This document shows positions 1-64,000 of a stretch of 64,000 nucleotides of DNA, one piece after another. The notes beneath the pieces are model-generated. The model was not told the DNA's origin, made no database searches, and worked only from the letters and a program-made list of their open reading frames with translations. How positions within the stretch are numbered: the stretch's first letter is position 1; every line of letters starts with the position of its first letter. This DNA is from Akanthomyces muscarius (Eukaryota; Ascomycota; Sordariomycetes; Hypocreales; Cordycipitaceae), in the NCBI RefSeq assembly GCF_028009165.1, contig NC_079243.1:3596001-3660000 (forward strand), given 5' to 3'. The position numbers were made by a program, and so were the translations under genes.

Positions 1-258
1 GGCGGCGGCGCAGGAGGCAGGAGGAGGATTCCCGCCTGGCTGATCGTCAACACGGTGGTGTGGCTCGGGGGCATGACCATGTCGGTGGTCAAGGTGGTCG
101 GGCTGGACAGGGAGAGCGACCCGCGCAAGGGCTCCAAGTACCCGATGAGCGACCAGGTTCTCGACGTGGCGGTCATTGCTGGGGTGTATGGGGTGATTGC
201 CGCGCTTGAGCTCGTGACATGGTTATGGAGGCGGCAAAACCACAGTCTGCACAAGTGA
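1..258 (+). CDS. C-terminal part of a membrane protein (5' truncated by window edge)
   Basis: The + frame is open from the first base to a TGA at 256-258, so this is the 3' end of a gene that starts outside the window. The visible 85 residues contain two hydrophobic stretches, one around WLIVNTVVWLGG and one around VLDVAVIAGVYGVIAALELV. They are separated by a charged loop (LDRESDPRKGSK), and the protein ends in a basic tail after WLWRRQN. This looks like the last two membrane spans of an integral membrane protein with a short cytosolic tail. The family is not recognised. It is convergent with the UstYa-like gene that ends at 557. The GTG at 55 is internal to the frame and is not a start codon. 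Confidence 0.6.
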   Translation, partial: GGGAGGRRRIPAWLIVNTVVWLGGMTMSVVKVVGLDRESDPRKGSKYPMSDQVLDVAVIAGVYGVIAALELVTWLWRRQNHSLHK

Positions 259-556
259 GGAGCGGCATGACAGTGCTCAAGTCTCCCGTTCGAGTACATG
301 ATACCAGGAATCTTGTTTTTAAACATCTGCAACTAATTAGTAATCCCAATGAATGTTCGATATGAATCTTGACCGTGCGAGAAGATCAATGCCCAGATAC
401 ACTTGCTCGACAAACTCAGTTCTCCTGTGTATGCAAGCGACGCCGGAAGATTCGATGGAAAATCAGAAACTCATGACTTTCTATTCAAATGCGGTATTCA
501 TTGTCTTCATCAGCGGCAACGCCGTTCTATATACAATCTTTCATATATACATGGTT
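259..556. other. Intergenic, between two convergent genes
   Basis: This stretch holds the 3' ends of the preceding + gene and the following - gene. It is AT-richer than its flanks. No convincing coding sequence or RNA gene was seen. Confidence 0.5.
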
Positions 557-1629
557 TCATCTCTCCCCTCTCGGCTTCACCGGCGTCACGAAGCGCCTCG
601 TCCCGTGGCCATGCTGCTGCTTCTCATCCTCCTCGTTGACCAGAGCGGCCGGCGGCGGGATATCGTAGCCCAGCCCCTCGACGTACTCGACGATGCGGTC
701 AAAGTTGCGGCACTTGTGGTGCGTGTTGAAGTCGGCCTTGCGGTCAAAGTCGGGGTCGTCAAAGTGCTCGTTGAGCACGGGCGTGATGTCCGAGTAGCAC
801 ATGAGCGACAGGCGCAGGGCCTCGAAGCAGTGGTCGACGTGCATGCGGCCGAGCACCGGGTTGTCCCAGAGGAAGTCGGGGTACAGCTCGCCCCAGTCCT
901 TGGAGAACTGCTCGAGCGGCCAGCTGTGCTGACGAATGAGGTTCTGGTGGACAACAATTAGCGACAGCATCGGGGAGACAGTGTGACATCTGCATCCTTA
1001 CCAGGCAGTGGAGCTGGTGAAAGACTTCGGCAATGGCTCCGTAGGTAGGCTCCTCGGGGTCGCTGCCAATGACTTCGTAGTATAGGTCGGGGTCGGTCCT
1101 GTTGAGGGCGTAGATGCCCTCTTTGCTGACGGGCATTGCGTGGTCTGAATCCAGACACCATGAGGTTAGCCTTGTATTCTTGAACGCTGCGAGGGCAAGT
1201 GCACATACGGTACCACAGCGAATTCCAGGCCGTCTCGCGCTCCAGGCTCGGAGGCCCTCTGTATATCGACGTGTGGTTGAAGTAATTAACCAAGTCGCCC
1301 TCGGTGTGCTCGACAGCCGGCCATAGCGAAGCTACAAAATTAGCAAAAAACGGTCAGAAACCCCAACAATTGCCTTGCGACAGGAGGGCCAACGTACACC
1401 ACGGCGAAACCATCTGGTCGCACTCGAGCATCGACGGCCGTCGGACGACCGCCGCGCCCATGAGCGCAAAGAGCGAGAGGACGAGCAGCCCGACGGCCAC
1501 GTACATGAAGCGCTTCGCGCGCCTCTCGAGCCTCTCCGCCGCCTGGAGGCGCATCGAGGCGGCGTAGCCTTCGTCGCCGCCGCCCTCGCCTCCATTCTCT
1601 AGCGGCTCGTACTTGCGGCCCTTGGCCAT
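557..1629 (-). CDS. UstYa/DUF3328 family protein
   Basis: This is a four-exon model (1629-1398, 1331-1209, 1144-1002, 943-557) of 294 aa with all phases closing. The first ATG gives MAKGRKYEPLENGG, the charged N-terminus with a YxPL element common in this family. It is followed by one membrane anchor (FMYVAVGLLVLSLFALMGAAVV, about residues 41-62) and a lumenal domain. The family hallmark, two HxxHC motifs, is present as HQLHC and HVDHC. Family knowledge: UstYa-like proteins act as oxidases or cyclases in fungal RiPP and other secondary-metabolite pathways, and many are orphan copies. No precursor peptide, methyltransferase or tyrosinase gene accompanies it here, so a role in a metabolite cluster is not supported. 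An alternative non-ATG extension further upstream was rejected. Confidence 0.85.
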
Positions 1630-2496
1630 GCTTCCTGCGGGGGCGCGCGCGCTCCCCTCCTCTACGCTCTTATTTTCGGCCGATGCGTGGCAGTCTTGTT
1701 CGACTGCGGTACTCGTAATCGTTATCGTCGTCGTCGGCTGGGCGGGGGGAGGCCTTTCTTCGCGATTCTGTTGGACGTAAGAATCGTACCAGGCTGTCCG
1801 TTGTGCCAACTAGCTCCTTGGTGTGGCTAACCTGCGCACTGTGCCAAGCTGCTGCTTGTTGGGTGGCGACCGTACAGTGCGTTGTCGCAGTGGCACAGTG
1901 GTCTCGTACGCCAGGGTACTTATCACCCCGCCTCCAATTTGAAAAAAAAAAGAAGCAAAATCTTTGGACACATCTTACAGATCTATTAATATGTCCTTTT
2001 TGTCTTAACGCGCACTGTCATCGTCTGCCTTCCTGTGCGTGCCGGAGCCCACCACAAAGTTCGATTGCGGCACCTCAGCGGACTCGGGAGTGATCGCTGA
2101 CCACAGATCGTGGAGAGGCGGGAGCGCCATTTCCCCAGACGGCGCGGCTACAGCAGCACGGGGCATACCAATATTCTCGCCATGCTAGTAACATCATGCA
2201 GTTTGCCTTTCATTTTCAATTCAAAAGTACCTTCAATTCTCAACCTGCCAATGTGGCTGTCGCCACGCCTTCCTAGCAAGTACATGTCCAGGGCTCATTA
2301 GAAGACGTACACTGGTGGTTGCCAGCCTGCCTTCATCGACCGTTTCTTTTCTTCTGGGAAAAGGATAAAACGAGTATATTGCAACATAGAAAGGCGAGGT
2401 CGCACTAATCATGTACAAATAAATTTAGATAATCAACAAATTTACAGCAGCGGAAATTCTATAAGTCGTGACAAGGTACATGCGCTCTCCCCAGTC
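1630..2496. other. Intergenic: UstYa-like promoter and citrate synthase 3' region
   Basis: This stretch carries the 5' flank of the UstYa-like gene and the 3' flank of citrate synthase, both on the minus strand. It includes a poly-A run near 1940. No ORF with recognisable content was seen. Confidence 0.45.
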
Positions 2497-4079
2497 TTAC
2501 AGCTTCGGCTTGACAAGCGATCCGTTCTCGTCGCGAAACGTCGCCAGCTGGTTACGCTTGCTGTCACCTCCGTGATTGACTTGCGACGGCGCATCAAATA
2601 CGGTAGCCTTGGCGTCGCCCAGCCTGCGCTCAATGTCGACATATTCACGCTCACCCTCGCCCAGGTACAGCTGGCGGGGCCGCCAGATCTTGACGCCGGT
2701 GGTGGTGAGCATCTGCTGACGCCAGTGGGCAAGCCAGCCGACGCATCGGGGAACGGCAAAGAGAACAGGGTAGAAGCTGTAAACACGCAAAAGTCAGTAG
2801 ATCCGTCTTGACAAGTATGGGTTTTCGTAAGGGGAGATGGGACATGTACGCACTCAAGAGGGAAACCCATGGCTTGGTAGATGAGGCCAGAGTAAAAGTC
2901 GACGTTGGGGTACAGGTTGCGGCTGCGCATAAACTCGCTCTCGCCCGCATAGTTGGCGAGGGCAATGGCGGTGTCGAGCAGCTTGTTGCGGCCGGTGACG
3001 GCAAAGACCTCCTCGGCGAGGGCGCGAATGGCCTTGGACCGGGGGTCGACGTTCTTGTAGACGCGGTGGCCGAAGCCGACGAGGACGCGCTCGCGCTTCT
3101 CCACCTTTTTCATGAAATCAGGCACGTTCTCGGGGCTGCCAATCTCCATGAGCATGCGGATGGCGCTCTCGGAGGCGCCGCCGTGGGACGGGCCGTAGAG
3201 GGCGGCGCAGCCGGCGGCGACGGCGCTGTAGGGGTCGACGAGCGAGGAGCCGACCTGCAGGACGGTGGCGGTGGAGCAGTTGACCTCGTGGTCGGCGTGG
3301 ATGATGAAGAGGGTGTCGAGCGCGCGCTCGAGCACCGGGTGTGGCTGGTACTCGTGGCCCGACAGGTTGTCGAGCAGGTAGAGGAAGTTGCCCGTGTACG
3401 AGAGGCCCTGGGCGGGGCGGTTGAAGGGGCGGCCCTGGCGCATGCGGTACGAGGCGGCGGCGAGCGTCGGCGCCTTGCCGATGATGCGCAGGATCTGCTT
3501 GTCGAGGGCGTTGAGCGCGGCCGGGCTGCGGCCCGACGCGGCGTCGGTGTAGAGCTTCTGGCCCTGCAGCGAGGGGTTGGCCTCGGGGGCAAAGGCGCCG
3601 AGGGTGGCGAACGCGGCCGTCATCATGGACATGGGGTGCGAGTCGTAGCGGAACGACTTGAACATGCCCTCAATGTCGCTGTGGATGTAGGTGTGGTGCA
3701 GGATCTCCTGCTGCCAGGCGCCGTGCTGCGAGGCCGTCGGCAGCTGGCCGTAGATGAGCAGGTAGGCCGTCTCGAGAAAGGTGCTCTTGCCGACGAGCTG
3801 CTCGATGGGGTAGCCGCGGTAGCGCAGGATGCCGTCCTGGCCGTTGATGTAGGTGATTCTGCTCGTGATGGCGGCCGTGTTCATGTAGGCCGGGTCGTAG
3901 ACGCGCAGCCCTTGCGTCGTCTCGTCCTCGGCGCGGTCGCCGTCCTGCGGCTGCGCGGCAATCTTCTTGATGTCGGTGGCCAGCACCGCATTGTTCTTGA
4001 TGGGCACCTCGTACGCCTTGCCGGTGCGGTTGTCGACGACCGACAGCGACTGACGGGGAGCGACGGTCTTTTGTGTCAT
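2497..4079 (-). CDS. Citrate synthase, peroxisome (glyoxysome) type
   Basis: Two exons (4079-2854 and 2776-2497) encode 501 aa. The enzyme condenses acetyl-CoA and oxaloacetate to citrate. The sequence resembles the plant glyoxysomal and bacterial branch (GILRYRGYPIEQL near residue 85) rather than the mitochondrial branch. It has no obvious mitochondrial presequence. Active-site elements are visible: the GPSHGG histidine, GFGHRVYK with the second histidine, and the aspartate in NVDFYSG. The intron interrupts GFPL|DFYPVLF. The C-terminus VKPKL ends in PKL, a PTS1-like tripeptide that is a non-canonical variant of SKL, so peroxisomal import is likely but not certain. It lies 1.2 kb downstream of malate synthase on the same strand, another glyoxylate-cycle enzyme. 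A 2-methylcitrate synthase assignment is less likely because the sequence matches the glyoxysomal type. The ORF running on to 2442 is intron read-through. Confidence 0.9.
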
Positions 4080-5276
4080 TGCGGGCGGAATTGGTGTTTG
4101 CGACGAGGAGGAGTATGGATGAAGAGAGAAGAGGAGAGGAAGAGAGGAAAAGAAGAAAAGGCAACGCGGACCAGGGTATCTAGAAATTTGTAGAGGCAGG
4201 CCTTGCGAAATTCTGTTATCTAATGAGATGGGACAATGAGCATTTATTACTTCACCGGCTGAGCTGTTCGGCTTAAGAGCTATTTAGCTCGACGCCCTGT
4301 TTGCTTTGGCAGCGGCCGCTGGCACATGCCCTGAACGGCCGCAGGGGTCTTGGGGAGAGCGCTAACGTTAACTGGAGGCTCTGCTCCACCAAGGCCGAGG
4401 CAAATCCCGCGGAAGCCATTGTCAGCCGAAGTCGTACCTAACTAGATTGGCCAGTGTGTGCCAGGTTTTGGTGGTTTGCTGCAGATGTCTGGTCGGGTGA
4501 GCTGCTCTAGCGCTCTATACAAGCCGTTGCTTATTGCTGTGGCGGTAGGGTATCTACTGGTAGTTCCACGGCTCCCTAACGGCCGTCCCGGATCAACGGA
4601 ACAGGCACATGTCGTCATGACGCACATCTAACCGGCCCAGGTCTTGCTGCTGACAATTTGTACAGAATGAAAAATTGGTTCAGTGCAAGCAAATCTCATG
4701 TCAAGAGACAAATAATCCCTTAGGCCTGTTGAATAACCATAGACGAGCTGCTCCGAACCCTGGTCCCGTTTGGCGGCATTTCTCACTTTCCGCAAAAGTC
4801 CGTCTACGTGCTTGAACAATCACGATGCAATAGTTCGGGTTTATCGTCCACCAATGCAGTGGTGCAGAAATCATTGCTGGTAGAGAGGTACGCCAATATA
4901 GTCCAGTTTTTCCAAATGATCCCTCCAACGCCGACTGATCAGTAAGCGATCAGTTCAGAAGAAAAAAAAGTGAGACGAGAATTCCAAGTCTCTGGTATCA
5001 TATAAGTAAAATCCAATAATGGCCATCATGTCAAGGTAGGGTTTGTCAATTCAAAGCTACTACAGCTTCCTTTTGCGAGTCCAGTCTTGTATTCAATTCA
5101 CAAGAGTGTCAAAAAAGAAAATCCAAACAGCAAACCATAACCAGTGCGTAAAATTCAAGGAAAATTCGTATCAGGTGTACATTTTGTCTCGAGACAAAGC
5201 TGAGTAGCAAGATGCGACGACTTGGTCGCGTCGCAGGAAATGTGTTGGGTGTGTGGCGGTGATGTTGTACTTTTTT
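4080..5276. other. Intergenic: citrate synthase promoter and malate synthase 3' region
   Basis: This 1.2 kb stretch carries the citrate synthase 5' flank, with a purine-rich leader next to the ATG, and the malate synthase 3' flank. It contains a CCGAGG element at 4395-4400, annotated separately, and an imperfect CGGCCG inverted pair near 4313-4342. No gene was seen. Confidence 0.45.
4395..4400. promoter_or_regulatory. Candidate FarA/FarB-type element CCGAGG
   Basis: CCGAGG lies about 316 bp upstream of the citrate synthase start. CCTCGG/CCGAGG is the known core bound by the fatty-acid-responsive regulators FarA and FarB of Aspergillus, which control peroxisomal genes. A six-base match occurs often by chance, so function is only inferred from its position. 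Confidence 0.3.
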
Positions 5277-7637
5277 TTACAGCTTCGCAGCGGGAGCGGG
5301 AGAGCCAGGAGCAGTAATCTCATCGTACAGAAGGCTATGAATACATGTTAGCAATGTTATTCCGTATACTCGTACAGCTTCCTGGATAACATACCTCGTC
5401 AGGAAGTCAGCGTAGTCTTCGCCGGTGACCTGCCCAGCAAAGTACTGAGCAGCAAGGTGGTACTTGTTGCCCTTGCCGGCCTTGGAGGACAGCTCGTCGG
5501 CGCTCTCCTTGAGCAGCTTCAGGGCGTAAGCCTTGTCGACGCGCTTGCCCTCGGCGGTGGTGACGCCGTGGCGAACCCACTGCCAGAGCTGACTGCGGGA
5601 GACTTCGGCGGTAGCAGCATCCTCCCTGTTTCGATGATTAGCATCTGTAGAGTCCAACAAAGAACACAAAAGGTCAGACTTACATGAGGAAGTTGATGGG
5701 GACACAGCCAACACCGCGGATCCAGGCCTCCATGTAGCCGAGGCCAATGTTGAGGTTCTTCTTGATGCCCTCCTCGGTCACCTTGCCGGGGACGTTCATG
5801 TTGAGCAGGTCGTTCTGGCCAATCTTGACGTCGTCGCGGCGGAGGAAGAGCTGGTTGGGGGTGGGCATGTGCGTGTTGAAGACGTCGAGGGCAATGGTGG
5901 CGAGGGCCGGGTGGGCGACCCAGGTGCCGTCGTGGCCGGCGCGGACCTCGCGGAGCTTGTCGGCGCGGACGTTGCCCATGGCGGTGTCGTTGGCCTGCTT
6001 GTCGTCCTTGATGGGGATCTGGGCGGCCATGCCGCCCATGGCGTGGACGCCGCGCTTGTGGCAGGTCTGGATGAGCAGCTTGACGTAGGCGTCCATGAAG
6101 GGCACCGTCATGGTGACGGCGGAGCGGTCGGGCAGGACAAAGTTGGGGTTGAGGCGGAACTTTTTGATGACGGAAAAGATGTAGTCCCAGCGGCCGCAGT
6201 TGAGGCCCGACGAGTGGTCGCGCAGCTCGTAGATGATCTCGTCCATCTCAAAGGCGGCGAGGATGGTCTCGATGAGGACGGTGCCGCGGATGGTGCCGCG
6301 CGGCATGCCAATGTAGTCCTGCGCCAGGTTGAAGGCGTCATTCCACAGGCGCGCCTCGAGGTGGCTCTCCATCTTGGGAAGGTAAAAGTACGGGCCGTAG
6401 CCGCGGCGCTGGTACTCGACGGCGTTGTGGAAAAAGTACAGGCCAAAGTCGAAGAGGGAGCCCGACATGGGCTCGCCGTCGACGGTGACGTGCTTCTCCT
6501 CCAGGTGCCAGCCGCGCGGGCGGACGATGAGGGTAGGGTGCTTGCGGTCGGTGCGCAGCTTGTACTCCTTGGCGCCCTGCTTGAAGTCGACCTGGCCGCG
6601 GATGGCATCGTAGAGGTTGACCTGGCCGTTGATCATGTTGTCCCAGGTGGGAGCAGACGAGTCTGGAGAATGACGTCAGTCATGGTTTCTAGCCGTGTTT
6701 GCATAAGGATAGATGGATGGGTAGATGGGGATGAAGACCATGTAGGCCATGACCTCAAGGTCGATTCAAACTGCCTTGACTCATCTCAAGCCAGGCTCTT
6801 CTCATCTGTACCAGCCAGCCCGGTGGCTCGGCTGGACATTCTCGACTGTCACAAGCTCTGGCTTGCCCCGGCCCAAGAGAACTCCATGCTCCACTTTTTT
6901 TCGGAGCAGTGCGCGAGTACCCGGGCCGAGCAGGCAGAGCTCTGGCACCCGAGGCATTGAGAGCCGGGCAGAGAGAATAACGAGGCAGAGTGAGTTTCAA
7001 AATGGCCAGAATGGTTTAAAAAAAAAAAGCCCAAGATGAATCGCAGCGAGGACTCATTTTCCATTAGCGGCGACTAGAGCTCACGCGCACCCGCCACTCC
7101 AAACCCGTTGCACAGAGCCGCATCGTAGGGCCAGCTTAACCGGGGTTGTAGTGGATAGGCTTACTAGATGCGCATGGCCAGCGCCGCCAAAACAGGAAAT
7201 TCATCGTGTTGCCCAGTGTAGAAAAAGAGTGTGTATAAGGAAGAAAGGGCTCAAGTGTAGCAGGAAAGAGACTTACCCTCAAAGTCCGACATGTAGGTGA
7301 AGACATCCGAGTTGAGCGCATTGACAACCATCTTGCGGTCGGGCGGGCCGGTAATCTCGACGCGGCGGTCGACCAGGCCGGGCGCGGGCGGCGCACCCTT
7401 CCAGGTGGCATTCTCGCGGATGTGCTTGGTCTCGGGCAGGAAGTCGGGCAGGACGCCGCGGTCGAGCTCGGCCTGGCGCAGCTTGCGGCGCTCGAGCAGG
7501 CTCTTGCGGGTGCCGTTGAAGGAGCGGTGCAGCAGGGCCAGGAATGTGAGGGCCTGGGGCGTGAGGATCTTCTTGTGGGATTGGTCGACCTTGCCGAGGA
7601 CGTTGACGCCCTGGAGAATGGTCTCTTGCAAAGCCAT
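5277..7637 (-). CDS. acuE: Malate synthase, peroxisomal (glyoxylate cycle)
   Basis: Four exons (7637-7277, 6662-5684, 5625-5395, 5334-5277) encode 542 aa, the usual length of malate synthase A. The enzyme makes malate from glyoxylate and acetyl-CoA and allows growth on acetate and fatty acids. Visible family blocks include the N-terminal [27 protein letters not shown] across the first splice, [38 protein letters not shown] with acidic active-site residues, [13 protein letters not shown], and [21 protein letters not shown] across the second splice. The C-terminus PAAKL is a canonical PTS1 (AKL). The first intron is 614 nt, far longer than any other in the window. A TATA-like tract lies near 7831-7840. 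The symbol follows the Aspergillus name; Neurospora calls the orthologue acu-9. Confidence 0.95.
6663..7276 (-). other. Oversized (614 nt) first intron of malate synthase
   Basis: The donor reads G|GTAAGT and the acceptor CTCCAG|AC, and joining them restores the conserved FEDSSAPTW. Most introns in the window are 45-115 nt. The intron contains a T-rich tract on the minus strand near 7017-7028 and short open frames on both strands with no recognisable product. Confidence 0.8.
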
Positions 7638-10600
7638 TGTGGGAGGTGGTACGTGTGCGAGTAAGAGAGAGGACGTGAAGGACGTAGCAGAATATGTTCT
7701 TGCTGCTTCTTGTTCGTGTCTAGAGAGGAACAATGCAGAGGAGGTGCAAGACTGAGAAAAAAAGTGGTTATACAAGGCAAAGGTTCAAGCTTCCAGGAGG
7801 ATGGGGAGAGGAAGGAGGGGGGGGACTGGATGTATATAACAAGGTTCTCCCGGGATCTTGTCGCTTGCTCTTTGTTGTATGAATCGCTTCCCCCTTCACG
7901 TGTCAAGGCAACGGGCGGGCGGTTTTGGGGCAAGGCTTGGAGACGAGAATCGCTCTCTCAATGCTGGCTGGCTGGGTGTGGTTCGGAAAGCGGATAGCGC
8001 CAAAAAGTAACTAGTTTTAGTTACCCCAAAAAGCCAAAGCGAATCCGTTGCGTCACTCAGAGTGGAGATGGAAATCGGGCGGCGACGCAGGACCGGAGAG
8101 TGTGTGTTCTTTCGGCTTGAAGGTCCTGCTCGGTTCAGACTTCGGACAGGTTTTAAGTTGTAGGGCTGCGATTCGGGTTGATTATTACTAAACTCGCTTG
8201 TTAGCTGTTGTCAGCTTCTCTTTTTTTTTTCCTGTCGACGCCGGCTTGAAGCATCGCCTCTGCGCACAAGGGTCGTCCTGCCAAAATCTCCGCTGGTAGC
8301 GCGCGACGTCGGCACGCAAAGCACAAGGGCGGGCTTCCAGTGGGCCGGGGAGGCAAGGTCGTGGAGGGGTGGCCAGCGAGCAAAGCTAGACAAGGCCGGC
8401 GATTCGATTTTGCATACCTTGAGGGCTTGGGTTTTGCTCAGGAGTTGACGAGTTGTCTGGAGAGCAAGTAGACGGCAAAAGAAAAGAGTATGTAGTATCT
8501 GATTGAACCTGATACAAAAATTGTAGAACTGGTTCTATAACAGCAGAGGGGCACGAGCCATTCTTATCCTTTCATCACAAGCTACAAGCCCGACTCCGGG
8601 GCTAGCATCGAACAGCACCGCGCCCTCCTCCGGAAAGCAGCAAGCAACAAGCCAAAGCTAGATTTAGATTCCGGGGTGAACGGCGATGACACATAATGAC
8701 TACCTTGCCACCTCCAAAATTCGATTATCGTCTTCCCCTCCCTCTGCCCGCTATACCCTCCTCTCCCGCAATTACCGTTCATGTCGGCAGCCATCGGTCT
8801 AATGGAGCTTCTCTGTAGCCTTGAGCCGCCCTGCTGTGCGGGCGCGCCAACCAATGCGGGGAGAGCGAATCTTGTTCCAGATGGTTTACAGAAAGAGAAC
8901 CTCCATGGCTAGCCAGGTGCCTATTTTCTCCGTTCCCTGCAGCAAGAATAGCGAGGAATAATGTCACAATTGGAGGGGTGCAGTCGTGTATTGCAGAAAG
9001 CAGTACATGTGCTTTCCTGCAGACTTGCCTGCCTATTCTCTGCTTTTTGTCGTAGGATTTGCTGCAAGTCGAGGAGGACAATGCTTTTGGCCAGTAAGAT
9101 GACTTGTAAAGTTATTACCAGGCTGCTAACTAGTTAGTGTGCGCCGCGGGGCAGTTTCACGATGGCCCAGAATGACGGTTTGCTTGCCAACTGGCTACTT
9201 GCGCCACTTCTCGCAGTAAATTGGGCAGTTCTTAGCTGTTGAATCCTCTGCTCTAGGCTCTGTAGACAGGGCAAACAACGACGGTGTGGTGGGATGCACC
9301 ACCCAGGGCCTCGGCAGATCCAACAACGAGGCGCATCCAGCGACTGGTGCTACTTTACCGCCCTTGCCCAGTACTTTACAGCCACGGCGCCCCCCGGCCG
9401 ACGCACCGACGGAGCTGTACGACACCCAGCCGCCTCAAGAGCTAGGGAGGCTCCGATGGCGCAGGGCCACCCACCGACCGCCCCTTGCCGTAGTTTACAG
9501 GAGGTAATGGAAACTCGGGGCAGGATCTACTACTGGGGGTAGACAAAGAAGACGAAAAGTACTTAAAACTGCGTATCTCCGACCTGGTTTACACCTATTT
9601 GGCTCGGAGACCAGGGGCTGCGGGCACGGAGCTCCGAGCAGCAAAGAGGCAGAGAGATGCCCATTGCTCGACGATCATGGCTCTCGAGCAATTCGACACG
9701 CCGTTCTCTGCCACAGGGAATCAAACGATGCTATTAATTCCGGGGCAATTTTACGTTTCAGTCATCAAATTTGCAATCGCGTCTAAATCGTCTGCTTACT
9801 GTTTCCCGTTCTCCCCAGGCGCAGACTCGGCTTGCTTATTGACCAGCAAAGTCCCAGTGGGCGGTATTACTCGTCCACCATGCGGCCTTGTAGTAATATC
9901 GCTTCCCTACCAAGCCCTGGCTGGCCAGTTTCACAGCGGGCGCCTTGGTGCTACTGAGTAATAAGCGCGACAGCTGTATATATATATATATATATACTGG
10001 TAGATGACCGCATCTCATCCTCGACTAATCTGTACGGAGTACACAACTACTCTCCTTCTCTTCTTCTACAGCCATTTCTCCAGCCATCAGCGGGCTACGC
10101 ACCATCGAGCCAACTAACTAGCTGCCAGGGCTTATCCCCACGACCGAACCGGCCTTTCACGACGTCACACACCAACCCCCAAGAGCCGAGGCACAATTGG
10201 GCGTCCTTCTCCACACCGCGATGGGCGTCCAGCGCCGCCTCTCGTCTCCGGTCCTTTCCGACGCCATAAAGCCCGGTTCGGTCGGCCTCCCCCAGCTTGC
10301 ATGTTGCTTGCCACTGTGCATTAGTTTGCAGGGCTAGGTAGCGACCTATTGCAGTGACGCATTATCGTGACATCTGTTAATTACGTCGTCGTTTCTTTCG
10401 CTGACCGTTCTGAGGATGATCAGCCCCTCATCTAGTTCTATACTGTTTATATTTTCTGCACTGCTACCCTTTTTCCAGGTCCTCTGCGAGTTTGCGTGGC
10501 CGACTCCATTTTCATGTGCTCTGTTGCTCTGTTGCATGCCAACGCGATGCTAAATTTAGCAATCAATTCGCCACGTATTCGCGCCCGCCGCTATCAACCT

Positions 10601-11185
10601 TCGCATTCCATGCCAATTCCCAAGCAAGTCTCGCCGCTGTGCATGTTTGTCAGTCATATCACACTTTTTCTGGCACAAGTCGCTTGCATAGCTCCAAGCA
10701 ATTACATATGTATACAAAGCTTTTCATTAATCGATGCTACCATTTCAACGCCATATTATGTAACTCCGTCAAGCTGACTTTGTCCAGTGTCTCTCATCCA
10801 ACGACGCTTGACGGCAATTGAAAACAAGATAAGCAAACTCAAAACAAAAATTTCAGGCTGTCGCCTTTCTACAAATCCAAACACGAGGCAACAGGCAAGG
10901 TGATTTGACTGTCAGCTCTCCAAAGCCATTCAAGGCCGCGGGTGCTCCGCCCATTGATTATTTGCTTCAAGACCAGGTCAGATGGGAAACGACATCAACT
11001 CCGTAGTGCGAAACAAGAAAGACCGGAATAGGGAAAGAAAATTGATAGAAACACAGGGTTCGCGGTTGTCCTGTGTCGGGAATTCGCGCCGTACGCCGTT
11101 AGGAGAAGAAAAAAGAAATGAATGCTTCAGATCTAGCAAAATGTTGAAGAGCTCCCAGGCTGCAAGCCCTACGCTGCTAGGGCGC
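7638..11185. other. Gene-poor region, 3.5 kb
   Basis: This stretch lies upstream of malate synthase and downstream of the kinase gene. Several 60-160 codon open frames occur on both strands, but none shows a recognisable domain or a splice-consistent extension. It holds a (TA)10 microsatellite at 9977-9996. The first 500 bp presumably carries the malate synthase promoter. The rest may hold untranslated leader, trailer or non-coding transcripts, which cannot be decided from sequence alone. Confidence 0.45.
9977..9996. repeat. (TA)10 microsatellite
   Basis: Ten perfect TA units lie in the gene-poor stretch between malate synthase and the kinase gene. Confidence 0.9.
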
Positions 11186-14100
11186 TTAGCTAGCAGACGT
11201 CAGAGTCCTGATCATCATTTTTTGCTTGTTGCGGTCCGTCACAACCAGGTTGCGATCGTCAAACACAATTCGGAGCGTGTCCACAACCCGATGAAAACTG
11301 CTGGCCGCTCCACGCTCCTGGGTAAATCGGACGATGCTCAGTGGCTGGCGTTTGCCATGCTCAATCACGGTCACAACCTCAGCAGCAATGGCAACCTCTT
11401 TGATGTTGAGATCTGTCACTTGATTAGTAAAGTCTCATGTCTTCTGTTGATGCAGGGTCCTTACAGTTCTTAGCTGCAACTCGTGCAAAGATAATGTTGC
11501 GTTGCTTATCCACCTGAATATCGCGGATACCGTAGCGTCGCCACTCACGAAGAAGAATCGCCACTTCCTGCCGCGCTTTTCTGCGAGATAGATTCATGCA
11601 CACATAGCTAGTCGCAGGCTTGACTCGGAAGAGACGTGTCAACCAGTTTTGTTTCACCTCGATGCTGCGCTGCGTGCCTGACCCAGAGCTCTTTACAGTC
11701 GCAACAGCTGAGCTCTTCCTGCGTGGCTGGCTGGCCGTGGATTGTGGTCGATCGTTCTCAGTATTTTCGCTATCCGGAGTAGCGACACTTTCCTGCCCGC
11801 GGCCATTCTTCCAGAAAGGGAAGCTAAAGGCGCGCTTCTTCGAGGATGCGTCCGTTGTGGCCGACTGGGGTTCCTGCGAGCTCTGCGAGATGGCAGGCGA
11901 CTTCTGGCTCTCCAAGCTCTGAGGACTAGTCTCTTGCTCGGAGTCTGCCTTCGAAATGCGTCTGAACCAGGATCTCATCTTGCGGACGCCACCGCCACTA
12001 AGAGGCTCATCTCCCGCCGAGTGAGGAGCAGCTTCAACGGCTCGATCCGCATTGTATGCAATGTGCAGATGAAGCTTGCGTCCCAACTCCTCCTTTGTCA
12101 ATTTCCTCTTGACGACAGGCGCCTCGGCTGCCTGAGAGCCATCCTGATCAATAGGAGAATCCACCACCATACGAATGGTATTCTCAGTATTGTTCAGATA
12201 CACAAGATCTCCTGTCGATGTATTCATTTGCTTCGAGGTCGCTTGAGGTGCGGAGACGATGCGCGACTTGTCGTTGGAAATGTAGTTGGTACCAGAGTTT
12301 TCGTGAATGGATGGGAGCACAGTTGTCTTTTTGCAATTGAGGTTGGTAGCGGGTGCAGAGACGCTGCGTCTATCGACTTGGCGCGGAATTGACATGGCAA
12401 CGGACCTTTGCGCGGTATCATCCATGATATATTCGCTACCACTTCCATAGTCCTCTCCAGAGCTGGGTCGCGAGTTGGCTGCGGTCGTCGCGTCGCTGAA
12501 GGTCCCATCCTCAGCAGGCAGAGGAGGTAATGGGCGATGTAACCATGACTTTGATGAGAACTCGGTAGCTTCTGTAGCTACGGATGGGCTCTCTGCGGTG
12601 AAAGAAAATGGCGTTGAGTCTCGGTTCCTCTTGTCGCCGTCGCTCATCACGGACTCGTCGTAGATCAAAGAGCTTCTAAACGCCTCGTCACAATTGCGAG
12701 CAATATCGTTGCTAAAGTTGCGAAGCTCATCGCGGAAGAGCGCAGAAGCATTTTTGACCACGAGTGGAGAGTCAGACTGAGGACGCCTGTACATAGCAGG
12801 CACCTTGGGCACGGCGGGCGTGTTGCCTCGAACGCGTTGAAGAGGGAAGATTTCCTCGTGAATACTGGAGGATGATGTTCCGGGGCGACGGCCCACATTC
12901 TGTATCTTGGAGGTCGAATTTGAGCGCTTGCGCATATGGCTGAAATCGACGGCACGTTTGTGTCGAAGGCTGGGACCAGTGCGCGAAGGTGTGCCCTGGC
13001 GGCTATTGAGGGAAGTCATGGAGCCCTTTGCAGATCCCAGTTTGGCAGTTGCGGAACTTTTGGTTGAATTAGCTCTGACACGACGCATGTTTGCGTTGGA
13101 AGTACTTCGAGCCCGTGCCTGGGCAGCTGGAGACGAGATGCTATCGCGATGAACGACAACTTTCGCATGGCTGGCCTGAGAGTCGCAATGCTGTAGCCTA
13201 CCACTTGCTCTGTATGGATCATAGCTGACGACAGTTGCATTGTCTCCCTCTGCTGCGTTGGAAATGACTGTGAAACGAGAGATGGAGCGACCGTGTCCGT
13301 TTGCTCGAGGCTGCGAGAATTGACATGTAGACACGCGCTTCTTCCAGATAGAGGGTTTCATGTGATGATAGTCACTCATTGAATGAGCCAGCTCGGGCTT
13401 AAAGTCTTCGAGTTGCTTATCCCGATAGTCGTGAAGCAGCCAGTAGAAGGCTTTTTGGTCGTTTGGCTGTTCGCTAGTCAACTTGTGCGAGAGGTCTTGC
13501 TCGCTGAACATGTGCCACATCGATCGAAGCTGTCGCAGAAGCTGAGGGTCTATGTCGCTGCGAAGAACCGGATCGTACTTGAAGCCTTTGCCCAGAAGTT
13601 GGCTCGTGAGGTCGCCAAAGTCGTCTTGATAACTGTACTTCTGAACGAGGGGGTGGTTCCAGATCTCGTGCAAGTTGATACGGCGATCGGGGTTAACCTG
13701 CAGCATGCGACGGATCAGATCCTCGGCTTCGGGACTGACGTGCTTCGGCATCTCGTACACTCCCTTCTTGGTCTTTCCCATCATGACACGCAGGTCAGGA
13801 TCGTCGAACGGAAGTGTTGCCGAAAGCATAGCATATAGAATGACGCCCATACTCCAGATATCGGCCTTGTCCCCGCGGTACTGCCTGTTCTTGAGAAGCT
13901 CCGGTGCAGCATAGTGGGGGCTGCCGCAGGCGGTTGCAAGCTGGTGTGTGGCTGTCTGGTGAAGCGCAGCCATGCCAAAGTCGGCAATCTTGATCTGCAG
14001 GTCAGCCGTGATGAGAATATTCTCGGGTTTCAAATCACGATGACAGATATTAAATGAGTGGCAGTAAGCAATGGCACTGATCATCTGCCGGAAGAAGAAA

Positions 14101-14852
14101 ATAGCGACTTGTTCCGAGAGACGGCCTTTGGTGTTGATGAATGTGAAGAGATCGCCTTGGTCGATGTATTCGAGGATGAGATAACTATAGCAAGATCAGT
14201 ATCGAAGGATTATACTCTTAGCTTCGCCCACGTACATTTCGGAGCGATTTTCCCAGATGTCGTAGAGCTTCATAATGTTTGGGTGCTCAATAAGCTTAAG
14301 GATGGCTACTTCGCGTTCGATGGCCATGGGAACGCGTGTGTGGCCGTCTGAAGGCTCGGGGAGATGGCTGTCCCACTTGCTCAGGGCGGCTAAACTGCTG
14401 TCCTGAACCAAATAGGCCATGCGTCGATTGACAATCTTGACGGCGGCAAGTTGGTTTGTGATATTGTGGCGACAGAGGCGCACACGGGCGGAGGAGCCCT
14501 TGCCCAGGGTGCGTCCAAGTTGCCATGGACCAATGTGGGTTTTGTAGTTTCTCTTACTGCGGCTGCTCGAGGTGGACGCATACGAGGCTTGCGACATGCG
14601 TTTGTCTTCCTCAGTGGTCTGGTGCTCGTTCATGATAGCAGACACTCGTGCACCGGGGGCTACCTGGTGGACAGCTGGAGATTGCACCTGTCGCGCGCGG
14701 TGTTGGGTCACAGCCTCATTTGTGGCCTGGTACTCATTTCTTTGGTTTCGATGTTTGTTTGGCGGCTGGTCTGCGTGAATAATAGGCGAGTTGATTCGAT
14801 AGGCCGCTTCGGCCAGCGGCGAGCGGGCAGCGGAAACAGCAGCCTCAGCCAT
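11186..14852 (-). CDS. Gin4/Hsl1/Cdr2-like (Nim1-related) Ser/Thr protein kinase
   Basis: Three exons (14852-14236, 14184-11465, 11412-11186) encode 1187 aa. A low-complexity N-terminus precedes the kinase domain (about residues 107-400). The domain has glycine loop LGKGSSARV, catalytic HRDLKPEN, DFG in IADFGMAAL, and activation segment ATACGSPHYAAPE. A long Ser-rich, presumably disordered middle follows. The C-terminal 120 residues (from about NWLTRLFRVKPATSYVC to the end) resemble a KA1 lipid-binding domain, which is completed only by the last small exon. This layout matches bud-neck and cortical-node kinases Gin4, Hsl1 and Kcc4 of yeast and Cdr1/Cdr2 of fission yeast. Those act in septin organisation and in relieving Wee1-dependent mitotic delay. 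Which of these paralogues is the orthologue cannot be settled here. Confidence 0.88.
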
Positions 14853-16694
14853 TTCTTTGTTTCGATTTTTGTAGGAGAAGCTAGAACATAATACAGGCGA
14901 GGAATGGTCGATTTAAACAGGAAGGCTCAAATTCGGAATCCTTCCCTGTGTCCGATTTGTTTAAGAAAGATTTTTTTAGCGTAGATGGTGTGTAAACGGC
15001 GAGTGTGGAAAAGGTTTGTAAGAGGCGATGGGAGCAAGCGTTTGCTTCGAGGAGCGTCGAGCGTGTAAGAGAGGGTCGGTGCGAAAGCAGTTGTAGAGCG
15101 TAAATCAAGCGTGGAAGAGCAGAGGAAACCAAATTGTCCAAAAGCAAGGACCAGAAGAGAGGAAAACTCGGCGATGCACCGTTGCGACGAGGTGGATGAA
15201 GAAGGAAAAGGGACGGAGGAGGAGGGAGACGACACAAACGGAGGGCTGGGCCGGCGGCGACTGGAGAGACAGGCGGATCAGGCGACACTAACAAAGCTGT
15301 GCTTGTACTCGAGGCAAAGAAGATCAAATCAGACAATTCCGGGCTTGCTAGCAGAGGCAAAACGTGCCAGCCGCCCAAAAGAAAGTGAGCAGTTCGGAAA
15401 CTCAGGAATGCAATGTTTACTTGGGAGTGGCGGCGATGGTCAACACGGTGCAGCATGGCGTTGTGGGTGGTGGGCAGGTCCCAGGTGGTGGGCGTGCCAC
15501 ACCTCCAAGGGAGGGTCGCGCGCCGCGCCTCTGGAATGGAATTTTCCACAGCCAATAGACATAGGTGCCTTGCCTGGGTACCTATCTACCTGCTAGTCTG
15601 CTGGGCAATGCGTCTGCGACATACAGTAGTGAACGCCCGTATTTTTTTTTGTCTTGAAGGAAGTAGAGGCCGAGCCGTCTCGCTGCATTCCAACCCCCGA
15701 CCAAGCTGGGCCAATCCCCCGTCGTAGCATGCCTCGCCTACAACACTACTTGGCTGCTGCTGCTTCCACGGCAGAGTGTGCCTACCCTCGTCGCCGACTC
15801 TGACCCAAACAATGCTGTCATGGAGATGTTTTTGGCCGACTTCTAGCCCGTCTGGAAGTCAATAACAAATGTTCCCCCCTCCACGTCTGCTGAAATTGCA
15901 GGGCCACATCCTCTTGGCACCGGCCTCCTATCAATTCCATCCAGCCATAAATCAATTTTTCAACTAGCAAGCTACAATACCCCCGCAATGTCTCCAGCTG
16001 TCCTATCTATTTTATACAGTATGGGAATAAATTCTTATTCTCACGTCACGCGTGGTGGAGCAGGTTGAAAAGTCTCGAAACCGACACAACACTAACCCCC
16101 CTTCAATACGATCATTGACTCTCACTCTGTCTGTGACTCTCATCTGTGGCGACACCAGTCTGAGACCCGTAGCCTACTTTTCTGCATGTCGCAGAAGCAC
16201 TACTGTCACGAGTGCCGGGGTGCGCGAACTGATGGGACGCCGAACGCCCGTGTAAGTCAAGGGAGGCCACCCACCCTAGAGAACGCGAATCGGATGGCCG
16301 GGCCAGCCTAAGCTCTCTCTGTTGACGACAATTCTCATACAACTGTCGTATTCTCTAGTCCTTATGCCCCGTCAGCGGCTACGTAGACGAGCAGCTGTGT
16401 GCAGACTTTAGTTGGTGCCGAGAATAAAAAGGCTACAAATTGTCGCGAGAACAGTGCGCTCATTAACTAGCCCCATTCATAAAAATTGTCTGGAACATGC
16501 AGGCTGGTAAGACTTGCTGCGCCCTGCTTAGGGCTTGATTTGCTTATCCAGCTTTTGCTCTTGTTTGATCATATGTCTAAGCGTCTGTCATAGTAACATA
16601 CTAAAATGATATGCTGCCAGTGTACCAGTACTCCGAGCTAATTACGAAAGTCTCTATTAGACTTTAGCGTTCCTGCTTTCAACGAACTAGATCG
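14853..16694. other. Intergenic between the kinase gene and tRNA-Gly
   Basis: This stretch carries the 5' flank of the kinase gene, with a long purine-rich probable leader at 14880-15260 when read on the + strand. About 1.1 kb of sequence without recognisable genes follows. A GGTACC with flanking CCTGGGTACCTATCTACC-like sequence lies near 15575. No convincing ORF was seen. Confidence 0.4.
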
Positions 16695-16774
16695 GCGTGA
16701 TTGGTTTAGTGGTAAAATTCTCCGTTGCCATCCGCAACGTCGGGGAGCCCTGGGTTCGATTCCCAGATCACGCA
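16695..16774 (+). tRNA. tRNA-Gly (GCC) with a 9-nt intron
   Basis: A 7-bp acceptor stem pairs GCGTGAT (16695-16701) with ATCACGC (16767-16773), with discriminator A at 16774. The D-arm contains GTTTAGTGGTA, typical of eukaryotic tRNA-Gly. The anticodon stem CTCCG/CGGGG encloses TTGCCA, giving anticodon GCC. A 9-nt insertion TCCGCAACG follows position 37. The intron pairs with the anticodon region (GTTGC with GCAAC), as nuclear tRNA introns commonly do. The T-arm is CTGGG-TTCGATT-CCCAG. A run of six T follows directly as the Pol III terminator. The mature length is 71 nt, as expected for tRNA-Gly. Confidence 0.93.
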
Positions 16775-17255
16775 TTTTTTTGGTTGTACTGTCTATTTTT
16801 AGTCGCCGCCACGGTTAGGAGGGAAACTGATTCATCTTGTATTGTCTAAGTGTTTTGCGTTCAACCCTGCTTTATTTATCACATCGACTCTTGCTGGGGT
16901 ATGTAAGTAAGCCTGCCGTTAGTCACTGGACACACCGTAATCGTGCGTAACGGTTAAGGGCAGTGCGGTTGTCCAACTTCAATTAATCATACAAAGTTGC
17001 ACCAATTCTCATCTTAAAATCACGCTTTCATGAAACCGGAGCCGTGATTCTCCTCGCTTCTTAATTTCGTCTTGCACTGTGCATCTGTCAAACCGACGCG
17101 TCGGTACGTAGGTAGGTACTTTTTGGTGGGGATCTGGTTAAGTGCAGCCTGCAAACGCGTGTAGCGCGTCTTCCAAGGCCCCTCACCAAACGTTAACATC
17201 TCCGAAACCGCCTGGCACTTCTTTCGGCCAGCGCACCAAGCGCTGCCCCTAAATA
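16775..17255. other. Intergenic: SMC5 promoter region
   Basis: About 480 bp lies between tRNA-Gly and the SMC5 start codon. It contains GGTACGTAGGTAGGTAC-like sequence near 17102-17119, a motif type seen repeatedly in this window. No gene was seen. Confidence 0.4.
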
Positions 17256-20758
<3,503 letters not shown>

Positions 20759-21214
20759 AGAGCTTGAGAAACATGCACATGTGTATAATGTAGCTGAGGA
20801 TGATCCCAGCACGGGGAAGGGGGGGCTTTGGAAGGTGAATTTGATTATGGAAAGGGCGTGACGGAGAGCCTTACATCTTGAGGGCGGGAAAGGTTTGGGT
20901 TTACTTTTTACAGTGTACATTTTTAGGCTTCTTTCATATTATATAAGCCGTTATTCTATAAAGTAATTTTCCAACTGCAGGCCCTCCATTGCGGTGCTTC
21001 AGCTGCGGTTCAGCTGGATATATACTTCTGCGGTTGCCTAGCTGTCATCGTTATGCTTGGCGTTATGCTGTCGATGAGCCCCCAGGCATAAAAGAATCGA
21101 TCTTATCCCGCAGACGCAAAGTATTTCAGCACGATCCGTCTTAATTCTCAGCTCGGCTCCAAGCCTGTCACCCCAAAACACATTTCTTCATCTTGTTACT
21201 CCACAATCTTCAAG
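20759..21214. other. Intergenic, SMC5 3' flank and promoter of the next gene
   Basis: AT-rich sequence around 20935-20965 is likely the SMC5 3' end. The rest is the upstream flank of the following small gene. No RNA or protein gene was seen. Confidence 0.4.
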
Positions 21215-21640
21215 ATGGCATCCGACTCTACCACCACCACCACCACCCCCAAGCCCCCCTCTCCCAGCGTCACCTCGCTCGCGGTGCTCAAGGTGGCCTT
21301 TGGGCTCGGCTGCCTGCTCGCGCCGCGCCTCACCAGCACGCTGCTGCTCCTCGACCCCGTCAGCGCGCAGGCCGCCGTCGTCACGCGCCTCTACGGCGGC
21401 GCCGTCGCGTCACTCGGCTACCTCCTCTGGGTGGTCGGCCGGGCCCACGCGCGCGGGGAGGCGAGCACGCGGGTGCTCCGGCACGTGGTGGCAGTCAACA
21501 TCGCGGCCGACGCTGCCGACGTGATGTCGTGCATGGCAGGCTACGCGACGGGCGCGCTGAGGGCGCCGGTGTTTGCGCTCGTGGGAGGGGGCTGCGCGGC
21601 GCTGGAGATTCTGGGGATGGTGGCGTATCGAACCGTTTAG
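21215..21640 (+). CDS. Small four-span membrane protein, unknown function
   Basis: This single-exon ORF of 141 aa starts with MASDSTTTTTT, a short Thr/Pro/Ser-rich leader encoded by an ACC repeat. Four hydrophobic stretches follow: LAVLKVAFGLGCLLAP; VTRLYGGAVASLGYLLWVVG; VVAVNIAADAADVMSCMAGY; and PVFALVGGGCAALEILGMVAY. Third-position GC is high throughout, which supports real coding. The layout resembles small fungal integral membrane proteins of unknown role, and no family was recognised. It stands between SMC5 and the convergent tea1-like gene. Confidence 0.7.
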   Translation: MASDSTTTTTTPKPPSPSVTSLAVLKVAFGLGCLLAPRLTSTLLLLDPVSAQAAVVTRLYGGAVASLGYLLWVVGRAHARGEASTRVLRHVVAVNIAADAADVMSCMAGYATGALRAPVFALVGGGCAALEILGMVAYRTV

Positions 21641-22478
21641 AGAATCCGACAGCTTTGGAAGAAAAAGTGCGTTGTTGTGTTTTGTGGTGTTCTTTTGTTT
21701 TTCGCCTCTCGATGTATCACGATTTAGTTTAAAGAGGCAGACAATGTTTGCATATTCATCATTACCAGGTATCAGATAATTTTCAATCACGCAAGACATA
21801 AGTAAGATCCAAACGTAGGCTTTGTAGCTCTTTTTTTGTGTTCATTGTACAAATTAAACTTTAAAAAGAAAACCATTGACGTAGTTTTAACAAGAAAAAA
21901 CAAGCATACAACAATACAAAAAAACAAGGACAGATACCAAACATGAAAAACATGAAAACTCAAAAGTCGCAATGACAAAAACCTTGCCCACTCATCAAGA
22001 GAAGCACGTGCAGAACAAGCATCAACAAAATCCCTTCCAGATCCCATCTCTGTTTTTTCCATCTTGTATACTTCTTTCCAATGAGGAACCTGCATATCCC
22101 CTCGAACAAGAGCTTCCAAAAAGCAACGGCGAGAAGATCGAATGCTCTCGATAATCAAACCCCAGAACAGGGAGAAAAAAAAAGACAGATTTGAACAGAA
22201 GAGCGGCAGAGAGAAAAAAGACACCGTTGCGAGAACAACAAGTAAAGAAACAGAAAAAAAAGCGTACAGAAAAAAGCCAATCCCAAAAATGTATTTTATC
22301 CAGCAAAGACCAGTAAATGAAAGCAGTGGGTATATGCGTTCATGAATACGTAGCATGTCTCCAAGTTCGGAAAACAGAAAAAAAAACCACTTTACTCATT
22401 AATGTCAAGGAGGGCGAAGGGAGGCGCGCAAGGTGTAGAATCCACACGCTTTCCTTTTCCTCGCTCGTTTTGGTGTCA
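21641..22478. other. Intergenic between convergent genes, A-rich on + strand
   Basis: From about 21830 to 22400 the + strand is strikingly A-rich and T-poor, with several runs of 6-9 A. The region lies between the 3' ends of the small membrane protein gene and the tea1-like gene. Open frames inside it are low-complexity Lys or Phe strings and are not credible. Confidence 0.5.
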
Positions 22479-25400
22479 TTACTTTGATTTGCGTCCGTCG
22501 GCGTGCTCCTCGGCGTCTAGCTTCTTGCGCCAGTCGGCCAGACTCTCGCTGAGCCCCGCGCCGGGTATGCCCTCGTCGTCCTTCTTCAGGTCGGCAGGCG
22601 GGTCAAAGTCAAAGTTAGTGCTCAGGCGGTAGTTCTTGTTTGTGGCTTCCCAGTGCGTGCGCAGCGTCTCGAGCTCGCTGGCGAGGTTGTCGAGGGCGGC
22701 GCTGTTGCGGCCGTCCATGCTGCCGTGACCGCCGCCACCACCGCTGGCGCCGCCGCCACCCCCGGCACCGCCGCCTCCGTATACACTCTCCGCCTCGGAG
22801 CTCTCCTGACGCGCGTGGCCCAAACCGCTCATGCCGTTGGAGCCACCAGCGTCGATAGGTGTCATCATGTTGGGTCGGCTGCGACGACGGTAGCTGTCAA
22901 CCGAGTGCTCCACTTGGTCGAGCAGCAGGGACACCTTTTGCTCGGCGTCAGTAGCGCGCTGCTCGAGCAGGGCATTTTCAGAGCGCAGTTGGTCCAGGTC
23001 CTTGACGTGCGTGGCCAGCTGCTTCGTCGTGTGCTCCCTGTTCTGGTGCAAATCGGCAAGCTCTCTTTGCACCCCAGCGTACTTCTTCTCTAGTTGAGAG
23101 CCAGAAGTGCGGAGCTCTTCTTGCAAAGTTTCAATCTTTTGCTCGAGGTTGTGCTTTTCAGTCTCCCATCCGGCGGGAGCTTCGGCAGATCGGCTGTTGC
23201 TCTCGCCATTCTGCAGACGGTCTTCCAACGCCTCCATATCCGTTTTGAGACGGGCATTCTCCGACTTGTAGCGCTGTAGCTGCTCCTTAAGCTGCTTCAG
23301 CATCTTCTCGGTGCCCTTGACGTAATGTACAGCAGATTGGTAGTCGTTCTCTAGTTGGGTGAGCTTCTCACGATAAGCAGATTCTGAGTCCTGAGCCTGC
23401 ACAGCAAAAGCTTGCTTGGTTTCTTCGTGAGAAGCATGGGAGCTTGCCAGTTGGGATTCTAGCTCGCGCAGACGGGTTTGCTCGGGCGAAGTGGTGCGAG
23501 GGCTGGCGAATCCTCGACTGCGCACCGCAGCCGTGGGGCTGATGCCGCGCTCATTCAAAATGTCCTTGAGCGCAGTGTGCTGCACAGTCATTGCGTTCGT
23601 CTCCAGTTGCTGCGCGGCAAGCTTGTTCTTCACGTCAGAGTGAGCAGCCTGCAGGCTTTGAGTCTCCCTCAAGGCGGCCTGAAGCTGTCTTCTGATGGAG
23701 ACACCCTCACGGCTTGACTGCTCCTGATACTGCTCCAGACCAGCAATGCGCTCTTCAGCACTTCGAAGCTTATCAGCAGCGGCATCAAGCTCCTGCTGAT
23801 ACTTCTTGACCAACGCGTTGGCGCTGGTGACCTGGTCATGCAGGACTGTGGATCGCTCAGCCTCTCCACTGTTCGACTTGGGCGAGTCCCGCAGAGTTAT
23901 CTTGTCCAGTCCTGAGAGAACAACTGCACGGTGCGTTCGGGCTTCGTTTGCGTGCTTGTCTGCCAGTTCCTCAGCATCGCGTAATCTTTGGGTAGAGGCA
24001 ACTAGCTCGGCAGTGCAGGCTTCGTGCTCGACCTTGAGCTTGTTGAACTTGGTCTCCAGCTTTTCCCGAGCGGTGCGCTCTTCCGCCAACTTCTTCTCCA
24101 CGTGCGACTTGCCGTCTTCCGAAGCCTTGATCGCGGCTCGTAGGGAGACAAAGGTCTCGTCATGGTTCTTCGATGCTCCGATGGCGTCATTGTACTTGCT
24201 CGTGACTTCCTCCTTTTCAGCCTTTAATAAAGCTAAAGCAGCTACAGCATCAGAGGAAGAAACGGAATGTTCCCGGGCCTCCCGCTGTGACAAATGCAGC
24301 TCAGACTTCAGACGTTCAACTTCGGCCGAGGTTTGCTGCTTGTAAGACTCGAGCTGGGCGAGACGCTTTTCGGCGGCATTGGAAGTGTCGTCGGCTAAGC
24401 GGCGGGCGCGTCTTTCGGCTTCTAGTTCTGATCTCATGCTTTCAATCTGAGCTTGCTGGTCTTTTTGTATGTGCAGTGCCGTCGCCAGCTTCTTGCTGAT
24501 ACCGTCGGAGCGGCCGACTTCATCACGCTCCCCGTCGAGCTGCGGGGTACTGGCGGCGCTGCCTCCCGTGTACGCAGCTACCTTGGCTTTTGCATATACG
24601 GCTTCTTGGATGGCAGCATCTCTTTGTCTCTCTGCTTCGGCGATTTGCCTGGCAGCGAGGACGGCTTGTTTGTCAACAGAACTTTGAACATTGGCGAGTT
24701 CGGTTCGCATGGCCAACAGAGCCTCAATGAGAGGTCTGTCTTCGTCGTCGAATGTTTCGGAGGACTTGTCTAGGGCAGGGCTAGAGGTGTTCGGGGCATA
24801 ACCCCCTTTTCGAGCCAGCTCGAGTTCGGAGGCATACCAAGCATTCTTGTTTCGCGCAGCATCGAGTTCCTTAAGCAACGCAACAGTCTGCGAGTTACGC
24901 CCGGATGAACGGCGATTCACCAGGCTGCCGCCTTGTCGAGTCGGAGGCGGTGGTGACGCCGGACGGTTGACACGCGAAGACTCCAAAGTGCTGTCGATAG
25001 AGCCCTGTGACGGGCGAGGGGAGCGGGCCTTTTCAGCCGCGCTCGCGATTCTTGAGCTTTGTGGAGGTGACCGTTGACCATTGACAGTGGCGGCAACGGG
25101 GCCTTCGGGATCTGCGGCGAGTTGGCGTGCAGAAGCTTCGACCGAGTCGGGCTTCGGCGAGCCGGGCCCAGGGCGGTCGACGGATGCGCCACGCACTCGC
25201 CCAATAGAGGAGGGCTCTGGAGGGGATTTCGCACCGGAAGGAGCCTGGGGTGGTGAGGCGGCCGGTGGAGGCGCAGGGCGAGGCAATTTCGATCCCGCAC
25301 CAGCTGGGCCCTGAGGTTCAGGGCTGGCCGGGTTGAGCGACCGGCTCGAGTCGGGGCTTGAGATTGGCCCAGGCCCATTAGTGACAACTGCAGCGGTGGC

Positions 25401-26956
25401 GGCGGCTGCGGCGGCGCCAGCCACAGTGCCTGCGGCTGGGCCTTGTGTAATTCGTTTTGGGTCCTGGCCCGTATTGACAGTCCCTGGGAGTTGACGATTC
25501 CCGTTTTCGAGGCTCGGTCGGCCGGCCTGGGGGGCACGAATCGAGTTCTGCTGAGTATCGGAGGGATAGCGAATCTTAGTCGTATCCAAAACATAAAGGA
25601 TACCAAGATCATTGACGGTGGATGCGGCAGTACTAGGCTCGCCACCGAGTACAACGATGGACTTGCCAACAGTTGTCATGCTGTGGCCGGATCGCGGTGA
25701 GGGCGACGGGCCCATATTCTGGAATGTGTACCAGCGTCGCAGGGAGATTCGAAAGGCGGCGAGATCGCCCAAGTCGGTGCCCTCTTCGGTTCTGCCTCCG
25801 AAAATGTACATGACGTCGTCGACAAGGGCTGCGGCATGGCCCTCGCGGCGAGAGGGGATGTAGCCGATACAGTCGAGCTGTGACCATTTGTTGACTTTCG
25901 GATCGTAGCACCAAACATCGTTGAACCATTCAAAGCCGTTGGTGCCACCAAAAAGGTACATCTTGTCGTTGTAGTTGATGACGGTGTGGTTTGTTCGAGC
26001 GGCTGGGATGCTGGGAGAGGCGTCGGACTGGAGCAGAATCTCCCACCGGTTGTTGGCCATCTGAAGCTGGTTAAGATCAAACGCAGCCAAGTCATTCATA
26101 AAGTATCCTTCGACTTGGCCACCAAAGATGTAAATTTTGGAGCCCAATATGTTTAATGAATGACCGTAACGGCCGGACGGGCGAGGCCCAGCAGGCAGAG
26201 CCCTTGACCAGTGCCGGGTTGATGTGTTGAGGAGATAGAGGGTTTCATCGAGGACATCGGCGTCCTCAATCTTGGTGTCACCGCCATAGACGATGAAGGC
26301 GTTACCAACTAGTAGACTTGAGTGACCAACTCTAGGCCCTGGTCCCTCAGCAGTCGTGGGTAAGGGGTAGCAGGACATGCTGCCGCCGGCTTCGATCATC
26401 CAGAGATCGCCTTTAACGGTGGAACTATTAATCAGGCCACCCATCATGTAGATGTCGCCTTCTTTAGAGGAGGCGCTATTGACGGCGGCGCCATATCGAG
26501 GAAACGGGCTAGTGCTTGAACCGCCATAATTTATTCGCCGTTGCGACCACGGGTACAGAGAGGCGTTTGGGTTCGAGACTGGGGGGCCGTTGCGAGGCTA
26601 TAGAGGAGAAGTGAGGTATTAGCATTGTCCATTTTTCGGCTCTGCCACATGCTACAGCCCAGTCAAGATGGCGAAAAGGCGATTGCACTTACTGCAGCGT
26701 CGCCAGCGGGATTTCCCAGAGCATTATTATTGTCCACACTACCGCCTCGACGGCTATGGGCAGAAGTAACCAGGCGCTCGGGTGTGGTGACGGCATCGTT
26801 TTCCAACGAGTTTACGCTGCCGGTGGGCGTGGCCCTGTGTTTCTCGTTTTGCATACGGGCATTGGCGCCAGCCATGGCGGTCGGGGGAGGAGCATTGCCA
26901 TCACGGCTAGACAGCGCGCGATCCTGGTTCTTCTTGGATTTGAAGAGAAACGCCAT
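22479..26956 (-). CDS. teaA: Kelch-repeat and coiled-coil cell-polarity protein, Tea1/TeaA-like
   Basis: Two exons (26956-26693, 26597-22479) encode 1460 aa. A short N-terminus (MAFLFKSKKNQDR) precedes at least five to six kelch repeats. These are recognisable from repeated [R]xGHS/xxHxx...YxFGG units such as PRVGHSSLLVGNAFIVYGG, GRYGHSLNILGSKIYIFGG, ARTNHTVINYNDKMYLFGG and RREGHAAALVDDVMYIFGG. A Pro/Ala/Ser-rich linker follows, then about 700 residues of coiled coil, then a polyglycine tract (GGGGAGGGGGASGGGGG) and an acidic C-terminus. This is the architecture of Tea1 (fission yeast) and TeaA (Aspergillus), microtubule plus-end cargo that marks growing cell ends or hyphal tips through a prenylated receptor. 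The ATG at 26956 was chosen over a non-ATG extension. Confidence 0.9.
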
Positions 26957-29900
26957 GATCAATCAGGGGCCGCGCGCCGGCGGGCAAAAAGGGCGAAAAG
27001 TCGGCGCAGCGTTACAAGTCAATTCGAGGACGATTGGAGAGAGAGCGCAAACGAATATTGTTGTCGGACGGAAAGCCAGAGGCGATGACGAGATGCGGTT
27101 GTGTATTCAATCGGCGGAGAGCGGAGTGTGCAACAGCGCTGGCGGTCGAGAAGGTTGGAGCCAGGGGTAGACAGACTTGCGCGCGCGCGAAGAGCTGTCC
27201 CGGGAAGCCTGACGGATGAGTCCGGTGCCGACAAAGGCAATAAGGTAACGGGACTCGATTCTGGAGATGGCTGGAAAAGCCCAGGGGTGTGCGTGAGTGA
27301 GAGGGCGATTCGTCGGGGGCGGATGAGGAAGAAAATTGTCGTTCGCCTCTCTTTTTTTTTCTGCTGGGCTGCGGCTGGGGGGTAGAATTCCAGAGGGGTT
27401 GGGTCTTGCGACTAGCAGGAGCCGGGGGGAGGGGAGTCGGATGGAGATGTCACAGCAGCCCCCCGGTTTGGTTGAGCAAACGAGGTGGCAGACAGTATTT
27501 ACTTGACTGCTGGTACGCAGCCCAGAGTTTAATTCCGAGTGTAAAATAACGGCAACGTTGGTCAAAACTCGCGCCGTTGGAATCGAGTAGGAGTTGATAA
27601 GCAACGGCTTGAATGATGCTGGGGAAGAAAGAAATGAATCGACATGACGGCAGCAGGGTGCTGAACCTGAATTAGGTGGTGATGGCCCCTGTTTCTGGTG
27701 TTTCGGGGGGCGCTCCAGCATGCTTGGCTGCGCTGAGGGCGTGTCTATTTTAGGTACTTTAGTGGTGGCTGCAGTGGAAAGGTTGTCTAAATGGGCGCTG
27801 AAAACAGGGCAGCACGACGTTCGGGCGATGCACATGGCGCGCTGTAAGCCCCAAGCGTCACCTCAGGTTGCTCTGCTGCTGTGGTGCCCTTTTGATTGTC
27901 CAGCTTGCCAGCCTACCTATCCAGCCCGGTACTCTCACGAATTATTCAAAGTCAAGTTCGGTGCAACAGAAAGAGGTGGACATTCGGCCAATCACAGCTT
28001 GCAGTCAACTTTCTTTTGGTGTGGTGTTAGTGGCGGCACTGGCTGTCAGGGGCTTTTAGGGGTTGGCAGGCCTCGCTCAGTCTAGCCGTACGGGTGCAGC
28101 TGCACGCAATCTGCTCATTTATCAATTTATCAAGGCACGGTGCCGAAAGAGCTTGATTATTACGGAGACCTGGGCACGTTTCTCTCCCCGTGCCTGCAGA
28201 CACGGTATCAAGTCTGCAGGCCTCGCCATTTTGCTTGCTTGTTATAATAAGCATAGCGTCAGCACTCCAGTCTCCAAGTGGCTGGGTCCCGAGTGCCAGT
28301 CCTCAACGTCGCGCACCGTGGGGGAAGTTTTTGCGTTACCCTTACCAGAGAGCCACTGACACAAGCGACGCCAAGGTACACGCTAGTACGCGCCATCCTG
28401 CGCACCATGCCATGTCCGTTTGCTGCACATTTTACCATTTAGTACTTGGTACCAGTAGGCATGCTGAGCCAGAGAAGCGAGGCGGTGATGATGCTGGTCC
28501 ATGGTACTGGTAAATAATGGCACGCATATTCCCGTAGGTACCTAGGTAGGTGTACTGGTACCTGCGGCACGGTTCCAGCCACAGGCCAAGGTCAAGGGCG
28601 CCATCGGTGGCCCGCCCGCACCCGCGCCCACACCGGTACCTGTTAAAATACAGTGCGCGCCGTAGGTATCCACACTCCTCCACTGTCCAGCCTGCAGCTG
28701 CTGCGAAATCAAGGGGCTGGAGGGGCGCCGATCCACACCTTTTTTCTTCCTCGATCCCCATCCCCATGAACCTTGCAACGACCCGTCCGCCTGCCGTGCC
28801 ACCAAGCGGCAAGACACAGCCATGGCACGCGTTTGTCATGATGCCGCTTTTCGAGCCTGTGTGCCTATCCACCGGTCCTTTGCTACCTCTCCCTTTCGCT
28901 AAGCCGTCAATCGGCCAGCCATCAGACGAAGGAGGGGCTGTGTGTTCAGGCCATATGCCCATTTGTCTCTACCATATCTCTCCATACTTCAGAGGCCTGT
29001 TTCAACCGTCATCGTGGGCCTTCCATGTCGATACTAACCGCCTTGGCTCTCAGGTTACCTTTTCCACCTTGTTTTGCCGCGTGTGATTCGTTCCGTGTCA
29101 GACAGTACAAGACCATCCGCTCGTTACATCAAATCAATCGGACAGCATTGTTCTGTCTGCTAACAGGGTGGGTTCTTGTCCTCACCCAGCCCAGCTTTCA
29201 AGCAACGTGACGCGGCATGCCACATACTAGATTAGCGCAACTGTACGGAGAACTTGAATCGAGTTGATTCGCTGGCTTGCGTATTTGACCGCCGACGTAC
29301 CATATCAATCTTGAATCTATTGGCCTGGCCACAGCTACTCTGCATTTAGCCAGACCAACCAATGATCGAAAGCCCTACCCTGAACCAACAAACAAATTTG
29401 AAACACGACGCTTTGGTGCGTCTTGCAGTGCAAACACAACCGTCTTGGATTCTATGCTTCCCCGGATGTATCGAGTATCAGGCTACGTTGCTATTCTCAG
29501 AATAGTTGCGCCAGCTGTTGCTTCATTGCCACGTGGGCTGCGTTTACTCGCGCACCAAGCACCAAATCCAAACCCTCTTTTGCTGTTCAACGCAACCTCC
29601 TGACCAAAACGTCCGTCCTTTGCGCGGCTGGCATATGTCTTCTGCCCTAATTTGTCTTTTTACTCCACGTTCATATGCAACTTATTCTCTCGTCTGCGCG
29701 GACGACGTGTGGGCACACCATTGTGCTGGGGCTAGCGACACAAATGGCCGTCTATGTCCGGCTGCATTCAGGGAACGAGAACCCACGTCCGGCGCATAGC
29801 GTATTCCGGACCATTCCTGAGCATCATAGTCAGGACAAACATACTCGCGGCGGCCAAATAGCGCTGTCTGCGAAATTCATTGTGCGAAGCCGAAACTGCG

Positions 29901-32024
29901 CGTGACACGCGCGCCTCGCATCATACATGCCCCTCGAAGAGGTTTTATACATCCTACCATCGCACCAACAACTCCACGCGTGACCTTGGCGAGGGTGCTT
30001 TCAGCCTCCTACCTGCGGCTGAGAAAAGCTGTGAAATTGCTAGAGCGGGCAATTTTCACTGCTCTTTTCGCCATCCGCTTTCACAAAAGAACGGTGCCGC
30101 CCATCTCTGTAGCCTCACTTGGGCTAGCAACATCGAAGGTATTTTACAGCGAAGAGCCCATGCCTCTTTGACCTCCGTTATCCAAATTGCACCAGTAGTA
30201 GGACAAAGCAGGCCCTTGGATAACGATGGCATGGCAGCCAATTCGAACTCGGTTTTGGGGTCTGGCACTTACCGCTGTAACAGAGTCGAAGCTTTCAACG
30301 CTGCGGAACCCATCCAAGCGGTCAAGACTTAACAAGACAAAGCCACTTTTCGAGTCTGTCGCCGAACATGGTGAGTTGCTGCTGCTCCAATATTCGCTGT
30401 CAGTCAGTGAGAATACCCCAATAAGCCAGTGGCGCTGTCGCTGAAACGCGGGAGTTCAGCTCGGCGACAGTCCAGGTATCTGAAGTCATCATCCCAGTAA
30501 CAGCCACCTGACGCCCATATACCACGGATGAACTATTCAAGATTGTTGAACAGTCTGAGCTCTTCGGATGGAGCGTTGTGCCGCGACTGCCTGCCGGCCA
30601 TCATCAATGCGCCAAGCATCCACACCACGTGGCGCTGAGCTACCTAATAAGCTAAAAAATAATCTCAATATTTTGAGCCGTGCTGCCATAATGTTTTGTT
30701 ATTGATAAATCGACAGGCTCTTTGATAGCGTAGTTGACGTAATACGTTGCCGTGCCACCACATGCAATGGCTGTCGTGTGTTGAAACCATGTAAAAAAGC
30801 TTCGTAACAACGCGGTCTAGCTTTGAAGCGTCGGCTATGTGCTTGAGCTTATCTTGTTAAGTGCTTTTGGCTGAAACCTTGCTGTCGTAAAGTGCAAAAA
30901 AGAAAAAAAAAAGAAAAAGAAAAAGAGATTGCTGAAAGGGAATAAAAAATGTCAAAAGTTTCGCGTGCATGGTCCTTGCCGAATTTGAAAGAGCTAACAA
31001 ATCGGCGAAGCTTCTCTTCCAGTTAAGAGTATATCAAGACGCCTATCGCAACCAGTTTTGATGAGAATACCATTGCATCTCGCGGTTTTTTCTCACCAAA
31101 GGCCGTCAAAGCTTGATAATCTCAGAGCAACTCATCGTGATATCAATCTTCATCGGCAAGACAAGATATCCACTCCCCTGCGGCTGACACCGCACATGGT
31201 ACCGATGCAGTGGCCAAAGCGGCTATCGCATAGAATTAGAATCGCGAGTGTTAAATATAGGTTGCAGAAGTCTTATATACCTGGGGCTTTCCACTTTCTT
31301 AAACTGCGCATTGCGGTTCAGCGACTTTCCACCATGTGTTCGGGAAGCCGTCGCGCATCGTTCTAGCTAATTCAGCCATGATTTTTTTATTTAAAAAAAG
31401 GCAGTAATATCAACTATTCAGCATTATCGAGTAAAGGCAGACAGATAGCCATTTATTTTCGAGTGGATCAACCAAAGAAGACTCTCTTCGCAGCCTAACT
31501 TCAGCCCGTGTTAGTGGTAAATGCAACTTGATCTTATCGATATACGGACTGGTGCCTTATCATCCCGCAAAATACTAGATTCACTCCCGATATTGGGGCG
31601 TGTTGGGGTTTTAGTGGCGGATCATTATTCTTGCAGCCCCTAGCGTAGTTGGTTTTGGCGGCGCCAGGCCCCAGCACCTCTGGCTCTCACTAATTTTCAA
31701 CGCGAGCTGCAATTCCACGACTCCTTCAATACAATACGGGCCATGCCTACATAGCACCCTTTTGAGGCCTTCTTTCCGCGCAAACACCGCCACCACGCCT
31801 CGCACCATCCATCGGAGCTCACCGGAGCAGCGCGACACTTCTCCTTACCATAGCGATACAGAAAAACAAGAGATTCTAGAGCGCATCGCACGACAAATAT
31901 TCCAAAAGCCTCGAGGTGCCCCCACAGGCACGGCTGCGCATAGCCGCCTTCGACTTCTTTCCCACGGCATCGCCCCTTTGAATGGGACGGGTTTTCGCGT
32001 CTTAGGGACGCTTATAATGCAGCA
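26957..32024. other. Gene desert, 5.1 kb
   Basis: This is the longest stretch without a supported gene. It is the shared upstream flank of the divergent teaA-like and tra1 genes. Open frames of 60-240 codons occur but lack recognisable domains, consistent starts or splice-linked partners. Contents seen are four GGTACC sites within 193 bp (28448-28640), a poly-purine A/G tract at about 30894-30928, and pyrimidine-rich runs near 27340-27362. Long untranslated leaders or non-coding transcripts are possible but unsupported. Confidence 0.45.
28448..28640. repeat. Cluster of four GGTACC palindromes
   Basis: GGTACC occurs at 28448-28453, 28537-28542, 28557-28562 and 28635-28640, with further GGTACT and TAGGTA variants between. 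The site would be expected about once per 4 kb by chance. Function is unknown. Confidence 0.6.
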
Positions 32025-35000
32025 ATGTCAGGGACAACGATTGATGATGTCGTAAAGCGACTTAGCAGCGCGGACATAGGTATGAAATGATGTGACAGTC
32101 CGTTGGAGCTCGCATGTCCGGCGACAAGAGCGCAAATCCACCAGGGCGAATGAATACTCACAACTTTTTGCAGATACCAAACTAAAGGTAGAAGCCGCCA
32201 CTACGCTCCGCGACTCTTTGGATCATTATACAAATGGTCCTATATACCCCCCATTCCTCAAGAGGTTGATGCCGATCTTTGTCAACATCTTGCGCGGACC
32301 ATGCATCTTCCAGAGTAACTCACCGGAGCAGGTATGTCGGAGCGCGCCATCATTGCTACATGCACCGACAAGCTAACACGGACACAGAAATTGCGAAACT
32401 GCATCCTCGAGGTCCTTCACAGATTGCCCAGCGCGCCGTCGCCAGCCGAGCCCCTCGAGCCCTACGCCAATGAAGTCGTCGACCTGCTCATGGGTCTGGT
32501 GCGCACCGACAACGAAGACAACGCAACGCTATGTGTCAAAATCACATCCGACATAATGCGCCACCAGCACAAGACGCTGGCCAACAAGGTTCAGCCGTTC
32601 CTGTCGCTGATTCAAGAGCTCTTCGAGCAGATGGATAAGGTCGTGCGTGAACAGCTGGATAATGCCGCTGCTCCTCCCTCGGTGGCTGGAGGCGCACCCT
32701 CCACACCCGGTGGCTCGCAAAACTTCCAGTCTCCTCGGCCCGCCTCGCCCGTTGCGTCTGTAAACGACCTCGGCGCCGATCCTCAACAGCAAAATCGACC
32801 GCTTTTGAAGGGAATGCAATCCTTCAAGGTCCTCTCAGAGTGCCCGATCATAGTGGTGTCGATATTCCAGGTGTACCGCAACACCGTTCAGCAAAATGTC
32901 CGGGCATTCGTCCCCCTCATCAAGTCAGCACTGCAGCTTCAAGCTAGTGCACAGAAGCAAGCGCATGCGGAGGCTGCCGCTAAGGGCAAAATTCACACTG
33001 GCGTCAGCCCTGCCATTAAGAACCGCGCGGCATTCGGCGACTTCATCACTGCTCAGGTCAAAACCATGAGCTTTTTAGCGTACCTGCTCCGAGCACACGC
33101 TTCACAGCTCACGGATTTCCTGCCAAGCTTACCCGATATCGTTGTGCGACTGCTCAAGGACTGTCCGAAGGAAAAGTCTGGCACGCGCAAGGAACTTCTG
33201 ATCGCCATTCGTCACATTATAAACTATAACTGCCGCAAAATCTTCCTACCCAAAATCGACGAGCTTCTCGACGAGCGCACATTGACAGGTGATGGATTGA
33301 CGGTGTACGAGACAATGCGACCACTGGCCTATAGCATGCTCGCGGATCTTATTCACCACGTGCGAGACTCCTTGAGCCCGGAGCAGATCCGCAAGACGGT
33401 CGAAGTCTACACAAGGAATTTGCAAGACCCGTTCCCCGGAACCAGCTTTCAGACCATGAGTGCCAAACTTCTATTGAATATGGCCGAGTGCATCGCGAAA
33501 CTGCCAAATAAAGTTGACGCCCGCCACTACCTCATGATGATCCTCAACGCCATCGGAGACAAGTTTGCTGCCATGAACCGCCAGTATCCAAACGCCGTCA
33601 AACTTTCGAAGCTCTATCACCAACAGCAGGAGAGCAGCGCGCCAGAAACGTATCTTGCCGATAAAGAGAACCCTCCCGACTGGGACGAAACCGACATCTT
33701 CTCTGCCATGCCAATCAAGACCTCGCATCCACGCGACAGAGGTTCTGACCCCGTTGTCGATAACAAGTTTCTCTTCAAAAATCTCATGAATGGCCTGAAA
33801 AACACATTTTATCAGCTGCGAACATGCAATGTTGGGACCCCGATTGATCCAGCAAACGCGCCGTCACACTGGCAGGAAGTAGCATATGGCTTCACTGCAG
33901 AGGAGGTTAACGTCATCGTCAAGCTCTTCCGTGAAGGGGCCTATGTTTTCCGCTACTATGAAATCGAGAAACCGGCGACTGAGTCACAGTACTCTTCACC
34001 TGTTGAGCAAATGGCGAATTTCTACATGATTTCGAGTTCGAAAGAGGAAAAAGATCTCCTGGAAACCTTTGCCACCGTTTTTCATTGCATCGACCCTGCC
34101 ACCTTCCATGAAGTCTTTCAGCAAGAGATCCCACACCTGTACGACATGATCTTTGAGCACACAGCGCTGTTACATATACCCCAGTTTTTCTTAGCCAGTG
34201 AAGCGACGTCGCCGAGTTTTTGCGGCATGTTATTGCAGTTTCTCATTGACCGAATCGACGAAGTGGGTTCGGCCGACGTCAAGAAGGCCTCCATCTTGAT
34301 TCGTCTCTTTAAGCTGGCGTTCATGGCCGTGACTCTCTTTGCTGGGCAAAACGAGCAGGTTCTCCTCCCCCACGTGGTCAACATTGTTACGAAGTCGATT
34401 GAACTTTCGACCAAGGCCGAGGAGCCCATCAATTACTTCCTTCTTCTGCGGGCTCTCTTTCGTAGTATCGGAGGTGGTAAGTTTGAACAGCTCTATAAGC
34501 AGATTTTGCCACTGCTAGAAATGCTGCTTGATGTTCTCAACAATCTGCTCATGGCTGCGCGTAAGCCGGCAGAGAGGGATCTCTACGTCGAGCTATGCTT
34601 GACAGTTCCTGCACGACTGAGCCATCTACTGCCCCATTTGAGCTTCCTCATGCGGCCACTCGTTGTCGCTCTTCGTGCTGGCACTGATCTGGTCGGACAG
34701 GGTCTTCGTACACTGGAACTTTGCGTCGACAATTTAACTACAGATTATCTGGACCCGATCATGGCTCCAGTTATCGACGAGCTCATGACTGCGTTATTTG
34801 ACCATTTACGACCACATCCCTATAACCACTTCCATGCGCATACCACTATGCGCATTCTTGGGAAGCTTGGAGGGCGAAACCGCAAGTTCATGACTGCGGC
34901 TGTACCTCTCGCCTACAAGACATATGCGGACGATTCGTCGAGCTTTGACGTTCGTCTGATTGGTTCCAAGAATGACAGAGCTTTCCCTGCCGACCTAGGT

Positions 35001-38000
35001 ATCGATTTTGCTATCCAGAAGCTCATGGAAGTTGTCAAGAATGGCAAAAGCAACCAAACGAAGCAGTACGAGGACTACTACAAAGGCCAAGCCCTGCACT
35101 TCATCAAGACACAGCTCAAACTGCGTATTGGATACGACCAACTACCAGAAGACTTGCCGCGTGTTGTTCGACTACAGGCACAGGACCTGCTCGCGCGCAA
35201 ACTCGACATCAACTTTGCACCCTTTGAGATTTCGAGCCGTGACAAGTCCATTCCGAAGAAAGACGAGCAAGACCAAATAACAAAGCGCCTTTTGAAAGCA
35301 GTCATGTTTGCCTACTCTATCCCCGACTTTAAGGAGAGTGCTTCAGCGTTCATGCAAGATATTTGCAGACACTTTGCCCTGATTGAAATTGGAAGGTCAC
35401 TTGTCGACTTCAAGCGCAACACGAGTCCGTTCGACCCAAAGGCTGGTGAAGGGCCACTTTTTATCGATACTCGTGTACTCTCCGATGCTATTGTCGAATC
35501 ATTGGCTTCCGATCACTTTGAGGTCCGCGAGGCTGCCCAAAATGCTATCCGCGATCTGTTCCAATGCGCAGCCATCGTGCTCGGCTCTCCCGACCATGTA
35601 GGCCGTCTACCCCTGTTCAGCCACCTGAGCAGTACCTTCTGCCACAGCTGCTATGAAGAGGAGTGGTTCACGAAGGCTGGAGGTAGTCTTGGTATCAACT
35701 TCCTCCTCACTGAGCTCGATTTCGGCGATCAATGGGTTGCTACGAAGCAAATGGAATTCATTCGCTCGCTCATGTACGTCATCAAGGACATGCCGTCTGA
35801 TCTGCCCGAGAAGACGCGATGCCTTGCCCAGACCAGCTTGGAAGTACTTCTCTACCGCATCACGAAAAAAATCAAGAAGGAAGATGCTTTGCCCGTCCAG
35901 CAGCAGCAGGGACAACCCCTAGTGAAGCAGCCCCGGCTCGCGCAAATCTGCATGCAATTCAACAACGAGTTATTCCACATGAACAAATTTGTTCGCGAGA
36001 CCGCCAAGGAGTCGCTTGAGCTCATTGCCAAGGCAGCTAGCTGCGAAGTCTGGGAACTGGTTGAACCTTACAAGGATCGGTTCTTGCAGCCCATCTACGC
36101 CAAACCGCTACGCGCTTTGCCCTTCGCTATTCAGATTGGATATATCAACGCTATGACGTACCATATGAGTCTCAAGAGCGACTGGGTCAAGTTTGATGAC
36201 AACCTTAACCGACTGCTCATGGAGTCGCTTGCTCTTGCAGATGCTAGTGATGAGTCTTTGGCAAACAAGCCAGCTGAGTACCGCACTCATGAGCACATTG
36301 TTAACCTGCGCATTTCATGTATCAAGCTGCTAAGCACTGCCATGTCCTTCGAAGACTTTTCCAACGGACCTACCAAAGGCAAGATTCTGTCAGTCTTCTT
36401 CAAATGCCTGTACTCGGACTCGAAGCCTACTATTACTGCGGCCAACGACGCTCTGAAATCCATCCTACTCATCGATAGACGGCTTCCTAAAGACTTATTA
36501 CAAGGCGGTCTGCGTCCCGTTCTGCAAAGCTTGTCAGATCCTAAACGCCTGAATGTCAACGGTCTTGAAAACCTGTCCCGTCTGCTGAAGCTGCTGACAA
36601 GTTACTTCAAGGTGGAGATTGGCGTGCGCTTGCTGGATCAAGTCGACTCCATTGTTGACCCCAACGCCTGGCAGCAGATTTCCTTCACCTTCTTCGAACA
36701 GAACCCCCAGATGAAGGTTATTGCGGCAATTCTGAACATTTTCCATTTGCTGCCAACCCAGGCCGAGACCTTCAAAGAGCGACTCATCGATTGCCTACTC
36801 AAACTTGAGGATCGATTAAGGAGGACGCACCAAAGCCCCTTCAGATTGCCAATGTATCTGTACATGAACAGATATGCCAAGGAGATCTGGGGCTTCTTAC
36901 TCGGCAGGATTGATGAACTTAAGTACGGGAGACTTCTTGCCCAAGTGCTCCTACATCCAGACAGCGGCCCCATGCGCGAGGTTGCCGCAGCGGAGTTCGA
37001 GACACTGCAGAAGAAGTGCAACGAGGTAGTTGGCCAAAACAACGAAAAGAAGTTTACCGCCATGGTCAATACCATTCACGTCTTGCATTCGCTTTCAGCA
37101 TACCCCGAGGCGTGTGAATGGATGGACAAGAAGGAGCATCTTGTCTGGCTGAAGAACATGGGCAAAGATCTCGAGAGCCACCTCCGCAGCTACACATGCC
37201 CCGCTGCCATGCGCCTTCCTGCTCACCAAGCAGCTGAACAGCTCATGGATGTTCTGGTTAAGACATTGGAACGATCACCAAAGGATTTGGATGCGCTGTT
37301 CAGTCTGATTGAGCCTGTCACCGCCGAGGAGCTCCGCTCGACGCAGGCACTCTTCTCGTTCATCTACAGCCAAGTTATTTCCAGCGATTCAATCGATTTT
37401 TGGAAGACGACGGTGCTTCGATGCTTGGACGCGTACTCTGCCAGAAACGTTTCCAACAAGACAAAATACTTCTTGCTCCACAACATTGTGAACCCAATTG
37501 TTGCCATGGATGTTATGAGACGCTGGAACCAAACGGAACAAGAGAAGCCGCTACGTTTCATGGACAAGTCAGTCATCGACGCTGTAAGCTCCAAAATCTG
37601 GAAGGTTCACCCAGACATGGCTTCGGACGACGCGGCTGGTATTGATCACACTAGATTTGAGGTCCTCCAATTGTCGGCAATGCTCGTCAAGTACTATTAC
37701 ACCACCCTACAAGAAGCTCGTAAGGACATCATCAAGTTTGGGTGGACGTTTATTCGTCTTGAGGACATTATCAACAAGCATGCTGCCTACGTCGTCATCG
37801 GTTACTTCATCGCACACTACGAAACGCCCACTAAGATTGTGAACCAAGTATACCTGTCTCTGCTGAAGACGAATCAGAACGAGGGCCGTGCCTTGGTTAC
37901 GCAGGCCCTGGAATTGATCGCGCCTGTTCTGCCCAAACGCTGCGCCACTTTGCCCAGCGAGAAATTTCCTGCCTGGCAAGTCGCGCCTCGTCGCATCTTG

Positions 38001-41000
38001 GCTGATGAAGGACACAATGTTCAGCAGATGATGAGCATCTTTCAGTTCCTGGTCAAGCACCCAGAGTTATTCTATGACGCGCGTGATAAGTACACCGTTC
38101 TTATAATCACGTCTCTACGCAAGGTCGCTGCGCCGCCAAACCCTTCCCACGAGCACAAGAAGCTCGCTCTTAACATGATGTGGTTGGTTTGGACCTGGGA
38201 GCAGTGGCGCGTTGAGGGAAGAAGCGGTATCATTGCCGGGTCGGTCTCACCTACTTCCAAGAAGCGCAAGCTTGACAGCAATGATCAGCCCGTCGCTTCA
38301 CCTACACTTACGAAGGCTACGCCCGAGTATTTCATCCCCCCCGGCTTCCGGCAAAAAATGCTCAAGTTCCTCGTTGAGTTCATAGCCCAGCTTAATGAGC
38401 GTTATGTGCTCCCTTCTGCCAAGCCGCGGGAGCAAACGCCTACGAATATGCCCGTGCCGCAGCCATCTACAGAGCTTTGCAAGAAGTCGATGTCGTTGCT
38501 CTACAACTTGGTTCAACGCCAGTACTGGGGTGACCTGGAACTGGACTTGTTCCCCAATGTCACTGATGTTATGCTCGCCAGTGAGAAGACGCAGGCTATT
38601 CTCAATGCCGACCCATCCGACAAAGAGAAATACGACGAGAAGTTCCTTACAAGCATAATCAATACTCTGCAAGTTGTCCGCATTCTCTTGAATGCCAAGT
38701 CGGACGACTGGATCCAAAAGAATATTCCCGCTGTGCAGAAGGTTTTGGAGAAATGTCTGAAGTCTGAAAACCCAGAAATCCAAGACTGCTTGCATCTCGA
38801 AGACAAGAAATACGACGATGGCCGCGAACTGAAGTCCACTATTAAGCGTGTCTTGGATGCTGTCCCCGAGGACACTCCTATGGAAGACGCCGATGCGGAT
38901 GGCGAGCCTGAAGCACCGACTTCGGAGATCATTGCTTACTTGTCTCAGATTGCGACTGAGCAAATGAACAATGCCGCTTACGTTTCCGGTGTCAACATTC
39001 TATGGTCTTTGGAGGACCGCAAACCTGCTGTCATTGACCAGCATATCCCCTCTCTCATGAAGGCTCTCCAGAGCAAGCATGCCAGAGAACATGTTCAGCA
39101 CTACAACGCCCTGTCGAACGCCGCCAACGGAGCCCAGCGCGCTCCGGACGCTGCAGCTACCACCGGCGAACTTCCCGCGTACGAGCTCGAGCTTCAGACG
39201 AGATTGATGATCAAAGAAATCCAGGTCGTTGCGTTAAGGATGGAGACTTTGGGAGACAATAGACGCCCTTTTCTGAGCGTCTTGGCAACTCTGGTCGAAA
39301 AATCGCTCCACATCGATCTCTGCACCGAGATTCTCAATATGGTTGAAAGCTGGGTATTTCGAGTTGAAGGAACGTGGCCGACACTTAAGGAGAAGACGGC
39401 TGTGCTTCACAAGATGCTGTGCTTCGAGCCTAGGCAAGACCCTACAATGCTGTCCAAGTTCCTGGAGCTGGTGATCAAAATCTACGAGGACCCCAGAATT
39501 ACCAGAACCGAGCTCACCGTGCGTATGGAACATGCCTTCTTGATCGGAACTAGAGCCGCCGATGTCGAGATGCGCAACCGTTTCATGGCGATTTTTGACA
39601 AAAGCCTTTCAAAGACTGCTAGCGTACGTTTGTCCTATATCTTGACTGCACAGAACTGGGACACCCTCGCCGATTCATACTGGCTGGCGCAAGCCTCGCA
39701 GCTCCTGTTTGGAGCTGTCGAAATGAACTCAGCTATCCAACTGCATCCAGACGACTACCGGGTCCTATCGGCGTCGCAGCTGGCTGCTGTCTACTCGAAG
39801 GACACGACTCGTGAGCCCACTGGTATGCCGGATGATAAGTTTGAGGATCTGATGTCGAAACACCGCCGCTTCGTCCAGGAGTTGGGCGAGGTCAAGGTCA
39901 AGGATATTATCGAACCCCTCGCGCAGCTGCAGCATGCCGACAATCAGCTCGCTCACCAGCTTTGGCTGGCCTTATTCCCCATGTTTTGGTCTGCTACGGC
40001 TCGTGATGAGCGACCTGAACTGCAGCGAGGTATTGTCGCTCTTTTGACCAAGGACTACCACAGCCGCCAGATTGACAAGCGGCCCAATGTGGTTCAATCC
40101 CTCGTCGAGGGAGCCGGCAAAACTTGGCCAGAGTGCAAGCTGCCTCCCCATGTACTCAAGTTCGAGGCCAAGACTTATGACGCGTGGTATGCGGCTCTTG
40201 TGCAGCTCGAAAATGCGGCCATCAAACCCATGGGCGACTCAGCCACTGTCCGGGAAAGTAACCTGGACGCTCTTGTCGAACTGTACGGGTCTTTGCAGGA
40301 AGATGACCTGTTCTATGGTACATGGCGGCGCCGCTGCCAGTTTGTGGAGACGAATGCCGGTTTGTCCTACGAGCAGAATGGCATGTGGGACAAGGCACAG
40401 AAACTGTACGAGAATGCCCAAATCAAGGCGCGAACAGGTGTAATCCCCTTTTCACAAGCAGAGTACATGCTATGGGAAGACCACTGGGTTCTCTGTGCGC
40501 AGAAACTACAGCAGTGGGAAATTCTACAGGATTTTGCTAAGCACGAAAACTTCCAAGATTTGCTGCTCGAATGTGCCTGGCGCAACACGGAGATGTGGCA
40601 GGAAGATCAACATCGCGAAGCCCTGGATAATATCATCAAGGGTGTCATGGACGCGCCAACACCTCGCCGCGCTTTCTTCCAGGCATTCATGTCCTTGCTC
40701 AAGTACCACAATCAACAGGAGTCCATTACTGACTTCGGCCGTGTTTGCGATGAGGCTATCCAACTTTCTATTCGCAAGTGGCACCAACTGCCTGGTCGGT
40801 TGACCAATGCGCACATTCCCCTGCTGCAGAACTTCCAGGAGCTGGTTGAGATGCATGATGCCAGTGTCATCTGCCAGAGCTTGGCGAGCACCAATGCTTC
40901 CAACCTCGATGTCAAATCTGGAGAGCTCAAGCTTCTTCTGGGTGCCTGGCGCGACCGTCTCCCCAATGTTTGGGATGACATCACTGCCTGGCAGGATCTT

Positions 41001-43703
41001 GTGACATGGCGACAGCACATCTTCGGTCTCATTAACCATACCTACCTGCAACTGCTACCTCAGCCTGGAGGACAAAATGGTGGTGGTGCTGCGTCCTCAT
41101 TTGCCTATCGAGGCTACCACGAGACTGCCTGGATTATCAACAGATTTGCTCACGTCGCACGCAAGCACAATCTGCCTGATGTTTGCATCAGCCAGCTCAG
41201 CCGCATCTATACTCTGCCGAACATTGAGATTCAGGAAGCTTTCTTGAAGCTTCGCGAGCAAGCCAAGTGCCATTATGAGAATCCCGAGGAGCTCACCAGT
41301 GGCCTGGATGTGATCAACAACACCAATCTCAACTACTTTAATCCTCAGCAGAAGGCCGAATTCTACACTCTGAAGGGCATGTTCGAGGAGAAACTGAAGC
41401 ACAAGGACGAAGCCGATGCTGCGTACGGAACTGCTTTGTACTTTGACATTGGCGCTGCCAAGGCGTGGGCCGAATGGGGCCACTTCAACGACCGCAAGTT
41501 TAAGGAGAATCCAGCCGATCTGATGGCTGCCCGTCAAGCCCTGACGTCGTATCTGCAGGCCGCCGGTAGCTACAAAAACGCCAAATCGCGCAAGCTTCTT
41601 GCTCGCATATTGTGGCTACTGAGCCTTGACGACTCGAAGGGCAGCATTGCCGCGGGTTTTGAGGACTGCAAGGGGGACACCCCCATCTGGTACTGGATAA
41701 CTTATATCCCGCAGCTACTTACCGGCCTGGGCCACAAGGAAGCGCCCCGCGTCTACCAGATTCTGCTCAGCATTGCCAAGTCTTACCCGCAGGCACTGTA
41801 CTTTCAGCTCCGCACCAACCGAGAGGATATGCTGGTGATCAAGAAGAACCAAGAAGCCAAGGAGAAGGCACGCCAGCGACAACAGTCCATGGCAAACAAC
41901 AAGGCAAACGCTTCACCCTCTGTGTCCAAGTCTGAAACGCCCAAGCCCGACAACGCATCTCGTCCTGGTACTGCCAACAACGGCGATGCCACTGTCAAGA
42001 CTGAAGGCGACTCGGCAGCTACGCCTGCAACCCCGGCCACCGCAGCAGCAGCCTTTACTCCAGCTACTGGCTCCGATGCTAAAACCCCGGCTCAGGCAGC
42101 ACAGAACGGGAAGAAGCCACCGTGGGAGCTCACCGAAGAAATCATGTCGGTTCTCAAAACAGCATTCCCTCTCTTGGCCCTGTCAATGGAGACCATGGTG
42201 GACCAAATTCAAAAGCACTTCAAGTGTCCACCTGACGAGGATGCGTACCGACTGATTGTGGCACTATTGAACGATGCGTTGACATACGTCAGTCGCACGC
42301 CTTCATCCTTTGCCCGAAGCGTCAAGCTCCCTTCCGCGACCGAGACCAATATTACGCGTTTTGCGGAGACAATCCTCCCGAGCCACATCAAGAAGTCGTT
42401 TGAGGCTGACTTTGTGGATGTCAAGCCGACAATGTACGAATATATCCACAAGTTGCGTCGCTGGCGGACCAAGTTTGAGGAGAAGCTGGATCGTCGCATC
42501 TGCCACACGCCTCTTGAAGCCTTTTCGCCTCACTTGAGCGAGTTCCGCTACCAGAAGTTTGACGAGGTCGAGGTACCGGGCCAGTACTTGCAGCACAAGG
42601 ATAAGAACCAGGACTTCATTCGCATCGAGCGTTTCTTGCCCAATGTCGACCTCGTACGCTCTATCAGCGCCTCGTATCGTCGTCTGAAGATGCGAGGTCA
42701 CGATGGCAGTGTTCATTCGTGGGCTGTTCAGCACCCAGCCGCACGGCACTGTCGCCGTGAGGAGCGCATCTTGCAGCTCTTCCGCCAACTTAACCAGACA
42801 CTTGGACGCAAGAAGGAGAGTCGACGCCGCGACTTGCAATTTACGCTACCACTCATGGTCCCTCTGGCGCCTCACATTAGAATTGTGCAAGAGGACACGT
42901 CGTACATAACGCTGCATGGAATATACGAGGACCATTGTCGACGTACGGGCATGCAAAAGGACGAGCCTGTCCTGTTTACGCTGGAGAAACTCCGCGGTGT
43001 GCTTGAAAATAAGAGCCAAGGCAAGCCAGAGCTGACCCCAACAGCGCGCCTCGAGGTCTTCAACGCTATCCAGGAGAAGTGGGTGCCGCCAACTGTCGTC
43101 TTGGAATACTTCCAAAAGGTGTTCCCTCAGTTTGCCGAGTTCTGGTTGTTCCGTCGCCAGTTCTCGTATCAGCTGTCGTCGCTGACATTCATGACCTACA
43201 TCCTGTTCATGCACAACCGCTACCCTGCCAAGATGAATATTGCACGCGGAACAGGAAACATTTGGGGCTCTGAGCTTATGTCATTCATGGGAGCCAACAA
43301 GCCATTCTTCCATAACCCCGAGCCGGTGCCTTTCCGACTCACGCCCAATCTGCAAACTCTCATGGGCCCCCTGGCGACCGAAGGCATCTTTGCGTGCGCC
43401 GTCATGGCGATTGCACGATGCCTGACGGAGCCCGAGGATGAGCTCGAGCACGCGCTGACGCTCTTTGTGCGCGACGAAATGATCTTCTGGCTGACCAGCA
43501 GCCACCGCAACGGCATCAGCGAAAGCCAGCTGCGCGAGTCGGTGCAGGTCAACAGCGACTCGATTGTCAAGCGCGCCGCAAGCTTGGCGCACAACCCTTC
43601 GGGCAACTTGCCTGCCAACCAGACAGTCATTGATGCGGTCGCCCAGGCAGTGAACCCAATGAACCTGGCGCAGTGCGATGTTCTATGGATGCCATATCTG
43701 TGA
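32025..43703 (+). CDS. tra1: Tra1, PIKK-family pseudokinase scaffold of SAGA and NuA4
   Basis: Three exons (32025-32079, 32174-32331, 32388-43703) encode 3842 aa, comparable to yeast Tra1. Tra1 is the activator-binding subunit shared by the SAGA and NuA4 acetyltransferase complexes. The small 5' exons supply [13 protein letters not shown] and [21 protein letters not shown], and splicing then joins to [14 protein letters not shown]. The body is HEAT/TPR-type alpha-solenoid with a FAT region. A low-complexity linker (about 3245-3310) precedes the kinase-like domain. That domain lacks catalytic motifs: where active PIKKs have GDRHxxNI, this has [13 protein letters not shown], and no DFG is present. 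It ends in a FATC-like tail, DVLWMPYL. A basic cluster KKRKLD lies near residue 2028. The last exon is 11.3 kb with no interruption. The ATG at 32334 lies inside the second intron and is not the start. Confidence 0.96.
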
Positions 43704-44044
43704 TTGATGGCAGATTTTTCTTCTTCTTTATATGTTCTTCTTGTGGCAATGCCAATTGATGATTACGGAGGAGGCTGGTTCTATGCATATCTTTTTGTAT
43801 TGGTTTGTTTTACGTGGCACAAAAGTGATGGCAAGGAGTTTATGAGGTTCATGGCCACTGGTGTGGCCCATTGTAAAAGACTTTAATTTGCTTTTATTAA
43901 ACAAAATATGAATTATATTCTAGGCTCTTTGTGATGTGAAGTGTAACCATAGCTCGTAGAGTTGTAGGAGCAGATACAGATCCGCAATAAATGATACAAA
44001 GAGGGTTACGGAAAAGAACCGTGAAGGGCGTGAAGCCGCTTGAC
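43704..44044. other. Intergenic between convergent tra1 and MFS gene
   Basis: A T-rich start after the tra1 stop and AT-rich sequence around 43885-43920 probably hold the two polyadenylation regions. No gene was seen. Confidence 0.5.
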
Positions 44045-45836
44045 CTAAACAGACTCTGACTCTGGCCCCGAAAGTGTCGCGTCTTTGTTCGCCTCTTCGT
44101 TTGCTGGTGGTGTCGCTTCTGCTTTGGCAGCTGCGCTCTGCTTCATCATCGTGTCGAGGATGTGCGCTGCTTCTGCTGCAAACTTGCATTTCATACGGAT
44201 GCGAGCCCCGTATATGTAGAAGATGAGCGGAAATGGAATGCACGCAAGGGCAAGGAACCCTGGAATGGATCCAGCCCACTGAAGGCCAAGATTCTCGTAC
44301 ATGTCGATTGTGAAGAGCGGGAACGCGGCGCCAAATACTGAGCGCAAGACCGAGTTGGCCGCCATGACGGACGCGGCAAAGACGACATCTGGGGAGTTGT
44401 GTCAGCCACATTTACTCTTGCGCAAGAGCAAGAAGAACTTACATGAATCGATTAGGTAGTTGAGAAGAGACATGAAGACCATGACCAAGCCACAAGAAAA
44501 GAACACGGAGCCTATGATGGGCACGATCCAATGAATGCTGGGTTGGCTCGTCCAAGCAAACCAGAAAAGACCGATAGGAACGAGGAATGAGCCAACTATG
44601 GTTGATCGGAGTCTGTATTCGGGAGGAAGAATATTTTTCTTTGTCCCTTTTTGAATCCTGATGTAGTGCTTGTAGTCGACATACGCAGCGATGGTGGCCA
44701 AGACAACACCAATCGCGGTGCCAGTAAACGCCACACCACCGAGGCCAATGCCCCAGCCTCGGCCGCGCTGGAAGACGATGGGATAAGCCGCAAAGTTAAG
44801 ATACATGGTGCCGTAAACAATCACCACGTATATGGAGGCGATCAGCACAATTGGCTCCCGGAACAAAAAGATCCACGGTCGTATAAGCGCGACTTTGAGC
44901 TTCTGTCCCGGCGTCGCTGGTGGCTGGCCGGCATCGAGCGCGGAAATGTACACTTTATCTGTCAATCGGGAAAGTCGTTCCGCGCGCTGGCGGAGGAGTA
45001 CCGGAGTGTACGTCTCATTGATGAAGATGATGCCGAGGATGGTGATGACGCCGGACAGAATCGCCATTAGGCCCTGGAGCCAGCGCCATCCCTCGGCCTC
45101 GCCAAGAAAGCCACCAATGATGGGCCCTAACCTATGTTAGCTACACATCTGTACAGCCATAATAAAGAAAAAAGTGCGTGCCTAAAGCGGGCCCAAGAAA
45201 AGGTGCCATGGCAAAGACACCAGTGGCCAGCCCCCGCTGCGAGGCGTCGAAGATGTCGGCAATGACGCCGGGCCCGTTGGTCATGACCGACGCGCCCGTG
45301 GCCCCCGCCAGGAAGCGCAAGACGAGCAGCGCGGCCATGGACCGCGCGCAGGCGGCGCCCACCGTGAAGACGGTCATGCCGGCAAAGGACACGACAAAGA
45401 CGCCGCGGCGGCCGTGGATTTCCGAGAGCGGCGCCCACAGGAGCGGCCCGACGGCGAAGCCGAGCACGTAGAGCGAGACGCCAGCAATGGCAACCTCGCG
45501 GGAGATGCGGAACTGGGCCATGAGGTCCAATATGCCGCCGTTGTAGGCAGAGCTGGAAAAGGTTACTATGAGCGCGCCGATGGCGACAAGTGCGGATATG
45601 GCCCAGCGCTGGCCCGGTGGGAGGTTCATGGGGTCAAAGGGGTCATTGTGGACAAAATTGACGAGAAAAGGGCAGACTTCTGTCCCGACACCGGGCAAGG
45701 ATCCGATGAGCGTCTTCTCAAACTCGATTTGGGAATGCGAGGGGCCGTTGAGGAGTCGCTTGTATAGTGCTGCTGGATTGGAGTCGCTGTGAAGGACCGG
45801 GGTTGACGAAGAATCAAGGAGCCGAGGACCGTCCAT
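44045..45836 (-). CDS. MFS transporter, DHA1-type multidrug/polyamine exporter family
   Basis: Three exons (45836-45182, 45126-44443, 44388-44045) encode 560 aa. About 12 membrane spans follow a 75-residue cytosolic N-terminus. Visible family features are [12 protein letters not shown] before the first span, the loop motif [11 protein letters not shown], and motif [14 protein letters not shown]. Motif C is only complete after splicing. The first intron starts with GC instead of GT (G|GCACGC...TTAG|GG). Reading through it gives a premature stop. The later block [30 protein letters not shown] is typical of fungal DHA1 exporters. Family members export drugs, polyamines or metabolites by proton antiport at the plasma membrane; the substrate cannot be inferred. 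It is transcribed divergently from the Zn2Cys6 regulator 490 bp away. Confidence 0.9.
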
Positions 45837-46324
45837 GATGTTATCTTTAACCCAGTATGCAGATAATAAGATAAAATAGCTTGCTGAAATTAAAAGCGAT
45901 TGTGATTGTCGAAATTACTTATACGATCTGGGACCGGAGTTTCAGGCATGGCCAAGTGCACGGCATCAGCTACTCTGGAAAGCGGCCGCGGAGCCACCTC
46001 GTTCCCATTTCGATCACAGTGCGCGTTCTTTTTACGATATTTACTAATCACGGCCTACGAAACGGGCCATTCGCAGCCCATGTCAGTCGACGAAAATGGG
46101 CAATGAGACTGAGGTGTTGCTTAGACGGGCATTTCGGCAATATCCTGTTTTGGGTGACCACCAGGCTGTGGTATTTCCGAAACGCCGCGGCATTAGCAGT
46201 TATCAATCTCCGCGCTAAAAGGCAAGCCACCGCCGCGCTCTTTTACACCACCACATCACTTCTCTCCAAATTTTTCAGGTCCAAGGCCCCGGATCGGATT
46301 AAGAAAGAAGTGCCAAGGGTCAAA
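45837..46324. promoter_or_regulatory. Shared divergent promoter of MFS transporter and Zn2Cys6 regulator
   Basis: 488 bp separates the start codons of the divergent transporter and regulator genes, so both promoters must lie here. A GCGGCCGCGG block at about 45982-45991 contains CGG/CCG triplets of the kind bound by zinc-cluster regulators, but no well-spaced pair was established. Confidence 0.4.
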
Positions 46325-48690
46325 ATGGCTTCTGCAACGCCTACAAAAGCGTGCGTTCCGTGCCGCGCCCGCAAGACCAAGTGCGACGCCACCACCGCCG
46401 GCCTTCCGTGCAGTGGCTGTGTAAGTCGGAACTGCGCGGAGAAATGTGTAGCAGCGACACGGAAACGACGAAGAAGGTCAGTTTCTCAATATAAATGTCC
46501 GAAATGATTGAACAGAGAGCTGATGCTTGTTAGGCCCGGTGAGCCCGCCGAGAACGTCAGCCCCCCCACGCCAGCTAGCCATTGCCTTGATCTAAATCCG
46601 ACGGTGAGTCTGCTCGCCACATCGAGCTAGTCACACAAGCTTGAGGGTTTGATGCTTTGCAGGATACGGAGACATCTTTACTCTAACATGGGCTTGATTT
46701 AGACGGCCACGCCCAGATCGCAGAGGTTGCGTACCACGTCTCTTGCCTGGGATCACAGCCCCGACAGCCCGTCACGGCAGGCGCTCGCCCCAGACTCGAT
46801 CGATAAGCGTCAGTCACAGACGCAACTGCACTACTATCACATATTGAAAGAAGCTGTCGATGACGGTGCGCTTGATGACCAGAATGACAAGACCGGGACA
46901 CCGTTTGACCCGGATGATGACGACCAGCCGTGGCATGGGGTGCCTCAGTTGGACGACATTGACAAGGAGTACCTGAACAAGAAGAAGGTGTTCGACTTGC
47001 CAACTAAGCGATACTTGTGAGACGAAAGAGTGAATCCATGTTGCTCGATGTTGCCTGACGTGTGACACAGGGCTGTCTTTATTACAAGCTACTTTACGAC
47101 GCTGGAGCCGTACGCGCCCATCATTGACAAGGGCGACTTTATCCACAACTTTGAGTCTGGAACGTGCTCGCTCTTCTTGCTATACGCCATCTTGGCCGCG
47201 TCTAGTCTATACGTGCCGCACGAAACTATTGAAGAGTGCGGCTTTGCGGAGCGAGCAGAAGCGCAAGCCACGTTTGCATCGAGAGCCACTCTGCTCTACG
47301 ACTTTCAAGTGGAAAGCAATGCATTGGATTTCTTGCAAGGCTCGCTCCTCATGACCAAGGTACTTCTTGAGCATCCCACCGACAAGGACTTCAACTACTG
47401 GTTTTATAATGCCCTTCGACTAGCCACCAAACTTGGACTCTACAGCCGGTATGTCTCTGCCTTTCCTTTCCCTTTTTAGTCGCCCGACTTACATTCGAGT
47501 GCGAGATTAAACCGAAACTGCAAGCCCGACGCGGACCATGGCTTATATTCCAGGATTGCTTGGGCCCTCTATGTAAGCCCCCGTCTACAGTATGTTTCTG
47601 ACAAAGCCACGCTTTTTTGCTCATCTTTCCAAGTGCCGCCATGTATTCCATCTAGTCTCCGAATTCCGCAACGCATCATACTTGAACAGCCTTCCTGCGA
47701 TGCAGGCACCAAAACTCAGCGATTGGCGCATAGAACGGATCCCACGAGAATACCAAGACATTGTCCCCCCTACAACCAGCCAACAAAAGGCCTTGTTCAT
47801 CGCGATCTGCAAAATGGCAGCAATATGTGAGCTAGCAGCCACTTCTCATAGTCTCCCCTTTTCTACGAACCCTAATGGCGAACTTCAGACGGGAGAATTT
47901 TGTCGAGTGCTGCCCAAGATCCGGCCGTCGATCTTCAGCAGCTGATGCAGCCACTGGATGTCTGGCGCATGTCGCTGGCGACCCAGCTGCAACTCTGCAA
48001 CCAGTCGCCTAATAGCAACATTCATTATCTAGATCTGGTAGGAAATAGCTATAGATACGAGGCAACGCTATGCCGCTTAATTCAGCGGCAGCTCCGATCT
48101 GTGGATGCGCCCAAAAGCAACTATGCAAAGCAAAGGCTGCGCTCCGCCATGCTCGAGCTCGACGGCGTCACGGGCAAGATCCTGGCCAACGACCTGATGA
48201 AAAAGATTCCAATATCGCTGTGCGTATTTGTATCGCCACAGGGTGCTGCCAAACAGGTCCGCTGACCAAACTCACTCCTAGAATGACGACCATGCCGGCC
48301 TTACTCGTGCTGCATCTCGAAGCAGCGCTGGACCCATCCGAATCGGACCTTGTCCGCTCCATGTCTCGCATATCCATCAGCCAGACCATGCTGGCGCTGA
48401 ATCAGCTACGGGAGATACCGGCGATTAAAAAGGCAATTCCGCTATTCGAGCTGATACTGTTGCGGAAGAAGCTCGACGGCGACGGCGATGCAGTTGTGCA
48501 TATGCCGAAGGTAGCCGCACTGTGCGAGTCGCAAGGGAAGGCGGCCGGCGTGGTGCAGCGGCCGCAGCTCGATGCGGAGACGGACGATGCGCTAGGAGAG
48601 TCTTTTGATAGTTTTGTGCAAGAATTCTTGGAGTATGACACGCTGGGTGAATGGGGCTTCGCACAGGTGGACTTTTCGCGGCTCGTCTAG
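46325..48690 (+). CDS. Zn2Cys6 transcription factor, CTF1/FarA-like
   Basis: Eight exons encode 637 aa: 46325-46476, 46534-46603, 46703-47016, 47071-47448, 47506-47572, 47634-47826, 47889-48219, 48282-48690. All phases close. The binuclear zinc cluster uses Cys10, 13, 20, 29, 32 and 41 (CVPCRARKTKC ... PCSGCVSRN), followed by a basic run KRRRR. The middle domain matches the fungal-specific regulator domain: SYFTTLEPYAPIIDKGDF, LFLLYAILAASSLYVP, LATKLGLYSR, then RIAWALY. Splicing also restores ALFIAICKMAAIYGRIL. The zinc cluster and basic tail look like the CTF1/FarA group, which controls cutinase and fatty-acid or peroxisomal genes; that subfamily call is tentative. Its neighbours are an MFS exporter (divergent) and a PTS1-bearing acetoacetyl-CoA synthetase downstream on the same strand. 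Confidence 0.88.
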
Positions 48691-49991
48691 CCATGGTGAG
48701 CTGCGTCGGGAGCTCAAACCATCAAAATCATTGAGCATCCATAGGTAGAAACTGGATTAAAGAATGCCACCATGGAGACTGAAAATTACACTTCGAAAAG
48801 AGTCTCGGAAGATTGTTACTCTGGCTGCCTCAATCCCTGCTACCGCTGGCACCAATGCTTTAAATAATCTAAAAAGAAAGGAGAAAATAGCTTCTTTCTC
48901 CTTCTTTACCAGCATGTTATCGACATATTGACAGTGTACTTTGTATTATTTGGTTTTCAGTGAACAGCTAATCAGCACCTGATGAAGCTCAACGTAAGAC
49001 TATTAGAAACCGCGCGAATCATGAGACTTCAACCTGGTACACCGCTGGCTACTGCCTGGCGAAACATCTGCTTGCATGTCCGTGAGTCGATTCTAGCAAA
49101 GCCCATGCAAATGCATTTTGCGGAAAATGAAAGTTGGCCTACCAAGTATGGCCTTTTGGTACTTGGATGCTGTGTGAAAAGAGGCCACGGTTTGTGGACC
49201 AACTTTTATTGTCCCTGAAATTCATGTGTGTGGGAACTAGAAGCCAACTCACATACATGTACACCAAAATTTCGTCAAGGTCAGTCGGCATAGTTTCGGC
49301 TCATACCGCCCCGGTAATCCGCGCAGGTGATACGGGATACATGATGCATGCTTCACTTTCTGGCCAAGGGCTCGGCGAGAAGAGCGACTTCAGTGGATAT
49401 GAGTGGAATGAGGCTGATGGTTATATCTGAAACGGAGCTGTAGCATAATTAATATGGCAATCGAGAGTTGCGATAGGTTAGCTACATGCCACCGCCAGTA
49501 ACTGGCTCGACGTACTTTGCTTGTAAATGCGATCCGCGAAATTTACAAAAACGAACGTTGGACTATGAGACGAGCTACTGCTTCAAGAGAGGTCTAGTAA
49601 TAATAAATGGGTTTGAAGCAGGGAAATTACCGACCCAGCAGTAGAGCTAGCCCAAGCCAAGCCCACGGAGGTCAAACGCCGCGACGGCACCACACCACCA
49701 CAGAGCGGCCGCATAATTCGGCCAAAACCCAGCAAATGAAAGGAATCATCTACAATCCGGGCTGATGGTTGTACGAGTGGAGATTTTTAAACCGAGACGG
49801 GGACTTGCTTGGATATGAGTAAGTGTATGACGGTCTTTGGGGGCCGCGCTAGCGTGCTGGGACGGAGAATACCCCGGACCCCGGACGGAGCGGGATCGGA
49901 GGGCGAGCCATCTTTACTACTGATCAACACGAGGCTGGCTTGTTACTCAGAACAAACACCATCACTGGTTTTAATAGCACTTCACGACGTA
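48691..49991. other. Intergenic: upstream region of acetoacetyl-CoA synthetase
   Basis: 1.3 kb lies between the regulator stop and the synthetase start. It is moderately AT-rich at 48880-48960. A CGG-rich block sits at 49869-49905 and is annotated separately. Open frames of 78-98 codons at 48982-49430 lack any recognisable content. Confidence 0.4.
49869..49905. promoter_or_regulatory. CGG/CCG-rich block upstream of acetoacetyl-CoA synthetase
   Basis: A tandem heptamer CCCCGGA-CCCCGGA is followed by CGGAGCGG and ATCGGAGG, about 90-120 bp upstream of the chosen ATG. Repeated CGG/CCG triplets are the usual contact sites of Zn2Cys6 regulators, one of which is encoded just upstream. Binding is inferred only. 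Confidence 0.3.
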
Positions 49992-52372
49992 ATGGATCGG
50001 GAAACCATGCCTCGCAAGCTCTGGGAGCATCCCAACCCCAAGGAGACGGAAATGTGGCAGTTTATGCAAGACTGCAACGGCCGCTTCGGCTTAAACATGC
50101 AGGTAAGCCTGACCACTAATATCCGCATTCACGCATTCCCATCTTTCCCTCATGCTCAACTCAACCATCACCCTTAGAGCTTTGAGGAACTATACGCCTG
50201 GTCCTGCGCCAAGCGTGCCGACTTTTGGGGCGCCGTCTGGGACTCGCAGCGCACCATCCACGAGGGCACCTATACGCGCGTCGTGGACGAGGCCGTCCCC
50301 ATCGACGGCCTGCCGCGCTGGTTCGACGGCGTGCGGCTCAACTTTGCAGAGAACTACCTCTACAAGCGCAGCGGCGAGCACGGCCCGGGAACGCGCGGCA
50401 CCTTGGATAAAGATGACGACAAGATCGCGCTGACCGAGGTGCGCGAGGGTGGCGGCGAGGCCCGCGACGTGACGTGGCGCCAGCTTCGGCACGATGCGGG
50501 ACGCCTGGCAGCGGCCATGGAGGCGCGCGGCGTGCGCAAGGGGGATCGCATCGTGGCCGTGGGTGCGAATTCGTACACGACGTTGCTCGTCTTCCTGGCG
50601 GCGACGTGGCTCGGCGGGCTGTTTAGCAGCAGCTCGACCGACATGGGCATCAATGGCCTGCTGCAGCGGACGACCCAGATCAACCCCAAGGTGAGTGCGA
50701 CCTGCATTCCCTAAAGAATACCGGCCATACTAACCAGTCCAGTTTGTCTTTTTCGACGATGGCGCCCTGTACAACGGACACATCATCGACCTCCGCGACA
50801 AGATGGCCGGCATGCTGCAGGGCCTCGTCGCCGAGTGCAGCGCCTTCGAGTCCATGGTTGCCATTCCGCGCTTCGCCGGCAGGCCCTACGACACCTCGAA
50901 TCTCGCCCGCGTCGAGCGCTGGGAGTCGTTCCTCGCGGCCGGCGCCTCGGCCGCCTTCCCGCCCGAGTTTGTGCGCGTCGGCTTCCAGGACCCCATGGTG
51001 GTGTACTACTCGTCGGGCACGACGGGCGCGCCCAAGGCCATTGTGCACGGCGTCGGGCCGATGCTGCTCGCGGGCCACAAGGAGGGCTTCCTGCACCGCC
51101 GCATGGCGCCCGACGACGTCATGCTGCAGTATACGACGACGGGCTGGATCATGTACATGGCGGGCGTCGGCGCGCTGATTGGCGGCGCCAAGTCGATCCT
51201 GTACGACGGTAGCCCGCTCAAGCCCGACGTCGGCGTGCTCGTGCGGCTCGTGGCGAGATACAAGGCTACGATTCTCGGCGTGAGCCCCCGGTGGATGGCG
51301 GAGCTCATGAAGAACGGTCTGGCGCCGCGCGACATGGCCGACGTCTCGACGCTCAAGATTGTGACGTGCACGGGCATGGTGCTCCCGGAGCAGACGTTTG
51401 ACTGGTTCTACGATGTTGGCTTCCACAAGCACACCCAGCTGGCCAACATAAGCGGCGGTACTGATATTGTAAGTCTTCCCTCCTTCCAGTTGATCAACAG
51501 TGGCACTGATTGACACCTTTTCCGTCTCAAGGCTGGCTGCTTTGTCATGGAGAACCCGCTGAACCCTCTGTACCGCGGCGGATGCATGGGCGGCTCCCTC
51601 GGCGTCCCGATTGCCGTCTACGACCACGACATGGACGACGGCAGCGACGGCCGGCCCGTCGCCCCGGGCACCTCGGGCGACCTCGTCGCCACGGCCGCGT
51701 TCCCCAACACGCCACTCTACCTCTGGAATGACGGCGCCACGGCTGCAGCCCCGGGACCCAAGTACAAGGCCGCCTACTACGAGCGCTTCAACCACGTCTG
51801 GGCGCAGGGCGACTTCTGCCAGGTCCACCCCGCGACGGGCGCCGTGTTGATGCAGGGCCGCTCCGACGGCGTGCTGAACCCGAGCGGGATCCGCTTCGGG
51901 AGCGCCGACATCTACGCCGTGCTGGAGAAGCACTTTGCCGCGCACGTCGCCGACAGCATCTGCGTCGGGCAGCGCCGGCCGGCGGACATGGACGAGCAGG
52001 TGCTGCTCTTCGTGCTGATGAAGACGCCTGGGTCGCTGAGCAAGGTGCTCGTCAAGGAGATGCGCGATACGATTGCAAAGGCGCTGACGAAGCGGCATGT
52101 GCCCAAGTACATCTTTGAGATTCCCGAGATTCCGGTACGTGTTAATGCATATTTGCGACGAGAGAGACACTGGTGTTGCGAGTCTGTATGCTGACGATCC
52201 TTCTGTGGAATAGACGACTGTCAATGGGAAAAAGGTAGAGCTGCCGGTCAAGAAAATCATCTGCGGAAAGACAGTGAAGCCGAGCGGCACGCTGCTGAAC
52301 CCAGAAAGTCTCGACTATTTTTACCGGTTCCAGAGGATTGAAGACTTGACGGAGCCGCAGGCCAAGCTGTAG
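49992..52372 (+). CDS. Acetoacetyl-CoA synthetase (acetoacetate-CoA ligase) with PTS1
   Basis: Five exons (49992-50102, 50178-50690, 50743-51468, 51532-52134, 52214-52372) encode 703 aa. The enzyme activates acetoacetate to acetoacetyl-CoA with ATP. Features in order: N-terminal MPRKLWEHPNP and WFDGVRLNFAENYL typical of acetoacetyl-CoA synthetases, P-loop-like YYSSGTTGAPKAIVHG (about residue 295), YTTTGWIMYM, SGGTDI, GRSDGVLNPSGIRFG, and the C-terminal VNGKKVELPVKK carrying the expected catalytic lysine region. The length and the N-terminal block set it apart from acetyl-CoA synthetase. The C-terminus EPQAKL ends in AKL, a canonical peroxisomal signal, although the animal enzyme is cytosolic. 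The ATG at 49992 or the in-frame one at 50007 may be used. Confidence 0.93.
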
Positions 52373-52909
52373 AAGACGGAGCCGTATCTATGGCAGCACA
52401 TGCCATACAAACCTCCTGACGTGACCATTTGTTATTCCATCTCAAGACAGATAAGTCCTAATTACCGCTTTAAGAGTATTAAATTCGCCGCTAGACGGTC
52501 TACGTTTATCAGGTGTGACCATGTGCTATAAAATTTAAGCTCACTGGCGTTCCTCTTCGCTAGTTGACTTCCAAGTAATTACGAAGAAGCGCCTAAGCTA
52601 GCTAAAGCTGTGATAAAATAAGCTATATAGGGCATACTTACAGAAACATCTAAAAAATTAGTCTTTCAAGCTACTGCTATATTTCCAGAGTGGAAAGACA
52701 TTTTTGCCCGGGACTATACTCAAATGCGGCCTCTTTCTAAAAACTTGCCCACTGTAGATGGTGCACTCATAATGAACATGACAAGAACAGCAGAATGCGC
52801 GAAAAAGAAGGCAATCTGGTAGTAGTATACAGCACACGAAAAGTCAAGCCCCAGATTAAGCTTCTGGCACCGTCATCCTCGTAGTATTTGTGCTTGACTA
52901 TTTGCAGCG
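52373..52909. other. Intergenic between convergent genes
   Basis: AT-rich sequence from about 52480 to 52720 lies between the synthetase and the downstream minus-strand hypothetical gene. No ORF or RNA was recognised. Confidence 0.45.
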
Positions 52910-53938
52910 CTATTCGAAATTGTCGTAGTACGTAACCTGAAACTGCCCATCACTAGTCTGCACCACACGAGCATAGTACTTGCCCTGCCCAGGGCCACCT
53001 GTAAAGTCTACGGTTGCTCCATCTCTGGCAACGGAACTATAGTCGACAATCTCGCCTGCAATCTGCTGACTTTCTGTAACGAAAAATTTCATCTTCGGTG
53101 TAACTTGGAGCTTCATGTTGTTTCGCGGCGCAGTCTATGGATTGTGTTGTTACAGTGGTCAGCCTTACCCATCGGCAACAATTGAGACCGTGTGATGGCG
53201 CTCTAGGACGGCAGGCACATTACATACCGATGCAACTGGCGCGACTTGACCGCGGTTATTCACTTTGGCCAATCCGACGAGGTAAGTATTGTTTGGCATC
53301 TTGAGGTCGCTCCCAGTATTGAACTGGAACGATTCAGGATTAGCTGTCGGCGACACCTCCTCCAGGACCGGGAAATCTTGAACGAGTTTCATATCAAAGG
53401 TGCCTAGTCGCAGATTAGTACAGCCAGTCATAGTGCGCAGGTTGGCTTTTCAAGCCGCTGAACTCGGCTAGCGAGTGTCTTCTACTGCCACCAGGGCAGG
53501 CTAGTGGCGGTAGCAGCCTGCGGTGGTCAGGTATCGTGATATATCTGTGTACTCACTTCCAGGATTTGAGGGTGTGCCCAAATTGCTCAACAAAGACATG
53601 CCGCTGTTGACTACAACGCCGGGTGCAGGGTTCGTGGGCACCGTGCCAGTCCCTGGGGTGGTCAGCCGTGGTTCTTTTTTCATCAAATATACGTGGCCTC
53701 GCAGGAGGGGGTCGGTCTGCGATGCCTATTCTAGTAGGCGACAGATTCCTCACTTACAAGCATAAAAGTCAACCCCAGTTCGGACCTCAAAACTACCACC
53801 ATAAGGCACGAATGACGTGTACCAAACGTTCATCCAAGGCTCCTGTCCGTCGGAGAACTGAGGGGTGTCCATGAACACGGCGTAGTTCGTGTTCTCACCC
53901 CTGTTGTTCTCGACTGAGATGGTGTAATCGGCGGACAT
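52910..53938 (-). CDS. Conserved hypothetical protein, 225 aa
   Basis: Four exons (53938-53758, 53652-53557, 53403-53228, 53134-52910) encode 225 aa. Phases close and each junction restores continuous, protein-like sequence: VDFYA|WTGTVPTNPAPG, then TPSNPG|STFDMKLVQDFP, then VAPVAS|TAPRNNMKLQVTP. The protein has no signal peptide or membrane span. It is rich in Thr, Asn, Gly and aromatic residues, with short beta-prone segments such as YTISVENN, FEVRTGVDFYA, YLVGLAKVNNRGQVAP, MKFFVTESQQ and YYARVVQTSDGQFQVTYYD. This suggests a soluble beta-rich fold. The family and function are not recognised. The start was taken as the ATG of MSADYTISVENN. A non-ATG extension of 12 residues is open upstream but has no support. 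Confidence 0.75.
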
Positions 53939-56422
53939 GTTGCTGCAAGGTGAGGGAAGCGTCCAAGTAATCAAAGAAGCGGAGTCAAGGGTGATTGAGA
54001 AAGTCTGAATCGAGAGTAAGGTAATGTACAGGTGAAGCTGGCTTCGTCTGCGAAACGACGAGCTTTATATACGCCACAGTCAACCATGGCGTCACTAATA
54101 TAGTCTTCATCGTTGCACAAGTGGTTAGATTGGTGTGTGTTGTTTCGGCAATTAATATCCCTCGCTCCTGTGTAAATATTGGATACTGAAGTCGTGCGAG
54201 ATGCGCAAAAGAAAAGAAGAGGAAAGAAAAGCCACAGCTGCATATCTCGCTCGATGCCGCGTCAAGTGGAGTTGTGGCTGGAACATCGAGCTCCAATCCC
54301 AGGTTTCAGCTGTCTTGCGCTTTCCAGCCGCTGCCGTTTCCTTGTTGCGCAATGCGGAGTTACATGGTAGGTACATGTAGTTACAGGACCGGTACGGGAC
54401 TCGTACGGCAACGAGTATCGAGACGGCGCTGCGCCGCATTGTCATGTGCTCGTTAGTCGGACTCGAACAAGCCAAACTGCAACTCGAACTGAGGCGCACA
54501 TTGGCAGGTCAGGCTGTGCATCTGGCAGATGATGAAGACGGTGAAGTGGGGAAACCAGATTGCCATGCTGGCCTTGCCATTGTACTCGTCAGGTGGTCGA
54601 ACTACAGTGCCTGTAATGGGGTGCTTGAAGGCTTCTGCCTACCATCGCCTCTGGATCGTTGTGCCTGGCTAAGTCGAAGCGAAATACACTGATTTACATC
54701 GTGCGCTTCAACGCTTCGTTTGTCTATGATCGTCACTGCGCTACGTTTTCTAGACCGTGACGCGTTGTGACGTATTTGCCCACGACATCTCTGTCACTTC
54801 CTCCAATGAACGCAGCTGCCCTAAGCCATATTTGGTAGCCACCACGTCCTCTGGCGTCTTATCCACGACCTATGGCGGTACTTGGGACGTCCCATATTAT
54901 TCTGGCTGCTGTTATCAATGTAAATGCCTGCGGATGGTTTCTCTTCCAAGTGACTATGCGCATAACGCTGAGACAGGAATTCAGAAAGCCCACTAGCTTC
55001 CGTAGTGACCGTTTGCCGTAATCAGATTGTGGCTCGAGACCATGCCCATTACGCCACTGTACTACATCTATCCGATCAAGATGTCCCACATCGTACTAGC
55101 ATTGTGATTCATGGCTGGCTGGAACAGACCCTAGCACCCGCATGCATTAGTCTTCAGCCAGACCGCTAGCCGAGACAGTAGACACGCTGATTCTACCGAC
55201 GATGAAGACTGCAGCTGAGCTGAGCCCCCCACATTAGGAATGTTACACTGTCCAGCAAGGGTCAATTCACTGTTTTCTGGTAAAAACTGCACATGCCCGT
55301 GAATATTGTCAAATTAGCAACAGCTAGCGCTTGCATCTGGTATCTGTGATTCTCGGTGAGGCTTATGTATATGCTTCCGGTGGATTTTGCTGCTTCTTTT
55401 GGCACTGTCTCATGATATGGTCAAGAATCGAGTCCAAGTCTGTGCCGACCAGCATTGTACTTGTGGCATTCTTCTCCGTAAGCGTTTATAATAGCAGCTA
55501 CGTCTCAGACATGCAGATGAATACGTGTCTGTACACGATTGGATAAATTCAATTATGTCGCCTGTTACTAAGAGAACAACGAGATTATGTTGTCTTTCGA
55601 CTTTTCATACAGTACAGGCAGCATCTGTACTAGGTTGACAACGGGGCTCCGTTGCTCTGCCCTCAACGAACAGCTCGTTCAATACTGCAGTCACTTTTTA
55701 ATTAATCCGTTGCAAAGTCCAAACTCGTAAAAGTAGTATCCTTGATTACGGACAGTCCGTCTAGTTTCTGGGTTGACCGTTATGTCGGGAGCTTGGTAGT
55801 CTCCGTATGTTTGCCCATCATACCCACTGGACAACCGCGAGTCTTCCTTCGATGACAACTCCATCGTCGTGGTATATAAAGCTCGAGAAAGACTTGTATG
55901 ATGTGCAATGAGGTCTGAAAATGCTTCCGGCCCCTTGTGCTTCCCACACAAGGGAACAGGAATGTCCACCGAATTCATGACGACCAGATAGGTTGCAGTT
56001 TTCCGCAAGGAATTTGGAATCATAGAGAATCAACATCAGATAAGGGCGCAAACTAATTCTGAACTCTATTACGGTATTAGGTCCGCGGTCACTCACAGGG
56101 CTCCTAATTATTAGTGCGGCCCGCGATTTACACCAATAGTACAAAGACTAGTCGTGCGGTTCGGGTCTCGCCAGCCAATAAGCTGGCAGTCCGGTTCGCA
56201 GAGACAAAATCGCACTAAGTAGTTGTCGAGGTTGTCGCAGTTGGTGTCGGAGTTTGTAATCAGTGCCAACCACAAGCGACATACCGTTATTACTACTGAA
56301 TACAGCCCGTAATGCTATATAGTTTGAGCATTTTCATGTAACGTACTATTTGATAACATGTCTTATAAGTTCCCTCCTGTAGACCTTCGAGCTCTCCTAT
56401 CACATTGAGAAACCATAGCAAC
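53939..56422. other. Intergenic, 2.5 kb, AT-richer than flanks
   Basis: No well-supported gene was seen. A 110-codon minus-strand ORF at 55691-56023 overlaps a segment that has a diverged copy at about 58030-58215. A tRNA-like box-B match (TTCGAGTCC on the minus strand near 54460) lacks a fold. The region leads into the decayed Rossmann-fold remnant. Confidence 0.4.
55905..56100. repeat. Diverged duplicate segment, copy A
   Basis: This segment aligns collinearly, by eye, with 58030-58215. Shared parts include CTGAAAA near the start, an ACGAC..GA.AG block, TTTCC.CAAG, an exact 15-mer ATTTGGAATCATAGA (56012-56026 against 58133-58147), and GGTCCGC..TCACTC at the end. Many differences are transitions. 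Confidence 0.55.
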
Positions 56423-56629
56423 ATGACTGGTATAGTGCTGGTCGTTGGGGCGTCCGGCAAAATTGGCGTTAATGCAATTTTCGCCGCTCGGCGAGTAGAA
56501 CACAATGTCATGGCAGTGATAAGAAATAAGCAGTCTCGGAACTAGTTGCTATATCATCTTGGCTTACAAGAGGGCATCGTTGCGGTAGCTGTCACAACAA
56601 CGCTGTATATAAAGGCAACTGTTGCATAA
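56423..56629 (+). pseudogene. Remnant of an NAD(P)-binding (NmrA/SDR-like) gene
   Basis: An ATG at 56423 opens a 40-codon frame whose start, GIVLVVGASGKIG, is the beta-alpha-beta nucleotide-binding signature GxSGxxG. It continues through ARRVEHNVMAVIRNKQ. An in-frame TAG stops it at 56543-56545. The same frame then resumes with LLYHLGLQEGIVAVAV, which fits the next part of NmrA-type proteins (typically .LF.HLG..EGI....AD), before TAA at 56627-56629. Nothing further of the usual 250-300 residue protein follows. The premature TAG can be explained by a C-to-T change in CAG. It is probably a truncated, decayed gene copy. Confidence 0.6.
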
Positions 56630-56712
56630 ATACTTCAGATATTCTACGCTAAAACGTATAGCTATCTAAATCCAGCGCACTAACTGTTGAAGCATTGGTC
56701 TTTCCAGGTAAT

Positions 56713-57648
56713 CTAGTAGGTCCCTCCTGATACAGCAATCCATTGTGCCGTGATCCAGCGGCTCTTTTCAGAAACCAAGAGGAGCGCGGCGTCCGCCATG
56801 TCCTGCAACTCACCCAGTCTTGGTTCTGCTTTGGTCCTGGCAATGATGCACTGAGCCATCTCGCTCGACGTTCCGTCTTCCTTTATCCACAGCTCCCGAG
56901 TCAAGTCCGTGACAAATGCACCAGGTGCCAGCGTGTTCACTGTAATGCCGTGGGTGAACCCCAGCTACAACGCCATCCTGTTAGTTCTCTGAAAAAAAAA
57001 AAAGCTAGACATTGGTTTAGATATAGATATGTGACATACCTCTCCAGCCCATGCCGACGTCAGAGCATCCTGGGCTGCCTTCGCGGCGGCATAAACCGCA
57101 TAGCTGTCGAGCTGCATCCTGGATGCTGCAGTTCCGACATTTATGATGCGACCACCTTTCGGCATCTTGCCCACTGTGACAACTGCCTGTGTCAAGTATG
57201 TGGCACCAAAGACATTGGCCCCAAAAATACCGGTAAAGTCGTCTGCCGTCGTCTCCAACAGGGGCTTGTGGCCAGCACCGCCAGCATTGTTGACTGATAA
57301 CAACCACTGTCAGCTTGACGTAGACTCCCCTGCCTCAGCAGTCAAACACTCACTTAAAATGTCAATATGCGGCGTCTTCAGATCGGCGAGAGCCTGCGCA
57401 ACTATGTCGCGCGCCGTCTCCTGCTGGTCCACACGTCCGCAAACCACAGTGGACTTGACCTTGAAGTCGGCCTCAATACTGGCAGATATCTTTAGAGCAC
57501 TCTCTTTAGAACTGTTTGAAGCATAGTGAATGATCACAGAGGCTCCGTTCTTGGCAAAGGTCCTGGCAATGGCCGCCCCAATTCCACCTGTCCTGCCGGA
57601 ACCGGTAATCAAGGCTACCTTGCCAGCCAGAGAGAGCGTGTCAGCCAT
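56713..57648 (-). CDS. Short-chain dehydrogenase/reductase (classical SDR)
   Basis: Three exons (57648-57354, 57293-57040, 56964-56713) encode 266 aa. The protein is an NAD(P)(H)-dependent oxidoreductase. Visible motifs are the cofactor-binding TGSGRTGGIG (TGxxxGxG), structural NNAG spanning the first splice junction, INVGTAAS with a candidate catalytic serine, the YAAAK catalytic Tyr/Lys, and the C-terminal NTLAPGAF segment with ITAQWIAVSGG. Length and layout are typical. The substrate is not inferable. No membrane span or targeting signal is evident (C-term GGTY). The Rossmann-fold remnant lies just downstream on the other strand. Confidence 0.9.
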
Positions 57649-58892
57649 AGCAAAAAAAAGTGTCAAGAAAAGCTTCTGCGACAGATCTGAGCTGCTCTTC
57701 TCCCAGTTTATCCAGCGAAGGCCATTCTTAAGTAGATTTGGCTAATCGAGAAACTGATATGGCTGGAGTACCTTCAGAACAAAAGTCCGCAAATGGACAT
57801 GGCATCATTCATAGCAACCAATCAAGCGATTTCAGCTGCAGAATTACATTTGACTTGTAGAGTATCACATACTCTTCACTCATCGGTAGCTTATGATACT
57901 CCACTTCAAAGTCCGCAAATTGGTGCACCGCGTATGCCGCGCCTTCCACTCCCAAGAGGTGCCCGGCAGAAAGGATCAAATGTAGAAAAAAGCAACCATT
58001 TATGGTTTCCCCGGCACAATTCCTGCGCCTTCAGCTGTACTGAAAAGCTTAAAGCATTTTTTTGGTCCAAGCCATACCGGGGTGGGACCGCCTTTATAAC
58101 GACTGGACAGCTCACAACTTTCCACAAGCATGATTTGGAATCATAGAAAGGAAAGATTCAATCCATGCAAACGCATGAGTCAAATTTAGGCTCGACATGC
58201 CATTGGGTCCGCCCTCACTCGTATGGCGTCGGAGATGTCTCTGTGTAGGGGCGTCGGCTACACAGTCCGGCCAACTGAGCTGGTTGTCATCCGGCTATAT
58301 GTACACGTAGGTTACAAGCTCTCTACGGTTATTGCCAGTTAATATGGAGTCAATGGCTCACCGAGGTTGCGTATATAGAGAACTATCCGCAAAACGGCGG
58401 CCATGGTACGTCTGTGTCAAACAGCACCCACCTGTTCAAGTTGTAGAGAGAAACCGAATTGAGGCGGCAATAAATGCAATACTTCCTGCAAAGGCACAAT
58501 TCAAAACCCCAATCCTTCATGTCCCCGACAGATGCGTTGGTAGTATGTGCACTTGGCTAAAACTAGAGCGTGCCGGCATGGGCTCATAATTGAAATGGAC
58601 CATGACGTGTAACTTGATCTATGCACATGAGGGATCTGCTTGAGAGAACCTCGGGTTACCATGGCTCATGGAGGAGGGGAGATTCGCTCGGTGCGGCTAC
58701 ACACGCCTCTATCGTACGCTCACGCATGCGAGACCTGCTTCAACAGTGTACACTGAGGAACATTCACATTGAAAAACAACACTAGTTAATCAGAGTAGTT
58801 TGTGTAAATAATACAAATAGCTTGACATCAGCCATCATCATCACCCCGTGACCAACATATGCTGCCCATCTCCACGGGCCCCCAGCCAACCT
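57649..58892. other. Intergenic: SDR promoter and flank of the next gene
   Basis: This stretch carries the SDR 5' flank. The 13-mer AAAGTCCGCAAAT occurs twice (57782-57794 and 57908-57920), and copy B of the diverged duplicate segment lies here. Small open frames (117 codons and below) have no recognisable content. Confidence 0.4.
58030..58215. repeat. Diverged duplicate segment, copy B
   Basis: This is the partner of 55905-56100, in the same orientation and about 2.1 kb away, on the other side of the SDR gene. It shares the exact 15-mer ATTTGGAATCATAGA at 58133-58147. Relative to copy A it shows several C-to-T and G-to-A type differences. Confidence 0.55.
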
Positions 58893-59465
58893 CTACAACC
58901 CCGTCCTCTCCTCCTTCTTCGCCAGCGTCCCCGAGAACTTTCCTCCATTCACCGCATATCTCCAGCCCAAATAGCCCATCATCCCACCGACGCTCCCCAG
59001 CCCCGCCGCCCCGACCACGCCCCTCCAGCCCACCACCGCCACCGCCGGCTTCTTTGCCTCGCCGCCGGCCCTCGCCATCACCAGCAGCGCCGCCGCCGTC
59101 GCCGCGCCCATCCCGCCGTACGTCCAGTCGTCCGTCTCCAGCTGGCCCCGGTTCTCCATCAGCCGCCAGCTGCGGTCCTGCCGCTCGATGGCCTCCCGGC
59201 CCCACATGCGGCCGACGAGCGCGAGCCCCGTGACGCCGAGCGTGACGACGATGCTGCTCGCGCAGGACCGCAAAAGACGCGCCGCAAAGGCTTGGGGAAG
59301 CGCCGTCTTGGGACGCAGCGCGGGGATGACGGTGCGGGCGCCGGTGATACCGACGCCGATGAGGGTGCCCATGGTGACGGCGCGGGTGGCGACGTGCGTG
59401 GTGAGGATGGTGCGCGCGAGGGGCTGGTCCTCTGCGTAGGGCGCGTGCGGAAAGTATCGCGACAT
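58893..59465 (-). CDS. Small Gly/Ala-rich membrane protein, unknown function
   Basis: This single-exon ORF of 190 aa starts with MSRYFPHAPYAEDQPLART and has strongly GC-rich third positions. Hydrophobic stretches occur at about VTMGTLIGVGITG, SSIVVTLGVTGLALVGRMWG, GGMGAATAAALLVMA and GVVGAAGLGSVGGMMGYLGW. The glycine-zipper-like GxxxG spacing recalls small mitochondrial or peroxisomal membrane proteins, but no family was recognised. The basic, acidic-poor character between spans would suit an organellar membrane; this is inference. Confidence 0.7.
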   Translation of the reverse strand: MSRYFPHAPYAEDQPLARTILTTHVATRAVTMGTLIGVGITGARTVIPALRPKTALPQAFAARLLRSCASSIVVTLGVTGLALVGRMWGREAIERQDRSWRLMENRGQLETDDWTYGGMGAATAAALLVMARAGGEAKKPAVAVVGWRGVVGAAGLGSVGGMMGYLGWRYAVNGGKFSGTLAKKEERTGL

Positions 59466-60088
59466 TGTCTTCTTTCTTTTGTGTATGAGTGTAGATTTTC
59501 CAATCTTCGTCAGTCGGGCCGTCCAGAGTGCAAAAAGAGAGCTCGGCGACGTTGATTATGCAGAGTTGGCTGTTAGGAGCTCAGCTCACTCCCCCGCTTC
59601 ATGGCGTGTAAGCTCATCCCAAGTTTTGGCCTTGTGCTGAGTAGCCAACTACTGGTAGACCTTACCCTGTAAGCTGTCAGGCGATTGCAGCCGTACCTCG
59701 CGATCGTCCGCTAAATTACACCCAATCAGCGCCCTGTGAATTCAAATTAGCGAGTGCGAGCAGCCGGGTCGTTGCTCCACAGGCGATCCTTCTAGCCGGC
59801 TTCAGTGGATCTCGACATGAACAGCCTGTTATCCGTACAGCCTATCCGTGCAGCCTCACGTATCAGTATACACGGAAACATATATGGATTCATGCGTTGA
59901 CCAAGAAAGTACAGCAGCGAATACCGTATATACATGGTAGAATATTCATGCATTGACCAAGAAAAAACTTGCTATACAAACCACCATTCAACGCCTCATT
60001 ATGCTGTGTAAAACCAAAACTAAAATGCTGACTTGTCTCGACGCCACGGTTCGTCTCAAGCCTGATCCCATCGTCCACGGTACTGAAT
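59466..60088. other. Intergenic, tandem minus-strand genes
   Basis: This stretch holds the promoter of the small membrane protein gene and the 3' flank of the apc6 gene. A near-duplicate 20-mer-scale phrase (CATGCATTGACCAAGAAA-like) occurs at about 59890-59908 and 59948-59966. No gene was seen. Confidence 0.4.
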
Positions 60089-62009
60089 CTATTCATCATC
60101 CGTCATGTCCATCATGCTCGTGCCCGCCGCCTCATCATCGTCGTCGTCATCTAGCAGCGTCCTTCGCCTGTTGATGCCAAGCGCGCGACCCTTTCCCTTG
60201 TCCATCATGTTACGGCCCGTCCGCCGGCCGTTGATCTTCTCCGACGCCTCCGCCTTGCGCTGTTCCAGCTGCTGCTCAAACTGCAGCATGCCCTCCGACT
60301 CGTCCCCCTCGGCGTCGTCCACTATAGACTCGTCCAGCGCCTTGTTGAGGAGCTCGGTGGCGATGCTGTCTTGGGGGTTGATTGCGAGCGCTTCGTGGAG
60401 CACCACGGCCGCGTCTTCCGGCCGGTTCAGCTCGAGAAGAATCAGACCCTTGGCGTTGAAAATGGCGGCGTCTTTGCCGCCCATGCGTAATACCTCGTCA
60501 AACTGCTCCAGGGCTTCCTTGAAGTGACGCAAGCGTCGATACGAATGTGCCAAGTTTGTTCTTGCTGCTATCCATGCGGCCGGCTCGCTCCCATTGTCTC
60601 CTGCCATGTCAAGAGCTGCTCGAAAAAACTGCGCGGCATCTTTAAGTCGGTCTTGATGGTACCGGACAATGCCGAGTTCGTTGAGCAGCAACGGGTCGTT
60701 TTTGCACAGCCCATAGGCCGTCTTGAGAAACTCCTCTGCCAGGGCCATGTTGTTGAGCGCGTGGTTTTGCATGCCCAGAAACACTTGTGGCAGATGTGTG
60801 CCCATGAACAGTCGTGCTGCTGTAGAGTAGGCCGAGATGGCCTGGTCATGCTCGCCTTCCGCCGCAAATGTGTGTGCAAACCCGATCCATGCCGGGCCGA
60901 AATGCGCATCCATCATGCTCGCCTTGCTGAAATAGCGGCGTGCTTCCGCAACCTTGTCAATCGCAAAATAGTAGATACCCACCGCCAGCCAGGTGCACGG
61001 TTCTTCAGGATGCGTATCCGCCAGGTCGTGGGCTACCAGAAACAGTTCATTCTTCTTCTTCAGCTCGTATAGGCATGCCAGGTGCACAGGGTATATGTTA
61101 AAGTTGTACTTGTCGTCCTCAATCACACTCTTGGTCACCTCGAGCGCCTCACCATAGCGACACTGCGTGTACAGCTGGTCCGCGCGAGCGAGCTGCAGAT
61201 CCGCGTTCTCGCCCAGGTTGTAATGCGTCGAGAGTGAATCGTACGCGGTCTGGAATATGGCCGGATTTCTATACTTTGACAACCTCGTCGTGTACAGCAT
61301 CTTGGTAAACTCGGCCGCCTCCTGCGAGGCCGAGATGTCAGGCTCCGTCTGTATGGCGTCAAAGTTGAGGCTGTCGAGGAACTGCCACTCCTCGTCGGGC
61401 GAGAGCAGCGAGTTCTTCATGAGCTGCTGAAAGGCCTCGAAGCACTGAACATCGATGCGCACCGCATCCTTGTAGCACTCCTTGGCGCGGTCAAAGGCAT
61501 TTTGCTTGGCGTAGCAGATGCCGCGCAGGAAGCACATGGCCGCCTCGAAGCGTCGCGTCTTGGCCTCCTCGACCTCGTCGGCCTGCGCCGCGGCCTCGTC
61601 TCGTTTGCGCGTGCCCCGCTGCTGCGACTTGCGCTTGTTGCTCTGGCCATTGGCGATGAGGTGGGTTGGATTTCGTTCGCCCAGGACCGTCAGAGCTTCT
61701 TCGAACCGCGATTGCTTGATAAGGCAGTGGCCGGCGAGATATCGACACGACGGGTTCCTGTTGATGAGGTCTTGCTTGGCGAGGAAGGCGTGGGCACGAG
61801 TATAATTGCCGGTAGCAAAGTGGACTTGGGCAAGCCAAAAAGCATCCTCGTCATCATCTGTGGGCAGAGCATTAGCATACAGGGACGCAGAGTAGAAAAG
61901 TTCGCTGCGCACTGGTCATGGCGAGCAGCTTGTCGCCGATGAAGATGGCCGAGTCGTGCTGCGCCTTGTTGAGGGCGTCCTGCCGCCAGTCACGCAGAAA
62001 CTTTTCCAT
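60089..62009 (-). CDS. apc6: Anaphase-promoting complex subunit 6 (Apc6/Cdc16/Cut9-like), TPR protein
   Basis: Two exons (62009-61913, 61857-60089) encode 621 aa. This is a TPR scaffold subunit of the APC/C ubiquitin ligase, which drives sister-chromatid separation and mitotic exit. The start MEKFLRDWRQDALNK and NPSCRYLAGHCLIKQSRFEEAL are characteristic of Cdc16. Tandem TPRs run through most of the protein, for example NYTRAHAFLAKQDLI, FAIDKVAEARRYFSKASMMDAHFGPAWIGFAHTF read in two units, and LKDAAQFFRAALDM. The C-terminal tail is basic and then acidic (LLDDDDDDE ... MTDDE). An in-frame upstream ATG at 62024 would add MPSSA and cannot be excluded. The ORF starting at 61912 reads through the intron. 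Confidence 0.93.
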
Positions 62010-62225
62010 GGCGGAGGACGGCATTGCGGAATGCCTCGGTGGATGCAAGCGCTCTGTACAGATGTTTTGACGCAAGCAACGGCGATGTGCATGGCCGCCT
62101 CGATGTGGCACAACGTTGTGATGGAAGCTGTTTGGTGGCGCGCCTGGGACCGCGTCGCTCCTCACGCTCTGGCTGCCCCACATGTATACTCTATAATACA
62201 GAATAGCGGAACTGCCAGCAAGTCG

Positions 62226-62363
62226 GGACCCATGGCGCAACGGTAGCGCGTCAGATTCCAGTATTGGAACTTCCTGAAGGTGTACGTACCAACAACATCT
62301 TTAACACAATAACTACTTGTGTCTAACCCCATAACAGTAGGCGTTCGAATCGCCTTGGGTTCA
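62226..62363 (+). tRNA. tRNA-Trp (CCA), copy 1, with two introns (one mRNA-like)
   Basis: The acceptor stem pairs GGACCCA (62226-62232) with TGGGTTC (62356-62362), discriminator A62363. The D-arm is GCGC-AACGGTA-GCGC (62235-62249) and includes box A TGGCGCAACGG. The anticodon stem is TCAGA (62251-62255) with CCTGA (62273-62277), including one A-C mismatch at the loop end. The loop TTCCAG gives anticodon CCA. Intron 1 (62262-62271, 10 nt) follows position 37, and TGGAA there can pair with TTCCA. The T-arm AGGCG-TTCGAAT-CGCCT (62339-62355) is perfect and holds box B. Intron 2 (62282-62337, 56 nt) sits in the variable loop and is GT-AG with TCTAAC. Removing both leaves 72 nt with variable loop AGGTT. 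A T6 run follows at about 62382. Confidence 0.85.
62282..62337 (+). other. Spliceosomal-type GT-AG insertion in variable loop of tRNA-Trp copy 1
   Basis: This 56-nt insertion starts GTACGTACC and ends CCATAACAG, with TCTAAC 11-16 nt before the end. Its removal restores AGGT+T, the canonical five-base variable loop of eukaryotic tRNA-Trp. The length and signals match the protein-gene introns of this window (for example donor GTACGT in the kinase and UstYa-like genes). Confidence 0.75.
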
Positions 62364-62481
62364 ATTCCCTGTTCCGAACAATTTTTTGCACTTTTCTCGA
62401 ATTTTTGACGATTTTTTTCTTGGCCGTAGCAATACATCGTGCCACTATTCAAGCGGACTTAAGCGGCCTCGAAGCCAAGCC

Positions 62482-62619
62482 GGACCCATGGCGCAACGGT
62501 AGCGCGTCAGATTCCAGTTCCTGGAACTTCCTGAAGGTGTACGTAATCTTATCCTGCCTCCCTTTGCGAGTGCAATATCTAACTCCTTAACAGTAGGCGT
62601 TCGAATCGCCTTGGGTTCA
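62482..62619 (+). tRNA. tRNA-Trp (CCA), copy 2, with two introns (one mRNA-like)
   Basis: The exons are identical to copy 1: acceptor strands at 62482-62488 and 62612-62618, discriminator A62619, D-arm at 62491-62505, anticodon loop TTCCAG at 62512-62517, and T-arm at 62595-62611. Intron 1 (62518-62528, 11 nt) differs slightly from copy 1 but keeps TGGAA opposite TTCCA. Intron 2 (62539-62593, 55 nt) occupies the same variable-loop site, again GT-AG with TCTAAC. The mature length is 72 nt. The same A-C mismatch closes the anticodon stem. A T8 run, the Pol III terminator, follows at about 62640-62647. It lies 256 bp downstream of copy 1 in the same orientation. Confidence 0.85.
62539..62593 (+). 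other. Spliceosomal-type GT-AG insertion in variable loop of tRNA-Trp copy 2
   Basis: This 55-nt insertion starts GTACGTAAT and ends CCTTAACAG, with TCTAAC 11-16 nt before the end. The interior is unrelated to the copy 1 insertion, while the GTACGTA start, the TCTAAC and the TAACAG end are shared. Confidence 0.75.
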
Positions 62620-63342
62620 ATCCCCTACTTCCGGATCAATTTTTTTTGGTCGTGCCCCGCGCTGGTGCCCCGCGATGGAGGGGCAGCGAGGATGAGGGGT
62701 TCAACTCGCGTAGCGACAGACTTTTTTTTTTAGCTTATGCATATGCGTCTTTGACTGGTAAAAGCATGTACATCGTTCTTTCGTTGCTGTCTGTTCTGCT
62801 TTATTTATTCCTCGCTGTCCTACCGCGAGAAGCAAGTACAGGTTCAACGATATTCGCAAGAGAAACAGAACTTGCGACTCATAGAACCCACGGTATGCAG
62901 GCGCATTGTACACGACTTCTTTGATTCAAATGGCAGTTATATCTCCGGCTACTGTCCATTTGTAGGATTCTTTGACGCTAGAAAATGTTTGAGCTTGATT
63001 TATTGTTCCTTAACAAAAAACTCGATTTCAATATGCATTTGAAGAGTATACATGATAATTCTAAGCTGGATAGAGCCGCGTGGGTGTCCAACAATTCTCT
63101 ACAGTCGCTGTCATGTTCCTGTCTAAAAGTGAGCAGTTATCCAAACTTCGCTACCCGCCTCCAACGCCCTGCGCTGCCTGTGTAGTGCTTTCTCCCCGCA
63201 TGAATCAGTGTCCATGTCGTCTATGCCGCTTGCCTCTATTCCTGTATCGTCCATATGTCTAGTCTATAGCAATGTTAATATTCCTGTCTCATCCCAGCAC
63301 CTGCCCCATCATTCGAACAAGAACCAAGAACCGTTCATCGTC
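62620..63342. other. Intergenic, tRNA trailer and 3' flank of the LRR-like gene
   Basis: After the T8 terminator comes a GC-rich block in which GTGCCCCGCG occurs twice (62652-62661 and 62665-62674), then a T10 run near 62724-62734, then AT-rich sequence. No protein gene was seen. The GC block plus T-run could be a third, decayed Pol III unit, but it does not fold as a tRNA. Confidence 0.4.
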
Positions 63343-64000
63343 CTAATCCTCTGCTGCATCATCTCCGCAGTCCACAGTGTCCATCCTCCCGATGATATCC
63401 AAGCGCAACTGCGGCTGCGTCTTGCACGCCTCCTCCACCTCTTTCGGGACCGGCTTCGTGTCCTCCTCGCTCTCCATGACAATCAGGTGCGTCAGCTTGC
63501 GCGCCACGACGCTCAGGTTCTGGAGCATTGCCACGAAGAGGTCTGTGACCTCCTCGTCGGTGCCCAGCTGATTGAAAAATTCGAGCGTCTCCAGCTCGGG
63601 CGGCATGCCGACGGATTGGAGACGCGGCTTCTTCGAGGAGTGACCAAAGAGCTGGTGGTCCCAGTTGAGACGAAGAGTCTTGAGCTTGACAAATGGCCTC
63701 AGAGAGAGCGGCCTGCGATCCCGCAGCAAGGAGTGATCTATTGTGATGGTCTCGAGAGAGTTGCACTGCGGCTCGATGGCGATGATGTAGTCTCTGATGC
63801 TGTCGGACGTCTCCTCCAGGTCTGGTCCAGGGTCAGGGGATTGTGTCATGACAAACTCTGCGAGATGTTCCGGGTAATGCATCAAATCGAATAGACCGTC
63901 ATCACTAATGTCGCAATCGATCAGATGCAGCCTTTTTAGGGCAGTCTCCTCGGGGCGCTCAGGAAGGTCGAATGGTTTGTCGCCTAAGCGGGCCTTTCGA
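63343..64000 (-). CDS. C-terminal part of a leucine-rich-repeat/F-box-like protein (5' truncated by window edge)
   Basis: The minus-strand frame is open from the window edge to the stop at 63343, so only about the last 218 residues are visible. Repeat-like segments include ALKRLHLIDCDISDDGLFDLM, NSLETITIDHSLLRDRRPLS and FVKLKTLRLNWDHQLF (separate repeats). They fit irregular leucine-rich repeats of the kind found in fungal F-box or unknown LRR proteins. The C-terminus is acidic (DTVDCGDDAAED). The N-terminal part, where an F-box would be, is outside the window, so the F-box assignment is a guess. The ATG inside the visible part is not a start. Confidence 0.65.
   Translation of the reverse strand, partial: RKARLGDKPFDLPERPEETALKRLHLIDCDISDDGLFDLMHYPEHLAEFVMTQSPDPGPDLEETSDSIRDYIIAIEPQCNSLETITIDHSLLRDRRPLSLRPFVKLKTLRLNWDHQLFGHSSKKPRLQSVGMPPELETLEFFNQLGTDEEVTDLFVAMLQNLSVVARKLTHLIVMESEEDTKPVPKEVEEACKTQPQLRLDIIGRMDTVDCGDDAAED

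Follow-up and report, generated by a model that had tools for sequence, protein, structure and literature searches.

Textbooks present nuclear tRNA splicing as a pathway of its own, run by an endonuclease and a ligase. The canonical eukaryotic tRNA introns (Sen introns, at 37/38) are also present in the tRNA-Trp and tRNA-Arg genes considered here; unlike them, a further set of inserts in the tRNA genes of Akanthomyces muscarius occupies the D loop, 31/32, 35/36 or 47/48, forms no bulge-helix-bulge (BHB) at its GT-AG junctions and carries mRNA splice signals. Non-canonical tRNA introns have been described: for eukaryotes, passages of PMC4090602 name those of nucleomorphs and a red alga, calling the splicing of the shortest unknown, and the introns of archaea, Cyanidioschyzon and nucleomorphs treated there resemble the present inserts in lying off 37/38, sometimes two or more to a gene. 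Those archaeal and algal introns are, however, discussed in the same passages as endonuclease substrates, the Guillardia ones being 3-24 nt long, whereas the inserts described here have the arrangement GT-CTAAY-AG and a length of 51-60 nt; the word stem spliceosom is absent from the text of that paper. Spliceosomal introns are carried by fungal U3 and U6 genes; according to an excerpt of PMC5832005 (2017), frequent interruption is known for no other small structured RNAs. Fungal U6 and U3 introns share with the present inserts the GT-AG ends and the fungal branch site within a small structured RNA, U6 being a Pol III RNA (PMC10484740, in part); unlike U6 and U3, the host here is a tRNA, whose promoter is internal and whose maturation follows other steps, and, unlike intron-bearing fungal U6, both U6 matches of this genome are uninterrupted (the gene at L077:1501-1601 is intronless, and the second match, on contig C11, is full length by match span). 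Ordinary U2-type mRNA introns of Hypocreales have the same length, donor, branch site and acceptor (as given in part of PMC5677156), with mRNA as their host instead of the Pol III tRNA predicted here. No description of spliceosomal introns in tRNA genes was found among the listed titles and abstract openings of the open-licence literature; preprints and most subscription papers lie outside this scope, so an earlier description is possible. As a tRNA intron, the insert would be of a new kind by its machinery, spliceosomal introns in U6 and U3 being already known.

The window, that is, the whole stretch of 64,000 nucleotides that was analysed, is part of contig C3 of the 36.2-Mb genome, which is assembled in 12 contigs, one of 7.45 Mb. 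A malate synthase open reading frame in it shows 100% identity, over its 318 aa, with proteins from Akanthomyces lecanii and A. muscarius (Hypocreales, Cordycipitaceae). The window also contains a long single open reading frame of 3789 aa (32334-43703) with Tra1, FAT and PI3/4-kinase domains, a predicted Tra1-like subunit of acetyltransferase complexes, and a tRNA gene (16695-16774) that ARAGORN names Asp(atc) and that looks by eye like tRNA-Gly(GCC) containing a small intron of ordinary type; the score of this tRNA gene is shared by four more loci of the genome. Two tRNA-Trp loci, at 62226-62363 and 62482-62619, had been singled out in a preliminary description, and their coordinates, boundaries and letters match it. 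Their features are as follows.

62226..62261, + strand: tRNA-Trp copy 1, exon 1 (up to nucleotide 37, anticodon CCA)
62262..62271, + strand: copy 1, ordinary 37/38 intron TATTGGAACT, 10 nt (central helix 4/4 pairs)
62272..62281, + strand: copy 1, middle exon TCCTGAAGGT (nucleotides 38-47)
62282..62337, + strand: copy 1, spliceosomal-type insert of 56 nt, GTACGTA...TCTAAC...TAACAG, at 47/48
62323..62327, + strand: copy 1, branch-site motif CTAAC
62338..62363, + strand: copy 1, last exon (nucleotides 48-73)
62358..62368, + strand: copy 1, B-box-like GGTTCAATTCC, spanning the tRNA end and the trailer
62382..62387, + strand: copy 1, T6 run, Pol III-type terminator
62482..62517, + strand: tRNA-Trp copy 2, exon 1
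62518..62528, + strand: copy 2, ordinary 37/38 intron TTCCTGGAACT, 11 nt
62529..62538, + strand: copy 2, middle exon
62539..62593, + strand: copy 2, spliceosomal-type insert of 55 nt, at 47/48
62579..62583, + strand: copy 2, branch-site motif CTAAC
62594..62619, + strand: copy 2, last exon
62614..62624, + strand: copy 2, B-box-like GGTTCAATCCC
62640..62647, + strand: copy 2, T8 run, Pol III-type terminator

Removal of both the 10- or 11-nt segment at 37/38 and the 56- or 55-nt segment at 47/48 yields, from either copy, the identical 72-nt tRNA-Trp(CCA) that had been proposed, with 7/7 pairs in the acceptor stem, 5/5 in the T stem, 4/4 in the D stem and 4/5 in the anticodon stem, and with A as N73; the variable loop AGGTT is restored in both copies by removal of the insert, again as described. 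In both copies the foot of the anticodon stem carries an A31-C39 mismatch, where a base of tRNA-Trp might be modified or edited. Comparison of gene callers on intact and spliced forms, which the preliminary description had put forward as a check, turned out in favour of the double removal: ARAGORN gives Trp(CCA) for both copies only after both segments are taken out, naming the unspliced copies Thr and Cys, and the copies with the large insert alone removed Trp and undetermined (ccag). Both unspliced loci score above the cut-off of Rfam RF00005, with 39.2 and 39.8 bits over a length of 138 nt in either case. Two other layouts were rejected by inspection: a donor at AAG|GTGTAC would leave a 3-nt variable loop, and with the downstream GGGTTCAATTCCC as T arm of the 3' half, the acceptor strand fails to pair with nucleotides 1-7, so the GGGTTCAATTCCC region is treated as trailer. 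The 3' trailers (62364-62387 and 62620-62647) are, unlike the diverged insert interiors, conserved between the copies (21/26 columns, 0/1000 shuffles as good), and they overlap a near-perfect second B box (GGTTCAATTCC / GGTTCAATCCC).

Both inserts start with GTACGTA, contain TCTAAC and finish with TAACAG, in agreement with the earlier account, whose spacing of 11-16 nt between TCTAAC and the insert end is here corrected to 11 nt from branch A to final G in both copies. The exons are the same in the two copies, the insert interiors are unlike and the splice signals are shared, a contrast on which the preliminary description had laid weight: 17/44 interior columns align, and 1895/2000 shuffles align as well, while GTACGTA, TCTAAC and TAACAG are identical. 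The arrangement GTNNGT / CTRAY / AG arose in 0/20,000 mononucleotide shuffles of each Trp insert and occurs in 20 of 767,256 window segments (six lengths, both strands), two of which are the Trp inserts themselves and others possibly real mRNA introns.

That the insert signals resemble spliceosomal introns of this genome had been claimed as well, and is supported. Among 24 donor hexamers in 0.28 Mb, those most often followed by a branch site and an acceptor were GTAAGT (15/69), GTATGT (15/94) and GTACGT (13/85, including the two Trp inserts). Two protein-gene introns recognized as tblastn gaps, their limits set by eye, are 55 nt (GTGCGC..GCTAAT..CAG) and 58 nt (GTAAGT..GCTAAT..CAG) long. For introns of Fusarium, another member of Hypocreales, part of PMC5677156 gives CTRAY in 91% and YAG in 93%, with the RAG|Y acceptor rare at 2.18%; the insert of a tRNA-Thr gene described below, with AAG before T, is such a case.

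Inserts of the same type are found at further loci of the genome. A pattern that combined a branch site with AG and a T loop gave 19 genome matches and led to a tRNA-Thr with an insert, namely Thr(UGU), 0.8 kb from an intact tRNA-Thr(CGU); sixteen other matches to this pattern had no Rfam match up to E = 1. A wider pattern gave 20 matches, ten of which are insert-bearing genes (the two Trp genes and eight more); the remaining ten comprise ordinary-type genes for Ile (two), Glu (three) and Arg (three), identified by eye (in the case of one Arg gene on its matched letters alone), and two loci without an Rfam tRNA match. The CTGAY branch variant near T arms had three matches in the genome, none tRNA-like by eye. 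The eight additional carriers are listed here.

L078, L079 and L080: Ser(AGA), three genes; insert GTAAGTAA..CTAAC or CTAAT..AG in the D loop, after GTGGTT
L081, L082 and L083: Ser(GCT), three genes; insert GTACGTA..CTAACAGCCTCTCAG inside the anticodon, at 35/36
L001:2408-2539, minus strand: Thr(UGU), one gene; 60-nt insert GTTAGT..TTCTAAC..AAAAAG inside the anticodon, at 35/36
L099: Arg(UCU), one gene; insert GTGCGT..GCTAAC..TAG at 31/32, with an ordinary 37/38 intron as well

The number of carriers is at least ten, a lower bound, as other branch motifs, T loops and positions lay outside the patterns. Because the patterns required CTAAC or CTAAY followed by AG near a T loop, with 7-23 nt allowed from branch A to G, the branch site and acceptor of the eight additional genes were partly chosen; the donor and the exact junction formed no part of the patterns. 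A joint DNA search of the genome, with insert-free Ser(AGA), Ser(GCT) and Thr(UGU) sequences as queries (8 candidates, all scored), returned no uninterrupted copies of these genes, finding the carriers broken at their inserts and the Thr(CGU) paralogue intact at 93%. In three Ser(GCT) genes and Thr(UGU), ARAGORN itself excises segments of insert length (54, 51, 51 and 60 nt) and reads gct and tgt, and the anticodon loop of Thr(UGU) without its insert is CTTGTAA; the unspliced Ser(AGA) genes are detected neither by Rfam nor by ARAGORN, so a standard scan misses them. The last 15 nt of the Trp copy 1 insert (62323-62337) and of the Ser(AGA) insert at L078 are common (CTAACCCCATAACAG), a possible trace of exchange among tRNA introns. 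Genes of relatives were sought with four patterns in viral contigs, yielding one chance match that is no tRNA (L098), and with two further patterns in a non-fungal genome-contig collection, yielding zero matches.

The ten carriers agree in structure once the insert (and, in Trp and Arg, also the 37/38 intron) is removed: acceptor stems of 7/7 and T stems of 5/5 pairs in 10/10 genes, anticodon stems of 5/5 in eight and 4/5 in the two Trp genes, and D stems of 4/4 in three (both Trp and Arg) and 3/4 in seven. ARAGORN reads the spliced carriers as Trp, Ser(aga), Ser(gct), Thr(tgt) and Arg(tct). The junction is unique in 9/10, no shift within 8 nt yielding the same product; that of Thr can be read as GT-AG or, one base off, as GG-AA. 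GTNNGT stands at the exact exon end in 10/10 (GTACGT in five, GTAAGT in three, GTTAGT and GTGCGT), the branch site is CTAAC in nine inserts and CTAAT in one, the acceptor is YAG in 9/10 and AAG, before T, in Thr, and insert length is 51-60 nt. Branch A lies 10-12 nt from the final G in 10/10 inserts, partly a search criterion for the eight outside the window; this is a narrower range than the 6-36 nt given in the literature for introns of fungi, although the search behind those eight allowed only 7-23 nt. A T run follows the gene, with no TTTT within it, in 10/10 carriers. Compensatory pairs distinguish copies of Ser(GCT) (A2-T71 / T2-A71) and of Ser(AGA) (C6-G67 / G6-C67), and the variable arm of Ser(AGA) shows, by eye, a C-G to G-C change. 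None of the inserts is at the canonical 37/38, and by direct reading all fall in the interval from the A box to the B box, which leaves the internal promoter whole.

Analysis of the letters thus makes it very probable that the inserts of the Trp loci are spliceosomal introns in functional nuclear Pol III tRNA-Trp(CCA) genes, each of which would have two introns removed by two machines. Transcription would be by Pol III, directed by the internal A and B boxes and ending at the T run; the spliceosome would remove the 55/56-nt GT-AG intron at 47/48, with U1 at GTACGT, U2 at TCTAAC and the 3' cut at CAG; and the tRNA endonuclease and ligase would take out the 10/11-nt intron at 37/38. Spliceosomal removal would probably precede the endonuclease step, because the endonuclease reads the folded tRNA body and the insert disturbs this fold. 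Counted against the spliceosomal reading are the lack, in Pol III transcripts, of the cap that aids splicing, the A31-C39 mismatch of the Trp copies, the rare acceptor of the Thr insert and the full-length, intronless U6 matches.

An improbable alternative makes the inserts ectopic tRNA introns that the tRNA splicing endonuclease would excise at a BHB, the mechanism suggested for archaea and a red alga. Non-canonical tRNA introns do exist, also beside a canonical one within the same gene (PMC4090602, in part), and with a slide of up to 2 nt, 6/10 inserts form a BHB-like fold: three Ser(GCT) and Thr at the canonical 37/38, Arg with a shift of one base upstream, and one Ser(AGA) with a shift of two bases in that direction. 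At the GT-AG junctions, however, a BHB (central helix of at least 3 pairs and exon helix of at least 2) is formed by 0/10 inserts versus 5/7 ordinary 37/38 introns at their own junctions, the two failing controls being His introns that are perhaps wrongly delimited, and neither Trp insert forms one at any slide of up to 2 nt. A cut at 37/38, the only site at which the yeast endonuclease is said to cut in an excerpt of PMC4033280, would change the anticodon of Ser(GCT) to GCG and that of Thr to TGG, with U37, and GT-CTAAY-AG is obeyed in 10/10 at the tRNA-restoring junction, which also argues against the endonuclease. This enzyme fits the inserts worse than the spliceosome.

We consider it very unlikely that the interrupted genes are dead, with working copies outside the assembly or too divergent. 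What favours this idea is that the RF00005 genome search scored 63 of 781 candidates, and hence is no census, and that the DNA search method passes over very common words. Against it, a hunt for further tRNA-Trp(CCA) genes, suggested in the preliminary description, found none beyond the two loci in five genome searches of three kinds: a DNA search of the genome with the insert-free Trp gene returned the two window loci alone; A-box/TCCA/T-loop patterns at three spacings gave 18 + 17 + 22 = 57 matches, judged by eye on printed letters (the longer ones on 80 letters), of which only the window pair reads as tRNA-Trp and one runs, by eye, into a likely tRNA-Cys; and a 26-base Trp exon pattern with up to 3 mismatches had two matches in the whole genome, both of them the window copies. 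ARAGORN named no Trp on 30 loci taken from the RF00005 search. No intact copy turned up for four isoacceptors in an assembly as contiguous as noted above (12 contigs, one of 7.45 Mb), the Trp exons are identical though the intron interiors have drifted apart, and other carriers show the compensatory pairs given above. The preliminary reading of a functional intron is further strengthened, against that of pseudogenes, by the presence of this insert type at other sites of eight more tRNA genes, something not expected if the loci were pseudogenes.

There is hardly any likelihood that mature tRNAs retain the inserts, for example as a long variable arm in Trp: although the unspliced genes for Trp, Ser(GCT), Thr and Arg are recognized by Rfam with their inserts left unaligned, the Trp insert interiors have no common sequence, decoding by Ser(GCT) and Thr would be abolished by inserts inside their anticodons, and unspliced Ser(AGA) is invisible to both Rfam and ARAGORN. 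The catalytic core of group I and group II introns is far larger than 51-60 nt. Self-splicing introns of these groups, of which group I occurs in bacterial and plastid tRNAs (PMC4033280, in part), may be dismissed, there being no Rfam group I or group II match at the insert loci.

Under the spliceosomal reading, the recurrence of the same intron type in Ser(AGA), Ser(GCT), Thr(UGU) and Arg(UCU) points to a class of spliceosome-dependent nuclear tRNAs, with four sites and five tRNAs in this fungus and possibly also elsewhere in the family, of which Trp and Arg(UCU) would also need the endonuclease; judged by sequence, such a class is probable. Because the introns are at four different sites in five tRNAs, always between the A and B boxes, they appear to have been gained repeatedly, and because the tRNA product leaves little doubt on the exon junction, the loci are clean cases for the study of intron origin. 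The structure of the inserts explains why gene finders, here Rfam and ARAGORN, miss or misname such genes. If the interpretation is true, a tRNA needing the spliceosome as well joins the two splicing pathways, and the spliceosome can act on a Pol III transcript that has no cap and is structured as a tRNA. Since the searches for Trp, Ser(AGA), Ser(GCT) and Thr(UGU) genes turned up interrupted copies only, decoding of UGG, UCU/UCC, AGU/AGC and ACA would need the spliceosome. With mRNA-type introns in tRNA genes that include the only Trp genes found, the cell probably needs its mRNA-splicing machine for some tRNAs, and its translation capacity would be tied to spliceosome activity.
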